Notes under the pieces: model-generated
Databases searched by the model: none
What the model was told of the DNA's origin: nothing
Seen by the model: the letters and a program-made list of their open reading frames with translations, nothing else
Source of the DNA: Blastococcus litoris
Lineage (GTDB): Bacteria; Actinomycetota; Actinomycetes; Mycobacteriales; Geodermatophilaceae
Assembly (NCBI RefSeq): GCF_003075095.1
Contig: NZ_QCZF01000009.1
Location: 1-64,000, forward strand
DNA length: 64,000 nt
Direction: 5' to 3'
Shown here: positions 1-64,000 of the stretch, piece by piece
Layout: every line of letters starts with the position of its first letter
How positions within the stretch are numbered: position 1 is the first letter of the stretch
Made by a program: the position numbers and the translations under genes

Positions 1-3000
1 ACCCCTTCGTCCACCTGCACGTCGCCTCCGGCTACTCCATGCGGCACGGGGCCAACCACCCCGCCGACCTGGTGGCCCGCCCCGCCGAGCACGGCATGTC
101 GGCGCTGGCGCTCACCGACCGCGACGGCCTGTACGGCGCGGTCAAGTTCGCGCTGGCCTGCCGGTCGGCCGGGGTGCGGCCGATCTTCGGGGTGGACCTC
201 GCCGTCGCGCCCGCGCTCGACGCCACCGTGCCGCCGGCGCTCGCACACGCCCTCGGCGGTGCGGAGTCCGGCGCGCGCCCGCCCCGGCTGCGGGCGCCCG
301 CCCGCAAGGTCCCGGCCCGGGGCGGGGCGAGCGTCGACCCGCGGCTCCCGCGGGTCACCTTCCTCGCCCGGGACGGCGCCGGGTGGCGATCGCTGTGCCG
401 GCTGACCAGCGCCACCCACCTGCGGGGCACCCGGGGGGAGCCGGTGAGCTCGCTGGCCACGGCCGCCGAGCACGCCGGCGGGCTGATCGCGCTGCTCGGG
501 CCCGACTCGCCGGTCGGGCGGGCGCTGCTCACCGGCCGCACCGACCACGCCGCCGCGCACCTGGACGCCTGGCGGGCCGCTTTCGGGCCGGGCCGGCTGG
601 TGCTCGAGCTGGTCCACCACCGCGGCCGCGGTGATCGCGCACGGGCGCAGGCGATGCTGCGGTTCGCCGCCGATCAGGGCGTGCCGGTGGTGCTCAGCAA
701 CGCCGTCCGCTACGTCGACGCGCTGGACGCCCCGACCGCCGACGTCCTGGACGCCTCGCGCCGCCTGGTCGCGCTCGACGAGCGGCACGTCGACCGCCGC
801 ACCGCCGAGGGCTACCTGAAGTCGGGCAAGGAGATGGCCGCGGTGGCCGAGGACGTCGCCGGTCCCGACCGGGACGCCGCCCTGCGACTGCTCGAGGGCA
901 CCGCCCGGCTGGCCGAGCAGTGCGTCGTCGACGTCCGCGCGGACCTCGGCATCGGCAGCGTCCGCTACCCCGAGCTCGACGTCGTCACCACGCCGGCGGA
1001 GCGGGGGATGGGCCCCTCGCAGGTGCTGCGGGCCCGGTGCGAGGCGGGCATGGGCCGGCGCGGCATGACGCCCTCGGAGCGGGTGCGGCAGCGGCTGGAC
1101 GAGGAGCTGGCGGTGATCGACCAGCTGGGCTACCCGTCCTACTTCCTCACCGTCGCCGACGTCGTCGACCTCATCAAGAGCTTGAGGGTCCGGGCGGCCG
1201 CGCGGGGGTCGGGCGCCGGCAGCCTGGTCACCTACCTGCTCGGCATCTCCGACGTCGACCCGCTGCGCTACGGGCTGCTGATGGAGCGCTTCCTCTCCCC
1301 GCTGCGCCACCAGCTGCCCGACATCGACATCGACGTGGAGTCCGCGCGGCGCATGGAGGTCTACGACGCGGTCATCGACCGCTTCGGCGCCGACCGGGTC
1401 AGCTGCATCTCGATGATGGACACCTACCGGGTGCGGCACGCCATCCGCGACGTCGGGGCCGCGCTCGGGCTGCCCCCGGCGGAGATCGACGCGGTCGCCA
1501 AGGCGTTCCCGCACATCCGGGCCAACCAGGTGCACGCCGCGCTCAAGGACCTGCCGGAGCTGCGCGCCAGCCGGCTCGGATCCAAGCGCAGCGGCGGCTC
1601 TGGTGACCTCGACCTGATGTTCGACCTGGTCGCCCGGCTGGACGGGCTGCCCCGGCACATCGCGCTGCACCCGTGCGGGGTGCTGCTGTCCGACGCCACG
1701 CTGCTCGACCGCACCCCGGTGGAGAACAGCTACCTCGGCTACCCGATGAGCCAGTTCGACAAGGACGACGTCGAGGAGCTGGGGCTGCTCAAGCTGGATC
1801 TGCTGGGCATCCGGATGCAGTCGGCCATCGCGCACGCGCTCTCCGAGGTGCAACGGGTGGACGACGAGGCAGTCGACATCGACGCCATCCCGCGCGACGA
1901 CCCGACGACGTTCGAGCTGATCCGCAGCACCCGCACGCTCGGCATGTTCCAGATCGAGTCGCCCGGGCAGCGGGAGCTGGTCGGCAAGTTCGGGCCGCAG
2001 ACGTTCGAGGACATCGTCATCGACATCTCGCTGTTCCGGCCCGGGCCGGTGAAGAGCGACATGGTCACCCCGTTCCTCATGGCCCGGAACGGCTGGCGGG
2101 AGGCGGAGTACCCGCACCCCGACCTCGAGTTCTGCCTCGCGGAGACAGCGGGGGTGGTGGTCTTCCACGAGCAGGTGCTGCAGATCGTGGCGCGGATGGC
2201 CGGGGTGACGCTGGCCGAGGCCGACGAGGTGCGTCGCGCGCTGGGGGAGAAGGACGCCCACGCCGAGGTGCGCGCCTGGTTCGTGCCCCGGCTGCTCGAC
2301 AACGGCTACCCGGTCGAGGTGGCCGAGCGCGTGTGGGAGGTGCTGGCCGCGTTCGGGTCCTTCGGCTTCTGCAAGGCCCATGCGGCGGCGTTCGCGCTGC
2401 CCACGTACCAGTCGGCGTGGTTGAAGACCCACCACCCGGCGGCCTTCCTCGCCGGGGTGCTCACCCACGACCCGGGCATGTACCCGAAGCGGCTGATCCT
2501 CGACGACGCCCGCAACTTCGGGATCCGGGTGCTCGGGCTGGACGTCAACGCCTCGGCCGACACCTACCGCGTGGAGCTGCTCGAGCGCGACCCTGAGGCT
2601 GAGGTCGAGGTCGAGGGCTGGCCGCGTCCGGAGTGGATGCCGGCGGGCATGCGCGACCCGTCCCGCTACGGGATCCGGCTGGCCCTGGCCGACGTGAAGG
2701 GCATCTCCGAGGACGAGGTGGCCCGGATCGTCACCGGGCAGCCTTACCGGTCGCTGACCGACTTCTGGCACCGCGCGTCGGTCTCGCGGCCGGTGGTCGA
2801 ACGCCTCGTGCTCGCCGGGGGCTTCGACTCGCTCTACGGCTTCGGGGTGCGCGACCGCGAGGCCGGCCGGCCGACCCACCGCCGCAAGCAGGTGACCAGG
2901 CGCGACCTGCTGCTGCAGATCGGCGAGCTGGACCGCTGGAGCCGCAGCGGCGCCCGGGCGAGCTCGAACGGGCAGCTGAGCCTGGACCTGATGGGCCTGG

Positions 3001-3740
3001 AGCTGCCGGAGGAGGAGAGCGGGCCGGAGGATACCACGCTGAGCTGGGCGGAGGGCAGCGGGCTGCCGGAGTTCACCGACGCCGAGCTGGTGCGCGCCGA
3101 GCTGGAGGTGCTGGGCCTGGACGCCAGCCGGCACGTCGTCGACTTCTACCGGCCGTTCCTCGCCGCCCTGGGCGCGGTGCCGGCCGGCGAGATGCTGGGC
3201 TGCCGCAGCGGCGCGGAGGTCCTGGTCGCCGGGGTCAAGGTGGCCACCCAGACGCCGCCGATCCGGTCGGGCAGGCGGGTGGTGTTCGTGACCCTGGACG
3301 ACGGCACCGGCTGCACCGACTCGACCTTCTTCGAGGACGCGCAGGGGCCCTACGCCGCCACCGTCTTCCACTCGTGGCTGCTGGTCATCCGCGGGGTGCT
3401 GCGCCGCACCGGCCCGCGCGGGGTCTCGCTGCGGGCGACCGGCGCGTGGGAGCTGCCGGCGCTGCACGAGGCGTGGGAGGCCGACGGGCTGGACGGCGTC
3501 CGCGAGCTGATGACCGCGCCGGGGGAGTACACGGAGCGGGCCATCGCGGGAGCGGCCGCCTCGCACGGCGCGCGTCCCGTCGTCGTCCGGCCGGTGCTCG
3601 TGCACCCGACCGGCTTCCGCATGTCGCCCTACGCTGACATCAAACCGGCCGGGGAGGACTCGAAGGTCGCAGCCCGGCGGGCGGCGTCCGGTCCGCCCCG
3701 CAAGCTGTGGCACTCCAGCCCCGGCAGCTCCGGCCACTGA
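1..3740 (+). CDS. dnaE2: Error-prone DNA polymerase III alpha subunit DnaE2 (ImuC), 5'-truncated by the window edge
   Basis: The frame is open from base 3, before the first ATG at 39, and the opening residues HLHVASGYSM are the N-terminal PHP motif, so only a few codons are missing. About 1245 residues are visible. The C-family polymerase core shows the catalytic acidic motif PDIDIDVE (about nt 1318-1341) and KLDLLGI (about nt 1791-1811). A helix-hairpin-helix region and an OB fold (about nt 3220-3420) follow. GQLSLDL near nt 2970 could be a beta-clamp contact (inference). DnaE2-type enzymes carry out SOS mutagenesis and translesion synthesis with ImuA/ImuB in actinobacteria (family knowledge). 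The partners would lie upstream, outside the window. It differs clearly in length and sequence from the replicative DnaE1 at 52353-55913, which also supports the DnaE2 call. Confidence 0.93.
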   Translation, partial: PFVHLHVASGYSMRHGANHPADLVARPAEHGMSALALTDRDGLYGAVKFALACRSAGVRPIFGVDLAVAPALDATVPPALAHALGGAESGARPPRLRAPARKVPARGGASVDPRLPRVTFLARDGAGWRSLCRLTSATHLRGTRGEPVSSLATAAEHAGGLIALLGPDSPVGRALLTGRTDHAAAHLDAWRAAFGPGRLVLELVHHRGRGDRARAQAMLRFAADQGVPVVLSNAVRYVDALDAPTADVLDASRRLVALDERHVDRRTAEGYLKSGKEMAAVAEDVAGPDRDAALRLLEGTARLAEQCVVDVRADLGIGSVRYPELDVVTTPAERGMGPSQVLRARCEAGMGRRGMTPSERVRQRLDEELAVIDQLGYPSYFLTVADVVDLIKSLRVRAAARGSGAGSLVTYLLGISDVDPLRYGLLMERFLSPLRHQLPDIDIDVESARRMEVYDAVIDRFGADRVSCISMMDTYRVRHAIRDVGAALGLPPAEIDAVAKAFPHIRANQVHAALKDLPELRASRLGSKRSGGSGDLDLMFDLVARLDGLPRHIALHPCGVLLSDATLLDRTPVENSYLGYPMSQFDKDDVEELGLLKLDLLGIRMQSAIAHALSEVQRVDDEAVDIDAIPRDDPTTFELIRSTRTLGMFQIESPGQRELVGKFGPQTFEDIVIDISLFRPGPVKSDMVTPFLMARNGWREAEYPHPDLEFCLAETAGVVVFHEQVLQIVARMAGVTLAEADEVRRALGEKDAHAEVRAWFVPRLLDNGYPVEVAERVWEVLAAFGSFGFCKAHAAAFALPTYQSAWLKTHHPAAFLAGVLTHDPGMYPKRLILDDARNFGIRVLGLDVNASADTYRVELLERDPEAEVEVEGWPRPEWMPAGMRDPSRYGIRLALADVKGISEDEVARIVTGQPYRSLTDFWHRASVSRPVVERLVLAGGFDSLYGFGVRDREAGRPTHRRKQVTRRDLLLQIGELDRWSRSGARASSNGQLSLDLMGLELPEEESGPEDTTLSWAEGSGLPEFTDAELVRAELEVLGLDASRHVVDFYRPFLAALGAVPAGEMLGCRSGAEVLVAGVKVATQTPPIRSGRRVVFVTLDDGTGCTDSTFFEDAQGPYAATVFHSWLLVIRGVLRRTGPRGVSLRATGAWELPALHEAWEADGLDGVRELMTAPGEYTERAIAGAAASHGARPVVVRPVLVHPTGFRMSPYADIKPAGEDSKVAARRAASGPPRKLWHSSPGSSGH

Positions 3741-3743
3741 GTC

Positions 3744-4059
3744 CTACGGACGTGCGTGATCCACCACGTCGGGGAGCGCCCGGACGGCGACCGCATGGAC
3801 CGGCGCGGTCACCGCCGCGCCCCCGATCACCGCTGCGTAGGAGGTCCACGCCGGCCTGCCCAGCTCGACGACGATCGCTCCGGCCACGAGGAAGGCCGCG
3901 ATGCCGAGATCGGAGGCGTACCGCTGCCCCCGGGGCAGTGCCGCGGACACGTGCCCCGGCCGGACCGGCCCCCCGCGTCGACCGGGCCACCCAGCGCACC
4001 TGCAGGACCGCCGCGACGGTCCCCAGCAGGATCAGCACCAGACCGAGTGCGAGCGTCAT
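3744..4059 (-). pseudogene. Small membrane protein gene split by a one-base frameshift in a G6 run
   Basis: From ATG at 4059 the frame encodes a hydrophobic helix (MTLALGLVLILLGTVAAVLQ) and about 30 plausible residues, then turns into Arg/Gly-rich nonsense. A second frame continues with PRGQRYASDLGIAAFLVAG and a further hydrophobic segment, ending ALPDVVDHARP at a TAG at 3744-3746. Removing one base from the C6 run at 3969-3974 (G6 on the coding strand) joins both halves into one protein of about 105 residues with two to three membrane helices. It is therefore a recent pseudogene, a homopolymer sequencing error, or a slippage-regulated gene. The family is not recognised. It converges on dnaE2, three bases from its stop. 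Confidence 0.55.
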
Positions 4060-4181
4060 GCCGCGCAACCTGGCGTCGCGCGTGCGGTCCGCACCGGCGC
4101 CGGCCCGAGCCCGATGACTTCGCGGGCCGGCGGGGGTCTACTCGTCAGCCGGCGCACCAGCCGGGAGAGGGAGGAACTCCG

Positions 4182-4667
4182 ATGCCGAAGCAGATCCCGT
4201 GCCTCTGGATGGACGGAACCGCCGAGGAGGCCGCGCACCACTACACGTCGATCTTCCCGAACAGCTCGATCGGCACCGTCACGCGCTACGGGCCGGACAT
4301 GCCCCCGCCCATGGAGGAGGGCGACGTCCTCACCGTCGACTTCACCTTGGACGGGCAGCCCTACACCGCGCTCAACGGCGGCCCGCAGTTCCCCTTCACC
4401 GAGGCCATCTCCTTCCAGATCGTGTGCGCCGACCAGGAGGAGTCCGACCGCTACTACGACCGGCTGCTCGAGGGCGGCGAGGAGAGCATGTGCGGCTGGC
4501 TCAAGGACAAGTTCGGCGTCTCCTGGCAGGTCTTCCCCGAGGAGCTGAACCGGCTGACCAACGATCCCGACCCCGGCCGGGCACAGCGCGCCACCCAGGC
4601 GATGCTGCAGATGAAGCGCATCGACCTGGCCGAGATCCGGCGCGCTGCCGACTCCGTGCCCGTCTGA
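4182..4667 (+). CDS. PhnB-like VOC (glyoxalase-fold) family protein
   Basis: A 161-residue protein starting MPKQIPCLWMDGTAEEAA. Features such as HHYTSIFPNSSIG, DFTLDGQPYTALNGGPQF and WLKDKFGVSWQVFPEEL are typical of the PhnB / '3-demethylubiquinone-9 3-methyltransferase-like' branch of the vicinal oxygen chelate superfamily. Such proteins are small cytosolic beta-alpha-beta-beta-beta domains, often of unknown substrate. The annotation as a methyltransferase is historical and not supported by a SAM motif here. The start is fixed by a strong GGGAGAGGGAGGA Shine-Dalgarno about 7 bases upstream. It appears to be a single-gene unit between the frameshifted gene and the LCP gene. Confidence 0.85.
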   Translation: MPKQIPCLWMDGTAEEAAHHYTSIFPNSSIGTVTRYGPDMPPPMEEGDVLTVDFTLDGQPYTALNGGPQFPFTEAISFQIVCADQEESDRYYDRLLEGGEESMCGWLKDKFGVSWQVFPEELNRLTNDPDPGRAQRATQAMLQMKRIDLAEIRRAADSVPV

Positions 4668-4728
4668 CCTGGGCCGACACCGCGCGGCGAGCAACCACCC
4701 TCCGCCCCGGGTGCGCGATGATGGTGGC

Positions 4729-4755
4729 GTGACGGATGTGGCGGGCTCCCGATGA
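4729..4755 (+). other. Candidate 8-codon leader ORF overlapping the LCP start
   Basis: GTG at 4729 opens M-T-D-V-A-G-S-R and ends at TGA 4753-4755, which overlaps the LCP ATG (4752) as CGATGA. GATGAT sits six bases before this GTG, the geometry of a leaderless promoter. Translation of the mini-ORF would deliver ribosomes directly to the LCP start. Only the sequence layout is observed; function is inferred. Confidence 0.35.
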
Positions 4756-6275
4756 GCCGGGACGAACGGCGTCCCCTGCCCGCCCACCTCGACCCCCGGG
4801 CGGGCCGGGAGCCCCGGGGCGGCCGACCGGCCCCGCGCCCGGCGTCGGGCCGGGCGCCCGGCCCCCGCAGGTCCCCCCGCGGGGTCGTCATCGCCCGCTC
4901 GCTGTCCGCGGTGCTCGCCGTCCTCGTGCTCGCCGGCAGCGGATGGGGCTGGTACCTCACCAAGGTCGCCGAGGCCAGCGTGAGCCGCACCGACGCCATC
5001 CCGGACTCGGGCAACTCCGACGTCAACGGCAGCGACCACGCCGGCTCGGAGATGAACCTGCTCCTGGTCGGCATGGACTCCCGCGACGGGCTCACCGAGG
5101 AGCAGAAGGCGCAGTTCAGCACCGGTGACGCCGACGGCGTGCTGAACACCGACTCGATGATGCTGGTGCACGTGCCCGCCGACGGGTCCGCAGCGTCCTT
5201 CGTCTCGCTGCCACGCGACACCTACGTCGAGATCCCCGGTCACGGCGAGGGTCGGCTGAACTCCGCCTACTCCCGCGGCTACAACGACAACCAGGGCACC
5301 GACGAGGAGAGCGCCGCCGCCGGCGCCCAGCTGCTCGTGCAGACGGTCAGCCAGTTCACGGGGCTGCAGATCGACCACTTCGCCGAGATCGACCTGCTCG
5401 GGTTCATCAACCTCAGCACGATCGTCGGCGGGGTGGAGGTGAACCTCTGCCAGGCCACCAGCGATCCGCTCTCCGGCGCGGACTTCCCGGCCGGCGTCCA
5501 GACCATCAGCGGCGCGGACGCGCTGAAGTTCGTCCGGCAGCGCCACGGCCTGCCCGGCACCGACCTCGACCGCGTCGTCCGCCAGCAGGTCTACATCGCC
5601 GGGATGCTGCGGAACATCCTCTCCACCAACACCCTGTTCGACCTCGGCAAGCAGAAGCAGATCGTCGAGCAGGTCGGCAGCAGCATCACCTTCGACCGCG
5701 GGCTGGACATCTTCGACCTGGCGGCGCAGATGCAGAACGTGCAGCCCGGCAACATCACCTTCCAGACGGTCCCCGGCCTCACGCCGGTCCGGATCGACGG
5801 CGCCGACGTGCTGGAGCCGCCGAGCGAGGCGGACATGCACGCGTTCTTCGCCGCTCTCGCCGCCGAGACGGAGCCCGAGGAGGAGGCGCCGGCCGACGAC
5901 GCCCCGCAGGTGGAGCCCGCCGACGTCACCGTCAGCGTCCTCAACGGCTCGGGCATCTCCGGTGCCGCGGCCACGGCCGCCACCGCGCTCGCCGACGCCG
6001 GCTTCGCGGCCGAGAGCGGCGGCAACGCCGACTCCACGGAGACGACGACCGTCCTGCACGCACCCGGCGACGAGGCCGCCGCGGCGCTGGTCGCGGCGCA
6101 GATCCCGGGGGCGGCGGTGGCCGTCGACGACAGCCTGACCGCCGGCACGGTGCAGCTGGTCATCGGCGGCGACTGGAACGGCGTGGGCCAGGGCGTCACC
6201 CCGCCTGAGACGACCTCCGGCGGCGAACCGGCGACCAACGAGCGGACGGCGACCGACACCGCCTGCATCAACTAG
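4752..6275 (+). CDS. LCP (LytR-CpsA-Psr) family cell-wall glycopolymer ligase with C-terminal LytR_C domain
   Basis: 507 residues. A basic, Pro/Arg-rich cytoplasmic N-terminus (about 1-44) precedes one membrane helix (about 45-68). The LCP domain begins near NLLLVGMDSRDG and contains SLPRDTYVEIPG, GRLNSAYSRG, VGGVEVNLC and LKFVRQRHGLPGTDLDRV. These hold the Arg and Asp residues that bind the polyprenyl pyrophosphate in this family. From about residue 392 (VTVSVLNGSGISGAAA) a LytR_C domain follows. The enzymes transfer glycopolymers such as arabinogalactan or teichoic acids from lipid carriers to peptidoglycan outside the membrane (family knowledge). The substrate in this organism cannot be read from the sequence. 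No strong Shine-Dalgarno is seen. The start overlaps an 8-codon mini-ORF. Confidence 0.9.
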   Translation: MSRDERRPLPAHLDPRAGREPRGGRPAPRPASGRAPGPRRSPRGVVIARSLSAVLAVLVLAGSGWGWYLTKVAEASVSRTDAIPDSGNSDVNGSDHAGSEMNLLLVGMDSRDGLTEEQKAQFSTGDADGVLNTDSMMLVHVPADGSAASFVSLPRDTYVEIPGHGEGRLNSAYSRGYNDNQGTDEESAAAGAQLLVQTVSQFTGLQIDHFAEIDLLGFINLSTIVGGVEVNLCQATSDPLSGADFPAGVQTISGADALKFVRQRHGLPGTDLDRVVRQQVYIAGMLRNILSTNTLFDLGKQKQIVEQVGSSITFDRGLDIFDLAAQMQNVQPGNITFQTVPGLTPVRIDGADVLEPPSEADMHAFFAALAAETEPEEEAPADDAPQVEPADVTVSVLNGSGISGAAATAATALADAGFAAESGGNADSTETTTVLHAPGDEAAAALVAAQIPGAAVAVDDSLTAGTVQLVIGGDWNGVGQGVTPPETTSGGEPATNERTATDTACIN

Positions 6276-6312
6276 GCCCGCGTCGACCGGGCGCCCCTCC
6301 GCGGGCCGCCAC

Positions 6313-6318
6313 TAGGCT
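6313..6318 (+). promoter_or_regulatory. Putative -10 element (TAGGCT) of a leaderless promoter
   Basis: TAGGCT lies 7 bases before the GTG at 6326 and no Shine-Dalgarno is present in between. This is the TANNNT-N6-8-start layout of leaderless actinobacterial transcripts. Confidence 0.5.
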
Positions 6319-6325
6319 CCCTGGG

Positions 6326-7078
6326 GTGCCGACCGCCCCCGCCTCGCCCACCTCGGAGCAGCTGCCCGCACGGACCGCTGCCGTGTGGGCCGCGCTCGAC
6401 CCGCTGGTCGGCGCCGGCACCCCGCTGCGGGTCCTCGACGTCGGGGGCGGCAGCGGCATGTTCGCCGTCCCGCTGGCCCGCCTCGGCCACGACGTCACCG
6501 TCGTCGACCCCAGTGCCGACGCCCTCGCCACCCTCGCCCGCCGCGCCCAGAACGACGGCGTCGGTGCCCGGGTGCGCGGGGTCCAGGGCGACGGCGACCT
6601 GCTGCACGAGGTCCTGCCCGCGGCCGACGACGCCGCGGCGGGCTACGACCTGGCGCTGTGCCACTACGTCCTGGAGGTCGTCGACGACCCGGCCGTCACG
6701 CTGCGCGAGATCGCCCGGGTGCTGCGGCCGGGCGGCCAGGTGAGCGTGGCGACGGCCAACCGCGCCGGCGCCGTCCTCGCCCGGGCCGTCGCCGGGCACC
6801 CCGTCGAGGCGCTCGCGCTGGTCGAGGACCGCGACCCCGAGCCCGGTCGCGCCAAGCCCGCCCGCCGCCGCTTCACGCCCGGTGACCTGCTCGCGCTCGT
6901 CGAGGGCGCCGGGCTGCGCCCAGGCCCCTGGCGCGGGGTCTCCGTCGTCGCCGACCTGCTCGACGCCACCTCGGGGGCCGACCCGCGGGCGGTCCGCGCG
7001 CTGGAGGTCGCCGTGGCCGAGACCTCGCCCTACCGCGACATCGCCACCGGGCTGCACGTCCTGGCCGCGCGGGCGTGA
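6326..7078 (+). CDS. Class I SAM-dependent methyltransferase
   Basis: 250 residues from GTG 6326. The Rossmann-fold SAM site is visible as LRVLDVGGGSGMFAVPLA (motif I, about residues 33-50), with VTVVDPSADAL as the acidic motif II and YDLALCHYVLEVVDDP plus IARVLRPGGQVSV as motifs III-IV. The layout matches stand-alone SmtA/UbiE-like methyltransferases. Nothing in the sequence gives the substrate. It overlaps the next gene by 4 bp (GTGA), so the two are probably co-transcribed, starting from the leaderless-type promoter at 6313. Confidence 0.85.
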   Translation: MPTAPASPTSEQLPARTAAVWAALDPLVGAGTPLRVLDVGGGSGMFAVPLARLGHDVTVVDPSADALATLARRAQNDGVGARVRGVQGDGDLLHEVLPAADDAAAGYDLALCHYVLEVVDDPAVTLREIARVLRPGGQVSVATANRAGAVLARAVAGHPVEALALVEDRDPEPGRAKPARRRFTPGDLLALVEGAGLRPGPWRGVSVVADLLDATSGADPRAVRALEVAVAETSPYRDIATGLHVLAARA

Positions 7079-8247
7079 CACCTCTGCCGCCCGACCTCGC
7101 GGCCCCCCCGTACGGCACCGGCACCCTCGCCGACGTCCTGCCCGGTGCCGCCGCCGCCGTGGGGGTACCGGTCGAGCGCGGCGACCTCCCCGCCGACCCG
7201 CTGGACCTCACCGGCGCGCTCGGCGGCGCCCGGCGGGTCGCCGTCCTGCTCGTCGACGGCCTCGGCGCCGACCTCGTCCGCGCCCACGCCGATCTCGCGC
7301 CGACCCTCGCGGCCCTCAGCAGCCCGGCCGGGGACCTGTCCGCCCCGTGCCCGAGCACCACCCCGGTCAGCCTGGCCACCCTCGGCACCGGTCTCCCGCC
7401 CGGCGCCCACGGCATCCTCGGCTTCGTCACGGCCGTCCCGGGGGAGGACCGGGCGCTCAACCACGTCCAGTGGGCCGACGACCCCGACCCCGACGTCTGG
7501 CAGGCACGGCCCACCGTCTTCGAGCAGGCGGAGGCGGCGGGCGTCCCGGCCACGGCGGTCGGCCCCTACGCCTACGCGGGCTCCGGTCTCACCCGGGCCG
7601 TCTACCGCGGCGCCACGTACACCGGCGCGGTCAGCCACGGCGACCTCTGCGCGCTCGTGCTCCGCTCCCTCGCCGCGGCTCCGCGCGCGCTCGTCTACGG
7701 CTACATCCCCGAGCTCGACCTCACCGGCCACGTGCGGGGCGTCGACTCGGCCGCCTGGCGCGCGCAGCTGGCCTTCGTCGACCGCGTCGTCGAGCAGCTG
7801 GTCGCCGGCCTGCCCGACGACGCGGCGCTCGTGGTCACCGCCGACCACGGCATGCTCGACGTCCCCGACGACACCCGGTTCGACCTCGACGAGGAACCCG
7901 CGCTCGCCGACGGCGTCCGGCTCCTGGCCGGCGAACCGCGGGCCCGCTACGTCCACGCCGAGCCGGGCGCGGCCGGCGACGTCCTGCACCGGTGGCGCGA
8001 GGTGCTGGGGCACCGGGCCTGGGTCGCCAGCCGGGACGAGGCCGTCGCCAGCGGGGTCTTCGGGCCGGTCGACGACGACCTGGCGGGACGCATCGGCGAC
8101 GTCGTCGCGCTCGCCCGGGGCACGTGGGCCCTCACCACCCCGCGGCTGGAACCGGGCCCCAGCAGCCTGGTCGGCTACCACGGCTCGCTCACCGCGACCG
8201 AGCTGGCCATCCCGCTGCTGACCGCCCGGGGCAGCGCGCTGCACTGA
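7075..8247 (+). CDS. Alkaline-phosphatase-superfamily nucleotide pyrophosphatase/phosphodiesterase
   Basis: 390 residues, GTG start overlapping the methyltransferase stop (GTGA). AVLLVDGLGADLV (Asp about residue 61) and CPSTTPVSLATLGTGLPPG (nucleophile Thr about residue 100) match the metal site and nucleophile of the type I phosphodiesterase/nucleotide pyrophosphatase (PF01663) family. PELDLTGHVRG and VVTADHGMLDVP supply further metal ligands. There is no signal peptide, so it is probably cytosolic. Short homologues of this type are common in actinobacteria and the substrate is undetermined. It converges on the minus-strand sucrase/ferredoxin-like gene with a 3-base gap. Confidence 0.85.
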   Translation: MTPLPPDLAAPPYGTGTLADVLPGAAAAVGVPVERGDLPADPLDLTGALGGARRVAVLLVDGLGADLVRAHADLAPTLAALSSPAGDLSAPCPSTTPVSLATLGTGLPPGAHGILGFVTAVPGEDRALNHVQWADDPDPDVWQARPTVFEQAEAAGVPATAVGPYAYAGSGLTRAVYRGATYTGAVSHGDLCALVLRSLAAAPRALVYGYIPELDLTGHVRGVDSAAWRAQLAFVDRVVEQLVAGLPDDAALVVTADHGMLDVPDDTRFDLDEEPALADGVRLLAGEPRARYVHAEPGAAGDVLHRWREVLGHRAWVASRDEAVASGVFGPVDDDLAGRIGDVVALARGTWALTTPRLEPGPSSLVGYHGSLTATELAIPLLTARGSALH

Positions 8248-8250
8248 CCG

Positions 8251-9219
8251 TCAGCGGGACCCGGCCGCCGCCACGGTCACGTGCCAGGTGCGCGAGTGCG
8301 CCGGATGCGTCGCCCGGCAGGTGAGACGCGCGGCGACGGCGGAGGGACGGCTCTCCACCCGGGTCACGACGTCACCGTCCGGGCCGGCGAGGGTCACGGT
8401 CCACCGCTCGACCTCGGCGCCCGCCGCGGTCTCCTGGACGACCCCGACCACGGGCAGCGCGTCCACGTCCAGCAGGCCCAGCTCCTCGCGGGCGACGTGC
8501 TGGGCGGCCTGGCCCGGGATCGGGACTCCCGCCCGGCCCCGGAGCCACGGCAGCGCGACCCGGCCGCCGGTGTGCGCGGCGACGATCTCGGCGCCGTCGC
8601 CGGGCACCTGGCCGTAGTAGAAGCCGTGCGGCAGCACGAGGACGTTCGCGGCGAAGCGGTCGCCGCCCAGGTGGCTGCACTCCCACACGTCGGTGGGTCC
8701 GGGCGCGGGCAGGGCCCGGGCCAGCGGCCGCCCGCGCAGTGCGCAGCAGGCGTCGTGACCGCCGTGCGTGCAGACCAGGTAGACGGGGCCCGGTGCGGCC
8801 TCGCCGACGGAGCCGTCCCACGGCGCGGTGAGCAGGTCGGCGTCGGTGGAACGGACCGACCACCACAGCCCCTCGGACCCGGGCCGGCCGTCGACGTAGG
8901 CCCAGCGCCGGCCGGAGTCGGCCAGCCGGTCGCCGGGACGGCGGACCAGCAGCAACCGCACCCCCTCGGCGCGGGAGCGCCGCGCGAGCAGGGGGGCCAC
9001 CTCGGGGTCGAACCGGGACTCCGTCAGCGCGTCCCGCCCCCAGGGCCCGGGCTGCTCGATGAGCAGCCAGCGCTGGGCGGGTGAGGCGGTGGCGACGGGG
9101 GAGTCCCCCCGGGCCAGCGCCTGGACGGAGCAGCGGGTGTCGTCGAGCCGCCCGATTGGGCGCGCGGGGACCTCCGTCCGGCAGAAGTCGTCGGAGGCGG
9201 CCGGGTGGCTTTCGCTCAC
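8251..9219 (-). CDS. Sucrase/ferredoxin-like (Suc_Fer-like) thioredoxin-fold [2Fe-2S]-type protein
   Basis: 322 residues from GTG 9219 (MSESHPAASDDFC). The family signature is clear: YLVCTHGGHDACCALRGRPL, then VWECSHLGGDRFAANVLVLP and HGFYYGQV. In this family these cysteines and histidines sit in a thioredoxin-like ferredoxin fold thought to hold a [2Fe-2S] cluster (family knowledge). Its start codon overlaps the stop of the cupin oxygenase gene (GTGA), so it is the last gene of a tight three-gene minus-strand unit. That context suggests it could supply electrons to, or repair, the Fe(II) oxygenase (inference). Confidence 0.85.
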   Translation of the reverse strand: MSESHPAASDDFCRTEVPARPIGRLDDTRCSVQALARGDSPVATASPAQRWLLIEQPGPWGRDALTESRFDPEVAPLLARRSRAEGVRLLLVRRPGDRLADSGRRWAYVDGRPGSEGLWWSVRSTDADLLTAPWDGSVGEAAPGPVYLVCTHGGHDACCALRGRPLARALPAPGPTDVWECSHLGGDRFAANVLVLPHGFYYGQVPGDGAEIVAAHTGGRVALPWLRGRAGVPIPGQAAQHVAREELGLLDVDALPVVGVVQETAAGAEVERWTVTLAGPDGDVVTRVESRPSAVAARLTCRATHPAHSRTWHVTVAAAGSR

Positions 9220-10484
9220 GGGGCGGGGACGGTGGCGATCGCCTCGGTGACCAGCCGCCGCGCCAGGGTGATCCCGTCGGCGGGCTCCAGACCGGGCAGG
9301 TCGCCGACCTTGAGCTCCCCGACGTCGAGCAGTGCCTCCAGCGCCGGCCGGACGTCACCGGGGAACGAGTGCGACCGCCTGCCGGCGACCAGCGTGATCC
9401 GGCCGTCGGCAGCGTCCCGGAGGGTGCACCGCAACCGCCGGCGCAGCCGCAGGACGGAGTCCGGTTCCAGCGCCGCGGCCGCGGCCGACTGCGCCAGCGG
9501 CGCCACCGGCTCCGGGCGCACCTGCGCCCAGGTGGAGGCCCGCAGGCGGTCGGCCACCTCGGCGGGGTCGACGCGGCCCAGCCACTCCTGGAGGCCGGCG
9601 ATGACGGCGGCGACGTCGTCCCGCACGGACGCGGGGTCGCCCAGGTCCAGGCCCAGCGGCAGCGAGCCGCGCAACTCCGGGTCCTCGGTGGCCAGGGTGC
9701 GGACCAGGTCCAGGGCGGACTCGGCGGCCGCCCACCGGGTGACCGAGTGCACGCCGATCGTCAGGTGGGCGCTGATCTCGCCGAGCGCCACGGCAGAGTG
9801 CAGGAAGCCGCGCGGCAGGTAGAGGGCGTCCCCGGGGCGCAGCACCGCGTCGATGACCGGCTCGCGCCCGGCCGCGGCGGCCACCTCGGCGGCGCGGTCG
9901 TTCCAGGGCTGGGTGCGCAGCGGGTCGCGCAGCACCGGCTCGTGGATCGTCCAGTGCTTCTCGCCGGCCACCTGGAGCACGAAGACGTCGTGCACGTCGT
10001 AGTGCGGGCTGAACCCGCGGGAGGACGGCGGCGTGATGTAGGCGTTCACCTGCGTGGGGTGCCCGAGGTCGGCTGCCAGCTGGTCGGCGAACTCGATCAG
10101 CGGGGGCCAGAGCCGGTGCAGGCCCTGCAGGACCACGGTGCTGCCGTCGGCGAACAGCCGCAGCACGGCGTCCGAGGACACCTGGTCGGCGATCTCCGCG
10201 CCGGCGCCGCCCGAGGTGGTGAAGCGCTTGGTGTCGACGACGGCGCCGTCCTTGGCGATGCGCAGGAAGGGCGCGCGCAGGCCGCGGGTGGACAGCAGCT
10301 CGTCGACGGCGGCGAGGTCGAGCAGGTCGGTGAAGGAGTTGCCGGTGTCCTGAGCCCGGGTGAGCAGTGGGCGTCGGGCCCAGTACTCGTCGGCGAACAC
10401 CTGGGGCTCGATGTCGGTGCACCGCCGCAGGGCCGGGCGGAGCTCCTGCTCCGCCCGGCCCTGCGTGGTCGGGCTCTCGCTCAG
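9216..10484 (-). CDS. JmjC-type cupin protein, probable Fe(II)/2-oxoglutarate oxygenase (ROX-like)
   Basis: About 422 residues. PHYDVHDVFVLQVAGEKHW (H161-x-D163), then DALYLPRGFLHSA (H229), give the HxD...H iron triad of cupin_4/JmjC ribosomal-oxygenase-type hydroxylases. A C-terminal helical/winged region follows. These enzymes hydroxylate Arg, His, Asp or Asn side chains in proteins (family knowledge). No ATG, GTG or TTG start exists in frame; the frame runs back into Arg-rich antisense of the repeat. The best start is CTG 10484-10482, which overlaps the TGA of the ADGG-repeat ORF (CTGA). It yields an (M)SESPTT N-terminus resembling the MSESHP start of the next gene. Translational coupling to the repeat ORF is likely. 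The start remains uncertain, the function class is firm. Confidence 0.85.
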   Translation of the reverse strand: MSESPTTQGRAEQELRPALRRCTDIEPQVFADEYWARRPLLTRAQDTGNSFTDLLDLAAVDELLSTRGLRAPFLRIAKDGAVVDTKRFTTSGGAGAEIADQVSSDAVLRLFADGSTVVLQGLHRLWPPLIEFADQLAADLGHPTQVNAYITPPSSRGFSPHYDVHDVFVLQVAGEKHWTIHEPVLRDPLRTQPWNDRAAEVAAAAGREPVIDAVLRPGDALYLPRGFLHSAVALGEISAHLTIGVHSVTRWAAAESALDLVRTLATEDPELRGSLPLGLDLGDPASVRDDVAAVIAGLQEWLGRVDPAEVADRLRASTWAQVRPEPVAPLAQSAAAAALEPDSVLRLRRRLRCTLRDAADGRITLVAGRRSHSFPGDVRPALEALLDVGELKVGDLPGLEPADGITLARRLVTEAIATVPAP

Positions 10485-10732
10485 GCCGAACCGTCCGCGC
10501 CGCCGTCGGCACCGCCGTCCGCGCCACCGTCGGCACCACCGTCGGCGCCACCGTCGGCACCGCCATCGGCGCCACCGTCGGCGCCACCGTCGGCGCCACC
10601 GTCGGCCGGGCCGTGGTGGGCGCCACCGTCGGCGCCGCCGTCCGCGCCGCCGTCGTGCGTGCCGGGGGTGCCGGACGCGCCGCCGTCGGCGGGGCCCTCC
10701 GTGCTGGTCATGTCGTCGTCGTCGAGAGCCAT
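10481..10732 (-). CDS. Small acidic ADGG-tetrapeptide-repeat protein (possible modified peptide precursor)
   Basis: 83 residues from ATG 10732, with GGAGA about 8 bases upstream. A short head (MALDDDDMTSTEGP) is followed by ADGG units: three scattered ones, then a run of about nine perfect units closing with ADGSA. Only a handful of residues are not A, D or G, and there are no Cys or aromatic residues. The stop is shared with the CTG start of the JmjC-type oxygenase, and the ferredoxin-like gene follows, so all three look co-translated. I do not recognise a family. A secreted or modified repeat peptide whose Asp residues are hydroxylated by the neighbouring oxygenase is a hypothesis. A low-complexity spurious ORF is the alternative. 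Confidence 0.6.
   Translation of the reverse strand: MALDDDDMTSTEGPADGGASGTPGTHDGGADGGADGGAHHGPADGGADGGADGGADGGADGGADGGADGGADGGADGGADGSA
10490..10606 (-). repeat. 12-bp tandem repeat encoding ADGG units
   Basis: On the plus strand the unit reads approximately CCACCGTCGGCG, repeated about nine times with changes mostly at third codon positions. On the coding (minus) strand it gives (ADGG)n. Third-position drift with conserved amino acids suggests selection on the peptide rather than pure slippage, although 12-bp units can also expand by slippage. Confidence 0.85.
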
Positions 10733-10755
10733 GCCGTCTCCGTCCAGGTCGATCC

Positions 10756-10777
10756 GGGGCTGCCGGACGGCAGCCCC
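10756..10777 (-). promoter_or_regulatory. Stem-loop in the leader of the ADGG-repeat operon
   Basis: GGGGCTGCC / GGCAGCCCC forms a 9-bp perfect stem with a 4-base loop about 24 bases upstream of the ATG at 10732, within the presumed mRNA leader. It could act as an attenuator or protein site. No ligand-binding RNA family is recognised. Confidence 0.4.
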
Positions 10778-10908
10778 CGTCGCTGCTTACCTCCCTCATC
10801 CTTCTCCGACACCTGCCTCCCCACCAGCCCGGACCTGCTGCGACGGGGCCCAGGTCACGAGGACGACACGACACGGGCCGGGCGCGCGCGCCCCGCAGAC
10901 CGCGCCGG

Positions 10909-10914
10909 TACTGT
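10909..10914 (+). promoter_or_regulatory. Putative dinB -10 element (TACTGT)
   Basis: TACTGT fits TANNNT and lies 13 bases before the LexA box, which would place that box just downstream of the transcription start, a position suited to repression. The same hexamer occurs upstream of mraZ. Confidence 0.4.
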
Positions 10915-10927
10915 CCGGGACGAGGGA

Positions 10928-10943
10928 TCGAACGTGTGTTCGA
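10928..10943 (+). promoter_or_regulatory. LexA/SOS box upstream of dinB
   Basis: TCGAACGTGTGTTCGA is a perfect match to the actinobacterial SOS consensus TCGAAC-N4-GTTCGA, fully palindromic in its arms. It ends 15 bases before the dinB GTG. LexA bound here would block dinB transcription until DNA damage triggers RecA-dependent LexA cleavage (family knowledge). Confidence 0.9.
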
Positions 10944-10958
10944 ATTGGAGGAGGGGCA

Positions 10959-12239
10959 GTGGGATCGGGCCGGGCGGAGGGCTGCGGCGTCCTGCACGTG
11001 GACATGGACGCGTTCTTCGCCAGCGTCGAGGTGCGCAAGCACCCCGAGCTGGCGGGCACCCCGGTGATCGTCGGTGGGTCGGGGAACCGGGGGGTGGTCA
11101 CGTCCGCGACCTACGAGGCGCGCCGCTACGGGGTGCACGCGGCCATGCCGACCGCCCGGGCGCTGCGGCTGTGCCCGACGGCGACGGTGCTGCCGGGGGA
11201 CATGGCGCTCTACAGCGAGGTGTCCCGGTCGGTGATGGCGCTGTTCCGCTCGATCACCCCGGTGGTCGAGCCGCTCTCGCTCGACGAGGCCTTCCTCGAC
11301 GTGTCCGGTGCCGGGCGCCGGCTGGGGGACGCGGCCGAGATCGGCGAGTACATCCGCGCCCGGGTGTTCGACGAGCAGGGGATCACCTGCTCGGTCGGGG
11401 TGGCCGGCACCAAGTTCGTCGCCAAGCTCGCCTCCACCCGCGCCAAGCCCGACGGGATGCTCGTCGTCCGCCCGGCCGAGGTGATGGACTTCCTGCACCC
11501 GCTGCCCGTCGGCGCCCTGTGGGGCGTGGGCCCCAAGACCGAGGAGCAGCTGCTCCGCCTCGGTCTGCGCACCGTCGGCGACCTGGCGCACGTGCCGGCC
11601 AAGACCCTGCAGCGGGCCGTGGGCGTGGCCGCCGGCAGCCACCTGCACGAGCTGGCCTGGGGCCGCGATCCCCGGCGGGTCGTGCCGAACGAGCCGGAGA
11701 AGTCCACCGGCCACGAGGAGACCTTCGGCACCGACGTCGACGACCCCGAGGTGATCCACCGCGAGCTCCTCCTGCTCGCCGAGCGGACGGCGGGCCGGCT
11801 GCGCGCCGGGGGGTGGCTGACCCGCACGGTGAGCATCAAGGTGCGCTTCGCCGACTTCGCCACGATCACCCGCAGCCGCACCCTCGACGTCCCCACCGAC
11901 GTCGGGCAGGAGCTCTACGAGACCGCCCGCGCCCTCTTCGACGCGCTCGGGCTGGAGCGGGCGCGCATCCGGCTGGTCGGGGTCCGGGCCGAGCGCCTGG
12001 TCGAGGCCGGCAACGCACCGCAGCAGCTCGAGCTCGGCGCCCGGGAGCACGGCCGGCGCGAGGCCGAGCTGGCCGCCGACCGCGCCGCCCGGCGCTTCGG
12101 GGCCGGCGCGGTCCGCCCCGCGACGCTGCTCCACCGGGCGGGCCGGCCGGGCAGCAGCCGCCCGACCAGCGCGGATAGCCCTTCGCGGACGATGCGGAAC
12201 CCGGGCGCGGGCCCGACCGTTGGCTACCCGAAGGAGTGA
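10959..12239 (+). CDS. dinB: DNA polymerase IV (DinB, Y-family translesion polymerase)
   Basis: 426 residues from GTG 10959, with GGAGGAGGGG just upstream. Y-family motifs are HVDMDAFFASVE (catalytic Asp), YEARRYGV, PLSLDEAFLDVSG (catalytic Asp-Glu) and SVGVAGTKFVAKLAS. The helix-hairpin-helix thumb LWGVGPKTEEQLLRLG and the little-finger domain follow. QQLELG near residue 360 is a possible beta-clamp contact, and the last 50 or so residues are disordered-looking. It performs error-prone bypass of DNA lesions. A perfect LexA box immediately upstream makes it SOS-inducible. Mycobacterial dinB genes are generally described as outside the SOS regulon, so this control is notable. Confidence 0.95.
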   Translation: MGSGRAEGCGVLHVDMDAFFASVEVRKHPELAGTPVIVGGSGNRGVVTSATYEARRYGVHAAMPTARALRLCPTATVLPGDMALYSEVSRSVMALFRSITPVVEPLSLDEAFLDVSGAGRRLGDAAEIGEYIRARVFDEQGITCSVGVAGTKFVAKLASTRAKPDGMLVVRPAEVMDFLHPLPVGALWGVGPKTEEQLLRLGLRTVGDLAHVPAKTLQRAVGVAAGSHLHELAWGRDPRRVVPNEPEKSTGHEETFGTDVDDPEVIHRELLLLAERTAGRLRAGGWLTRTVSIKVRFADFATITRSRTLDVPTDVGQELYETARALFDALGLERARIRLVGVRAERLVEAGNAPQQLELGAREHGRREAELAADRAARRFGAGAVRPATLLHRAGRPGSSRPTSADSPSRTMRNPGAGPTVGYPKE

Positions 12240-12364
12240 TCGGACGACGATCCCGACAGGTCGCCGCACGGTCGCCTTTCGCACCCTGCGAAGGGCTCGT
12301 ATCCTCGATGCCACCGTCGGCGGATGCCTCCGACGGCAATGGCTAGGCCCTACTGGAGGTCGAC

Positions 12365-12775
12365 GTGCCGCTCTCCGAGCACGAGCAGCGTCTGCTGGAG
12401 CAGATCGAGCGCGCCCTCGTCGATGACGATCCGAAGTTCGCTTCGTCCGTCCGCACCGGCGATCGCCGGCTGAAGGCCCGGCGCAAGCTGCAGCTGGGCG
12501 CGGTCCTCGTCGTGGTCGGCCTCGCCGTCCTCGTCGGCGGTGCCGTCGCCCAGTCGGTCCTGATCGGCGTGCTGGGCTCGCTCATCGCCTTCGGCGGGCT
12601 CGCGCTCGGCGTCCTGAACTACAAGACCGCCACCGGTGCGGTCGAGGCCGGCAGCGCGCCGGCCGGCAACCGCGGCCCGGCCGGTCCCGGTCGCTCCGGA
12701 CGGAGCGCCCGCGCCGGGCGCCAGCCGCTCAAGAGCCGCCTCGAGGAGCGCTTCCGCCGCCGCTACGACCAGTAG
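12365..12775 (+). CDS. DUF3040 small membrane protein
   Basis: 136 residues from GTG 12365, with TGGAGG about 8 bases upstream. The opening PLSEHEQRLLEQIERALVDDDPKFA is the hallmark of the actinobacterial DUF3040 family. Two adjacent membrane helices follow (about residues 43-63 and 66-83), then a basic tail rich in Gly, Arg and Ala. The function is unknown. The gene commonly sits near mraZ and the division cluster in actinobacteria (family knowledge), as here. A strong bidirectional hairpin follows the stop. Confidence 0.9.
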   Translation: MPLSEHEQRLLEQIERALVDDDPKFASSVRTGDRRLKARRKLQLGAVLVVVGLAVLVGGAVAQSVLIGVLGSLIAFGGLALGVLNYKTATGAVEAGSAPAGNRGPAGPGRSGRSARAGRQPLKSRLEERFRRRYDQ

Positions 12776-12790
12776 CCCCCGCACCCACCG

Positions 12791-12820
12791 AGAGCCGCCG
12801 TCCCCCGGGACGGCGGCTCT
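12791..12820. terminator. Bidirectional GC-rich terminator hairpin
   Basis: AGAGCCGCCGTCCC pairs perfectly with GGGACGGCGGCTCT (14 bp) across a 2-base apex, with no T tract. It lies between the convergent DUF3040 and transglutaminase genes and can serve both strands. Confidence 0.8.
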
Positions 12821-12844
12821 CGCCGTTCCGGGGGCCCCTCCGGG

Positions 12845-15205
12845 TCACACCGGGCGCGTGCCGCCCCGCCGGACGAGGCGCGGGAGCCGCCGGCTCAGCG
12901 ACCCGGCCACCCGCCCCGCCGCTCCGGAGACCAGGGACGCGGGCCACAGCCGGGCCCGCAGCCGGTCGCGCCGCGGAAGGGCGGCCAGCAGGCCCCGGCG
13001 TGCGGTGTGCAGGGCCCCGGGCAGGTCCGGGTGCACCCGCTGCGCTCCCGCCGGGCCGTAACTGGCGGTCTCCTCGGCCAGGGCGAGCCGCAGGACGGCG
13101 TCGGCACCCTCCTCGGACGTCGCGGAGCGGCCGAGCACCGTGCCCAGCTCCCGCGCCACCTGCCGTGGCGTCCACGCGGGCTGCAGGCCCAGGCCGCCGT
13201 CCAGCGCGGTCGCGGTCAGCTCGTCCCACAGGGCGCCCGCCGTCCCGGTCGCGATCCGGCGACGGCGCTGGAGGGCACGGAGGGCTGCAGGGGTCGCGAC
13301 GACACCGGCGGCCAGCAGTGCCAGCCCCGCCCAGCGGGCCACCGGCGCCAGCAGGCCGTCGTCCGAGCCGCCGGAGGAGCTCCCCGGGACACCTCCCGCC
13401 GCGCGGTCCCGCTGCGTCGTGGGGACCGGCTGGGACGGCGCCGTCGGCACCGGGACCTCGGCCTGGCTGTCGGGCTGCTCCTCCTCGCCGGCCCGGGGCG
13501 CCCACGGGAGGTCGACAGCGCGGTCGCGGGCGATGGGCGTCGGGTCGAAGGGCACCCAGCCCAGGTCCTCGAAGTAGACCTCGACCCACGCGTGCGCGTC
13601 GTCGCTGGTGATCAGCCGGCTGCCGTCGCTCTCCTCGGTGCCCGGCGTGTAGCCCAGCGCCACCCGCGCCGGCACCCCCGCGGCCCGGGCCATGACCGCC
13701 ATGGCGCCGGCGTACTGCTCGCAGTAGCCCCGCCGCAGCCGCAGGAAGTCGACCAGGTCGTCGCCGCTGGTGCCCGGCTCCGTGGAGAGGCTGTAGATGA
13801 AGCCGTTCCCGCGGTCGGTCAGGAAGTCGAGGATCGCGCGCACCCGCTCGTAGGGGGACCCCGCGTCGGCGGTCACCGCGGCCACGACGTCGGTGACCGC
13901 GGGATCCAGCAGCGGCAGCGCGGTGAACTGCTGCTGCACCGGGTCGTCCGGGGGGAGCTGCGCGGCACCGGCCAGCTGGGCCTGCGTCGGCCGCGGCTCG
14001 TTCGCGGTCACCGTGTAGGTCAGGCCGGCGCTGGTCACGTCACGGCCGTAGACCGTGCCCGTCTCGGGGTCGAACCGCCAGCCCTCGTCGCCGCCGCCGG
14101 CGAGCTCGACCGACTGGGGCGAGAACAGCGTCGGCAGGAACCTGTCGTCGTGCTGGAGGACCGAGATGTCCGCGCGGACGGTGCGCGAGGACTGGCGGCC
14201 GGGCAGCGGGGCCAGCTCGCCCTCGTCGGCGATGGACTCCTCGCCCCGCAGGTTGGACAGCGTCCAGCCGGACTCGTTGTCGTACTCGTCGATCGCCACC
14301 GCACGCAGGTAACCGGGGTCGGCGACCGAGGCGTCCAGGCGCAGCAGGTCGATCGGCTCCGGCAGGGTCAGCTGGCCCGACATCGTGGCGACCGGGTCCA
14401 GCGAGGTCCCGGTGGCCCCGCCGGCGCCCCCGCCCAGACCCGTGGCCAGGGAGCCCTCGGCGAGCACGGGGACGAAGGCGCCGAGCACCAGACCGGTGGC
14501 GAGCGCGGCGACCCCGATCCGCAGGGCGGCGAGCCCGCCGGTGGGTCCGGTACGGCGGGTGGTGCGCCCCGCGGCCGCCAGCCGTCGTCGCTGGTCGGTC
14601 CACATCAGGAGGGCCAGGCCCGCGGCCGGGGCGGCCACGGCGACCAGGCCGATCGTCCCGGTGACCGTGGCGACGGGCACGCAGAAGAGGACGAGCAGCC
14701 CCAGCCCGGCCAGGGTGGCCTGGCGCCCGGCGACGGTCACGAGGTCCACGAGGACGGCGATCAGCCCGACGAAGACGGCGGTGAGCGCGAGCAGCCCGGT
14801 CAGCGGCAGGGCGGGGGTGGCCTGCTCCTGCAGCTCGGCGGTGCCCTCGGTCAGCACCGCGTTCAGGTCGCCGAGGCTGCCCGGGGTGGGGACCAGCCCG
14901 GCGATGGCGTGGTCCGGTGCGAAGAGGGCGGTCAGCACCGCGAGCAGGAGGAGCAGCTGCCCGGCCGGGACCAGGGCCGTGCCGATCGCCGTCGCCGCGG
15001 CACCCGGGGTGCGGCCGCGCGTGAGGGCCGCCCACAGCGCGGCGCCCCCGCTGCGCAGCAGCAGGCCACCGGCCAGGACGGTGAGGACGACGGCGAGCAC
15101 CGGGCCGAACCAGGCGCCGGAGGTGAAGACGGGGGTCAGCGCCGCCGCGCCGAGCAGCGTGGCGAGGGCAGCGGCCACCGCCGGGCGGACGTCCACCTCG
15201 CTCAT
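12845..15205 (-). CDS. TgpA-like membrane transglutaminase-domain protein
   Basis: 786 residues from ATG 15205, which overlaps the DUF58 stop (ATGA). About six N-terminal membrane helices (to about residue 215) are followed by an extracytoplasmic region. It contains the transglutaminase core GYCEQYAGAMAVMARAAGV (Cys about 495), DDAHAWVEVYF (His about 538) and WVPFDPTP (Asp about 553). A further membrane helix lies near residue 640, before an Arg-rich cytoplasmic tail of the DUF4129 kind. The catalytic triad is intact. It is the third gene of a MoxR-DUF58-transglutaminase unit widespread in actinobacteria. The physiological substrate is not known. Confidence 0.9.
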   Translation of the reverse strand: MSEVDVRPAVAAALATLLGAAALTPVFTSGAWFGPVLAVVLTVLAGGLLLRSGGAALWAALTRGRTPGAAATAIGTALVPAGQLLLLLAVLTALFAPDHAIAGLVPTPGSLGDLNAVLTEGTAELQEQATPALPLTGLLALTAVFVGLIAVLVDLVTVAGRQATLAGLGLLVLFCVPVATVTGTIGLVAVAAPAAGLALLMWTDQRRRLAAAGRTTRRTGPTGGLAALRIGVAALATGLVLGAFVPVLAEGSLATGLGGGAGGATGTSLDPVATMSGQLTLPEPIDLLRLDASVADPGYLRAVAIDEYDNESGWTLSNLRGEESIADEGELAPLPGRQSSRTVRADISVLQHDDRFLPTLFSPQSVELAGGGDEGWRFDPETGTVYGRDVTSAGLTYTVTANEPRPTQAQLAGAAQLPPDDPVQQQFTALPLLDPAVTDVVAAVTADAGSPYERVRAILDFLTDRGNGFIYSLSTEPGTSGDDLVDFLRLRRGYCEQYAGAMAVMARAAGVPARVALGYTPGTEESDGSRLITSDDAHAWVEVYFEDLGWVPFDPTPIARDRAVDLPWAPRAGEEEQPDSQAEVPVPTAPSQPVPTTQRDRAAGGVPGSSSGGSDDGLLAPVARWAGLALLAAGVVATPAALRALQRRRRIATGTAGALWDELTATALDGGLGLQPAWTPRQVARELGTVLGRSATSEEGADAVLRLALAEETASYGPAGAQRVHPDLPGALHTARRGLLAALPRRDRLRARLWPASLVSGAAGRVAGSLSRRLPRLVRRGGTRPV

Positions 15206-16584
15206 GCCGGCACCCCCGCCCGGCCGGCGACCGGCGCGGCCTGCGCGGGCCCGCCGAGGCCCGCCCACACCTCGGCGACGGTCAGGTCGGCGCGGGCGAC
15301 GGCGACCCGCCAGCCCGCTGCGCGCAGGAGCGTGGCGGCGTCCTCCCGCTGGGCGGCCAGCGCGCCGCGCGAGGCGGCGGACATGGCGCGCCGGCCCCGT
15401 GCCGGTGCCGGGTCGGCCCAGCTCTCGATGTCGGTCAGCACCGCCAGGTCCGTGGTGGGACCGGAGCGGCTGCGGATCAGCTCGACGACGTCGTCCGGCC
15501 CGACGGCGCCCAGCAGGCAGACGACCGGGCCGTCACCGGCGGCGCGGCACACGTGCTCGACGCCGACGCCGAGGGCGGGCATCCGGGACGGGCCGATGCC
15601 GGCCAGGCGGTCGAGCAGGTCCTCGGCCGAGAGGCGGCCACGACCGTCGGCGGGGACGAGCTCCCCGGTGTCGGTGACGGCCCGCAGCACCGCGCCGCGC
15701 CGGGCCAGCTCCGTGCCGATGCTGGCGGCCGCCTCCACGAGCCACTCGAAGCTGTCCGCCGGCGGGGTGTCGTCGCCGGCCGGCCCGGGGTGCAGGACCG
15801 CCGCGTCGCGGGTGCGCGGGGCGACCAGGTGGGCGCGCGCCCGGGTGTCGAGCAGCAGGGTGGCCTGCGCGCGCCACGGGCGCTCCTCGAGCCGGACCAT
15901 GAGCTCCCCGGTCCGCGCCGTCGCCCGCCAGTGCACCTTCCGCAGGTCGTCGCCGTGGCGGTACTCCCGGGTGCTGACGTCGTCCTCGCCGTGGACGGCG
16001 ATGGTGCGCCGGCTGCCCTCGCCGCCGCCGCCCTGACCACCGGCCGGGCCGCCCTCGCCGAGCGGCCGGACGCGGGGGACGACGAGCAGCGGTGCGCTGT
16101 CGGAGCCGACGGCGCTCCGCTCGACCAGGCCGAACGGGTCCACCAGGCGCAGCCGGACCGGACCGAGGACGTGCCGGCCCCGCCGGTGGCCGTCCACGCG
16201 GTAGCGCAGCGCCGACCGAGAGCCCGGAGCGAGGTGGTCCACCACGAACCGGGGCGAGGTGCCCAGGTCGCCGGGCAGCTGCTCGGTCAGCACCCAGAGC
16301 CCGCCGGGGCGGGTGTCGGCGTTGGCGATCTCGAGGACCACCTCGGCGGACTCGCCGCGGGGGACGCGCGGCGGCGAGACGCTGCGGCGGGCGCTGATGC
16401 GGAACCGCTGCCGGGCGACGGCCACGGCCGACAGCAGGGGCAGGGCGAGGGTGAACACCGCCAGCTGCACGAGCGGGCGCTCACCCAGGAGCGCCCCGAC
16501 CAGGAGCAGCGCGGCGGCGGCCGCGACGACGCACCGGCCGCGGAGGGTCAGGGAGGAGAGGACCCGGCCAGCCTGCGTCGGCAC
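15202..16584 (-). CDS. DUF58 domain-containing protein
   Basis: 460 residues from GTG 16584. Two N-terminal membrane helices (about residues 14-50) precede a beta-rich region. The DUF58 signature DVSTREYRHGDDLRKVHW (about residues 205-222) and TARTGELMVRLEE follow, then a degenerate von Willebrand A-like fold (TLLLDTRARAH). DUF58 proteins accompany MoxR ATPases and are thought to be their client or metal-binding partner (family knowledge). It starts 6 bases after the MoxR gene ends and overlaps the transglutaminase start, so the three genes form one transcript. Confidence 0.9.
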   Translation of the reverse strand: MPTQAGRVLSSLTLRGRCVVAAAAALLLVGALLGERPLVQLAVFTLALPLLSAVAVARQRFRISARRSVSPPRVPRGESAEVVLEIANADTRPGGLWVLTEQLPGDLGTSPRFVVDHLAPGSRSALRYRVDGHRRGRHVLGPVRLRLVDPFGLVERSAVGSDSAPLLVVPRVRPLGEGGPAGGQGGGGEGSRRTIAVHGEDDVSTREYRHGDDLRKVHWRATARTGELMVRLEERPWRAQATLLLDTRARAHLVAPRTRDAAVLHPGPAGDDTPPADSFEWLVEAAASIGTELARRGAVLRAVTDTGELVPADGRGRLSAEDLLDRLAGIGPSRMPALGVGVEHVCRAAGDGPVVCLLGAVGPDDVVELIRSRSGPTTDLAVLTDIESWADPAPARGRRAMSAASRGALAAQREDAATLLRAAGWRVAVARADLTVAEVWAGLGGPAQAAPVAGRAGVPA

Positions 16585-16590
16585 GGCGGC

Positions 16591-17574
<984 letters not shown>

Positions 17575-17580
17575 CTCTCC

Positions 17581-17586
17581 ACCGTA
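17581..17586 (-). promoter_or_regulatory. Putative -10 element (TACGGT) of the moxR operon
   Basis: On the minus strand TACGGT lies exactly 6 bases before the GTG at 17574. The same TACGGT-N6-start layout precedes the LON-domain gene at 57431. Confidence 0.45.
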
Positions 17587-17736
17587 CGTGGCGGAACGGC
17601 CCTGTGACCGTTCCTGCCCACGGCGTCCCACCGGGCCCCACCGGATGGCGCCCCACCGGCCCGTGACCTGCGCGCTCGCCCCTCCGGCGGCAGGTGCGGG
17701 GAGCGGTGGGGGGAGCAGGTCACGACACGGCGTCGA

Positions 17737-17781
17737 GTGGTGTCGAGTGGGGGCTGGTGGGTTACTGTGTCGCCCGGTGGG
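17737..17781 (+). promoter_or_regulatory. 10-bp-phased TGG repeats, probable MraZ operator
   Basis: GTGG occurs at 17737, 17747, 17757 and 17777, i.e. steps of 10, 10 and 20 bp, with a degenerate TGT at the missing position (17768). MraZ proteins bind direct TGGG-type repeats with 10-bp periodicity upstream of their own gene (established in E. coli). The array covers the presumed -35/spacer region of the mraZ promoter, which suits autorepression. Confidence 0.65.
17763..17768 (+). promoter_or_regulatory. Putative mraZ/dcw -10 element (TACTGT)
   Basis: TACTGT matches TANNNT, lies between the third and fourth TGG repeats, and is 76 bases before the mraZ start. No strong -35 hexamer is evident at 17-18 bp. 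Confidence 0.4.
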
Positions 17782-17844
17782 GAGGCAGGGGCCGGCCAGG
17801 GGTCGCTGCGGAGCCAGTGGAGGACAGATGCGGGAGGTGATCCG

Positions 17845-18279
17845 GTGTTCGTCGGCAGCTATCCGCTGCGGCTCGACGAGAAGGGCCGGCTCGCCCTCCC
17901 CGTCCGGTTCCGCGACCAGGTGGCCGACGGCATGGTGATCAAGAAGGGCCAGGAGCGCTGCGTCTACGGCCTGACCATGGCCCGGGTCGCCGAGCAGAGC
18001 GCCGCGATGGCCGCGATGGCCCCCTCCGACACCGCCCGGGCGCGCATGGCCGCCCGCATGAGCTTCGGGTCGATGGTCGAGATCGAGCCCGACAAGACCG
18101 GCCGCATCACGATCCCCGCGAGCCTCCGCGAGTACGCCGGGCTGGACCGCGACGTCGTCGTCGTCGGTGTCGACACCCGCTTCGAGATCTGGGACGCCGC
18201 CAACTGGGAGGCCTACGTGGCCGAGCTGGAGGCGGCCTACGCCGACCTGGAGAGCGAGGGGATGCCGACGCTGTCGTGA
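17845..18279 (+). CDS. mraZ: Transcriptional regulator MraZ
   Basis: 144 residues from GTG 17845 with GGGAGGTGA upstream. It holds two AbrB-like swapped-hairpin repeats: [18 protein letters not shown] (N-terminal) and [20 protein letters not shown] (C-terminal). Each carries the conserved DxxGR DNA-binding loop. MraZ forms ring-like oligomers that bind tandem TGGG-type repeats and repress the dcw operon, including rsmH and ftsI (family knowledge). It is the first gene of the cluster, and phased TGG repeats lie both upstream and, in opposite orientation, downstream of it. Confidence 0.95.
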
Positions 18280-18330
18280 TCCCGGGAACGCCTCCACCCG
18301 CCGACGGGCCTGCGAGGACACCTCCCGTTC

Positions 18331-18386
18331 GAGCCGCCTTCCCCGCGGCTCGACCGGCCCGGGCCCCAGCCGCCTTCCCCGCGGCT
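18331..18386 (+). repeat. Two direct copies of a small hairpin in the mraZ-rsmH spacer
   Basis: GAGCCGC-CTTCCCC-GCGGCTC (18331-18351) is followed by a second copy (18368-18386) with identical loop and a 6-bp stem. Each can fold alone. They may be RNA structures slowing or processing the transcript between mraZ and rsmH; no family is recognised. Confidence 0.55.
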
Positions 18387-18429
18387 CGGTCCCTCGTCCT
18401 CAGCACGTCGCCCCGAGCGGGCGGGCGGA

Positions 18430-18482
18430 CCACCCCGCCCCACGGTCCCCACTCCGCCCCACCATCCCCACCCCGCCCCACC
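18430..18482 (-). repeat. Antisense TGGGG array, 9.5-bp phased, in the mraZ-rsmH spacer
   Basis: On the plus strand CCA or CCCCA ends at 18432, 18442, 18451, 18461, 18470 and 18480 (steps 10, 9, 10, 9, 10). On the minus strand this is a run of TGGGG units. The phasing resembles an MraZ site in reverse orientation, and the G runs could alternatively form a G-quadruplex. No start codon or ORF uses it. Confidence 0.5.
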
Positions 18483-18566
18483 GGAACCGCTGCGTCCCAC
18501 CCCCGGGCCCGGCAGCGCAGCACCATTCCGGGAAGCAAGCCCGGATCCCCTCGGAAGGCAGTCACG

Positions 18567-19556
18567 ATGAGCAGCACGGATGCTGCGGCGCCGGAACCCG
18601 CGCGCCCCGTCCACGTGCCCGTGCTGCTCGAGCGGGTCACCGAGCTCCTCGGTCCCGCCTGCGCCGCCGACGGCGCCGTGCTCGTCGACGCCACCCTGGG
18701 CCTGGCAGGCCACTCGCTGGCGATGCTCGACGCCCACCCCGGCCTCCGGCTGATCGGCCTGGACCGCGATCCCGACGCCCGCGCCGAGGCCGCCCGCCGC
18801 ATCGAGGCCGCCGGCCACTCCGACCGCGTCACCCTCGTCCCCGCCGTCTTCGACGAGCTGCCCGACGTCCTCGAGCGCCTCGGCATCGACGAGGTCCAGG
18901 GCGTCCTCTTCGACCTCGGCGTCTCCTCGCTGCAGCTCGACCGCCCCGACCGCGGCTTCAGCTACTCCGCCGACGCCCCGCTGGACATGCGGATGACGCC
19001 GGGCACCGGCCGCACCGCCGCCGACGTCGTCAACACCTACTCGCCGAAGGAGCTCGCCCGCGTCCTGCGCGTCTACGGCGAGGAGCGCTTCGCCTCGCGC
19101 ATCGCCGCCGCCATCGACCGCGAGCGCGCCCGCGAGCCCTTCACCAGCACCGGCCGGCTCGCCGACCTGGTCCGCGAGGCCATCCCCGCGGCCACCCGCC
19201 GCACGGGCGGGCACCCGGCGAAGCGGACGTTCCAGGCCCTGCGCATCGAGGTCAACGACGAGCTGGGCGTCCTGGAGCGGGCGCTGCCCGCCGCGATCGA
19301 GGCCCTCGCCGTCGGCGGCCGCGTCGTCGTCATCACCTTCCACTCCCTGGAGGACCGGATCGTCAAGCAGGCGCTCGCCGCCGACGCCGTCGACCGGACC
19401 CCCCCGGAGTTCCCCATGCCCGTGCCCGAGCTGGGGCCGGTGCTGCGCCTGCTGACCCGCGGCGGCGAGGCCCCCTCCGAGGCCGAGCTCGCCGTCAACC
19501 CCCGGGCCGCGTCCGCGCGCGTCCGTGCCGCCGAACGCATCCGGAGGGCCGCATGA
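18567..19556 (+). CDS. rsmH: 16S rRNA (cytosine1402-N4)-methyltransferase RsmH (MraW)
   Basis: 329 residues from ATG 18567 (GGAAGG about 10 bases upstream). [24 protein letters not shown] (SAM loop; usually GGHS), [45 protein letters not shown] and [14 protein letters not shown] are all RsmH signatures, with the inserted helical domain in between. It methylates N4 of C1402 in the ribosomal P site using SAM (family knowledge). A 287-base spacer with hairpins and a C-rich array separates it from mraZ. Its stop overlaps the ftsL start (ATGA). Confidence 0.95.
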
Positions 19557-20035
19557 CCCGCGCCACCGCCCGAGTTCCCGCGAGCCCGCGCGTAACCGCC
19601 CGCCCCGCACCGCGGTCCGCACCGCGTCCCGAGCTGCGCCTGGTGACGGCGGCCCCCGCCGCGCGCTCCCGTGGCCGGCGTGCCCCGCGGGCGCTGCGCC
19701 ACCCGCGGGCGCCGTTCGTCCTGCTCGTCGTGGCGATGCTCGTGGGCACCACGCTGGGTCTGCTGATCCTCAACACCGCGATCGCCGTCGACTCGCTCAA
19801 GGCCACGCAGCTGCGCGCGGACAACGCTGCCCGCGCCCAGGAGGTGCAGCGGCTCGAGCAGCAGGTGGTCAGCGGCGCGACCCCGGCCCAGATCGCCGCC
19901 GCGGCCGTCGCCGCCGGCCTGGTCCCGGCCGGACCGGCCGCCTACCTCGTGATCGACCCCGACGGCGGGTCCGTGCTGCGCGGGACGCCGGAGCCCGCCG
20001 GCACCGACGGCGAGGCCGCCCAGGGCGGGAACTGA
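19553..20035 (+). CDS. ftsL: FtsL-like septum-formation membrane protein
   Basis: 160 residues from ATG 19553. A basic cytoplasmic tail of about 55 residues precedes one membrane helix ([20 protein letters not shown]). A short periplasmic coiled coil ([26 protein letters not shown]) and a low-complexity end follow. Sequence conservation is weak in this family. The call rests on the single-helix/coiled-coil topology and the position between rsmH and ftsI. FtsL, with FtsB/DivIC and FtsQ, activates the FtsWI septal synthase (family knowledge). Confidence 0.8.
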
Positions 20036-20038
20036 CCG

Positions 20039-21862
20039 GTGCCTCCTCCTCCGCGCGGCAGCGGCCCCCGGCCCACCGGCCGGCCGGGCCCCTTCACCCC
20101 CCGGCGGGCTCCCGGCAGCCGGCGCAGCGGCGTCGGCCTGTCGGTCGGCCAGCGCGCCGTGCGCAACCAGTGGGGCCTGGCGTTCATGGTCCTGCTGCTG
20201 GTCCTCGTCGTCGGCCGGCTGGCGATCCTCCAGGGCGTCGACGGCGCGGCCTACGCCAACGCCGCCGAGCAGGACCGGCTCCGCACCTTCTCGGTCGCGG
20301 CGCTGCGCGGCGCCGTCCTCGACCGGGACGGCAACCCCTTCGCCTACACCGTCGACGCCTCGAAGGTGGTCGCCGACCCCGAGGTCGTCGAGGACCCCGA
20401 GCGCACGGCCCTGGCGCTGACCACGCTGCTGGGCACGCCCGTGCCCGAGCTCACCGAGAAGTTGTCGGCGGACAGCCGCTACGTCGTCCTGGCGACGCAG
20501 GTGCCGCCGGAGACCTCGGACGCCATCGAGGCGCTGGAGCTGTTCGGGATCTTCCTCGAGGACGACCCGGTCCGGCTGTACCCGGCCGGTGCCGTCGGCG
20601 GGCAGGTCGTCGGCTTCGTGGGTCGCGACGGCGAGGGCCTGGCCGGGATCGAGCGGACCTTCCAGGACGAGCTGGCCGGCACGCCGGGCACCCGCCGCGT
20701 CGAGGTCGGCAGCGGCGGCAACCCCATCCCGTCGGGCATCGACGAGTCCACGCCGGCCACCGACGGCGACTCGGTGACCCTCACCCTGGACCAGGACCTG
20801 CAGTACGTCACCGAGCAGCGGCTGGCCGAGGCCTGCGCCGACGGCGCGACGACGCGGGCCTCGGCCGTGGTGCTCGACGTCCGCACCGGCGAGGTCGCGG
20901 CCATGGGGTCCTGCCCCGGGTACGACCCCGGCAACTACTCGCAGACCGACCCGGACCTGCTCGGCAACCCGGTCGTCTCCGACGTCTTCGAGCCCGGCTC
21001 GGTCATGAAGGCGGTGACCATGTCGGCCGCGCTCGAGGAGGGCGTCGCCGACCCGGACACCGTCCTCTCGGTCAACGGGCACATCGAGGCCGGCGACAAG
21101 GTCGTCACCGACGCGCACGACCACGCGCCGATCGACTGGACCGTCACCGGGATCCTCGCGAAGTCCAGCAACGTCGGCACGATCATGCTGGCCCGCGAGG
21201 TCGGGGACGAGAAGCTCGAGCACTACCTCCGGGCGTTCGGCATCGGCGACACCAGCGGCATCGAGCTGCCGGGGGAGAGCGCCGGCATCCTGCAGGACTC
21301 CGACGACTGGAGCGGCATCCGCGCCGCCAACGTCGCGATCGGGCAGGGCGTGTCGGTGACGACGCTGCAGATGGCCTCGGTCTACCAGGCCATCGCCAAC
21401 GACGGCGTGCGGATCCCCCCGCGCATCGTGGACTCGGTCACCGGCCCCGACGGCCGGGTGGCCGAGACCCCGGAGCCCGAGGGCACCCGCGTCATCAGCG
21501 AGGCCACGGCCCACGAGATGGCCTACATGCTGGAGGCCGTCGTCGGGCCCGACGGCACCGCGCCGCGGGGCCAGATCGAGGGCTTCCGCGTGGCGGGCAA
21601 GACCGGCACCGCGCAGCGGGCCAACCCGGAGTGCAACTGCTACGCCGGCGGCGGCTACGTGACGACCTTCGTCGGCTTCGCGCCGGCCGACGACCCGCAG
21701 TACGTCATCGCGGTCGACCTCGAGCGCCCGACCAGCGAGGCGGAGGGTGGCCAGGTCGCGGCGCCCGTGTTCGCCGACATCATGCGGTTCGCGCTGACGG
21801 CCGACGGCGTCGTCCCCTCCGGCGCCGCGCGGCCGGACTTCGTCATCACTCCCACCCCCTGA
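20039..21862 (+). CDS. ftsI: Septal class B penicillin-binding protein FtsI (PBP3/PbpB), peptidoglycan transpeptidase
   Basis: 607 residues from GTG 20039. There is one membrane helix (about residues 47-66), then a dimerisation/pedestal domain (AALRGAVLDRDGNPFAYT). The transpeptidase domain has FEPGSVMKAVTM (SxxK nucleophile Ser), KSSNVGT (SxN) and VAGKTGTAQ (KTG). The three motifs are intact and no PASTA domain is present. It cross-links septal peptidoglycan together with FtsW. GTG 20039 follows the ftsL stop by 3 bases. The short loop with three cysteine-spaced residues (NPECNCYAGGG) after KTG is a local oddity. Confidence 0.95.
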   Translation: MPPPPRGSGPRPTGRPGPFTPRRAPGSRRSGVGLSVGQRAVRNQWGLAFMVLLLVLVVGRLAILQGVDGAAYANAAEQDRLRTFSVAALRGAVLDRDGNPFAYTVDASKVVADPEVVEDPERTALALTTLLGTPVPELTEKLSADSRYVVLATQVPPETSDAIEALELFGIFLEDDPVRLYPAGAVGGQVVGFVGRDGEGLAGIERTFQDELAGTPGTRRVEVGSGGNPIPSGIDESTPATDGDSVTLTLDQDLQYVTEQRLAEACADGATTRASAVVLDVRTGEVAAMGSCPGYDPGNYSQTDPDLLGNPVVSDVFEPGSVMKAVTMSAALEEGVADPDTVLSVNGHIEAGDKVVTDAHDHAPIDWTVTGILAKSSNVGTIMLAREVGDEKLEHYLRAFGIGDTSGIELPGESAGILQDSDDWSGIRAANVAIGQGVSVTTLQMASVYQAIANDGVRIPPRIVDSVTGPDGRVAETPEPEGTRVISEATAHEMAYMLEAVVGPDGTAPRGQIEGFRVAGKTGTAQRANPECNCYAGGGYVTTFVGFAPADDPQYVIAVDLERPTSEAEGGQVAAPVFADIMRFALTADGVVPSGAARPDFVITPTP

Positions 21863-21949
21863 GCCCCACCGTCCCCGCAGGCCGCGGCGGTCGCCGTCTC
21901 CGACGGGGCGCGGCGGCCCTGCTGTGCGGGCCACCCGGTCTCCCGCCGG

Positions 21950-21955
21950 TAGATT
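21950..21955 (+). promoter_or_regulatory. Putative internal dcw -10 element (TAGATT) before murE
   Basis: TAGATT lies 8 bases upstream of the murE GTG in a 101-base gap, the longest between ftsI and mraY. The spacer also contains GGAG, so a Shine-Dalgarno role cannot be excluded. Confidence 0.4.
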
Positions 21956-21963
21956 GGAGCCCC

Positions 21964-23484
21964 GTGACCCCGGCCCACCCCGTGACGCTGGCCGACCTGG
22001 CCGATCTCGTCGGCGTCCCCGCGACCGGGACCGCGGAGGGCACGGCCGTCACCGGCGTCACCCTCGCCTCCGGCGAGGTCCGGCCCGGTGACCTGTACGC
22101 CGCCCTGCCGGGCGCGCGCACCCACGGCGCGCGGTTCGCCGTCGACGCCGCCGGGCGCGGTGCGGTCGCCGTCCTCACCGACCCCACCGGCCTGGACACC
22201 GCGCGCGGGACCGGGCTGCCGGTGTGCGTGGTCGACGACCCGCGGGCGGTCCTCGGCCGCGTCGCCGACCGCGTCTACGGCGAGCCCAGCCGGGCCCTGG
22301 CCGTCATCGGCATCACCGGCACCAACGGCAAGACGACGACGGCCTACCTGGTCGAGGCGGGGCTGGCCGCCGCCGGGCTGGGCACCGGGCTGATCGGCAC
22401 CGTGCAGACCCGCACCCGCGGCCGCGCCGCGGACGGCACGCCGACCGAGACGGCGTTCCCGAGCGTGCGCACCACGCCCGAGGCGCCGGCCCTGCACGGG
22501 CTGCTCGCCACGATGGCCTCCTCCGGGGTGTCGGCCGTGGTCATGGAGGTCTCCAGCCACGCGCTGGTGCTGGGCCGCGTCGGCGGCGTGCGGTTCGCCG
22601 CCGCCGGGTTCACCAACCTCGGTCGCGACCACCTGGACTTCCACGAGACCCTCGAGGAGTACTTCCGGGCGAAGGCGCTGCTCTTCGACGGGCGGGCCGC
22701 CCGCGAGGTGGTCACCGTCGACGACGACGCGGGCCGCCGCCTGGCCGCCCAGCGCCCGGACGCCGCCACCGTCTCGATCACCGGCGCGGGGGACTGGACG
22801 GCGACCGACGTGGCGCCGGCCGCCGACGGGGGATCGACCTTCACGCTCACCGCTCCGGACGGCCGCACCCTGCCCGGGCGGTTGCGGCTGCCGGGGCTGT
22901 TCAACGTGGCCAACGCCGTCCTCGCCGTGGCCCTGCTGGACGCCGTGGGCGTCGCGGTGGAGGACGCGCTCAGCGGCATCGCCGCCACCGTCGTCCCGGG
23001 CCGGATGGAGCCGGTGGAGGCCGGCCAGCCGTTCGTGGCCGTCGTCGACTACGCGCACACGCCGGACGCCGTCACCACGGCGCTGGACGCCCTGCGGGGA
23101 CCGACCACGGGGCGGCTGATCACCGTGCTCGGCTGCGGCGGCGACCGCGACCCCGGCAAGCGGGCGGCGATGGGCGCGGCCGCCGCGGCCGGCAGCGACG
23201 TCCTCGTGGTCACCGACGACAACCCGCGGTCGGAGGACCCTGCGCTGATCCGCGCCGCGATGCTCGCCGGGGTGCAGGACGTGCCCGCCGACCGCCGGGC
23301 CGAGGTGCACGAGGTGGCCGGCCGCCGCGACGCCCTCGCGGTGGCGGTGGGGCTGGCCCGCCCGGGGGACACGCTGCTGGTCGCCGGCAAGGGGCACGAG
23401 ACCGGCCAGGAGGTCGCCGGCACGGTGCACCCCTTCGACGACCGGGACGTGCTCCGCGAGGTGCTGGCGGGGGCGCGGGCATGA
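21964..23484 (+). CDS. murE: UDP-MurNAc-L-Ala-D-Glu:meso-diaminopimelate ligase MurE
   Basis: 506 residues from GTG 21964. The Mur ligase ATP site is GITGTNGKTTTAYL (about residues 115-128). VVMEVSSHALVLGRV, FTNLGRDHLDFH, the carbamylated-Lys region YFRAKALLF and VVDYAHTPDAV follow. DDNPRSEDP contains the DNPR motif that selects meso-diaminopimelate, indicating A1-gamma type peptidoglycan. It adds the third amino acid of the stem peptide in the cytosol. Its stop overlaps the murF start (ATGA). A leaderless-type promoter may give it independent transcription. Confidence 0.95.
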   Translation: MTPAHPVTLADLADLVGVPATGTAEGTAVTGVTLASGEVRPGDLYAALPGARTHGARFAVDAAGRGAVAVLTDPTGLDTARGTGLPVCVVDDPRAVLGRVADRVYGEPSRALAVIGITGTNGKTTTAYLVEAGLAAAGLGTGLIGTVQTRTRGRAADGTPTETAFPSVRTTPEAPALHGLLATMASSGVSAVVMEVSSHALVLGRVGGVRFAAAGFTNLGRDHLDFHETLEEYFRAKALLFDGRAAREVVTVDDDAGRRLAAQRPDAATVSITGAGDWTATDVAPAADGGSTFTLTAPDGRTLPGRLRLPGLFNVANAVLAVALLDAVGVAVEDALSGIAATVVPGRMEPVEAGQPFVAVVDYAHTPDAVTTALDALRGPTTGRLITVLGCGGDRDPGKRAAMGAAAAAGSDVLVVTDDNPRSEDPALIRAAMLAGVQDVPADRRAEVHEVAGRRDALAVAVGLARPGDTLLVAGKGHETGQEVAGTVHPFDDRDVLREVLAGARA

Positions 23485-24890
23485 TCGAGCTCTCGCTGGC
23501 CGAGGTGGCCGAGCTGACCGGTGGCCGGCTGACCGGCCGGCCTGACGTCCGCGTGACCGGCCGGGTCACCCTCGACTCGCGCACCGTGGGCGCCGGCGAC
23601 CTGTTCGTCGCCGTCCCGGGGGAGCGCGTCGACGGGCACGACTTCCTCGGTGCGGCCGCCGCTGCCGGCGCGGTCGCGGCGCTGGCCACCCGGACCGACG
23701 ACGCCCTGCCGACGGTGGTCGTCCACGACCCGGTCGAGGCCCTCGGCCGGCTCGCCACCGGCGTGCACACCCGCCTGGTCGAGGGCGGCCTGGTGACGCT
23801 CGGCATCACCGGCTCCTCGGGCAAGACCTCCACCAAGGACCTGCTGGGCCAGGTGCTGGCCACGGCCGGGCCGACGGTCAGCCCGCCCGGGTCGTACAAC
23901 AACGACATCGGCCTGCCCCTCACCGTGCTCGACGCCGACGCCTCCACCCGCTACCTCGTCCTGGAGATGGGCGCCCGCGGCGTGGGGCACATCGCCCGGC
24001 TGTGCCGCGTTGCCCGGCCGCGCATCGGCGTGGTGCTCAACGTCGGGTCGGCCCACCTGGGCGAGTTCGGCAGTCCCGAGGGCACGGCGCAGGCCAAGGG
24101 CGAGCTCGTGGAGGCGCTGCCGGCCGACGGCACCGCCGTCCTCAACGCCGACGATGCGCGGGTGATCGGCATGGCCCCGCGCACCGCGGCGACGGTCGTC
24201 ACCACCGGGCTCGGCGACGACGCCGACGTGCGCGCGGCCGACGTCAGCCTCGACGACGCCGCCCGGCCCCGCTTCGCCCTCGTCGCGGCGGGGGAGGAGC
24301 ACCCCGTCGCGCTCCAGGTCGTCGGGCAGCACCAGGTCGCCAACGCGCTGTCGGCCGCCGGCGCGGCCATCGCCGCGGGCATGGCCCCGGCCGACGTCGC
24401 CGCCGCGCTGTCGGCCGCCACCGCCCGGAGCCGCTGGCGCATGGAGGTCGACCGGCGGGCCGACGGCGTGACCGTGGTGAACGACGCCTACAACGCCAAC
24501 CCCGAGTCGATGCGCGCCGCACTGGCCGCGCTCACCGGGATGCCCGCAACCCGCCGGATCGCCGTCCTCGGCGCCATGGGCGAGCTGGGGCCCGGAGCCC
24601 CGGCCGAGCACGAGCGGCTGGGCCGGGACGCGGCCGCCGCGGGCGTCGACCTGGTCGTCGCCGTGGGCGCCGATGCGGTAGGCATAGCCGAAGGCGCGGC
24701 CGCCGCTGGCCGCCGCGCAGGAGAGGAGTCGGTGCACGTGCCGGACCGGGCCGCTGCCCGCGAGCTGCTGTCGGAGGTGCTCCGTCCCGGGGACGTCGTC
24801 CTCGTGAAGGCCAGCCGCGCCTACGGGCTCGAGCTGCTCGCCGCCGACCTCCTGACCGCCGACCTCCCGACGGGTGGGACCGGCGCATGA
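23481..24890 (+). CDS. murF: UDP-MurNAc-tripeptide:D-Ala-D-Ala ligase MurF
   Basis: 469 residues from ATG 23481. The N-terminal domain VTLDSRTVGAGDLFVAVPGERVDG is typical of MurF. The ATP site is LGITGSSGKTSTKDL and SYNNDIGLPLTVL, LEMGARGVGHI, VVLNVGSAHLGEFGS, VVNDAYNANPESMRAAL and LGAMGELG are all family signatures. It adds D-Ala-D-Ala to complete the UDP-MurNAc-pentapeptide. It overlaps murE and mraY by four bases each (ATGA), implying strict co-translation. Confidence 0.95.
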   Translation: MIELSLAEVAELTGGRLTGRPDVRVTGRVTLDSRTVGAGDLFVAVPGERVDGHDFLGAAAAAGAVAALATRTDDALPTVVVHDPVEALGRLATGVHTRLVEGGLVTLGITGSSGKTSTKDLLGQVLATAGPTVSPPGSYNNDIGLPLTVLDADASTRYLVLEMGARGVGHIARLCRVARPRIGVVLNVGSAHLGEFGSPEGTAQAKGELVEALPADGTAVLNADDARVIGMAPRTAATVVTTGLGDDADVRAADVSLDDAARPRFALVAAGEEHPVALQVVGQHQVANALSAAGAAIAAGMAPADVAAALSAATARSRWRMEVDRRADGVTVVNDAYNANPESMRAALAALTGMPATRRIAVLGAMGELGPGAPAEHERLGRDAAAAGVDLVVAVGADAVGIAEGAAAAGRRAGEESVHVPDRAAARELLSEVLRPGDVVLVKASRAYGLELLAADLLTADLPTGGTGA

Positions 24891-25966
24891 GGTCGGTCCT
24901 GATCGCGGCCGGGTTCAGCCTGATCATCTCGATCCTGCTCACCCCGCTGGCCATCCGCGCCTTCCGCAGGCAGGGGCTCGGCCAGGAGATCCGCGACGAC
25001 GGCCCCGAGAGCCACCTGTCCAAGAAGGGCACGCCCACGATGGGCGGCACGGTGATCGTCGGCGCGACGGTCGGCGGCTACGTGATGGCGCACCTGTTCC
25101 TCAGCGACCAGGACAACTGGGGCTTCACCGCCAGTGGCCTGATGCTGCTGTTCCTGATGGTCGGCATGGGCACGGTCGGGTTCCTCGACGACTACCTCAA
25201 GATCCGGCACCGGCGCAGCCTCGGGCTGAACAAGACCGCGAAGCTCGTCGGGCAGCTGGTGGTGGGCGTCGCCTTCGCCGTGCTGGCCATCAACTTCCCC
25301 GACGGCCGCGGCGTCACGCCGGCGTCCACGGTCGTCTCCTACGTCCGTGACATCGCCCCGTTCGCGCTCGGCTCGATCGCGTTCGTGATCCTCGCCTACC
25401 TGTTCATCGCGGGGTTCTCCAACGCGGTCAACCTCACCGACGGCCTCGACGGGCTGGCCGCGGGCGCCTCGGCGATGGTGTTCGCCTCCTACGTCTTCAT
25501 CTCCTTCTGGCAGTTCACCCACGACTGCGCCAACGAGCTGATCGAGGGCTGCTACACGGTCCGCGACCCGCTCGACGTCACGCTGGTGGCCGCCGCGGGC
25601 CTGGGCGCCTGCCTCGGGTTCCTGTGGTGGAACACCAGCCCGGCCCGCATCTTCATGGGCGACACCGGTTCCCTCGCCCTCGGTGGCCTGCTGTCGGGGC
25701 TGGCGATCGTCACCCGGACGGAGCTGCTGCTGGTCGTCCTGGGTGGCCTCTTCGTCGCGGTGACCCTGTCGGTGGTCATCCAGGTGGCCTTCTTCCGCGC
25801 CACCCGCCGGCGGGTGTTCCGGATGGCGCCGCTGCACCACCACTTCGAGCTCGCCGGCTGGACGGAGAACACCGTCATCGTGCGCTTCTGGCTGGTGACG
25901 GCGATGGCCGTGGCGTTCGGGATCGGCCTGTTCTACGCCGACTGGCTCAGCTTCGTCGGGCTGTGA
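24887..25966 (+). CDS. mraY: Phospho-MurNAc-pentapeptide translocase MraY
   Basis: 359 residues with about ten membrane helices. Signature motifs are SHLSKKGTPTMGG, GFLDDYLKI, FSNAVNLTDGLDGLAAG, IFMGDTGSLALGG and MAPLHHHFEL (Mg and uridine site). It transfers phospho-MurNAc-pentapeptide to undecaprenyl phosphate to make lipid I at the inner membrane face. In most bacteria murD follows directly; here the next gene is ftsW after 112 bases. A relatively long hydrophilic loop (QFTHDCANELIEGCYTVRDP) between helices contains two cysteines and is not universal in the family. Confidence 0.95.
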   Translation: MRSVLIAAGFSLIISILLTPLAIRAFRRQGLGQEIRDDGPESHLSKKGTPTMGGTVIVGATVGGYVMAHLFLSDQDNWGFTASGLMLLFLMVGMGTVGFLDDYLKIRHRRSLGLNKTAKLVGQLVVGVAFAVLAINFPDGRGVTPASTVVSYVRDIAPFALGSIAFVILAYLFIAGFSNAVNLTDGLDGLAAGASAMVFASYVFISFWQFTHDCANELIEGCYTVRDPLDVTLVAAAGLGACLGFLWWNTSPARIFMGDTGSLALGGLLSGLAIVTRTELLLVVLGGLFVAVTLSVVIQVAFFRATRRRVFRMAPLHHHFELAGWTENTVIVRFWLVTAMAVAFGIGLFYADWLSFVGL

Positions 25967-26049
25967 GCGGCCCGCACCCGGCCCTCTTCTCCCCGCGACA
26001 CGCGCGGGGGTTCGCGGGGACCTCGAGTCACACCCGTCACGATGGGCCC

Positions 26050-26082
26050 ATGCGTCGCGACGGGTCGGGTGGTCCCCGATGA
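26050..26082 (+). other. Candidate 10-codon leader ORF overlapping the ftsW start
   Basis: ATG 26050 encodes [10 protein letters not shown] and stops at TGA 26080-26082, overlapping the ftsW ATG at 26079 (CGATGA). CACGAT lies exactly six bases before it, resembling a leaderless promoter. It matches the mini-ORF before the LCP gene (4729) in layout and in its final Arg CGA codon. Confidence 0.35.
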
Positions 26083-27617
26083 CCACCAGCACCCGTCCGC
26101 GCGCCGCGGGCGGCGAGCGCACCGCCGCCCGGGACCGCGCCACGCCCACCCGCCACGAGCGCGAGCCGCGCTTCCGCGGCCCGGCCTGGCTCGACGGGCC
26201 CATGACCAGCTCCCACCTGGTGCTGGGCTCCGCCGGCCTGCTGCTGGCCATCGGCCTGGTCATGGTCTTCTCCGCCTCCGCCATCGAGGCCGCCCTCGCC
26301 GACGAGCCGGCCTGGGCGCCCGGGGTGAAGCAGGTGGCGCTGGCCTGCGTCGGCCTGGTGGCCATGTTCGCCGCCCTGCGGATGCCCGTCGGGTTCATCC
26401 GGCGCTGGGCGCCGATCGCCCTGCTGGCCAGCTTCGGGCTGCTGCTCGTCGTCCTGATCCCCGGCATCGGGGCCGAGCTCAACGGCGCCCGCCAGTGGAT
26501 CGACCTCGGCGTCACCTACTTCCAGCCCTCCGAGCTGGCCAAGCTGGTCTTCGCCCTGTGGGGCGCCCACGTCCTCGCCCTGCGCGAGCGGTACCTGACG
26601 ACGACGTCGCTGCTCGTCCCGGTGCTGCCGGTGTTCGGCATCCTCTCGCTGCTGCTCATCGCCGAGCCCGACTTCGGCGCGGTGGTGAGCCTCGGCCTGG
26701 TGCTGGTCGGCCTGCTCTGGGGCGGGGGCATGCCGCTGCGCTGGTTCGGGTGGTTCGCCGTCGCCGCCGCCGTCGTCCTGACCGCGATGGTGAAGCTGGC
26801 GCCCTACCGCATGGCACGCATCACCGCGTTCATGGACCCGTTCGCCGACCCGACCGACGGCGGCTTCCAGGCCATCCGGGGCATGTACGCGCTGGCCACC
26901 GGTGGGTTCTGGGGCGTCGGGCTGGGCAACAGCGCCATGAAGTGGAACCTGCTGCCGCACGCGGAGTCCGACTACATCTTCGCGATCATCGGCGAGGAGC
27001 TCGGGTTCCTCGGCTGCCTGGTCGTCGTGGCCCTCTACGGCGTCCTCGCCTGGGCGGGCTTCCGCATCGCCCGCCGGTCCGCCGACCGGTTCGTGCAGCT
27101 GGCCAGCGTGGCGATCACCGTCTGGCTGGTCGGCCAGGCCGCCATGAACATGGGCTACGTCGTGGGGCTGCTGCCGGTCACCGGCGTGCAGCTGCCCCTC
27201 ATCTCGGCCGGCGGGACGTCGCTCGTGCTCACCCTCTTCATCGTCGGCCTGCTCGCCCGCTTCGCCCGCGCGGAGCCCGCCGCCATCGAGTTCCAGCGCC
27301 GGCAGGAGCGCAGCCGGGTGGCCCGGTTCCTGCTGCCCGTGCCGGCCGCCGCCGTCGACCCGGTGCGGCCCCGCCGCCGGCCGGAGGACCACCAGCCCGC
27401 GCGCTCGGTGGGCGGGCCCGGCCGCACCGTCGTGCACACGCGGTCCGGTCCTCCGCGCCGGCTGCCTCCCCGCGACGTCCGGCCCGCAGCCGTCCCCGGC
27501 CGGGACGAGCCGAGGTCCCGCGTGGTGACCCCGCGCGAGCGCCGTCCCGCCGGCCCGGGCGGCGGTCGCCGGCTGCCCCCCTCCGGAGCCCCCCGGCGGC
27601 CGGGAGGTCCGCGATGA
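26079..27617 (+). CDS. ftsW: Septal peptidoglycan polymerase FtsW (SEDS family)
   Basis: 512 residues. About ten membrane helices lie between residues 43 and 390. SEDS signatures are [76 protein letters not shown] (catalytic Asp region) and [17 protein letters not shown]. The N-terminus and the roughly 120-residue C-terminal tail are Arg/Pro-rich and disordered-looking, as in actinobacterial FtsW. It polymerises lipid II at the septum with FtsI. The gene directly follows mraY because murD is missing, and a mini-ORF overlaps its start. Confidence 0.95.
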
Positions 27618-28726
27618 GCGACCTGTCGAGCGTCGTCCTCGCCGGGGGCGGCACCGCCGGGCACATCGAGCCGATGCTGGCCCTGGCCGACGCGCTGCGC
27701 CGCCGCGACGCCGATCTGCGCATCACCTGCCTGGGCACGGCTCGCGGCATGGAGACGCGGCTGGTCCCGGCCCGCGGGTACGACCTCCGGCTGATCCCGC
27801 CGGTGCCGCTGCCGCGCAAGCCGACCGTCGACCTGCTGCGGGTGCCGGGCCGCGTCCGCCGGGCGGTCGCGGACACCCGCGCGCTGCTCGACGAGCTGGC
27901 CGCCGACGTCGTCGTCGGCTTCGGCGGCTACGTCGCCCTGCCGGCCTACCTGGCCGCCCGCCGTGCGCGGATACCGGTGGTGGTCCACGAGCAGAACGCC
28001 CTGCCGGGGCTGGCCAACCGGATCGGTGCGCGGCTGGCCGCGCGCGTGGGCGTGACCGCGCCCGGCACGCCGCTGCGCGGCGCCGAGCACGTCGGCATGC
28101 CCCTCCGGCGGGCCATCGCCGGTCTCGACCGGTCCGCGCTGCGCGCCGGCGCACGGGCCGAGCTCGGCCTGGACGCCGACCGGCCCACGCTGCTGGTCTT
28201 CGGCGGCTCGCAGGGGGCGCAGACGCTGAACCGGGCCGCCGTCGCGGCGGCCGACGCGCTCACCGCGGCCGGCGTGCAGGTCCTGCACGCGCGCGGGCCG
28301 AAGAACACGCACGTGACCGTCCCGGCCCGCCCGTCGGGTAGTGCCCCCTACGTGCTCGTCGACTACCTGGACCGCATGGACCTCGCCTACGCCGCCGCCG
28401 ACTTCGCCCTGTGCCGCTCGGGGGCGGTGACCGTCGCCGAGCTCTCGGCCGTCGGGCTGCCGGCCGCCTTCGTGCCGCTGCCCATCGGCAACGGCGAGCA
28501 GCGGCGCAACGCGCTGCCGGTCGTGGAGGCCGGCGGTGGGCTGCTGGTCGAGGACGCCGAGCTGGACGCCGATTGGATCACCACCCACCTGGTGCCCCTG
28601 TTGAGCGACCCGGACGCCCTCGCCGGCTACGCGCGGCACGCCGCCGCCGCCGGGGTGCCCGACGCCGACGAGCGGCTGGCCGACCTGGTCGCCGAGGCGG
28701 CCGCGTCGCGGGGGAGCGGGCGATGA
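27614..28726 (+). CDS. murG: UDP-GlcNAc:lipid I GlcNAc transferase MurG
   Basis: 370 residues from ATG 27614 (ATGA overlap with ftsW). [22 protein letters not shown] is the N-terminal GT28 glycine-rich loop. [46 protein letters not shown] and the UDP-GlcNAc site [18 protein letters not shown] with [10 protein letters not shown] are diagnostic. A typical MurG has the loop GGTGGH; here it is GGTAGH, a mild change also found in actinobacteria. It converts lipid I to lipid II at the cytoplasmic face of the membrane. Confidence 0.95.
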
Positions 28727-30189
28727 GCGCCGCCGACGTCGCCGCGTGGAACGGGCCCGTGCCCACGCCGGACGAGCTGGGCGCCGTGCACTTCGTCGGC
28801 ATCGGCGGTGCGGGGATGAGCGGGATCGCGCGGATCCTGCTGGCCCGCGGCGTCCGCGTCTCGGGCAGCGACCGGCGCGACACCCCGACCCTGCTCGCGC
28901 TCCGGGCTCTCGGCGCGCGGGTGTCGGTGGGTCACGACGCGGCGAACCTCGGCGACGCCGACACGGTCGTCGTCTCCACCGCGATCCGCCCGGACAACCC
29001 CGAGCTGGCGACGGCGCGGGAGCGGGGACTGCGGGTGCTGCCGCGCGCCGTGGCCCTGGCCGCGGTGATGGCCGGGCGGCGCAGCATCGCGGTGGCGGGC
29101 ACCCACGGCAAGACCTCGACCACGTCGATGCTGACCGTCGCCGTCCAGGCGTGCGGCGTCGACCCGTCGTTCGCGATCGGCGGCGACCTCAACGAGTCGG
29201 GCAGCAACGCGCACGCGGGGGAGGGCGACGTCTTCGTCGCGGAGGCCGACGAGAGCGACGGGTCCTTCCTGCTCCTGGCCCCCTACGGCGCGATCGTCAC
29301 CAACGTCGAGGCCGACCACCTGGACAACTACGGCGACCTGGCCGCCGTCGAGGCCGCCTTCGACAGGTTCCTCCAGACCGTCGACCCCGCGGGCTTCGTC
29401 GTCGTCTGCGCCGACGATCCCGGCGCCGCCCGGCTGCGCGGGGTCCCCACGCCGGCCCGGCTGCGCACCTACGGGTTCGCCGAGGACGCCGACCTGCGGC
29501 TCACCGCGCTCGAGGTGGGGGGCGACGCCACCAGCTACACCGCCACGCTCGACGGCGCCGACCTGGGGCGCGTCCGGATCCGGGTGCCCGGCGAGCACAT
29601 GGCGCTCAACAGCGCCGCCGCCCTGCTCGCCGGGCTCGAGCTCGGCCTGCCGGCGGCCGGGTTGATCGAGGGTCTCGGCCGCTTCGGCGGGGTGCACCGC
29701 CGGTTCGAGCTGAAGGGCGTCGTGGCCGGGGTCCGCGTCTACGACGACTACGCGCACCACCCGACCGAGGTGACCGCCCAGCTCAAGGCCGCCCGCGCCG
29801 TCGCGGGTGACGGGCGGCTCGTCGTCGCCTTCCAGCCGCACCTCTACAGCCGGACGCAGGAGTTCGCCGCCGGCTTCGGCGAGGCCCTGGGGCTGGCCGA
29901 CGAGGTCGTGGTCATGGACGTGTACGGCGCCCGCGAGGACCCGGTTCCCGGGGTGACCGGCGCGATGGTCGCCGACGCGGTGCGGCTGCCGGCCGGGCGG
30001 GTGGTCTTCGAGCCCTCCTGGTCGGCCACCGCGCCGGCGCTGGCCGCCCGCGCCCGCCCCGGAGACCTGGTGATGACCATGGGCGCCGGCGACGTGTCGA
30101 TGGTGGGACCCGAGGTGCTCGCCGCGCTCCGGAGCGCGGCCGCTGGTGACGCGTCGGCGCCGGACGACGCGGCGGGCCCGGACCGGTGA
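28723..30189 (+). CDS. murC: UDP-N-acetylmuramate:L-alanine ligase MurC
   Basis: 488 residues from ATG 28723. It has [18 protein letters not shown] (UDP-binding loop), [24 protein letters not shown] (ATP P-loop), [38 protein letters not shown] and [24 protein letters not shown] and the MGAGDVSM end motif complete the set. It begins stem-peptide synthesis by adding L-Ala to UDP-MurNAc. The start overlaps the murG stop (ATGA) and its end overlaps ftsQ (GTGA). The C-terminal 20 residues are Asp/Ala-rich low complexity. Confidence 0.95.
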
Positions 30190-31037
30190 GCCGGTCGGGC
30201 TCGACGACGCGGGACCGGACCGCGCGGTCGCGCCGTGGGAAGGGCACCGAGCGGCCGGTCGCCGACCGGCACGCCACGCGGCGGACCACCCCCCGCCGGC
30301 CCCCCGCTCCGGTCACGTCGATCGCCGGCCGGCGCCGCGGGCGGCCGCGCGGGCGCCGTCGCCGCGCCCTGCAGCTGGGCGGTGCCCTGGCGGCGATCGC
30401 CGTCGTGGCCTGGCTGCTGCTGGCCGGCCCGGTGCTCGCCGTCCGCGCCGTGCACGTCGACGGGCTGGTCACGCTGCCGGCCGAGCAGGTGCAGGAGGCG
30501 GCCGGCATCGGGTCCGGGACGCCGCTGCTGCGGGTCGACGTGGCCGCCGCCGAGACGCGCGTGGCCCGGCTGCCGCAGGTGGCCTCGGTCGAGGTGACCC
30601 GCGACTGGCCCGACAGCGTCGTCATCACCGTGGTGGAGCGCGTCCCGGTCGCGGTCGTCGGGGAGCCCGGCAGGCGGTCGCTGGTCGACGCCGACGGCGT
30701 CCTCTTCGACATGGTCACGGGGGAGACCCCGGACGGGGTGGTGCCGCTCGAGGTGGCGGCGCCCGGCCCCGACGACCCCGCGACACGGGCCGGGATCGCG
30801 GCCATCGCCTCGCTGCCGGCCGACGTCCGGGTGCAGGTGGGCGCGGCCGCAGCGGCGAGCCCGGACGACATCACCCTGACCCTCGCCGACGGCACGGTCG
30901 TCCGGTGGGGCGACGCCTCGGAGTCGCGGGCCAAGTCGGCGGCGCTCGTGGGGCTGGTCGAGCAGATCCGGACGGGCGGGCTGGAGCCGGCCGGCACCAT
31001 CGACGTCAGCACCCCCGACGCGGTCGTCCTCCGCTGA
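30186..31037 (+). CDS. ftsQ: Cell division protein FtsQ
   Basis: 283 residues from GTG 30186. A strongly basic cytoplasmic tail (about 1-60) and one membrane helix (about 61-85) precede the POTRA domain (VRAVHVDGLVTLPAEQVQEAAGI, GTPLLRVDVAAAETRVARLP, ASVEVTRDWPDSVVITVVER). The FtsQ beta domain (VDADGVLFDMV, DGTVVRWGDASESRAKSAAL) follows. FtsQ links FtsL/FtsB to early divisome proteins (family knowledge). Two hairpins after the stop separate it from ftsZ. Confidence 0.93.
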   Translation: MSRSGSTTRDRTARSRRGKGTERPVADRHATRRTTPRRPPAPVTSIAGRRRGRPRGRRRRALQLGGALAAIAVVAWLLLAGPVLAVRAVHVDGLVTLPAEQVQEAAGIGSGTPLLRVDVAAAETRVARLPQVASVEVTRDWPDSVVITVVERVPVAVVGEPGRRSLVDADGVLFDMVTGETPDGVVPLEVAAPGPDDPATRAGIAAIASLPADVRVQVGAAAAASPDDITLTLADGTVVRWGDASESRAKSAALVGLVEQIRTGGLEPAGTIDVSTPDAVVLR

Positions 31038-31061
31038 GCGCCGCCGCGCGGCGGCGGGGGA

Positions 31062-31099
31062 GTGCGCAGGTCACCCGGGGTGTCCCCGCGCCTGCGCAC
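31062..31099 (+). terminator. Hairpin between ftsQ and ftsZ
   Basis: GTGCGCAGG pairs with CCTGCGCAC (9 bp) around an inner CGGGG/CCCCG stem with a TGT loop. An extra 8-bp hairpin (CGCCGCCG/CGGCGGCG) sits just upstream at 31039-31056. With no T tract these may attenuate rather than fully stop dcw transcription before ftsZ. Confidence 0.55.
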
Positions 31100-31422
31100 C
31101 GCGTCCGGCGACCCCGTGGACCGACACGCGGACGGGCGCGACACGCCCGACACGCAAGTTCTCTTTCCGGGTTCCCGTCCCAGGAACCTCACAGGGTCTC
31201 CACCCCGGGATGAGACGTTCGCGGGGCGGGTCGTCACAGCTAGTGGTGCTGATGTGACCAACGGGTCGCCAGTGTTCGGTGCGATCCGCTCCGACCGACA
31301 CGCCGACCCCGTGAGGGTGTTTGTGCAGCCCTCTTCGCCGCACCTAACTTCGTCCTCGTCGACCGAGTTGACATAACTGTAAGGCTGAACTTGAGGATGA
31401 GGGTCCAGTTGGGGAGCGCCGC
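31100..31422 (+). other. ftsQ-ftsZ intergenic leader region
   Basis: This non-coding stretch has lower GC than its surroundings, including runs such as AAGTTCTCTTTCC. It holds a GGTTCC/GGAACC inverted repeat (31170-31188) and, near the ftsZ end, TTGACA plus a TGAGGATGAGG direct repeat. Its length and AT-enrichment fit the multi-promoter region usually found before actinobacterial ftsZ. No convincing ORF was found in it. Confidence 0.6.
31368..31397 (+). promoter_or_regulatory. Candidate ftsZ promoter (TTGACA box)
   Basis: A perfect TTGACA at 31368-31373 lies 49 bases before the ftsZ ATG. The hexamer at 18-bp spacing (TGAGGA) is a poor -10, so the assignment is tentative. The block TAAGGCTGAACTTGAGG around it may be a conserved regulatory element. 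Confidence 0.35.
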
Positions 31423-32742
31423 ATGACACCTCCGCACAACTATCTAGCGGTCATCAAGGTCGTCGGCATCGGCGGCGGCGGGGTGAACGCGGTCAATCGC
31501 ATGATCGAGGTCGGCCTCAAGGGGGTCGAGTTCATCGCGATCAACACCGACGCGCAGGCGCTGCTGATGAGCGACGCCGACGTCAAGCTCGACGTCGGAC
31601 GGGAGCTCACGCGCGGTCTGGGCGCGGGTGCCCAGCCCGACGTGGGCCGCCAGGCCGCCGAGGACCACCGCGAGGAGATCGAGGAGGTCCTCAAGGGGGC
31701 CGACATGGTCTTCGTGACGGCGGGCGAGGGCGGTGGCACGGGCACCGGGGGTGCGCCGGTCGTCGCATCCATCGCGCGCAAGCTCGGCGCCCTGACCATC
31801 GGTGTGGTCACGCGCCCGTTCGCCTTCGAGGGCAAGCGGCGCGCGGTGCAGGCCGAGTCGGGCATCGAGGAGCTGCGCAACGAGTGCGACACGCTGATCG
31901 TGATCCCGAACGACCGGCTGCTGCAGCTGGGCGACCGGAACGTCAGCGTCATGGACGCCTTCCGCACCGCCGACCAGGTGCTGCTGTCCGGTGTCCAGGG
32001 CATCACCGACCTGATCACCACGCCCGGCCTGATCAACCTGGACTTCGCCGACGTCAAGTCGGTCATGTCCGGCGCGGGCTCGGCGCTGATGGGCATCGGC
32101 AGTGCGCGCGGGGACAACCGCGCGCTGCTGGCGGCGGAGCAGGCCATCGCCAGCCCGCTGCTCGAGGCCTCGATGGAGGGCGCCCACGGCGTCCTGCTGT
32201 CGATCTCGGGCGGGTCGGACCTCGGCCTCTTCGAGATCAACGAGGCGGCCTCGCTGGTGTCCGACGCCGCGCACGCCGACGCCAACATCATCTTCGGCGC
32301 CGTCATCGACGACGCCCTGGGTGACGAGGTCCGGGTGACGGTCATCGCCGCCGGCTTCGACAGCGGCCGGCCCAGCGCCCGCAAGGACGCCGGTGCCGCC
32401 GGTGTGGTCACCGGGGCGCCGGCAGGCGCTCCCGCGGCCGCACCGGCCGGCCTGCCGCCCTACCGGCGCCCGATGACCCCGGCGGCCAACCAGCCGTCGG
32501 GCGAGCGGCGGGTCGTGCCGCAGGCCGCTCAGCCGGCCGCCGCGCCGGCTCCGGCCAACGGCTCCGCTCCTGCGGCCGCCCCGGCCACCGCGGCGCCGGC
32601 CCGCCCGGCGCCCGCGGTCGCCGGTGGGGGCATCACCGTGCCCCCGCTCCCGCCGATCCCGGGTCCGGTCGCCGGCCGTCGTCCGCTGTCCAGCGAGGAC
32701 TTCGAGGAAGAGCTCGACATCCCGGAGTTCCTCAAGGGCTGA
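31423..32742 (+). CDS. ftsZ: Cell division GTPase FtsZ
   Basis: 439 residues from ATG 31423, with GGGGAG about 8 bases upstream. The start is [22 protein letters not shown]. The tubulin signature is [15 protein letters not shown], with [15 protein letters not shown] and the synergy loop [14 protein letters not shown] linker of about 110 residues rich in Ala and Pro leads to the conserved tail [11 protein letters not shown], which binds SepF and FtsW. FtsZ polymerises with GTP into the Z-ring. It leads the pgeF-yggS-sepF-yggT-divIVA suite, as in other actinobacteria, and has its own long promoter region. Confidence 0.97.
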
Positions 32743-32765
32743 GGCACGACCGTCATGCTGGACCC

Positions 32766-33506
32766 ATGACGCGCAGCGACACACCGGCCGCTCCGACGGC
32801 GGTGCGACCCCGACGGGTCGTCACCGACCGACGGGGCGGCCGGTCCCGTTCCCCGTACGAGTCGTTCAACCTGGGCGACCACGTCGGCGACGACCCGGCT
32901 GACGTCGCGGCCAACCGCAGCCGCGTCGCCCGTGAGCTGGGCGTGCCCGAGGACCGGCTGGTCTGGATGCAGCAGGTCCACGGCACCGGTGTGGCCGTGG
33001 TCGACGGGCCGCAGGGCGCGCCGGTGGCGGGGACCGACGGGCTGGTGACGGCGACGCGCGGGCTGGTGCTCTGCGTCCTGGTCGCCGACTGCGTCCCGGT
33101 GCTGCTGGCCGACCACGAGACCGGCGTGGTCGCGGCCGTGCACGCCGGCCGAGAGGGGCTCCGCGCGGGGGTGCTGCCCGCGGCCTTGTCGGCCATGGCG
33201 AGCCTCGGGGCCCGCGCCCGGTACGTGACCGCGCTGCTGGGGCCCGCCGTGTGCGGCGCCTGCTACGAGGTGCCCGCGCAGATGCAGGCCGACGTCGCCC
33301 GCGTCGCGCCGTCGGCCGCGGTGCGCACCCGCGCCGGGACCACCGGCCTCGACCTCCGCGCCGGCGTGGCGGAGGTCCTCCGGCGGGCCGGGATCGCCGA
33401 GGTGGTCCAGGACCCGCGGTGCACGGTCGAGGACCCCACCCTGTTCTCGCACCGGCGCGATCGCGTCACCGGCCGGCAGGCCGGGATCGTGTGGCTCGAC
33501 GCCTGA
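32766..33506 (+). CDS. pgeF: PgeF/YfiH-type multicopper polyphenol oxidase-fold protein
   Basis: 246 residues from ATG 32766. NLGDHVGDDPADVAANR, WMQQVHGTGV (His), LVADCVPVLLAD (Cys), AAVHAGREGLRAGV (His), LGPAVCGACYEV and LDLRAGVAEVLRRAG are diagnostic of the family. The Cys and two His form a metal/nucleoside-phosphorylase-like site. E. coli YfiH edits wrong stem peptides during peptidoglycan synthesis (literature on the family), which fits its position after ftsZ. CATGCT six bases before the ATG may be a leaderless promoter. Confidence 0.9.
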   Translation: MTRSDTPAAPTAVRPRRVVTDRRGGRSRSPYESFNLGDHVGDDPADVAANRSRVARELGVPEDRLVWMQQVHGTGVAVVDGPQGAPVAGTDGLVTATRGLVLCVLVADCVPVLLADHETGVVAAVHAGREGLRAGVLPAALSAMASLGARARYVTALLGPAVCGACYEVPAQMQADVARVAPSAAVRTRAGTTGLDLRAGVAEVLRRAGIAEVVQDPRCTVEDPTLFSHRRDRVTGRQAGIVWLDA

Positions 33507-33568
33507 CCGCGCCGCCGTCCCGGAGTCGATGATCAACCACGGCTGACCGCGCCTGGGAGGATCGGGGC

Positions 33569-34303
33569 ATGGCCGGCCTGGAGGAGAACCTGCTCGCGGT
33601 GCGGGCCCGCATCTCCGACGCCGCGCGGGCGGCCGGCCGCGACCCGGCCACGGTGGCGCTCCTGGCGGTGAGCAAGACCTGGCCCGCCGCCGACGTCCGC
33701 GCGCTCGCCGCGCTGGGGCAGCACGACTTCGGCGAGAACCGGGCCCAGGAGCTCCTGCAGAAGGCGGGCGAGCTGCCCGACGTCGACCTGCGGTGGCACT
33801 TCGTCGGCCAGCTGCAGCGCAACAAGGCGGCCGCCGTGGCCCGCCTCGGGGCGGTGGTGCACTCGGTCGACCGCACGTCGCTGGCGCAGGCGCTCGGCCG
33901 CGCGGGGGAGGGGAGCGGGCGGCTGGTCGACGTCCTGCTCCAGGTCGACCTCGGTGGGCCGGAGGGGGAGCTGGGCCGTCGCGGAGGAGCCGACCCGGCG
34001 TCGGTGCCGGAGCTGGCCGACGCGGTGGCGCAGCTGCCCGGGCTGCGCCTGCGCGGTCTCATGGCCGTGGCGCCCCGCGGGGAGGAACCCCGGCCGGCGT
34101 TCGACCGCCTGGCCGCCCTCGCCGCACGCGTGCGGGAGGACCATCCCGGGGCGGTGGAGATCTCCGCGGGCATGAGCGGGGACCTCGAGGAGGCGATCGC
34201 AGCCGGCGCGACGATCGTGCGTGTCGGAACCGCGCTCTTCGGAGACCGGCCCCTACCCTGCGGGGGAGATCGAGCACACCAGCCTCACGAGTCACACCGG
34301 TAA
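33569..34303 (+). CDS. YggS-family pyridoxal phosphate homeostasis protein (PLPBP)
   Basis: 244 residues from ATG 33569 with GGGAGG about 9 bases upstream. [12 protein letters not shown] contains the PLP-binding Lys (about K36). [56 protein letters not shown] and [12 protein letters not shown] complete the family pattern. The single-domain alanine-racemase-like barrel binds PLP without known enzymatic activity and maintains vitamin B6 and amino-acid balance. It lies in the conserved ftsZ-pgeF-yggS-sepF run. The last 15 residues are unusual Gly/His/Ser-rich sequence. Confidence 0.93.
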
Positions 34304-34373
34304 CACGGGCCACGGACGGCCCAGAGCTGCGTGCGGACGCGACACCGAGAACGCCAGCAGAGGGGGAGGTCCG

Positions 34374-35087
34374 ATGGCCGGAGCCATGCGGAGGATGGGT
34401 ATCTACCTGGGGCTCGTCGAGGACGACGACGCCCGCGCCTACGGCCGGTACGACGCCCGTCAGTCCGAGCACACCGACCACGACCGCCGGTACGGCGGTC
34501 GGTACGCCGACGACCGGTACGACGACCGCTACGACGACGAGTACGCCGGTGGCTACGCCGACGAGGACCTCGACGACGAGCCCCCCGCGGCCCGCGAGCC
34601 CGAGGCGCTGCCGGCCCGCCGGGAGCGCGCAGCCCGCCCGATCGGCCTGGCGCCCGCCGGCGCCGGTCCCTCGCGGGTCAGCGCCATGGGTGGCTCGGCC
34701 GGCGGTTCCGCGATGGGTAGCGGCCCGGTGGGCGCCACCGCGGCGAAGCTCGTCGTCCGGGAGCCGGTCGCCGTCGTGGCCGAGCCCGCCCCGGCGCCCG
34801 CACCGCAGCCCTACCGGATCACCACGCTGCACCCGCGCACCTACAACGAGGCGCGGGTCATCGGCGAGCGGTTCCGCGACGGGATGCCGGTCATCATGAA
34901 CCTGACGGAGATGGACGACTCCGACGCGAAGCGGCTCGTCGACTTCGCTGCGGGTCTGTCCTTCGGACTGCGCGGTAGTATCGAGCGCGTCACGGCGAAG
35001 GTCTTCCTGCTCAGTCCGCAGAACGTCGACGTGACGGCCGAGGACAAGGCGCGGATCCGCGAAGGCGGGTTCTTCAACCAGTCCTGA
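34374..35087 (+). CDS. sepF: SepF cell division protein (FtsZ membrane anchor)
   Basis: 237 residues from ATG 34374 (GGGGGAGGT upstream), although the same frame is open further upstream. The N-terminal [19 protein letters not shown] is the amphipathic membrane-targeting helix. An Asp/Tyr/Arg-rich linker with [18 protein letters not shown] and an Ala/Gly stretch follow. The SepF fold ([61 protein letters not shown]) makes up the last 90 or so residues. In actinobacteria, which lack FtsA, SepF tethers FtsZ to the membrane. Confidence 0.95.
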
Positions 35088-35153
35088 GGCACGCGTGAGG
35101 GGAACCCGCGCGACTGGCAACGGCACGCGCAGTGCCCCGAACGAGCGAGGACC

Positions 35154-35453
35154 GTGGCTCTCTTCTGGCAGATCGTCTCGTCGGTGCTGCTCGTCTTCCT
35201 CGTCCTGCTGTTCGCGCGGTTCGTCGTCGACTGGGTGATGGTGCTGGCGCGCAGCTGGCGTCCCTCGGGCATCGTCGCCGCGGGTCTCGAGGTCGTCTAC
35301 TCGACCACCGATCCGCCGCTGAAGGCGGTGCGCCGGGTCATCCCGCCCCTGAACCTGGGGTCCATCAGACTGGACCTCGGGTTTATGGTGCTGTTGATCG
35401 CCGTGTTGTTCCTCCGTGGCCTCACGACCTCACTCGCCGCCGCAGCCGCGTGA
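35154..35453 (+). CDS. YggT-family membrane protein
   Basis: 99 residues from GTG 35154. Two hydrophobic stretches (about residues 4-27 and 74-95) flank LARSWRPSGIVAAGLEVVYSTTDPPLKAVRRVIPPLN, in which the TDPPLK-RR-IPP pattern is the YggT hallmark. The position between sepF and divIVA is conserved in actinobacteria. The role is not established; osmotic and division-related functions have been proposed for relatives. Confidence 0.92.
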   Translation: MALFWQIVSSVLLVFLVLLFARFVVDWVMVLARSWRPSGIVAAGLEVVYSTTDPPLKAVRRVIPPLNLGSIRLDLGFMVLLIAVLFLRGLTTSLAAAAA

Positions 35454-35553
35454 CTCCTGAACCCATCCGGGCCAGGGCCGTGGAACGGGCGGCGCCCGCC
35501 GCCGCTCGTCCGAGAACGTCCCTGTTCCCGCCGTCCGACCCGAGGTGACCCCG

Positions 35554-36276
35554 ATGCCACTCACGCCTGCCGACGTGCACAACGTCGTCTTCAAGAAGCC
35601 GCCCATCGGCAAGCGGGGCTACGACGAGGACGAGGTCGACGCCTTCCTCGACGTCGTGGAAGCCGAGCTCGCCCGCCTCATCGAGGAGAACAACGAGCTG
35701 CGTGCGGCGGTCGGCCGCGGCGGGGCCCGCGCCGAGGAGGCCCCGGTCCCGGCGCCCGCGCCGGTCGCCGCGCCCCCGCCGCCGGTCCAGCAGCCGCGCG
35801 AGGACGACAGCGCCCGCGCCTCCCGCATGCTGGCGCTGGCCACCGAGACGGCCGACCGGTACGTCAACGAGGCCAAGGCGCAGGCCGAGCAGATGCTCAC
35901 CGGCGCCAAGACCAACAGCGAGCGGCTCATGACCGATGCGCGCGCCAAGAGCGAGCAGATGGTCACCGAGGCCAAGCAGCGGGCCGAGTCCATGGTCGGC
36001 GAGGCGCGCACCCGCGCCGAGACCATGGAGCGCGAGGCGCGGGCCAAGGCCGCGGCTCTCGACCAGGACGCCGAGCGCCGGCACGTCGAGGTCATGGGCA
36101 GCCTCGAGGAGAAGCGCAGCAGTCTGGAGCGCAAGATCGAGGAGCTGCGGACCTTCGAGCGCGAGTACCGCACCCGCCTGCGGTCCTACCTCGAGTCGCA
36201 CCTGCGCGACCTCGACAGCCGCGGCTCCGCCGAGCCGGCGGCAGCGGGCCGGCAGAACCAGCACGCTCCCGCCTGA
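35554..36276 (+). CDS. divIVA: DivIVA/Wag31 polar growth and septation protein
   Basis: 240 residues from ATG 35554 (GAGGTGA upstream; GTG 35545 is an alternative). [36 protein letters not shown] is the N-terminal membrane-curvature-sensing domain. A Pro/Ala-rich linker and a long coiled coil with heptads ([18 protein letters not shown] onward to about residue 225) follow. It organises polar cell-wall growth in actinobacteria. A strong terminator closes the division cluster directly after it. Confidence 0.95.
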
Positions 36277-36290
36277 CGCGACGCACCACC

Positions 36291-36325
36291 GACAGGGCCC
36301 CCGGACACCGTCCGGGGGCCCTGTC
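36291..36325 (+). terminator. Strong terminator after divIVA
   Basis: GACAGGGCCCCCGGAC pairs with GTCCGGGGGCCCTGTC (16-bp perfect stem, ACC loop), starting 14 bases after the divIVA stop. It has no T tract, as is usual at this GC content. Confidence 0.85.
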
Positions 36326-36358
36326 GCGTGCCGAGGGGTGGACGACCGCGATCCGCCC

Positions 36359-36364
36359 TACAGT
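36359..36364 (+). promoter_or_regulatory. Putative -10 element (TACAGT) of a leaderless promoter
   Basis: TACAGT lies 7 bases before GTG 36372, with no Shine-Dalgarno between them. Confidence 0.5.
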
Positions 36365-36371
36365 CGCACCC

Positions 36372-36938
36372 GTGATCTTGGCTGCCGGCCTGCTCGTGCT
36401 CGCGGGCCTCGGGCTCTTCGTCGGAGGCGTGCTCACCGGGGTGACCGCGCTCTACTGGGGCTGCGTCGCCGCCTGCGTGGTGGCGGCGGTGCTGCTGCTC
36501 CTCGCCCGGCGGCAGATCGCCACCGCCCCGGCGAAGGCGCCCGCAGCCCCCGGGCCGCCGCCGGCCGAGCGCACGACGGCCGGCACGACGACGGCGCCCG
36601 CGGCGGACGAGGGCGAGACCGCGGGAGCGGCAGCCGGGGCCACGGCCGCGTCGGCGGCCGAGACCGCGGTCGAGGAGCCGGTCGCCGAGGCCGGGGACCC
36701 GCCGGTCGAGGAGGTGGAGGTCACCGACCTGCTCATCGTGGTCGACCTCAAGGACGAGGTGCTCGTGGTCGACGAGCACCCGCGCTACCACCTGGCCGGC
36801 TGCCGCTACCTGGCCGGGCACACACCCATCCCGCTGCCGCTGGACGAGGCGCGGACCGACGGCTTCACGCCGTGCGCCGTCTGCGCGCCCGACCGCAACC
36901 TCGCCCAGCGGGCGCGCGATGCGAAGGCGGCGGGTTAG
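36372..36938 (+). CDS. Membrane protein with C-terminal His/Cys zinc-binding-like module
   Basis: 188 residues from GTG 36372. Two tight membrane helices (about 2-22 and 25-46) are followed by an Ala/Glu/Thr-rich linker. The last 55 residues hold HPRYHLAGCRYLAGHTPIP and GFTPCAVCAPDR. The spacing H-x3-H-x3-C...C-x2-C resembles the small module found after some nucleases and in DNA- or wall-associated proteins, likely binding Zn (inference). A family name is not certain. The gene is conserved-looking next to divIVA and converges on ileS, overlapping its stop by 4 bp. Confidence 0.7.
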   Translation: MILAAGLLVLAGLGLFVGGVLTGVTALYWGCVAACVVAAVLLLLARRQIATAPAKAPAAPGPPPAERTTAGTTTAPAADEGETAGAAAGATAASAAETAVEEPVAEAGDPPVEEVEVTDLLIVVDLKDEVLVVDEHPRYHLAGCRYLAGHTPIPLPLDEARTDGFTPCAVCAPDRNLAQRARDAKAAG

Positions 36939-39900
36939 CTCCGCGCCACCCAGAAGCGCAGGCCCTCGGGGCCGTCGAACCCGGCACCCTCGCCGGCGGT
37001 GCCCGCGTGGACCGCGGAGGCGAGCACCTCCCCGGCGACCTGGTCGCCGTGCTCGGTGAGCGCCGTGCGGATCCGAGCTGCGCCGTCGCCGTCGGCGGTC
37101 CACCAGAGCGCGATCCGGTCGCTGACCTCCAGGCCGCTGGACTTGCGCGCCTCCTGCACCAGCCGGACCACCTCGCGGACCAGGCCGGCGCGCTCGAGCT
37201 CCGGGGTCAGCGTGAGGTCCAGGGCCACGGTGAGCCCACCGCCGCTGGCGACCGTCCAGCCCTCCCGTGGCGTCTCGGTGACGACCAGGTCGCCCTCCTC
37301 CAGCGCCACCCGCGTCCCGTCGACCTCGACCGCGGCGGTACCGGCGCGGTAGGCGGCGGTCAGCTCCGCGGCGTCGGCCGCCGCGACCGCCGTGGCCACC
37401 GCCTGCACCTGCTTGCCCAGCCGGCGGCCCACGGCGCGGAAGTCCACCTTGAGGCTGACGTCGACCAGCTCGCCGACCGCCGACAGCTCCGCGAGCTCGG
37501 CCACGTTCAGCTCGTCGGCCACCTCGGCGACGAGGTCGCGGGGCAGCGACGTCCAGCCGGGCGCCGCCACGACGGCGCGGGCCAGCGGCTGGCGCGTGCG
37601 CACCTTGGCCGAGGTGCGCGCGGACCGGCCCAGCTCGACGAGCCGGCGGACCAGGTCGACCTGCGCCACCAGGGCGTCGTCCCGGGCCCCGGTGTCCACC
37701 TGCGGCCACGCGGCCAGGTGCACGGAGTCCGGCGCGCCCGCGGCGAGGCCCGGGAGCACCGCGCGCGTCCAGACCTCCTCCGTGACGAACGGGGTGAACG
37801 GCGCCATGAGGCGGGTCAGCCCGTCGAGCACCTCGTGCAGGGTGCCCAGCGCGGCCGGGTCGCCGTCCCAGAACCGGCGCCGCGACCGGCGGACGTACCA
37901 GTTGGACAGGTCGTCGACGAACTGCGCGATGAGCCGCCCGGCGCCCTGGGTGTCGAAGTCCTCCAGCGCGGTCGTGACGCCGTCGGTGACCGCCGCCAGC
38001 TCGGCCAGGGCCCACCGGTCCAGCAGCGGCCGCTCGGCGGCCGGCGGGGCCGGGGAGGCCGCCGGGTCCCATGCGTTGGCCGACGCGTACAGGGTGAAGA
38101 AGCTCGCGGTGTTCCAGTAGGTGAGCAGCACCTTCCGGACGACCTCGGACAGCGTCTCGTGCCCGACCCGGCGCGCCGACCACGGCGAGCCGCCGGCCAG
38201 CATGAACCAGCGGACGGCGTCGGCGCCGTGCCGGTCCATCAGCGGGATCGGCTCGAGGATGTTGCCCAGGTGCTTGCTCATCTTGCGGCCGTCCTCGGCG
38301 AGGATGTGGCCGAGGCACAGCACGTTCTCGTACGAGCTCTTCTCGAACACGAGGGTGCCGACCGCCATCAGCGTGTAGAACCAGCCGCGGGTCTGGTCGA
38401 TCGCCTCGGCGATGAACTGCGCGGGGTAGCTCGCCTCGAACTCCGCCCGGTTGCGGTGCGGCGCGCCCCACTGGGCGAAGGGCATGGAGCCGGAGTCGTA
38501 CCAGGCGTCGATGACCTGGCGGACCCGCCGGAACGTGCCCTCCTCGCCGGGCAGCGTGAAGGTGACGTCGTCGATGAACGGCCGGTGCGGGTCGACGTCG
38601 GACAGGTCGCGGCCGGTCAGCTCGGAGAGCTCGGCCAGCGACCCGACGGCGACCAGCCGCTGCGGGTCCGCGTCGTTGCGCCAGATCGGCAGCGGGGTGC
38701 CCCAGTAGCGGTCGCGGGACAGCGCCCAGTCCACGTTGTTGTGCAGCCAGTCGCCGTAGCGGCCGGTCTTGATGCTCTCCGGGTACCAGTTGGTCTTCTC
38801 GTTCTCGGCGAGCAGCTGGTCCTTGATCTGGCTCGTCCGGATGTACCAGGACGGCTGCGCGTAGTACATGAGCGGCGTGTGGCAGCGCCAGCAGTGCGGG
38901 TAGCTGTGCTCGTACCGCAGCTCCCGGAAGAGGACGCCACGGTTCTCCAGGTCCTCGACGAGGGCGGCGTCGGCCGCCTTGAAGAAGTGCCCGCCGACCA
39001 GCGGGACCTCGGGCAGGAAGTGCCCGGACGGGTCGATCGGGTTGACCACGGGCAGCCCGTAGCCCCGGCAGACCGCGAGGTCCTCGGCGCCGAACGCGGG
39101 GGACTGGTGCACCAGCCCCGTGCCGTCGTCGGTGGTGACGTAGTCGGCGAGGACGACGTAGTGGGCGTCTCCCTCGGGGAACTCCACCAGCTCGAAGGGC
39201 CGCTGGTAGTGCACCCGCTCCCAGTCGCGGCCGGTCGTGCGCGCCAGCACCTCGGCGTCCTCACCGAGGACGGCGGTCAGCAGCGGCTCGGCGACGACGA
39301 ACGTCCCCGCGTCGGTCCGCGCCACCAGGTAGGTGACGTCGGGGTGCACGGCGACCGCGGTGTTGGACGGCAGCGTCCAGGGCGTCGTCGTCCAGACCAG
39401 CAGGTCGGCCTTGCCGGCCCACTCGCCGTCGGTGACCGGGAGCCGGACGTAGACCGACGGGTCGGTCAGCGTCTCGTAGCCCTGGGCGACCTCGTGGTCG
39501 GACAGGCCCGTCCCGCAGCGCGGGCAGTAGGGCGCGACGCGGTGGTCCTCGACGAGCAGCCCCTTCTCGAAGATCTGCTTGAGCGACCACCAGACGCTCT
39601 CGATGTAGGCCGGGTCCATGGTCCAGTAGGCCGTGGACATGTCCACCCAGTAGCCCATGCGCCGGGTGAGGTCGGAGAACGCGTCCACGTGCCGCTCGAC
39701 CGACTCGCGGCACCGGGCGTTGAACTCGGCGATGCCGTACCGCTCGATGTCGGGCTTCCCGGCGAACCCGAGCTCCTGCTCGACGGCGATCTCGACCGGC
39801 AGGCCGTGGCAGTCCCAGCCCGCGCGGCGCGGCACGTGGTAGCCCTGCATCGTCTTGAAGCGGGGGAAGACGTCCTTGAAGGCGCGCGCCTCGATGTGGT

Positions 39901-40093
39901 GGGTGCCGGGACGGCCGTTGGCGGTGGGCGGCCCCTCGTAGAAGACCCACTGCGGCTTGCCCGCGGACGCCTCGAGCGTCCGGTCGAAGACCTTGCCCTC
40001 CTCCCAGCGCTGCAGGATCCGCTGCTCCACGGCCGGCAGGTCGACCTGCGGGGGGAGCGCGGCGAAGGGACCGGCGGGGGAGGGAGAACTCAC
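36935..40093 (-). CDS. ileS: Isoleucyl-tRNA synthetase IleRS
   Basis: 1052 residues from GTG 40093. The ATP motif is PPTANGRPGTHHIEARAFKD; its GTHH replaces HIGH as in the eukaryote-like bacterial IleRS subclass. KMSK is present in DGRKMSKHLGN. The editing domain (LLVWTTTPWTLPSNTAVAV) and Cys pairs CPRCG and CWRCHTPL are visible. It charges tRNA-Ile. That subclass is often less sensitive to mupirocin (family knowledge, inference here). It is on the opposite strand from divIVA and lspA. No T-box leader is recognisable in the short upstream region. Confidence 0.97.
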   Translation of the reverse strand: MSSPSPAGPFAALPPQVDLPAVEQRILQRWEEGKVFDRTLEASAGKPQWVFYEGPPTANGRPGTHHIEARAFKDVFPRFKTMQGYHVPRRAGWDCHGLPVEIAVEQELGFAGKPDIERYGIAEFNARCRESVERHVDAFSDLTRRMGYWVDMSTAYWTMDPAYIESVWWSLKQIFEKGLLVEDHRVAPYCPRCGTGLSDHEVAQGYETLTDPSVYVRLPVTDGEWAGKADLLVWTTTPWTLPSNTAVAVHPDVTYLVARTDAGTFVVAEPLLTAVLGEDAEVLARTTGRDWERVHYQRPFELVEFPEGDAHYVVLADYVTTDDGTGLVHQSPAFGAEDLAVCRGYGLPVVNPIDPSGHFLPEVPLVGGHFFKAADAALVEDLENRGVLFRELRYEHSYPHCWRCHTPLMYYAQPSWYIRTSQIKDQLLAENEKTNWYPESIKTGRYGDWLHNNVDWALSRDRYWGTPLPIWRNDADPQRLVAVGSLAELSELTGRDLSDVDPHRPFIDDVTFTLPGEEGTFRRVRQVIDAWYDSGSMPFAQWGAPHRNRAEFEASYPAQFIAEAIDQTRGWFYTLMAVGTLVFEKSSYENVLCLGHILAEDGRKMSKHLGNILEPIPLMDRHGADAVRWFMLAGGSPWSARRVGHETLSEVVRKVLLTYWNTASFFTLYASANAWDPAASPAPPAAERPLLDRWALAELAAVTDGVTTALEDFDTQGAGRLIAQFVDDLSNWYVRRSRRRFWDGDPAALGTLHEVLDGLTRLMAPFTPFVTEEVWTRAVLPGLAAGAPDSVHLAAWPQVDTGARDDALVAQVDLVRRLVELGRSARTSAKVRTRQPLARAVVAAPGWTSLPRDLVAEVADELNVAELAELSAVGELVDVSLKVDFRAVGRRLGKQVQAVATAVAAADAAELTAAYRAGTAAVEVDGTRVALEEGDLVVTETPREGWTVASGGGLTVALDLTLTPELERAGLVREVVRLVQEARKSSGLEVSDRIALWWTADGDGAARIRTALTEHGDQVAGEVLASAVHAGTAGEGAGFDGPEGLRFWVARS

Positions 40094-40206
40094 GCCACCA
40101 TTCTCCCCGACCCGCCAAACCGGTTGCGGGCGCGTCCGGATGCGGGCCCGTCGGGGAACGGGTGGGGCGCACCCGTACGGGACACTGTCGCCGTGGACGG
40201 TGCCTG

Positions 40207-41718
40207 GTGAACACCACAGTCACCGTCGCCCTCGCCGTCGGGGCGCTCGTCGTGCTCGTCGCCGCGGTCGCGTTGCGACTGGCCGACCGCGTCGGACTGC
40301 CCAGCCTCCTGCTGTACCTCGCGCTCGGCCTGGCGCTGGGCGAGAGCGGCCTGGGGGTGCAGTTCGAGGACGCCGAGCTGACCCAGACCCTCGGCGTCGC
40401 CGCGCTCGTGATCATCCTGGCCGAGGGCGGGCTGACCACCCGCTGGGCGGACGTGCGCCGGGCGATCGGGCCCGGGATCTCCCTCGCGACCGTCGGGGTC
40501 GTGGTCAGCGTGGCCGTCACGGCGTCGGTCACCGTCGCCCTGCTCGACGTGTCGTGGGGATTCGCGCTGCTGCTCGCCGCCGTCCTCAGCTCGACCGACG
40601 CCGCCGCCGTCTTCGCGGCCCTGCGCCGGCTGCCGCTGCCCCGCCGCCTCGCCGCCTCCATCGAGGCGGAGAGCGGCCTCAACGACGCCCCCGCCATCCT
40701 GCTGGTCACCGCGATCGCCGCGGAGCTCACCGAGGCCGCCGAGCACGCCTGGTGGCTGATCGCGCTCGAGGTCGTCGCCGAGCTGGCCGGCGGCGCGGCG
40801 ATCGGCGTCCTCATCGGTGTCGCCGGCGCAGAGCTGCTCCGCCGGGTCGCGCTCCCGCTGGCCGGCTTCTACCCGCTGGCCATGCTCGCCCTCTGCGTCC
40901 TGGCCTTCGCCACGGCGTCGCTCCTGCACACCTCCGGCTTCGTCGCCGTCTACCTGTGCGGGGTGGTCCTCGGCAACGCCGCGCTCCCGCACCGGTCGGC
41001 CAGCATCGGGTTCGCCGAGGGCATGGCGTCGCTGGCGCAGATCGGGCTGTTCGTGCTGCTGGGTCTGCTGGCGTCGCCGGAGCGGCTGCTCGGCGCGCTG
41101 GGGCCGGCGCTCGTGGTCGGCGGCGTGCTGCTGCTGGTCGCCCGCCCGATGTCGGTGGTGGTCAGCCTGCTGTGGTTCCGCATGCCCTGGGCGCAGCAGG
41201 CGTTCGTGTCCTGGGCGGGGCTGCGGGGGGCGGTCCCCATCGTGCTGGCCACCTTCCCGCTCACCCTCGACGTCCCGGGCGCCACGGTCATCTTCGACAC
41301 CGTCTTCGTGCTGGTCGTCGTCTTCACGCTGGTCCAGGGGTGGTCCCTGCCCTGGGTGGCCCGCCGGCTGCGCATCGCCGCACCGGTCACCCCGCGCGAC
41401 GTCGAGGTCGAGTCGGCGCCGCTGGAGGAGCTGGAGGCCGACCTGATGCAGCTGACGGTGCCGCCGGGGTCGCGGCTGCACGGCGTCTACCTGCCCGAGC
41501 TGCGCCTCCCCGAGGACGCCGCCGTCGTCCTCATCGTCCGCGAGGGCCGCTCGTTCGTGCCCGACCCGTCCACCCGGCTGATGCGCGGGGACCAGGCGCT
41601 CCTGGTGTCGGCCCGGCGCTCCCGCCCCGAGGCGGAGCGGCGGCTGCGCGCGGTCAGCCGGGCCGGTCGGCTGGCCACCTGGCGCGGTGAGGACGGCCGC
41701 GCGACGGGGGCCGACTGA
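40207..41718 (+). CDS. NhaP/CvrA-type K+(Na+)/H+ antiporter with C-terminal RCK_C domain
   Basis: 503 residues from GTG 40207 (GTG 40162 is an in-frame alternative that would add 15 basic residues). About twelve membrane helices carry CPA1-type motifs: LSSTDAAAVFAALR, IEAESGLNDAPAILLV (ion-binding Asn-Asp) and AWAGLRGAVPIVLA-like SWAGLRGAVPI. From about residue 405 a cytosolic TrkA-C/RCK_C domain (VPPGSRLHGVYLPELRLPEDAAVVLIVREG) may sense nucleotides or ions. It is divergent from ileS and ends at a large hairpin. Confidence 0.9.
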   Translation: MNTTVTVALAVGALVVLVAAVALRLADRVGLPSLLLYLALGLALGESGLGVQFEDAELTQTLGVAALVIILAEGGLTTRWADVRRAIGPGISLATVGVVVSVAVTASVTVALLDVSWGFALLLAAVLSSTDAAAVFAALRRLPLPRRLAASIEAESGLNDAPAILLVTAIAAELTEAAEHAWWLIALEVVAELAGGAAIGVLIGVAGAELLRRVALPLAGFYPLAMLALCVLAFATASLLHTSGFVAVYLCGVVLGNAALPHRSASIGFAEGMASLAQIGLFVLLGLLASPERLLGALGPALVVGGVLLLVARPMSVVVSLLWFRMPWAQQAFVSWAGLRGAVPIVLATFPLTLDVPGATVIFDTVFVLVVVFTLVQGWSLPWVARRLRIAAPVTPRDVEVESAPLEELEADLMQLTVPPGSRLHGVYLPELRLPEDAAVVLIVREGRSFVPDPSTRLMRGDQALLVSARRSRPEAERRLRAVSRAGRLATWRGEDGRATGAD

Positions 41719-41726
41719 TCGGAGGA

Positions 41727-41780
41727 CCCTCCTGCAGGGGCCCACCACTCGCGAGCTCGTGGCGGGCCCCTGCAGGAGGG
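41727..41780 (+). terminator. Long inverted repeat terminator after the antiporter gene
   Basis: CCCTCCTGCAGGGGCCC pairs with GGGCCCCTGCAGGAGGG (17 bp). The 20-base interior contains CCAC/GTGG and a CGAGCTCG palindrome, so the structure can extend into one tall hairpin. It starts 9 bases after the stop. Confidence 0.85.
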
Positions 41781-41858
41781 CCGTTCCACCACGTCACCGG
41801 CGTCTCTGGCATCGTGGACGCGGGGTGGACGGCGCCGTCCACGGGTCAGGAGCGCGCC

Positions 41859-43097
41859 ATGCGGTTCCTCTTCCGTCCCCCGGCCGCCGAGGCCACGGGG
41901 CTGCTCAGCCTGCCCTGGGACCGGCCGCTGGCCGAGTGGGACGCAGGCCTGCTCATGGAGGTGCCCCAGCGCGGCATCTCGCGGCACGTCGTCCGCTTCG
42001 CCGCGAGCGGCGGCCACGTCTTCGCGCTCAAGGAGATCAACGAGCGCCTCGCCCGCCACGAGTACGCGCTGCTCGGCGAGTTCGAGGAGGAGGGGCTGCC
42101 GACGGTCTCGGTGCTGGGCATCTGCGTCGACCGGCCCGACGACCAGGAGGCCATCCTGGTCACCCGGTACCTCGAGTACTCGATGTCCTACCGCTGGCTG
42201 TTCTCCAGCCCCCGTGCCGGGCACTCGGCCGAGCGGCTGCTCGACACGATGGTCGAGCTGCTCGTCCGGCTGCACCTGGCCGGCGTCTTCTGGGGCGACT
42301 GCTCGCTGTCCAACACCCTCTTCCGCCCCGACGCCGGCGCGCTGGCGGCCTACCTGGTCGACGCGGAGACCGCCGAGCGCTACCCCACGCTCTCGCCGGG
42401 CCAGCGGGCCTACGACGTCGACCTGGCGCGCGAGCGGGTCGGGGCGGAGCTGCTCGACCTCCAGTTCGGCGGGCTGCTCCCCGAGGGCATCGACCCGATC
42501 GCCACCGCCGAGGGGCTGCCGGCCCGGTACGAGGCGCTCTGGGACGAGGTCACCCACGAGCAGGTCTTCGGCGTCGACGAGCAGCAGTGGCGGATCGCCG
42601 AGCGGCTGCAGCGCCTCAACGACCTGGGGTTCGACGTCGGCGAGGTGGAGCTCATCACCTCGCCGGAGGGGGCCAAGCTGCGCGTGGAGACGCGGGTGGC
42701 CGAGCCCGGCCAGCACCGCCGGGAGCTGCTCCGGCTCACCGGGCTCGAGGTGCAGGAACGCCAGGCGCGCCGGCTGCTCAACGACATCGTCGCCTACCGC
42801 GCCTGGCTGGAGCAGAAGTCCGGGAAGCCGGTCGCGGAGTCCCTGGCGGCCCACCGGTGGCTGGCCGAGGTCTACCAGCCGGTCGTGGAGTCGATCCCGC
42901 CGGAGCTGGCCGGCCGGCTGGCACCGGCCGAGGTGTTCCACGAGGTGCTCGAGCACCGCTGGTTCCTGTCGGAGAAGGCCAAGCGAGACGTGGGGACGGC
43001 GGCGGCCGCCCGGTCCTACGTCGACAACGTCCTGCCGCAGACGCCCAAGGAGGTCACCACGCCGTCGGTGATCGCCGGGCTCACCCCGGACGCCTGA
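41859..43097 (+). CDS. DUF4032 protein with kinase-like (LPS-kinase-type) fold
   Basis: 412 residues from ATG 41859 (CAGGAG upstream). GHVFALKEINERLARHEYALL supplies the VAIK-type Lys and Glu. VFWGDCSLSNTLFRPD resembles the catalytic HGDLSxxN loop, with Asp and Asn present and His replaced by Trp/Gly context. YLVDAETAE is in the DFG position. An all-helical C-terminal DUF4032 region follows. The architecture suggests an atypical kinase of unknown substrate. It sits just upstream of the sugar importer in the same direction; a functional link is possible but not shown. Confidence 0.8.
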   Translation: MRFLFRPPAAEATGLLSLPWDRPLAEWDAGLLMEVPQRGISRHVVRFAASGGHVFALKEINERLARHEYALLGEFEEEGLPTVSVLGICVDRPDDQEAILVTRYLEYSMSYRWLFSSPRAGHSAERLLDTMVELLVRLHLAGVFWGDCSLSNTLFRPDAGALAAYLVDAETAERYPTLSPGQRAYDVDLARERVGAELLDLQFGGLLPEGIDPIATAEGLPARYEALWDEVTHEQVFGVDEQQWRIAERLQRLNDLGFDVGEVELITSPEGAKLRVETRVAEPGQHRRELLRLTGLEVQERQARRLLNDIVAYRAWLEQKSGKPVAESLAAHRWLAEVYQPVVESIPPELAGRLAPAEVFHEVLEHRWFLSEKAKRDVGTAAAARSYVDNVLPQTPKEVTTPSVIAGLTPDA

Positions 43098-43173
43098 GCG
43101 GCGCGACGCGCCGGAGCGACACGCGGGCACGTCTCGGTCAGGTCCCGATCCGGCGGATCCGCATCGCTTCGAA

Positions 43174-43202
43174 TTGACACCCCCTGTGAGCTGCACCACG
43201 CT
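43174..43202 (+). promoter_or_regulatory. Candidate promoter of the sugar-importer operon
   Basis: TTGACA at 43174 is followed after 17 bases by CACGCT, a weak -10, 54 bases before the solute-binding protein start. The surrounding bases TTCGAATTGACA are unusually AT-rich. Confidence 0.4.
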
Positions 43203-43255
43203 CCGAAGATCGCGGTGACCACCCGTCGCTGTCGCGCCAACGGAGGCGATGACCG

Positions 43256-44611
43256 ATGCAGAAACCTGCTGGCCACGGACGACCCAGCCCCGGGTCGACC
43301 ACCCACCGGAGTGCCGGGGGGAGGTCTCGGAGGCGAGGCGTGGCGGGCGCCGCGGTCCTTCTCGTCACCGCGGGGACGCTCGCCGCGTGCGGCGGCGACA
43401 GCGGCGGCGCGTCCTCGCTGACGTGGTACATCAACCCCGACTCCGGCGGACAGGCGGAGATCGCCAGCCGGTGCACCGAGGAGGCCGGCGGCGCGTACAC
43501 GATCAGCACCGCCCAGCTGCCCCGCGAGTCGGCCCAGCAGCGCGAGCAGCTCGTCCGACGGCTGGCCGCCGAGGACGACTCCATCGACCTGATCAGCCTC
43601 GATCCGCCCTACATCCCCGAGTTCGCGCAGGCCGGCTTCCTGGCCCCGGTGCCGGAGGACGTCGCGGAGCGGGTGACCGAGGGCGTCGTCCAGAGCGCCA
43701 TCGACGGGTCCACCTGGAACGACGAGCTGGTGGCCGTCCCGTTCTGGGCCAACACCCAGCTGCTCTGGTACAAGAAGTCGGTCGCCGAGGCGGCCGGGTT
43801 GGACCCGGAGAACGAGCCGGTCACGTGGGACCAGCTCGTGCAGGCCGCCGAGGAGCAGGACACCACGATCGCGGCCCAGGGCATCCGTGCCGAGGCCCTG
43901 ACCGTGTGGCTCAACGCGCTCATCGAGTCGGCGGGCGGTTCCATCATCGAGGAGACCGCCGACGACCCGGCCGACATCCAGCTCGGTCTCGAGTCCGACG
44001 CCGCGGTGGCGGCCGCCGAGGTCATGAAGTCGGTGAGCACCGTGGGCGGGCCCGCCTTCTCGACGGCCGGTGAGGACGCCAACGTCACCGACTTCGAGGA
44101 GGGCGACGCCGCCTTCATGGTGAACTGGCCGTTCGTCTGGGGTCGTGCCCTGGCGGCGGTCGAGGCCGGCACGCTCGACCAGTCGGTCCCCGACGACTAC
44201 GGGTGGGCGCTGTACCCGCGGGTGCTCGAGGACGAGCCGAGCGCGCCCCCCTACGGCGGGATCAACCTCGTCGTCGGGGCCTTCAGCCGGAACGTCGACG
44301 CCGCCTACGAGGCCGCCGAGTGCATCGTCTCGGAGGAGAACCAGGCGTACTACTTCACGACCAACGGCAACCCGGCGTCCAAGGCCTCCGTGTACGACGA
44401 CCCCGAGGTGATCGACGTCTTCCCGCAGGCGCCGGTCATCCGCGAGTCCCTCGAGGCCGCGGCGCCGCGACCGCAGACCGTCTACTACAGCGAGGTCTCC
44501 GGCGCGCTCCAGCGCGAGTACCACCCGGCGAGCTCGATCGATCCGCAGACCGTCGGCACGCAGGCCGCCGACCTGATCACCGCCGTCCTGGCAGGGGAGC
44601 AGCTGCTGTGA
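43256..44611 (+). CDS. LpqY-like sugar ABC transporter solute-binding lipoprotein
   Basis: 451 residues from ATG 43256 (CGGAGG upstream; the nearby ATG 43249 is out of frame). A basic leader and hydrophobic core end in the lipobox LAAC (Cys about 45), so the mature protein is a lipoprotein. TWYINPDSGGQAEIASRC, LPRESAQQREQLVRRLAAED, LISLDPPYIPEFAQAGFL, VPFWANTQLLWYKK and AAFMVNWPFVWGRAL match extracellular sugar-binding proteins, most like mycobacterial LpqY (trehalose). It is followed by two permeases and an ATPase in the lpqY-sugA-sugB-sugC order. Trehalose or a related glucoside is the likely ligand (inference). Confidence 0.9.
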   Translation: MQKPAGHGRPSPGSTTHRSAGGRSRRRGVAGAAVLLVTAGTLAACGGDSGGASSLTWYINPDSGGQAEIASRCTEEAGGAYTISTAQLPRESAQQREQLVRRLAAEDDSIDLISLDPPYIPEFAQAGFLAPVPEDVAERVTEGVVQSAIDGSTWNDELVAVPFWANTQLLWYKKSVAEAAGLDPENEPVTWDQLVQAAEEQDTTIAAQGIRAEALTVWLNALIESAGGSIIEETADDPADIQLGLESDAAVAAAEVMKSVSTVGGPAFSTAGEDANVTDFEEGDAAFMVNWPFVWGRALAAVEAGTLDQSVPDDYGWALYPRVLEDEPSAPPYGGINLVVGAFSRNVDAAYEAAECIVSEENQAYYFTTNGNPASKASVYDDPEVIDVFPQAPVIRESLEAAAPRPQTVYYSEVSGALQREYHPASSIDPQTVGTQAADLITAVLAGEQLL

Positions 44612-45567
44612 GTACGACGACCCTTCCCCCCACCGAGAAGACCACACCGGTCTCGGCACCCAAGGGCACGATCAGCGACCGCGCGCGCAGCGAGCGCAAG
44701 CTCGGCTGGCTGCTGGCCGGGCCGGCGTTCATCGTCATGCTGGCGGTCACCGCCTACCCGATCCTGCAGGCGGTCTACGAGTCGCTGTTCTCCTACCGGC
44801 TCACGGACCCGGACAACCGCGAGTTCAACGGGCTGACCAACTACGGCGTCATCCTCAGCGACCCCCTGTGGTGGCAGTCGATCTGGGTCACCGTGCTGAT
44901 CACCGTGGTCACCGTCGCGGTGGAGCTCGTCCTCGGCTTCGCTCTCGCGATGGTCATGGCCAAGGCGCTCAGCTCCATCCGGCCGATCCTCCGGGCGGCG
45001 ATCCTCATCCCGTACGCCGTCATCACCGTGGTGTCGGCCTTCGCCTGGCAGTTCGCCTTCGACATCAACACCGGCTTCGTGAACAGCTGGTTCGCCTGGC
45101 TACCGGGGGTGTCGGCCGACACCGACTGGTTCGGCTCGTTCGGCACGTCGATCCTCGTCATCTGCCTGGCCGAGATCTGGAAGACCACGCCGTTCATCTC
45201 GCTCCTGCTCCTGGCGGGCTTGGCGCAGGTGCCCGAGGTGCTGCAGGAGGCGGCCCAGGTCGACGGGGCGACGTGGTGGCAGCGGCTGTGGCGGGTGACC
45301 ATCCCGAACATGAAGGCGGCGATCATGGTCGCCCTGCTCTTCCGCACCCTGGATGCGTTCCGCGTCTTCGACAGCATCTTCATCATGACCGCCGGCGCGA
45401 ACGGCACCGAGTCGGTCTCGTTCCTGGCCTACCGGCAGACCATCGCCCGGTTGGAGATCGGGCTGGGGTCGGCGGTCTCGGTGCTGCTGTTCATCACCGT
45501 GGTGCTCATAGCCCTGGGCTTCATCAAGGGCTTCAAGGTCGACCTGTCTTCGGCGCGGGGGGAGTGA
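44608..45567 (+). CDS. Sugar ABC transporter permease (SugA/MalF-like)
   Basis: 319 residues from GTG 44608, overlapping the binding-protein stop (GTGA). About six membrane helices lie after a polar N-terminus of some 30 residues. The EAA loop contacting the ATPase is EVLQEAAQVDGATWWQRLWR with VTIPNMKAA following. With the neighbouring permease it forms the translocation pore. It corresponds to SugA in the LpqY-SugABC arrangement. Confidence 0.9.
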   Translation: MSTTTLPPTEKTTPVSAPKGTISDRARSERKLGWLLAGPAFIVMLAVTAYPILQAVYESLFSYRLTDPDNREFNGLTNYGVILSDPLWWQSIWVTVLITVVTVAVELVLGFALAMVMAKALSSIRPILRAAILIPYAVITVVSAFAWQFAFDINTGFVNSWFAWLPGVSADTDWFGSFGTSILVICLAEIWKTTPFISLLLLAGLAQVPEVLQEAAQVDGATWWQRLWRVTIPNMKAAIMVALLFRTLDAFRVFDSIFIMTAGANGTESVSFLAYRQTIARLEIGLGSAVSVLLFITVVLIALGFIKGFKVDLSSARGE

Positions 45568-45570
45568 CCG

Positions 45571-46404
45571 GTGTCCACTCGGAAGAAGGTCCTGTGGTGG
45601 ATCGGCGGCGTGGTCATCGTGCTCTACGCGCTCTTCCCGATCGCGTGGATCATCTCGATCTCGCTCAAGGCGCCGTCGGACATCGCCAACGGGCAGTTCC
45701 TGCCGACCAACGTCTCGTGGAGCAACTACGAGGACATCCTCACCGGTAGCGCCAGCGATCTGTTCCTGCCCGCGCTGCGCAACTCCTTCGGCATCTGCCT
45801 CATCGCGACGGCCATCAGCTGCCTGCTCGCCATGTTCGCCGCCTACGCCATCGCCCGGCTCGATTTCCCGGGCAAGCGGCTGATCCTGTCCACGGCGCTC
45901 GCGGTGGCGATCTTCCCGGTCATCTCGATCGTGACGCCGCTGTTCAACGTGTGGCGCCAGATCGGCCTCTACGACACCTGGCTCGGGCTGATCCTCCCGT
46001 ACCTGTCGCTGACCCTGCCGATCTCGATCTGGACGATGTCGGCGTTCTTCCGCGAGATCCCGTGGGAGATGGAGCAGGCCGCCCAGGTGGACGGCGCCAC
46101 CACCTGGCAGGCGTTCCGCAAGGTGATCGTGCCGCTGGCCGCGCCGGGGGTGTTCACCACGGCGATCATCGCGTTCTTCATCGCCTGGAACGACTTCGTC
46201 TACGGCATCGTCCTGACCTCGACCGAGGCGGCCCGGCCGGTGCCCGCAGCGCTGGGCCTGTTCAGCGGTGCGTCGCAGTTCGAGGACCCGACGGGCGCCA
46301 TCGCCGCGGCCGCGCTGATCGTGACGGTCCCCGTGGTCGTCCTCGTCCTGCTCTTCCAGCGGCGCATCGTCGCCGGCCTCACCAACGGCGCCGTCAAGGG
46401 CTGA
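45571..46404 (+). CDS. Sugar ABC transporter permease (SugB/MalG-like)
   Basis: 277 residues from GTG 45571, three bases after the previous stop. Six membrane helices are predicted, with the EAA motif PWEMEQAAQVDGATTWQAFR and KVIVPLAAPG. FPIAWIISISLKAPSDIANG near the N-terminus is typical of the MalG type. It pairs with the upstream permease. Confidence 0.92.
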   Translation: MSTRKKVLWWIGGVVIVLYALFPIAWIISISLKAPSDIANGQFLPTNVSWSNYEDILTGSASDLFLPALRNSFGICLIATAISCLLAMFAAYAIARLDFPGKRLILSTALAVAIFPVISIVTPLFNVWRQIGLYDTWLGLILPYLSLTLPISIWTMSAFFREIPWEMEQAAQVDGATTWQAFRKVIVPLAAPGVFTTAIIAFFIAWNDFVYGIVLTSTEAARPVPAALGLFSGASQFEDPTGAIAAAALIVTVPVVVLVLLFQRRIVAGLTNGAVKG

Positions 46405-46451
46405 CCGTTCCCGACTCCGTTTCCGACCCACCCACCGAAGGGGACGAACCG

Positions 46452-47704
<1,253 letters not shown>

Positions 47705-47708
<4 letters not shown>

Positions 47709-49363
47709 GCCGCGCGCCGGACGCCGGGATCGCCGGTCCCGGCGTCCCGTGGTGGCGCGACGCCGTCGTCTACGAGGTCTACCTGCGCAGCTTCGCCGAC
47801 TCCGACGGCGACGGCATGGGCGACCTCGGGGGCCTCCGCCGGCGGCTGCCCTACCTGGCCGACCTCGGCGTCGACGCCGTCTGGATCACCCCCTGGTACC
47901 CGTCGCCGATGGCCGACGGCGGGTACGACGTCGCCGACTACCGGGACATCGACCCGCGCTTCGGGACGCTCGCCGACGCCGACGCGCTGCTGGCCGAGGC
48001 GCACGCCCTCGGCCTGCGGGTGATCGTCGACCTGGTGGCCAACCACACCTCCGAGCAGCACCCGTGGTTCGCCGCGGCGCTGGCCGCGGGGCCGGGCTCG
48101 CCCGAGCGCGAGCGGTACTTCTTCCGCGACGGCCGGGCCGGCGGAGCGGAGCCGCCCAACGACTGGGTCAGCGCCTTCGGTGGCGGTGCGTGGACCCGCG
48201 TCACCGAGCCCGACGGGCACCCGGGGCAGTGGTACCTGCACCTGTTCGCGCCGCAGCAGCCCGACCTCGACTGGTCGACCCCGCAGGTGGCCGACGAGTT
48301 CGACGCGATCCTGCGCTTCTGGTTCGACCGCGGGATCGACGGCGTGCGGGTGGACGCCGCACCGGCGATGGCCAAGGCGCCGGGCCTGCCCGACGCCGGG
48401 CACGCCCCCGGGGCGGCGTTCGAGTCCCGGAACTGGGTGGGCAACCCGCACTGGGACGTCGACGCAGTGCACGACATCCTCCGGCGCTGGCGCCGGATCG
48501 GGGACTCCTACGGCGGTGACCGCCTGTTCGTGACCGAGGCGGTGGTCAACGGCCCCGAACGGCTCAGCCGCTACGTCCGCCCCGACGAGATGCACACCAC
48601 CTTCAACTTCGACTACCTGACCTCGCCCTGGGACGCGGCCGCGCTGCGCCAGGTGGTCGACAGCACGCTGGCCGCGCTGGAGCCGGTCGGCGCACCGGCC
48701 ACGTGGGTGTTCTCCAGCCACGACGAGACCCGGCACGTGACCCGCTTCGGCCGGGCGTGGACGGGCGCGGCCTTCGGGGGCGCCGCCCTGCCGGCCTCGG
48801 AGACCGATCTCGAGCTCGGCCTGCGGCGGGCGCGGGCGGCCGCCCTGCTCACCCTGGCCCTGCCCGGCTCCGCCTACGTCTACCAGGGGGAGGAGCTGGG
48901 GCTGCCGGAGGTGGAGGACCTGCCGGAGGAGGCGCTGCAGGACCCGACGTGGGAGCGCTCCGGGCGCACCGTGCGGGGACGGGACGGCTGCCGCGTCCCC
49001 CTTCCCTGGGAGGGCGACCGGCCACCGTTCGGGTTCACCACCGGTGCCGCCACCTGGCTGCCGCAGCCCGCGGGGTGGGCGCGCCTCACGGCCGCGGCCC
49101 AGCACGACGACCCGGGCTCGACCCTCTCGCTCTACCGGGCGGCGCTGCGGCTGCGCCGCCGGCTGCGGGGCACCGGGATGAGCTGGCGCGACGCCCCGGA
49201 AGGGGTGCTCGCGTTCGACCGCGGACCCCGGTTCCGGTGCGTCGTGAACCTCGCCGCCGAGCCGGTGGACCTCGCCGGGCAGGGCGAGGTGCTCCTCGCC
49301 AGCGGCCCCTGCGGCGCGGAGCTGCCGGCTGACACCGCGGTGTGGCTCGCGCCCGGCGGATGA
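47705..49363 (+). CDS. GH13 alpha-glucosidase/oligosaccharide hydrolase
   Basis: About 552 residues. [23 protein letters not shown] opens the alpha-amylase barrel. [27 protein letters not shown] (nucleophile Asp), [10 protein letters not shown] (acid/base Glu) and [13 protein letters not shown] (third Asp) are the GH13 set, close to alpha-glucosidases and trehalose-family enzymes. It lacks a signal peptide and follows the sugar importer, so it probably hydrolyses the imported glucoside in the cytosol. No ATG, GTG or TTG lies upstream in frame near the domain. CTG 47705, overlapping the ATPase TGA (CTGA), is the best start and leaves a sensible 12-residue lead. Confidence 0.9.
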
Positions 49364-49385
49364 CCTCGGCGCCGCCGCGCGCGGC

Positions 49386-49391
49386 TATCGT
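49386..49391 (+). promoter_or_regulatory. Putative leaderless -10 element (TATCGT) of lspA
   Basis: TATCGT is 7 bases before GTG 49399. This supports the GTG over the in-frame ATG at 49360 that overlaps the GH13 stop. Confidence 0.45.
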
Positions 49392-49398
49392 CGTCGGC

Positions 49399-49962
49399 GT
49401 GACCGAGCAGCCCGAACCCGTGGGAGCGCCGGCGCCCGCGCGCCGGCCCCGCACGCGGCTGCTGCTCTCGCTGGCCGCCGCCGTCCTCGTGACCGACCTG
49501 GTGACCAAGCTGGTCGTGGTCGCCACCATCGAGCCGGGGGAGGACATCCGGCTGCTCGGGGGCGCGCTCTACCTCACCAACCTGCGCAACACCGGGGCGG
49601 CGTTCTCCTTCGCCGAGGGGTTCACGGTCCTGTTCACGCTCGTCGCCGTGGCGGTCGCGGTGGTCATCGTCCGCACGGCACGGCGGCTGTTCTCCACAGC
49701 CTGGGCGGTGACCCTCGGGCTGGTCCTCGGCGGCGCGCTCGGCAACCTGGTCGACCGGATCTTCCGCGACCCCGGCTTCCTGCGCGGGGGAGTGGTCGAC
49801 TTCCTCTCCGTCTTCGGCCCCGACGGCAACGTCTGGCCGGTGTTCAACGTCGCCGACTCCGCGATCGTCTGCGGCGGGATCCTCGGGGCCCTGCTGGCCC
49901 TGCGCGGCATCGAGTTCGACGGCTCGCGGGCCAAGGACAGCGCCGCGGCCGATCCCGCCTGA
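49399..49962 (+). CDS. lspA: Prolipoprotein signal peptidase LspA
   Basis: 187 residues from GTG 49399 (MTEQPEP); ATG 49360 is an alternative that would add 13 residues and overlap the GH13 stop (ATGA). Four membrane helices are predicted. [23 protein letters not shown] (catalytic Asp) and [13 protein letters not shown] (second Asp) are the aspartic-peptidase signature. It removes signal peptides from diacylated lipoproteins such as the sugar-binding protein nearby. The gene begins the lspA-rluD run. Confidence 0.95.
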
Positions 49963-49985
49963 ACCGGTCGGCCGCGCACGCAGGT

Positions 49986-49991
49986 CACAAT
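49986..49991 (+). promoter_or_regulatory. Putative leaderless -10 element (CACAAT) of rluD
   Basis: CACAAT is six bases before GTG 49998; a TANNNT match in all but the first base. Confidence 0.35.
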
Positions 49992-49997
49992 GGGGAC

Positions 49998-50936
49998 GTG
50001 ACCTCCACTGCCGGCATGCACCGGGCGCTCCCGGTGCCCGACGGGCTCGAGGGGCAGCGGGTCGACCAGGCGCTCTCCCGGCTCTTCGGGCTCTCCCGGA
50101 CCGCGGCGGCCGACGTCGCCGACGCCGGCAACGTCGTCGTCGACGGCAGGGTGCGGGGCAAGGGCGACCGGCTGAGCGCGGGCAGCTGGCTCGAGGTGGA
50201 GCTGCCGCCGCCGCCCGGCGACCCGGTGGCGCCCGAGCCGGTCGTCGGGATGACCGTCCTCCACGACGACGACGACCTGGTCGTCGTCGACAAGCCGGTC
50301 GGCGTGGCGGCCCACCCGAGCCCGGGCTGGGACGGCCCGACCGTGATCGGCGGGCTCGCGGCCGCGGGCTACCGGATCTCGACCTCGGGTGCCGCCGAGC
50401 GCCAGGGGGTGGTCCACCGCCTCGACGCCGCCACCACCGGTGTCATGGTCGTCGCCAAGAGCGAGCGCGCCTACACCGCGCTGAAGGCGGCGTTCAAGCA
50501 GCGCACGGTCGAGAAGGGCTACCACGCCCTGGTCCAGGGCCACCCCGACCCGTCCCGGGGCACCATCGACGCGCCGATCGACCGCCACCCGAAGCACGAC
50601 TGGCGGTTCGCCGTCGTGCAGGGCGGGCGTCCGTCGGTGACCCACTACGAGGTCGTCGAGGCGTTCCCGGCGGCGAGCCTGGTCGACATCAGGCTGGAGA
50701 CGGGGCGCACCCACCAGATCCGGGTGCACTTCTCCGCGCTGCGCCACCCGTGCGTCGGCGACACGACCTACGGTGCCGACCCGACGCTCGCGGCCCGTCT
50801 GGGGGTGTCGCGCCAGTGGCTGCACGCCGTCCGGCTGGGGTTCCCGCACCCCGCCGACGGGCGCTGGGTCGAGTTCACCAGCGAGTACCCGCCCGACCTC
50901 GCCGGCGCGCTGGCCGTCCTGCGCGCCGAGGCCTGA
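49998..50936 (+). CDS. rluD: RluD-family 23S rRNA pseudouridine synthase
   Basis: 312 residues from GTG 49998. An N-terminal S4 RNA-binding domain ([35 protein letters not shown]) is followed by the RluA/RluD catalytic fold. [39 protein letters not shown] (catalytic Asp in HRLD) and [19 protein letters not shown] are diagnostic. Homologues modify 23S rRNA helix 69, but exact targets need experiment. The position after lspA is conserved in actinobacteria. Confidence 0.93.
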
Positions 50937-50947
50937 ACGGCCCCGTC

Positions 50948-51727
50948 GTGACCGGCCTGCCGGTGGCCCTGGGCGACTTCGGCCCGGCCGCGCTCGCGGC
51001 CGTCGTCGTCGCCGGGTACCTGGTGGTCGGCGAGCCGCTGGTCGGGCACGTCCTGCACCGCCGGTTCGAGGGGCGGCTGCGCAGCGACCCGGGGGCCCGC
51101 CGCTCCTTCTACCGGCGGCTGCTGGTGCTCGAGTGGGGGCTGGCCGTCCTCGCCTACGTCGTCTGGCTCTCGGCCCCGGGCGTCGATGCGGGCGCGGTGG
51201 GGCTCCGGTGGCCGCAGCGGTGGCCGGGCCTGCTCACCTCCGTCGTCGTGGTGCTCGTGGTGCTGTTCGTCTGGGTGTCCACCCGGGCACTCCGCGGCGG
51301 CGCCCTGCTCGAGGCGCCACCCGTGCGCCGGCCGGGCGAGGGACGGCACAGCGAGCCGCCCGGCCACGCCACGCTCGCCCTGCTGCCCCGCACCACCGGG
51401 GAGCGGCGGCTGTTCACCCTCGTCGGCCTCACCGCCGGGGTCTGCGAGGAGTGGCTCTACCGGGGCTTCTTCCTCGCCGTGGTCGCCGCCCTGGCCGGCG
51501 GGCTGCCGGACCCGGCGCTGGTCGTCGTCGCCGCGGCCGCGTTCGGGCTGGCCCACGCGTACCAGGGCACTGTCGGGGTCGTCACGACCGGCGTCCTGGG
51601 CGGGGTCATGGCCGCCGTCTATCTGGACACCGGGTCGCTGCTGCTGCCGGTCGTGCTGCACGCGCTCATCGACCTCCGGTTCCTGCTCGTACCGGCCCGG
51701 GTGCTCCCGGCGGGGCGGACGGCGTGA
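50948..51727 (+). CDS. CPBP-family intramembrane glutamic endopeptidase (Abi-type)
   Basis: 259 residues from GTG 50948. About six to seven membrane helices carry the CPBP motifs CEEWLYRGFFLAVV (EExxxR), FGLAHAYQG (FxxxH) and VVLHALIDLRFL (HxxxD/N). Members process prenylated proteins or participate in bacteriocin immunity; no role can be set here. It overlaps the following GNAT gene (GTGA) and is 11 bases after rluD, so all may be cotranscribed. Confidence 0.85.
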   Translation: MTGLPVALGDFGPAALAAVVVAGYLVVGEPLVGHVLHRRFEGRLRSDPGARRSFYRRLLVLEWGLAVLAYVVWLSAPGVDAGAVGLRWPQRWPGLLTSVVVVLVVLFVWVSTRALRGGALLEAPPVRRPGEGRHSEPPGHATLALLPRTTGERRLFTLVGLTAGVCEEWLYRGFFLAVVAALAGGLPDPALVVVAAAAFGLAHAYQGTVGVVTTGVLGGVMAAVYLDTGSLLLPVVLHALIDLRFLLVPARVLPAGRTA

Positions 51728-52167
51728 CCGCCCGGATCGCGGAACCGGCCGACTGGGCGGAGATCGTGGCCCTGCGCACCCGCGTCTTCGTCGACGAACA
51801 GGGGGTGCCGCCGGAGATCGAGCAGGACGACGCCGACGCGACGGCGGTGCACGGGGTGTCCCGGGACGCCGGCGGTGCCGTCGTCGCCACGGGCCGGCTG
51901 CTGCTCCGGGACGACGGGACGGCGGCGATCGGGCGCATGGCGACCGACGCGGCCGCCCGCGGCCGGGGGCACGGAGCGGCCGTCCTCGCCGTGCTCCAGG
52001 ACGAGGCCCTGCGGCGGGGCGCGGCCGCCGTGGAGCTGCACGCGCAGGTCACCGCCCGCGGCTTCTACGAGCGCGCCGGCTACTCGGCGGTGGGCCCCGA
52101 GTACCTCGAGGCGGGCATCGCCCACCTGACGATGCGGCGGGTGCTGCGCCCGCCGGGGCGGGTGTGA
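51724..52167 (+). CDS. GNAT family N-acetyltransferase (ElaA-like)
   Basis: 147 residues. RTRVFVDEQGVPPEIEQDD is the substrate-side motif common to ElaA-like GNAT enzymes. IGRMATDAAARGRGHGAAVLAVL is the acetyl-CoA pyrophosphate loop (normally RGxG-x-G/A). ARGFYERAGYSAVGPEYLEAGIAH closes the fold. The acceptor is unknown. It is the third gene of an rluD-CPBP-GNAT unit ending 185 bases before dnaE1. Confidence 0.85.
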   Translation: MTARIAEPADWAEIVALRTRVFVDEQGVPPEIEQDDADATAVHGVSRDAGGAVVATGRLLLRDDGTAAIGRMATDAAARGRGHGAAVLAVLQDEALRRGAAAVELHAQVTARGFYERAGYSAVGPEYLEAGIAHLTMRRVLRPPGRV

Positions 52168-52352
52168 CGGATCGGTCCGCCTGTGAGGAGACACGTCCTG
52201 TCAGACCCTCGGCGTAGACACCAACCAGTGCGAGGATCGGGGTCACCCCCGAGACCCTCTCCGGAGGCCTCGCACGCCGGTCTTCCCCGCCGGTCGCCCG
52301 CCGGAGTCCCTGCCGGCCGGGCACGCACGACCATTGAGGAGCACGACCGCCC

Positions 52353-55300
52353 GTGAGCAGCTCGTCCGATTCGTTCGCGCACCTCCACGTCCACACCGAG
52401 TACTCGATGCTGGACGGCGCGGCCAAGCTGCCCGAGGTCACCGCGGCCGCGGCCGCCCAGGGCATGCCCGCGCTGGCGATGACCGACCACGGGAACGTCT
52501 TCGGCGCCTACGACTTCTACAAGCAGGCGACCGGCGCGGGCGTGAAGCCGATCATCGGCATGGAGGGCTACTACACGCCCGGTTCACGGTTCGACCGCGC
52601 GCCCTTCGACTTCGGCGACAACCTCATCGACGAGGAGGGTGACGGCGGATCCAACCGCGGCAAGGCCGCCTACACCCACATGACGCTGCTGGCCCGCACC
52701 ACGGAGGGCATGCACAACCTCTTCCGCATCTCGTCGCTGGCCAGTCTCGAGGGGCAGTACCGCAAGCCACGCTTCGACCGCGACCTGCTGGAGCGGTACG
52801 GCGCGGGCCTGATCGCCACGACCGGCTGCCCGTCGGGCGAGGTCAACATGTGGCTGCGCGCGGGCAAGGAGGACAAGGCCCGCCAGGCGGCGGCGGACTT
52901 CCAGGACATCTTCGGCAAGGAGAACTTCTACGCCGAGCTGATGGACCACGGCCTGTCCATCGAGAAGAAGACCCGGCCGGCGCTGCTCGCGATCGCCAAG
53001 GACCTCGGCATCCCGCTGCTGGCCACCAACGACCTGCACTACACGCACAAGGAGGACGCCGCCGCCCACGACGCCCTGCTGTGCATCCAGACCGGCTCCC
53101 GCCTGAACGAGACCAACCGCTTCCGGTTCAACGGCGACGGCTACTACCTGAAGAGCGCCGCGGAGATGCGTGCGCTGTTCCCCGGCGACCTCCAGGTCGC
53201 CTGCGACAACACGCTGCTCGTGGCCGAGCAGTGCGAGGTGACCTTCACCGAGGGCGCCGACCTCATGCCGCGGTTCCCGCTCCCGCCGGGGGAGGACGAG
53301 ACCTCCTGGTTCATCAAGGAGGTCGAGCGCGGGCTGCACAAGCGCTACCCGGGCGGCATCCCCGACCACGTGCGCAAGCAGGCCGACTACGAGACCGGGA
53401 TCATCTGCCAGATGGGCTTCCCGGGGTACTTCCTCGTGGTCGCCGACTTCATCAACTGGGCCAAGGACAACGGCATCCGCGTGGGTCCCGGCCGTGGCTC
53501 GGCCGCCGGGTCGCTCGCCGCCTACGCGATGGGCATCACCGACCTCGACCCGCTGGCCCACGGACTGATCTTCGAGCGGTTCCTCAATCCCGAGCGCGTC
53601 TCCATGCCCGACGTCGACATCGACTTCGACGACCGCCGGCGCGGCGAGGTCATCCGCTACGTCTCGCAGAAGTACGGCGAGGAGCGGGTCAGCCAGATCG
53701 TCACCTACGGCACCATCAAGGCGAAGGCCGCGATCAAGGACGCCGCGCGCGTGCTCGACCGCCCGTACTCGGTGGGCGACGAGCTGACCAAGCTCATGCC
53801 GCCGGACGTCATGGGCAAGGGGATCCCGCTGTCGGGCGTCTTCGACCCCGCGCACCCGCGGTACAAGGAGGCCGCGGAGTTCCGGGCCCGCTACGAGTCC
53901 GACCCCGGCGCCGCGGAGGTCGTCGACCAGGCGAAGAAGCTCGAGGGCCTGAAGCGGCAATGGGGCGTGCACGCCGCCGGCGTCATCATCGGCCGGCACC
54001 CGCTGATCGACAGCATCCCGATCATGCGGCGCGAGGCCGACGGCGCCGTCATCACGCAGTTCGACTACCCGACCTGCGAGACGCTCGGCCTGCTCAAGAT
54101 GGACTTCCTGGGCCTGCGCAACCTGACCGTCCTCGACGACGCGCTGCGCAACATCGTGGCCAACGGCAAGGAGCCGGTGGACCTCGACGAGATCAGCAAG
54201 GACCTCACCGACAAGGCCACGTACGAGCTGCTGTCCCGCGGTGACACCCTCGGCGTGTTCCAGTTCGACGGCGGGCCGATGCGCTCGCTGCTGCGGCTCA
54301 TGCGGCCGGACAACTTCGAGGACATCTCCGCCGTCGGCGCGCTCTACCGGCCGGGCCCGATGGGTGCGAACTCGCACACGAACTACGCGCTGCGCAAGAA
54401 CGGCCAGCAGGAGATCACGCCGATCCACCCGGAGCTGGCCGAGCCGCTCGAGGAGATCCTGGGCCAGACCTACGGTCTGATCGTCTACCAGGAGCAGGTC
54501 ATGGCGATCGCGCAGAAGGTCGCCGGGTACTCGCTCGGCAAGGCCGACCTGCTGCGCCGCGCGATGGGCAAGAAGAAGAAGTCGGTCCTGGACGCCGAGT
54601 ACGTCGGCTTCGAGGCCGGCATGAAGGAGAACGGGTACTCCGCCGCGGCGGTCAAGACGCTCTGGGACATCCTCGTCCCGTTCGCCGACTACGCCTTCAA
54701 CAAGGCGCACTCCGCCGCCTACGGCCTGATCTCGTACTGGACGGCCTTCCTCAAGGCCAACTACCCGGCCGAGTACATGGCCGGCCTGCTCACCAGCGTC
54801 CAGGACGACAAGGACCGACGCCCCGTCTACCTGGCCGAGTGCCGCCGCATGGGCATCAAGGTGCTGCCCCCGGACGTCAACGAGTCGTCGTGGGACTTCA
54901 CCGCCGTCGGCACCGACATCCGCTTCGGCCTGGCCTCGGTGCGCAACGTGGGGCACAACGTCGTCGAGTCGATCGTCAAGGCGCGCGAGGAGAAGGGCGC
55001 GTTCAAGGACTTCGCCGACTTCATGCGCAAGATCGACACGGTGGCCTGCAACAAGAAGGTCATCGAGTCCCTCGCCAAGGCCGGCGCCTTCGACTCCCTC
55101 GGCCACTCCCGCCAGGGCATCGTCGCCATCCACGCCCAGGCCGTGGACTCCGCGATGGGGCTCAAGCGCAGGGAGGCCGAGGGCCAGTTCGACCTCTTCG
55201 GCAGCTTCGGCGGGGACGACCCGGCCGACGACCCGTTCGGCACCGCCCTCGACATCGTGATCCCGACCGCGGACTGGTCCAAGAGCGAGCGGCTGATGTT

Positions 55301-55913
55301 CGAGCGCGACATGCTCGGCCTCTACGTGTCCGACCACCCGCTGCACGGCGTCGAGCACGTGCTGGCCGCCAACGCCGACACCCCGATCGCCGAGATCAAC
55401 GCCGGCGGCGTCGAGGACGGCGCAAACGTCACCATCGCCGGCATCCTCACGGCGGTCTCCCCGCGCACCAACAAGCAGGGGGCACCGTGGGCGATCGCCA
55501 CGCTGGAGGACCTCGAGTCCGGCATCGAGGTGCTCTTCTTCCCCAAGACCTGGGCGGAGGTCTCGGAGAAGATCGTCCGCGACCAGATCGTCGTGGTGAA
55601 GGGGCGGATCAGCCGGCGCGACGACCAGCCCTCGCTCTTCGGCTCCGAGGTCATCATCCCCGAGCTCACCGAGGGCCCGCGCGGTCCGGTGCTCGTCTCG
55701 ATGGCGGCGGCGCGCTGCACGCCGCCGGTGGTGGAGCGCCTGCGCGAGGTGCTCGGCAGCCACCCGGGCACCACCGAGGTGCAGCTCAAGCTGGTCAACG
55801 GCAGCCGCGAGACGGTGCTGCGGCTCGACCAGGGGCTGCGGGTGCGCCCGAGCACGGCGCTCATGGGCGACATCAAGGCCCTGCTCGGGCCGACCAGCGT
55901 CGCCCTGCTGTGA
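52353..55913 (+). CDS. dnaE: Replicative DNA polymerase III alpha subunit DnaE1
   Basis: 1186 residues from GTG 52353 (GAGGAG about 12 bases upstream). HLHVHTEYSMLDGAAK is the PHP proofreading domain. PGRGSAAGSLAAYAMGI, MPDVDIDFDDRRR (catalytic Asp pair) and LLKMDFLGLRNLTV (third Asp) form the palm. FNKAHSAAYGLISYWTAF, a helix-hairpin-helix region, the beta-clamp motif GQFDLF (about residue 945) and an OB domain (NVTIAGILTAVSP) follow. It is the essential replicase and is distinct from DnaE2 at 1-3740. Its stop overlaps the DUF2567 start (GTGA). Confidence 0.97.
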   Translation: MSSSSDSFAHLHVHTEYSMLDGAAKLPEVTAAAAAQGMPALAMTDHGNVFGAYDFYKQATGAGVKPIIGMEGYYTPGSRFDRAPFDFGDNLIDEEGDGGSNRGKAAYTHMTLLARTTEGMHNLFRISSLASLEGQYRKPRFDRDLLERYGAGLIATTGCPSGEVNMWLRAGKEDKARQAAADFQDIFGKENFYAELMDHGLSIEKKTRPALLAIAKDLGIPLLATNDLHYTHKEDAAAHDALLCIQTGSRLNETNRFRFNGDGYYLKSAAEMRALFPGDLQVACDNTLLVAEQCEVTFTEGADLMPRFPLPPGEDETSWFIKEVERGLHKRYPGGIPDHVRKQADYETGIICQMGFPGYFLVVADFINWAKDNGIRVGPGRGSAAGSLAAYAMGITDLDPLAHGLIFERFLNPERVSMPDVDIDFDDRRRGEVIRYVSQKYGEERVSQIVTYGTIKAKAAIKDAARVLDRPYSVGDELTKLMPPDVMGKGIPLSGVFDPAHPRYKEAAEFRARYESDPGAAEVVDQAKKLEGLKRQWGVHAAGVIIGRHPLIDSIPIMRREADGAVITQFDYPTCETLGLLKMDFLGLRNLTVLDDALRNIVANGKEPVDLDEISKDLTDKATYELLSRGDTLGVFQFDGGPMRSLLRLMRPDNFEDISAVGALYRPGPMGANSHTNYALRKNGQQEITPIHPELAEPLEEILGQTYGLIVYQEQVMAIAQKVAGYSLGKADLLRRAMGKKKKSVLDAEYVGFEAGMKENGYSAAAVKTLWDILVPFADYAFNKAHSAAYGLISYWTAFLKANYPAEYMAGLLTSVQDDKDRRPVYLAECRRMGIKVLPPDVNESSWDFTAVGTDIRFGLASVRNVGHNVVESIVKAREEKGAFKDFADFMRKIDTVACNKKVIESLAKAGAFDSLGHSRQGIVAIHAQAVDSAMGLKRREAEGQFDLFGSFGGDDPADDPFGTALDIVIPTADWSKSERLMFERDMLGLYVSDHPLHGVEHVLAANADTPIAEINAGGVEDGANVTIAGILTAVSPRTNKQGAPWAIATLEDLESGIEVLFFPKTWAEVSEKIVRDQIVVVKGRISRRDDQPSLFGSEVIIPELTEGPRGPVLVSMAAARCTPPVVERLREVLGSHPGTTEVQLKLVNGSRETVLRLDQGLRVRPSTALMGDIKALLGPTSVALL

Positions 55914-56605
55914 CGGAGGACGGGGCGGCGGCTGCCAGGAACCCGATGTTCACTGGGGCGGTGAGCTCCTCGCCGCCGTTCGCCGCTCCCACGACCGAGG
56001 GGGACCCGCCCGGCCCGCCGCCGGCACCCGGATCCTGGGCCCCGGCGTCGGCGATGTGGCGCGGCTGGCCCGAGGTGCGGGCCGACCTGCGCAGCTCGGT
56101 CCTGCTCGTGCTGGCCCTCGCGCTGGCCGGAGTCCCGGCCGGCCTGCTGTGGTGGGCACTGGCCCCGCGCGCGGACTTCCGGGTCACCGACGCCGGGCCC
56201 GAGGCGATCGGCCAGGTCAGCGGGGAGCTGCTCGTCGCCGACGACGCCGTGTACGCGCTGGTGCTGCTCGGTGTCGGCCTGCTCGCCGGTGCGGCCGCCT
56301 GGTTCCTGCGCCGGCGCAGGGGCGTGGCCACCGTGCTCGCGCTCGCCCTGGGCAGCTGCGCGGCCGCCGTCGTCGCCTGGCAGGTCGGCGAGCTGCTGGG
56401 CGCCGGGCCGTCGGAGGCCGAACTGGCCCAGGTGGGCGCCCGCGTGACCACGTCGCTGACCCTCGGATCGCCACCCGCGATGGCGCTGGCCCCGTTCGGG
56501 GCGTTGCTCGCCTACGTCGCCGCCGTCCTCTACGCGCGGGACGACGGCCTCGGCCGCACGGCCGAGGCGTCACCGGCCCGGACGGACCAGCCGACCGTCA
56601 GTTGA
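55910..56605 (+). CDS. DUF2567-type membrane protein
   Basis: 231 residues from GTG 55910, overlapping the dnaE1 stop (ATG 55947 is a less likely start). A Pro-rich N-terminus of about 60 residues is followed by four hydrophobic helices (near residues 62-82, 104-124, 129-150, 186-207), with [21 protein letters not shown] between the first two. This resembles the actinobacterial DUF2567 family, which often lies beside dnaE1. Its function is unknown. The 3' end overlaps the convergent LON-domain gene by 8 bp. Confidence 0.75.
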
Positions 56606-57431
56606 CCGTCATCGGGGTCGCGAACTGGTGCAGCGGCACCGGCACGGCGCCCAGGGTCTGCAGCAGGGTCAGCTCCCGCCGCAGCAACCGGGCCTCGTGC
56701 GCCAGGCGCCGCCGGGTCGCCGACTCCGCGAGCAGCGCCTGCCGGTCCTCGGTCGTGAGCAGCGCCGCCGACGCGACCAGGTAGGACAGCGCAGCCGGGT
56801 CGTCGCTCACCGCCTCCAGCAGCACCGCCGTCTCCGCGTCGACGGTCGGCTCGCCGTCGTCGTCGCCCCCGCCGCTGCCCAGGTCGGCCACCTCGGCCAC
56901 GTACCGGGTGAACAGGTCGCGCACCCCCGAGCAGAGGACGTCGAGCGAGCCGCGGGCGACCGCAGCCACGACCTCGTCCAGGCCGTCGTCGCACGGCGGG
57001 CCGCTCTCCGCGGTGCCGGGGACGACGAGACCGTCGGTGTCGCCGGCGGCCTCCTCGGCCGCCTCCTCCTCGGACAGCCACTCGACCACGCCCTGCAGGT
57101 ACGGCGGGTCCTCACCCACGACCACCTCGAGCAGCCGGAAGCGCTCGCCGCCCACGGTGACGATGCGGAAACCGCCGTCGGGCTGGGGACGGACGGCCTG
57201 CACCCGGGCGGTGCAGCCGACGTCGTAGAGGGCCTCGGCGGGGGCGACCTGCTCCACCTCCCAGCCCTGCCGGATGGCCACGACGCCGAAGAACCGCCTG
57301 TCGCCGGACTCCGGATGGCCGAGCAGATCGCGCATCAGCCGGCGGTACCGGGGCTCGAAGATCTGCAGCGGCAGCACGATGCCGGGGAACAGGGGCGTCC
57401 CGAGCGGGAACAGCGGGATGAGCTCACCCAT
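56598..57431 (-). CDS. LON-peptidase-substrate-binding-domain protein
   Basis: 277 residues from ATG 57431. [33 protein letters not shown] is the start of the Lon N-terminal (LAN) domain. [30 protein letters not shown] and [11 protein letters not shown] continue it. No AAA or protease domain follows, so it is a stand-alone LAN protein of the YcaC-independent actinobacterial type. The role may be in substrate recognition for Lon or Clp; unproven. A leaderless-type promoter precedes it. Confidence 0.88.
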
Positions 57432-57437
57432 GACCCC

Positions 57438-57443
57438 ACCGTA
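57438..57443 (-). promoter_or_regulatory. Putative leaderless -10 element (TACGGT) of the LON-domain gene
   Basis: On the minus strand TACGGT is exactly 6 bases before ATG 57431, as for moxR. Confidence 0.5.
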
Positions 57444-57513
57444 CGGGCGCGGGGCAGCGGGACACCGGCGCTGGCTACCCTGGAGCCCCGACCCCGTCAC
57501 CTCGGAGGCCCCC

Positions 57514-58818
57514 GTGCTCGCCCGCATCGACCTGCGCGGATCCGCGCTGCCCGGGCAGCGGGACCTCGCCGGGCTCCTTCCGCGCGCCGCCACCGACATC
57601 GACTCGGTCATGGCGACCGTCCGCCCGCTCTGCGAGGACGTCCGGATCCGGGGCGCCCAGGCGGTGCGCGAGATCACCGCCCGCCTCGACGGCGTCGACG
57701 CCGAGGACTTCGCCGTCCCGCAGGAGGCGCTGGACCGGGCGCTGGCCGAGTGCGACCCGACGCTGCGCGCCGCCCTCGAGGAGGCGATCAGCCGGGTCCG
57801 GACGGTGCACGCCGACCAGCGCCGCACCGACGTGACCACCGAGGTCGTCCCCGGCGGCACGGTGACCGAGCGCTGGGTCCCGGTGCGCCGCGTCGGCCTG
57901 TACGTCCCCGGTGGCCTCGCACCGCTGCTGTCCAGCGTCGTGATGAACGTCGTTCCCGCGCAGATCGCCGGCGTGGAGTCGATCGCCGTCGCCTCCCCGC
58001 CGCAGCGCGACCACGGCGGTCTGCCCGACCCCGGCGTCCTCGCCGCGTGCGCGCTGCTCGGGATCACCGAGGTCTACGCGGTCGGCGGCGCCCAGGCGGT
58101 GGCGGTCTTCGGCTACGGGGCCGGGTCCTGCGAGCCGGTCGACATGGTCACCGGTCCCGGCAACGTCTACGTGACGGCGGCCAAGCGGCTGCTGCGCGGG
58201 CGGATCGGCATCGACTCCGAGGCGGGCCCGACCGAGGTCGCGATCCTGGCCGACGACACCGCCGACCCCGCGCACGTGGCCGCCGACCTGATCAGCCAGG
58301 CCGAGCACGACCCGCTGGCGGGCGCCGTCCTGGTGACCACCAGCGAGGAGCTGGCCGACGCCGTCCTCGACCTGGTGCCCGGCCAGGTCGCGGCGACCAA
58401 GCACTCCGACCGGATCACCGTCGCCCTGGACGGCACCCAGTCGGGCATCGTGCTGGTCGACGACCTCGACGCCGGCGTGCGCGTCGTCGACGCCTACGCG
58501 GCCGAGCACCTGGAGATCCAGACCCGGGACGCGCGGGAGGTGGCCGCGCGCGTGCGCAACGCCGGCGCGATCTTCGTCGGCGCCTGGTCGCCGGTGTCGC
58601 TGGGCGACTACTGCGCCGGGTCCAACCACGTGCTGCCGACGGGTGGTTGCGCCCGGTTCTCCAGCGGCCTGTCGGTGCAGTCGTTCCTGCGCGGCATCCA
58701 CGTCGTCGAGTACGACCAGCAGGCGCTCGCCGGCGTCGCCGGGCACATCGACGCCCTGGCCGGGGCCGAGGACCTGCCGGCCCACGCGGCTGCGGTCAGG
58801 ATCCGGCAGGGCCGGTGA
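57514..58818 (+). CDS. hisD: Histidinol dehydrogenase HisD
   Basis: 434 residues from GTG 57514 with CGGAGG about 6 bases upstream. The NAD and zinc-site signatures are [83 protein letters not shown] and [18 protein letters not shown]. It catalyses the last two oxidations of histidine synthesis (L-histidinol to L-histidine). TACCCT at 57476 may be its -10, giving a short leader. It leads hisD-hisC-hisB. Confidence 0.96.
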
Positions 58819-59936
58819 CCGACCCGACCGAGCTCCCGCTGCGGCCGGAGCTGCGGGGGCGCTCGCCCTACGGCGCCCCGCAGCCGCCGGCCGCGCACCG
58901 GCTCAACACCAACGAGAACCCGCACCCGCTGCCGGCGGAGCTGCTCGCCGACCTCGGTGCCGCACTGGGCTCCGCGGCACTGGAGCTCAACCGGTACCCG
59001 GACCGGGACGCCCTCGCGCTGCGCGCCGACCTCGCCGCCTACCTCACCCGCACCAGCGGCGAGCAGATCGCCCGGGAGCAGGTCTGGGCGGCCAACGGCT
59101 CCAACGAGGTCCTCCAGCAGGTGCTGCAGGCCTTCGGCGGAGCGGGCCGGACCGCGCTGGGCTTCACGCCGTCGTACTCGATGCACCCGATCCTGTCGGC
59201 CGGCACCGGCACGGCCTGGGTCGACGGCACCCGGCGGGCCGACTTCACCATCGACGCGGCGGCGGCGGTCGCCCAGGTGCGCGAGGTGCGACCCGACGTC
59301 GTCTTCGTGACCAGCCCCAACAACCCGACCGGCACCGCGGTCGCACTCGAGACGGTCGTGCAGATCCACGACGCCACCGGCGGCGTCGTGGTCGTGGACG
59401 AGGCCTACACCGAGTTCGCCCGGCCGGGAACGCCGTCGGCGCTGACCCTGCTGCCCGGTCGGCCGCGGCTGATCGTCAGCCGCACGATGAGCAAGGCGTT
59501 CGGGATGGCCGGCCTGCGGCTGGGCTACCTGGCCGCGGACCCCGCCGTCGTCGACGCCTTGCAGCTGGTCCGCCTGCCCTACCACCTGAGCTCGCTCACC
59601 CAGGCCGCCGCGCGCACCGCCCTGGCGCACACCGACGCGCTGCTGGCCACCGTCGACGCGGTGAAGGAGCAGCGCGACCGGATCGTGGCCGAGCTGCCGG
59701 CGATGGGGTTGACCAGCGTCCCGAGCGACGCCAACTTCGTGCTGTTCGGGCACTTCGCGGATGCGCACGCCGCCTGGCAGGCGCTGCTCGACCGGGGGGT
59801 CCTGGTCCGTGACGTCGGCCTGCCCGGCTGGCTGCGGGTGACGGCGGGGACCAAGGACGAGACCGACGCGTTCCTCACCGCGCTGGGTGAGATCGCGCCG
59901 GAGCACCGCACGACTCTGGGAGACTCACCGGCATGA
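58815..59936 (+). CDS. hisC: Histidinol-phosphate aminotransferase HisC
   Basis: 373 residues from GTG 58815 (GTGA overlap with hisD). PLP fold type I motifs: [57 protein letters not shown] and [17 protein letters not shown] (Schiff-base Lys). [15 protein letters not shown] ends the domain. It transaminates imidazole acetol phosphate. It overlaps hisB by four bases (ATGA). Confidence 0.95.
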
Positions 59937-60529
59937 GCCGCACCGCACGCGTCGAACGGGCGACCAACGAGACCAAGCTCGTGGTCGAGCTCGACCTCGA
60001 CGGCACCGGCACCAGCTCGATCAGCACGGGCGTGGGCTTCTACGACCACATGCTCACCGCGCTGTCGAAGCACAGCGGCATCGACCTCACGGTGCGGGCC
60101 GACGGCGATCTGCACATCGACGCGCACCACACCGTCGAGGACGTCGCGATCGCGCTGGGCCAGGCGTTCGCGCAGGCGCTGGGCGACAAGCGGGGGATCA
60201 CCCGCTACGGCGACGCGACGATCCCGATGGACGAGGTGCTCGCACAGGCCGCCGTCGATCTCTCCGGCCGGCCGTACTTCGTGCACGCCGAGCCCGAGGG
60301 CATGACGCCGATGATCGGGCCGGACTACCCGACCAGCCTGACCAAGCACGTGCTGGAGTCCTTCGCGTTCAACGCGCGGATCAGCCTGCACGTGCGGGTC
60401 CTCTACGCCGGCCGGGATGCCCACCACATCGTCGAGGGCCAGTTCAAGGCCCTGGCCCGCGCGCTGCGGCAGGCGGTCGCGATCGACCCGCGCGTCACCG
60501 ACGTGCCCTCCACCAAGGGCGCGCTGTAA
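59933..60529 (+). CDS. hisB: Imidazoleglycerol-phosphate dehydratase HisB
   Basis: 198 residues from ATG 59933. [49 protein letters not shown] and [23 protein letters not shown] carry the paired His/Glu metal ligands of the two half-domains. It is monofunctional, lacking the phosphatase domain of E. coli HisB. It is the third step of the local hisDCB unit. Confidence 0.96.
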
Positions 60530-60533
60530 CCCG

Positions 60534-60710
60534 GTGAACACCGGTCTGCTCCTGCTGCTCCTCGGCGGGTTCCTGCTCGGCGGCGCCTGGAGCGTCTGGC
60601 GCACCGACGAGGAGCACCCCGACCGCGGCGGACCGCAGGTCACGATGGCCGTCGTCCTGCTGCTGGCCGCCCTGATCGCCAGCGCGGCGGGCATCCTGCG
60701 CCTGGTCTGA
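60534..60710 (+). CDS. Small two-helix membrane protein in the his operon
   Basis: 58 residues from GTG 60534, only four bases after hisB. Two hydrophobic helices (TGLLLLLLGGFLLGGAWSVW and VTMAVVLLLAALIASAAGIL) surround a polar loop with DEEHPDRGG. It has no homologue I can name. Proximity to hisB and a sensible start suggest it is real and cotranscribed. Histidine-operon small membrane proteins of this shape are common in actinobacteria. Confidence 0.65.
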   Translation: MNTGLLLLLLGGFLLGGAWSVWRTDEEHPDRGGPQVTMAVVLLLAALIASAAGILRLV

Positions 60711-60734
60711 CCGCCCGGGCCGGCGAGAGGTGCG

Positions 60735-61106
60735 ATGACCGACGACCTGCGCGCGAGGGCGAGCAACCTCGCGCTCGTCGGTGCGCTCACCTACGAGCAC
60801 CCGGAGCTGCTGCCGATCCTCCACGGACACCTGGCGGACAACGGCGGCGAGGTCCTGCCCTACCTCTACGTCGCCGATGTCATGCGGTGGCTGGTCCTGC
60901 ACCGGGAGGATCGACCGGACGTCTGCCGGGAGGTCTTCCGGTGGATGGAGGCCGCCTGGGACCGTGCGGACGACCACCAGCGGGACCTGATCGGTGCGGG
61001 CTTCGTCGAGGCGCTGCCGAACCCGGGCGAGGCCGGCGCCGCCGAGATGCGAGCGCTTCTCGGGCCGGACCTCCGCCGTCTCGACGCCTGGAACCCGCCG
61101 ACGTGA
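60735..61106 (+). CDS. Uncharacterised soluble protein (DUF7674/immunity-like fold)
   Basis: 123 residues from ATG 60735 with GAGAGG upstream. The sequence is all-helical in appearance: LRARASNLALVGALTYE, VADVMRWLVLHREDRPDVCREVFRWMEAAWD and LIGAGFVEALPNPGEAG with a closing MRALLGPDLRRLDAWN. The pattern (helical hairpins, F-VEAL, LGPDLRR) resembles DUF7674-type and contact-dependent immunity proteins, but the match is weak. It overlaps the next gene by GTGA, so the pair is co-translated. No toxin was found beside it. Confidence 0.6.
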   Translation: MTDDLRARASNLALVGALTYEHPELLPILHGHLADNGGEVLPYLYVADVMRWLVLHREDRPDVCREVFRWMEAAWDRADDHQRDLIGAGFVEALPNPGEAGAAEMRALLGPDLRRLDAWNPPT

Positions 61107-61729
61107 CCGCCACCGGGCGGTCGGCCCGAGGAACCGACGAGGAGCAGTTCCTCGGCATCGTCCTGGCCGATCCCGCGGTGCGGGCGGTGCTCGACCGGGC
61201 GCCCGGCCTCGGGGTCGGCGACTGGTGGTTGACCGCGGGCGTGTTGTTCCAGACGGTCTGGAACCACCTCACCGGCCGGCCCGGCGGCACCGGTATCCGG
61301 GACGCCGACTTCTTCTACTTCGATCCCGACACGTCGTGGGCCGCCGAGGACGCCGTCATCCGGGCAGGGGCGGAGCTGTTCGCCGACCTCCCGGTGCCTG
61401 TGGAGATCCGGAACGAGGCCCGCGTGCACCTCTGGTACGCCGACCGCTTCGGCATCCCGGCGCCGCCCTTCCGCGACTGCGCGCACGCCATCGACTCCTT
61501 CGCGGCGGTCTGCTGCTGCTACGGGGTGACGGTGGACGGCGCTGGGCAACCGCGGGTCTACGCGCCGCACGGCTACGCGGACCTGTTCGCGATGACCGTC
61601 CGGCCCAACCGCGGGCTCGCCCCTCGGCACGTCTACGAGGCCAAGGCGGCGCGCTGGCAGCAGGTGTGGCCCGAGCTCACCGTCCTGCCGTGGGATGCCG
61701 AAGCGCTGCACGTCCCCGGAACGCCGTGA
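61103..61729 (+). CDS. Nucleotidyltransferase-fold protein (NTP_transf_6 / DUF925-like)
   Basis: 208 residues from GTG 61103. DWWLTAGVLFQTVWNHLTG, IRDADFFYFDPDTSWAAED, VPVEIRNEARVHLWYADRFG and AIDSFAAVCCCYGVTVDG are typical of PF06042 proteins. The D-x-D-F-F-Y-FD motif stands where minimal nucleotidyltransferases hold the catalytic acid pair. The biochemical target is unknown. It is coupled to the preceding gene and its 3' end overlaps the convergent membrane gene by 53 bp, which is long for two real genes. Confidence 0.8.
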   Translation: MTATGRSARGTDEEQFLGIVLADPAVRAVLDRAPGLGVGDWWLTAGVLFQTVWNHLTGRPGGTGIRDADFFYFDPDTSWAAEDAVIRAGAELFADLPVPVEIRNEARVHLWYADRFGIPAPPFRDCAHAIDSFAAVCCCYGVTVDGAGQPRVYAPHGYADLFAMTVRPNRGLAPRHVYEAKAARWQQVWPELTVLPWDAEALHVPGTP

Positions 61730-62426
61730 CCACGACGACGACAGCGCCCAGCGTCGCTGCGGCCGCCGGCACGGGACGACGTCGGCGCAGGTTCCGGGCC
61801 GCCGTGCCGCCCAGCCCCCACGCGACAGCCGCCGGGTAGCCGGGCGACCCGGGAACGGAGCGGGTCGTCGCGACGGCCGCAGCGGTCGCGACGGCGAGCA
61901 CCCCAACACCCCAGGAGTCCCGCCGCGACGGTGCCGCGTCCCGGCCTTCGGCGAGGAGCACCTCGGTGGTGGCGGCCGCTGCGGCCAGGGTGATCCAGCC
62001 GGCGAACAGGCCCAGGGGCTCCCGGACGGCCCAGCGGGTGCCCCGGGAGCCGGGGTCGTCCGGGCTGTCGGCGCGCGACCGCCGGTACGCGGTCACCGCG
62101 GCGGCAGTCGTGGCGGCGATGGCGGGGAGCTGAAGCCGCGGCGGGTGCTGGAGGCGGACCCAGGCGCCGGCGAGCAGGTACCCCAGCGCAGCCGGCCATC
62201 CGGTCCGACGCAGGAGCGGCCCGTCGCTCCTCCCCGGACGCAGGGTCCTCACCGCGTAGGCCAGTGAGCCGGCGTAGATCGGGATCCAGATCCCGAAGGC
62301 GGCGTCGGCCGGCAGGACCACGCTCGGGCTCTCGTCGGACTCGCCGTAGTCCCCGGTCGCCCCGCTCACCAGACCGCCCACCACCGCGGCGGCCACCGCG
62401 CCCTGCCTCGCCCGGTCCCGGTCCAT
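61677..62426 (-). CDS. TspO/MBR-like membrane protein
   Basis: 249 residues from ATG 62426 with GGAGGAG upstream. Several hydrophobic helices include [22 protein letters not shown], in which FxIWxPIY is reminiscent of the TspO/tryptophan-rich sensory protein superfamily. [20 protein letters not shown] and the polar tail with RNLRRRRP follow. Loose homologues are uncharacterised. It is the only minus-strand gene within the his locus. The start is well supported, the family assignment is moderate. Confidence 0.6.
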
Positions 62427-62530
62427 GCCCGCTCCTCCGTCGTCACCGCGACTGGTGCACCCGGCACTTCGGGACGCCCGGATCCGGTGGATGCGACGGG
62501 AACAGACCGGGGCCCGATCCCGCTGGTGGG

Positions 62531-62536
62531 TAGCGT
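62531..62536 (+). promoter_or_regulatory. Putative leaderless -10 element (TAGCGT) of hisH
   Basis: TAGCGT is seven bases before GTG 62544. It implies hisH has its own promoter, separate from hisDCB. Confidence 0.5.
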
Positions 62537-62543
62537 GGCAGGC

Positions 62544-63182
62544 GTGAAGAAGGTGACGATCCTCGACTACGGGTCGGGCAACCTCCGGTCCGCCGAGCGG
62601 GCGCTGGCCCGCGTCGGCGCGGACGTGACGGTGACCGCGGACCCGCAGGCGGCGCTGGACGCCGACGGGCTGGTCGTCCCGGGCGTGGGTGCGTTCGCCG
62701 CCTGCATGCAGGGTCTGCGCGCCGTCGACGGCCCGCGCATCATCGGCCGCCGGCTGGCCGGTGGCCGCCCGGTCCTCGGCATCTGCGTGGGCATGCAGAT
62801 CCTGTTCGACCGCGGCGTCGAGCACGGCCACGACGCCGAGGGCTGCGGCGAGTGGCCGGGCGTCGTCGAGCCGCTCGAGGCGCCGGTGCTGCCGCACATG
62901 GGCTGGAACACCGTCGAGGCGCCGCAGGACAGCGTGCTGTTCGACGGCCTGGCCGACCAGCGCTTCTACTTCGTGCACTCCTACGGCGTCCGCGAGTTCC
63001 CCCTCGCCGCCGACGGCCCGCCCAGCCCCCTGGCCAAGCCCAAGGTCACCTGGGCCGAGCACGGCGACAGGTTCGTCGCCGGTGTGGAGAACGGCACCCT
63101 CTCGGCCACGCAGTTCCACCCGGAGAAGAGCGGCGACGCGGGCGCCCAGCTGCTGACGAACTGGCTGCAGACACTCGACTGA
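62544..63182 (+). CDS. hisH: Imidazole glycerol phosphate synthase glutaminase subunit HisH
   Basis: 212 residues from GTG 62544 ([21 protein letters not shown]). The class I glutamine amidotransferase triad is present: [17 protein letters not shown] (nucleophile Cys) and [17 protein letters not shown] (His and Glu). [12 protein letters not shown] and FYFVHSYGV are further HisH motifs. It supplies ammonia to HisF. The other partners hisA and hisF are not in the window and would normally follow. Here an M28 peptidase gene comes next. Confidence 0.96.
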
Positions 63183-63210
63183 CCTGCGCGGGACGGCGCA
63201 TCCCCGCACC

Positions 63211-63216
63211 TAGGGT
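63211..63216 (+). promoter_or_regulatory. Putative leaderless -10 element (TAGGGT) of the M28 peptidase
   Basis: TAGGGT lies six bases before GTG 63223, 29 bases after the hisH stop. Confidence 0.5.
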
Positions 63217-63222
63217 GACGCC

Positions 63223-64000
63223 GTGCGCGTCGAACGGTCACGGCCCGCCGCGCGCCCGAACCGTGTCGCCGGGCTGGTCGTCGTCGCCCTGCTGCTGGGC
63301 CTGGCCGGGTGGTCGGCCCTGGCGCTGTCACCGCCCGCACCCGCGCCGGCCGACGCCGCGCCGACGGACTTCAGCGCCACGCGGGCCTTCGCCCACGTCG
63401 AGCAGCTCGCCGCGGACGTGCACGTCGCCGGCAGCGCCGCGAGCGCCGACGTCGTCGACGGGCTCGTCGCCACCCTGAGCGGACTGGGCCTCGACACCCG
63501 CGTGCAGAGCGCCGTGGGTGCGGTCCGCACGGCGTCGGGGGAGACCCGGATGGCGCGGGTGCGCAACGTCGTCGCCGTCCTGCCGGGCAGCGCGCCCACC
63601 GGCCGGATCTTCCTCACCGCCCACCACGACTCCGTGGAGACCGGCCCGGGCGCAGCCGACGACGCGGCGGGTGTGGCCGCCGTCCTCGAGTCGGCGCGGG
63701 CCCTCGTCGCGGGCCCGCGGCTGCGCAACGACGTGGTGGTCGTCCTGACCGACGCCGAGGAGGCCTGCTCCTGCGGCGCGGAGGCGTTCGCCTCCGCGCA
63801 CCCGCTCGCCTCCGCCGGTGGGGTCGTCCTCAACCTGGAGGCCCGCGGCACCGGCGGGCCGCCGATCATGTTCGAGACGTCGCCGGGCAACGCCGCCCTC
63901 GCCGAGGTGTACGCCACCGCCGTCCCGCACCCGGTCGCGAGCAGCTTCGCCGTCGAGGTCTACCGGGTCATGCCGAACTTCACCGATTTCAGCGTCCTGC
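63223..64000 (+). CDS. M28-family zinc aminopeptidase, membrane-anchored, 3'-truncated by the window
   Basis: 259 residues are visible from GTG 63223 to the window edge without a stop. One membrane helix (RVAGLVVVALLLGLAGWSAL, about residues 14-33) or signal anchor is followed by an extracytoplasmic domain. FLTAHHDSVETGPGAADDAAG carries the first His and the bridging Asp of the di-zinc site. LTDAEEACSCGAEAF holds the catalytic Glu and next ligand. VVLNLEARGTGG follows. This resembles the vacuolar/Pff1-type M28 enzymes that continue into several membrane helices, expected beyond the window (inference). Confidence 0.88.
   Translation, partial: MRVERSRPAARPNRVAGLVVVALLLGLAGWSALALSPPAPAPADAAPTDFSATRAFAHVEQLAADVHVAGSAASADVVDGLVATLSGLGLDTRVQSAVGAVRTASGETRMARVRNVVAVLPGSAPTGRIFLTAHHDSVETGPGAADDAAGVAAVLESARALVAGPRLRNDVVVVLTDAEEACSCGAEAFASAHPLASAGGVVLNLEARGTGGPPIMFETSPGNAALAEVYATAVPHPVASSFAVEVYRVMPNFTDFSVL

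Follow-up and report, generated by a model that had tools for sequence, protein, structure and literature searches.

The stretch of DNA analysed here (the window) comprises 64,000 nucleotides of Blastococcus litoris and raises the question of why a gene for a short Asp-repeat peptide should lie directly ahead of a gene for a JmjC-type oxygenase. Three minus-strand genes form a tight operon that begins with an 83-residue ADGG-repeat ORF (10481..10732), continues with a JmjC_2 (PF08007) 2-oxoglutarate/Fe(II) oxygenase of NO66/MINA53-like architecture (9216..10484) and ends with a Suc_Fer-like (PF06999) protein (8251..9219). The original prediction read these genes as a possible peptide-modification unit joined by stop-start overlaps, and the ORF coordinates agree with the latter (CTGA, then GTGA, four bases each). 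As read from the ORF list, which has no family assignments, the neighbours of the operon are on the opposite strand and the operon itself has no protease or exporter gene, so maturation and export of the typical RiPP kind are unsupported here. The sequences suggest that the oxygenase modifies the repeats of the peptide encoded with it, a pairing that seems not to have been described before. A search of the open literature, with subscription papers mostly outside its coverage, found no description of such a peptide-oxygenase system, and repeat strings such as DGGADGG and EGPADGG led to no relevant paper there.

The peptide consists of a short acidic head (MALDDDDMTSTEG), ADGG units and the tail DGGADGSA; what had been described as about a dozen units comes to 13 D-x-G-[ASTG] tetrads. 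It has no Pfam match up to E 1, none of the three window proteins has an NCBIfam match, and six peptides from other loci gave a single chance NCBIfam match, far below its cut-off. Within Geodermatophilaceae, the tail DGSA is present in 97 of 102 peptides, the number of tetrads ranges from 4 to 23 (97 peptides) and Ala occupies D+3 for 98% of 1509 core Asp. Cores vary in unit number and type, and the residues differ in other classes, yet the Asp-rich nature is kept. Asp is present in every peptide (5 to 68 each) and His is absent from 43 of 217, counts that are approximate since script-chosen starts are wrong in some rows (e.g. L209 and L236). The head motif is found in 174 of the 217 peptides and is truly absent in several families.

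At this G+C, a long open frame is by itself weak evidence for a gene. Comparison between repeat units, as the original prediction had proposed, reveals an excess of changes at codon position 3. Between codons one unit (four codons) apart, the family shows 4182 differences at position 3 against 2206 at position 1 and 2291 at position 2 (8099 comparisons); the window's own peptide shows 30 against 20 and 15 (71 comparisons). A codon table limited to ADGG units was set aside, being circular as regards the first two codon positions. Head codons are nearly invariant, third positions included, and thus carry no information on the reading frame. An orphan copy of the peptide gene shares the same tail and a similar upstream box and has no adjoining JmjC gene.

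The search for repeat ORFs ahead of JmjC genes that the original prediction called for finds one directly upstream at all 102 Geodermatophilaceae loci with at least 100 bases upstream. Outside the family, an Asp-repeat or Asp-rich ORF likewise precedes the JmjC gene at all 40 order-level loci, at 58 of 68 class-level loci and at all 17 phylum-level loci. The total of 217 of 227 loci (L249 repeats the L209 locus), against 86 of 17,153 other ORF segments, is not blind, the criterion behind both figures (at least four tetrads D-x-G-[ASTG], or at least seven Asp in 24 residues with at most one Arg) having been fixed after the peptides were inspected. An earlier criterion required 20% Asp or more in a 24-residue window with at most two Arg and erred on both sides, being too lax and too stringent; it gives 99/102, 27/40, 54/68 and 17/17 loci, with 1170 of 17,739 controls. 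At least two of the 86 control matches are real ADGG ORFs (L019 and L057, among the first 40 listed). The ten misses have JmjCs of at most 36% identity without a neighbouring Suc_Fer gene, and six of them have no recognised peptide (L294, L301, L309 and, by the criterion only, L305, L306 and L307). The family set holds 110 loci from 107 genomes, with a 41-residue fragment in G096 left out and eight loci with fewer than 100 bases upstream left uncounted. The order set is 40 loci outside the family, hand-picked among the matches listed; the class set joins 28 new loci from the search to 40 hand-picked among the matches listed; and the phylum set is 17 new loci from the search, other listed places being left out.

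The repeat ORF is also found at every other examined locus with a JmjC at least 45% identical, except L279, where the peptide is Asp-rich without an ADGG repeat. Neither oxygenase loci that consistently lack the ORF nor frameshifts in it, the counter-signs named in the original prediction, are seen in the clade. Since the ORF is kept at all these loci, the JmjC-peptide pair is a conserved unit; as in RiPPs, a small peptide gene lies beside a candidate modifying-enzyme gene at the 217 loci. From sequence, a substrate relation is the simplest reading of this pairing. JmjC homologues occur in 108 of 112 Geodermatophilaceae genomes, and this near-universal presence in one family points to a basic function. 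More broadly, 230 of 397 sampled genomes of the order (E <= 1e-30), 109 of 394 of the class (E <= 1e-25) and 58 of 396 of the phylum (E <= 1e-15) have a homologue; these counts refer to the JmjC, the peptide having been looked at in part of these loci. Some more distant JmjC loci combine short Asp-bearing peptides with S9 peptidase or ABC transporter genes.

The window oxygenase matches PF08007 over the cut-off (E 9e-28) and has the HxD...H triad that had been recognised in it, namely H161, D163 and H229. These residues, along with K176 and N147, are the metal and 2-oxoglutarate residues and are identical in 140 of 140 aligned sequences (16 of them family rows; L291 was too short and left out). 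Because of the four-base overlap with the peptide stop, the apparent start is the CTG within CTGA rather than ATG or GTG. The overlap reads CTGA at 75 of 76 such loci and GTGA at one, and ATG, GTG and TTG are absent from the 13 codons before and the first 17 codons of the gene in 69 of the 76.

Among proteins of solved structure, NO66 and MINA53 are closest in sequence, followed by YcfD. The structural model (mean pLDDT 74) aligns to NO66 over residues 8-422 (Z 25.2, rmsd 6.0, 390 aligned) and also matches the protein hydroxylases MINA53 and YcfD. The alignment to NO66 predicts an architecture of JmjC, dimerisation and winged-helix parts. The available text of one source has NO66, MINA53 and YcfD hydroxylating C-3 of the target residue, NO66 and MINA53 being selective for His (PMC9994133). 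NO66 R297, Y328 and S421, reported in excerpts of another source as contacts to its Rpl8 peptide (PMC6006756), correspond to V118, Y149 and G244 when mapped by hand from the alignment. Gly244, at the Ser421 position, is found in 138 of 140 sequences. Since the Ser that binds the target His in NO66 and MINA53 is almost always Gly here and 43 peptides lack His, the target is not generally His. In the ADGG type, Gly and Ala are conserved as strongly as Asp, and the target could thus be another residue.

Peptide types cluster on the enzyme phylogeny. On a JmjC tree of 74 of the 140 alignment rows, ADGG-type rows form one clade (support 99) with L327 apart, and 19 of 22 DxxD-type rows with Suc_Fer fall in another; the remaining three (L290, L292 and L293) branch closer to the ADGG clade. 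Peptide-type labels change 10 times on the tree versus 37.6 in shuffles. Peptides that have lost the head motif tend to be paired with JmjCs whose C-terminal domain is divergent; this domain scores at least 25 bits in 76 of 84 rows with the motif versus 5 of 17 without (101 ADGG-type rows of at least 45% identity, L249 left out), some motif calls being wrong (e.g. L061, L072, L237 and L247; cut loci, core starts). An independent-pairs test does not support this association over and above common descent, so recognition of the leader by the winged-helix (RRE-like) part at the C-terminus is suggestive, a lead only.

The third protein matches PF06999 (E 1.8e-17, 64.5 bits vs a cut-off of 34.9), in keeping with its original identification as Suc_Fer-like. 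C30, C150, C158, C159, C301, H152, H155 and H183 are invariant in 53 sequences. Plain Foldseek with the model returned nothing at E <= 0.001, and no PDB relative was found by sequence; a second structural comparison placed residues 144-229 of the model on Aquifex ferredoxin (1m2a; Z 9.8, rmsd 2.2, 86 aligned). On this modelling, it is a Suc_Fer-like protein with a thioredoxin-like [2Fe-2S] ferredoxin fold and ligand residues, the cluster being predicted. All ten sampled f16 genomes have the JmjC-peptide pair with no PF06999 match, and all four sampled f43 genomes have a PF06999 match elsewhere in the genome, which gives no support to the Suc_Fer-like protein as an essential part; an optional partner is the best reading. 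The peptide-modification unit of the original prediction is thus supported in part, as a JmjC-peptide pair with a probable substrate relation.

The region 5' of the peptide gene, on the same strand, has several conserved elements. A Shine-Dalgarno-like GGAG (10738..10741), in a region conserved in relatives, lies ahead of the peptide's ATG. A putative hairpin, GGGGCTGCC-GTCC-GGCAGCCCC (10756..10777), shows compensatory changes in relatives. The case for it comes from this covariation, counted in 60 hand-picked of 92 prepared upstream regions, and not from the single-sequence fold, which is unremarkable (z -1.49; 12 of 200 shuffles fold as well). Further upstream, the box GAGGTAAGCAGC (10782..10793) has a GGTA core present in 84 of 93 upstream regions, the orphan copy included, and the box CAGGTGTCGG (10806..10815) a GTGT core present in 87 of 93. 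The boxes, spaced by 15 bases in 71 of the matches and by 17 bases in eight, form a promoter-like pair. Rfam gave only miRNA-family matches far under the gathering score across 8000-11200. Iron regulation through an IdeR box was considered and rejected, the consensus having no match in the window at up to three mismatches.

We favour, with somewhat better than even confidence, a substrate-enzyme pair in which the oxygenase C-3-hydroxylates Asp residues of its own peptide. This is based on the Asp ORF upstream of the JmjC gene at 217 of 227 loci, the clustering of peptide types on the tree, the intact active site and the NO66-like model. The repeat peptide would be made first and then bind the oxygenase translated directly behind it, with the acidic head as the likely recognition part. 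Using Fe(II), O2 and 2-oxoglutarate, the enzyme would hydroxylate many of the D-x-G-A Asp residues at the beta-carbon (C-3), probably working its way along the repeat array. Where there is a Suc_Fer-like protein, it may donate electrons to maintain the iron as Fe(II) or restore it to that state. The peptide would end up as a chain of beta-hydroxyaspartates inside the cell, plausibly a polymer that binds metal. The parts of this proposal differ in strength. That the peptide is the substrate we consider probable, and Asp as the target residue carries moderate confidence; the electron-supply role is tentative, and metal binding by the modified chain is doubtful.

The kinship to NO66, MINA53 and YcfD, and the alignment to NO66 from residue 8 to 422, could also mean that the JmjC is a ribosomal oxygenase of the YcfD/NO66 kind, with the repeat peptide being a cytosolic protein of its own that just happens to be encoded in the same operon. 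Neither the Asp-rich peptide gene ahead of the JmjC across the phylum sample nor the clustering of peptide type on the enzyme tree would be accounted for by a ribosomal target, and two of the three Rpl8-contact residues given for NO66 in the accessible part of PMC6006756 are changed here (V118, Y149, G244). We regard a ribosomal oxygenase as quite unlikely. Translation of the peptide might itself be questioned, given how common long open frames are at this G+C and the conserved hairpin upstream; the ORF would then be untranslated or serve only the translation coupling of the JmjC gene. The tail conserved in the family, the third-position excess, the orphan copy that keeps tail and box away from any JmjC, and the different residues yet equally Asp-rich peptides of other classes leave this very little probability. 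A chance or untranslated ORF was rejected on the conservation and codon-position evidence.

Other alternatives grant a functional peptide and differ in what happens to it. It could be an iron or metal carrier or regulator that is bound by the oxygenase and left unmodified, its Asp repeats holding metal. Acidic repeats whose number varies this much (from 4 to 23 tetrads among 97 family peptides) would suit a metal buffer and a redox partner gene adjoins, but the D-x-G-A spacing is very strict and differs from one JmjC clade to another, which is easier to reconcile with a selective enzyme than with loose metal binding, and the window has no match to the IdeR iron-box consensus at up to three mismatches; this reading seems unlikely. 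The oxygenase could instead carry out other chemistry on the peptide, such as a cross-link, a desaturation or a backbone change. A 2025 JACS paper cited in PMC12710340 reportedly describes, to go by its title, macrocyclisation by 2OG-dioxygenases in RiPPs, and could overlap with the present system. The architecture is nevertheless that of C-3 hydroxylases, and Gly/Ala-rich units would presumably offer few cross-link partners, which makes other chemistry improbable.

Extended to its full breadth, C-3 hydroxylation of Asp would define a class of ribosomal peptides spanning the phylum Actinomycetota, in which a dedicated JmjC beta-hydroxylates many of the repeated Asp units to give poly-beta-hydroxyaspartyl chains of a housekeeping rather than antibiotic nature, with the spacing (ADGG, DGTD, DADA) set by enzyme clade; we place this wider proposal slightly short of an even chance. 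If true, many actinobacteria would have a protein-hydroxylation system that appears undescribed, and the bacterial JmjC_2 family would gain a kind of substrate besides ribosomal proteins. The repeats would be a natural substrate for the study of successive hydroxylation and could lead to genetically encoded poly-hydroxyaspartate materials. The system is open to direct test by co-expression and mass spectrometry.

Several known systems resemble parts of this locus. AspH is not a JmjC_2 enzyme and acts on disulfide-rich domains. Its C-3 hydroxylation of Asp/Asn in the repeated modules of EGF-like domains, as given in the available text of PMC9994133, parallels what is proposed here. NO66, MINA53 and YcfD belong to the same JmjC_2 family (PF08007) and share the HxD...H motif, the 2OG lysine and the fold over nearly the whole chain, but the substrate proposed here is a repeat peptide of the enzyme's own, encoded by the adjacent gene, and two of the three NO66 peptide-contact residues are changed (Gly replaces Ser421 in 138 of 140). 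The third protein resembles thioredoxin-like [2Fe-2S] ferredoxins and Suc_Fer/Apd1 proteins, in that its residues 144-229 model like the Aquifex ferredoxin; it differs in its extra N- and C-terminal parts and in the linkage of its gene to a JmjC oxygenase. PF08007 homologues of bacteria occur in RiPP-like contexts according to excerpts of PMC12710340. BipG, from the gene cluster for biphenomycin biosynthesis, is likewise a JmjC enzyme with a ribosomally made precursor peptide as its substrate, described in the accessible portion of its report as an Orn hydroxylase (PMC12707348). There it is one of several tailoring enzymes, whereas the JmjC here is the sole evident modifying enzyme and the peptide a long Asp repeat. 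A Streptomyces clavuligerus plasmid locus (L335) also encodes a 48-residue peptide containing Asp immediately ahead of its cupin/JmjC gene (35% identity, 63% query coverage); it differs in its short non-repetitive core, in the S9 peptidase and ABC transporter nearby and in having no Suc_Fer annotated in the stretch.

The window's minus strand carries three closely joined genes in the order repeat peptide, JmjC_2 protein (a JmjC oxygenase) and Suc_Fer-like protein. The repeat peptide ORF (10481-10732, minus strand) encodes 83 aa, with the head MALDDDDMTSTEG, an acidic N-terminal part, followed by ADGG units and a DGGADGSA end. The JmjC_2 protein (9216-10484, minus strand, 422 aa) matches PF08007 (E 9e-28) and the Suc_Fer-like protein (8251-9219, minus strand, 322 aa) matches PF06999 (E 1.8e-17), in agreement with the families named in the original prediction. 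Its claim of three minus-strand genes joined by stop-start overlaps also holds across 8251-10732, with four-base overlaps at the peptide/JmjC (CTGA) and JmjC/Suc_Fer (GTGA) junctions. Because the flanking genes, as read from the window's ORF list without family search, lie on the opposite strand, the three genes appear to form an operon of their own. The window's operon includes no linked protease or exporter. A whole-genome profile search of the same genome gives one PF08007 match and one PF06999 match. The apparent start of the JmjC gene is CTG at 10482-10484 (minus strand), inside the CTGA overlap; this start is conserved, the overlap being CTGA in 75 of 76 loci, and ATG, GTG and TTG are absent near the JmjC start in 69 of the 76. 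Elsewhere in the window, 34487-34565 holds tandem repeats (12 to 27 bases, with units like CGACGACGAGTACGACGACCGCTA) that overlap one another.

A search of 112 Geodermatophilaceae genomes recovered JmjC homologues in 108, and 110 of these family loci were fetched. We scored ORFs ending from 160 bases before to 130 bases after the JmjC start, and counted those with at least four D-x-G-[ASTG] tetrads or at least seven Asp per 24 residues, a criterion chosen after the peptides had been inspected and so not blind. The original prediction had proposed looking for repeat ORFs before JmjC genes across genomes; a repeat or Asp-rich ORF is present at the JmjC start in all 102 family loci with at least 100 bases upstream (eight with too little upstream sequence were left out), against 86 of 17,153 other ORF segments of the loci. 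An earlier criterion gave 99/102 family loci versus 1170/17,739 control segments. The comparison of repeat number and third-position changes, also proposed, shows 4 to 23 tetrads per family peptide (median 14, n=97) and an excess at position 3, where codons four apart differ 4182 times in 8099 comparisons, relative to 2206 and 2291 at positions 1 and 2. The peptide tail DGSA is found in 97/102 family loci. Given the conservation of the ORF, its tail and the codon-position differences, the repeat ORF looks, from these sequence patterns, to be under selection as a protein. In two loci, L019 and L057, a second ADGG-repeat ORF with the tail DDPTTE..ED.RFA lies upstream of the operon peptide; it stops 316 bases (L019) and 425 bases (L057) ahead of the JmjC start.

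The same ORF criterion, applied outside the family to successively wider samples in Actinomycetota, identifies such an ORF in 40/40 fetched loci of the order, 58/68 of the class and 17/17 of the phylum. JmjCs of at least 45% identity accompany ADGG-type peptides, often with units like EGPADGGATPGQHDGGADGGA; the exception is L279 (47%), whose Q/D/E-rich peptide passes by Asp content alone. JmjCs of about 34-42% identity with an adjoining Suc_Fer gene accompany a different repeat (DxxD type) in which Asp recurs at every second or third residue, such as DGTDGDATD and DADASDADA. The criterion failed at ten loci (L294, L296, L299, L301, L302, L303, L305, L306, L307 and L309, with L305-L307 judged by the criterion only), all with a JmjC of at most 36% identity and without a Suc_Fer gene in the fetched stretch. 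Among these, a short Asp-bearing peptide without repeats lies upstream in L296, L299, L302 and L303, as does an S9 prolyl-oligopeptidase gene in L299 and L302. A Streptomyces clavuligerus plasmid record (L335) shows a JmjC gene preceded by a 48-aa peptide that contains NDPSDP and DPDPFDP; genes for an S9 peptidase and for an ABC transporter are close by. The more distant loci L299, L302, L296 and L335, which combine a short peptide bearing Asp with genes of S9 peptidases or ABC transporters, resemble ordinary RiPP clusters. In a phylogeny of 74 JmjCs, the rows of ADGG type group as a single clade with support 99, except L327, which was called ADGG by the script's labelling rule. Another group holds 19 of 22 DxxD-type rows with Suc_Fer; the remaining L290, L292 and L293 branch closer to the ADGG clade. 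Peptide type together with Suc_Fer presence changes 10 times on this tree versus 37.6 with shuffled labels, a comparison that asks no more than whether the labels cluster.

The JmjC model (mean pLDDT 74) aligns over residues 8-422 with human NO66 (Z 25.2, rmsd 6.0, 390 aligned), followed by MINA53 and YcfD, and the sequence search agrees. The predicted HxD...H triad is present as H161, D163 and H229, which, along with K176 and N147, are identical in 140/140 aligned homologues. NO66, MINA53 and YcfD are described as hydroxylating a protein residue, His or Arg, at C-3 (PMC9994133). The reported NO66 peptide contacts R297, Y328 and S421 (PMC6006756) correspond to V118, Y149 and G244 in the window's JmjC by hand mapping from the sequence alignment. 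Position 244 is Gly in 138/140 homologues, and so the serine that binds the target His in NO66 is lost. R124, identical in 126/126 rows of the two repeat-associated groups, is a candidate ligand for an Asp carboxylate.

By script peptide calls, His is absent from 43 of 217 peptides, Asn from 138 and Lys from 169, while Asp occurs in all of them, 5 to 68 times each. Asp would therefore be the most economical target residue. In the family, Gly follows at D+2 in 91% and Ala at D+3 in 98% of 1509 core Asp; in the JmjC group below 45% identity, the Gly/Ala positions vary and Asp makes up 29% of core residues.

In the Suc_Fer-like model (mean pLDDT 84.8), residues 144-229 are predicted to share the fold of the Aquifex thioredoxin-like [2Fe-2S] ferredoxin (Z 9.8, rmsd 2.2, 86 aligned), and C30, C150, C158, C159, C301, H152, H155 and H183 do not vary among 53 sequences. 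Residues 231-322 give cystatin-like matches, the best to a designed protein (Z 8.4, rmsd 2.6, 65 aligned). The protein is accessory, as no PF06999 match occurs in 10/10 sampled genomes of one group with the JmjC-peptide pair (f16, e.g. L212) and the match lies elsewhere in the genome in 4/4 sampled of another (f43). Its chemistry prompts a guess that it holds the oxygenase iron reduced.

Upstream of the peptide, GTGT and GGTA boxes (10782-10815, minus strand) are conserved in Geodermatophilaceae, 15 bases apart in 71 matches and 17 in 8 among 93 upstream regions, and may form an unusual promoter or operator. A hairpin (10756-10777, minus strand) shows compensatory changes among 60 relatives in an alignment of 5' regions: 93.5% of cells are paired, and 29 double changes compare with 6.4 expected by shuffling, far above slid versions. 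The window's 5' stretch folded alone is unremarkable, and over the region every Rfam family stays under its gathering score. The hairpin could serve as a control element in the RNA, or the site could be a palindromic operator; a DNA palindrome would covary alike. The genome also encodes an orphan repeat peptide (MDDMTHGFGPIEGADHG...DGGADGSA; contig C5, L344:7236-7454), with an upstream box resembling the operon's and a tail identical to the operon peptide's. It is not beside a JmjC gene, the sole PF08007 match being the window's. Used as a query against 57 family genomes, the orphan matched other genomes only at their operon peptides; the search missed the operon peptide in most genomes, so more orphans may exist.

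In the mechanism we propose, the peptide would be translated with oxygenase translation coupled to it, the oxygenase would bind it via the acidic head, and Asp along the units would be hydroxylated repeatedly at C-3. The head motif is found in 174/217 peptides. The C-terminal JmjC domain is recognisable in 76/84 loci with the motif and 5/17 without, an association that, when tested, does not go beyond shared ancestry. With no linked protease or exporter and a head that is not hydrophobic, the product is expected to be intracellular. Metal binding is the most plausible, putative use of many hydroxyaspartates.

No description of an Asp-repeat peptide/JmjC system was found in the open literature searched, which includes few subscription papers. 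We file the system under JmjC protein hydroxylation, as RiPP-like rather than a proven RiPP. Closest to it in print are a mention of PF08007 homologues in RiPP-like contexts (PMC12710340) and the description of BipG, a JmjC enzyme that hydroxylates ornithine in a RiPP pathway (PMC12707348).
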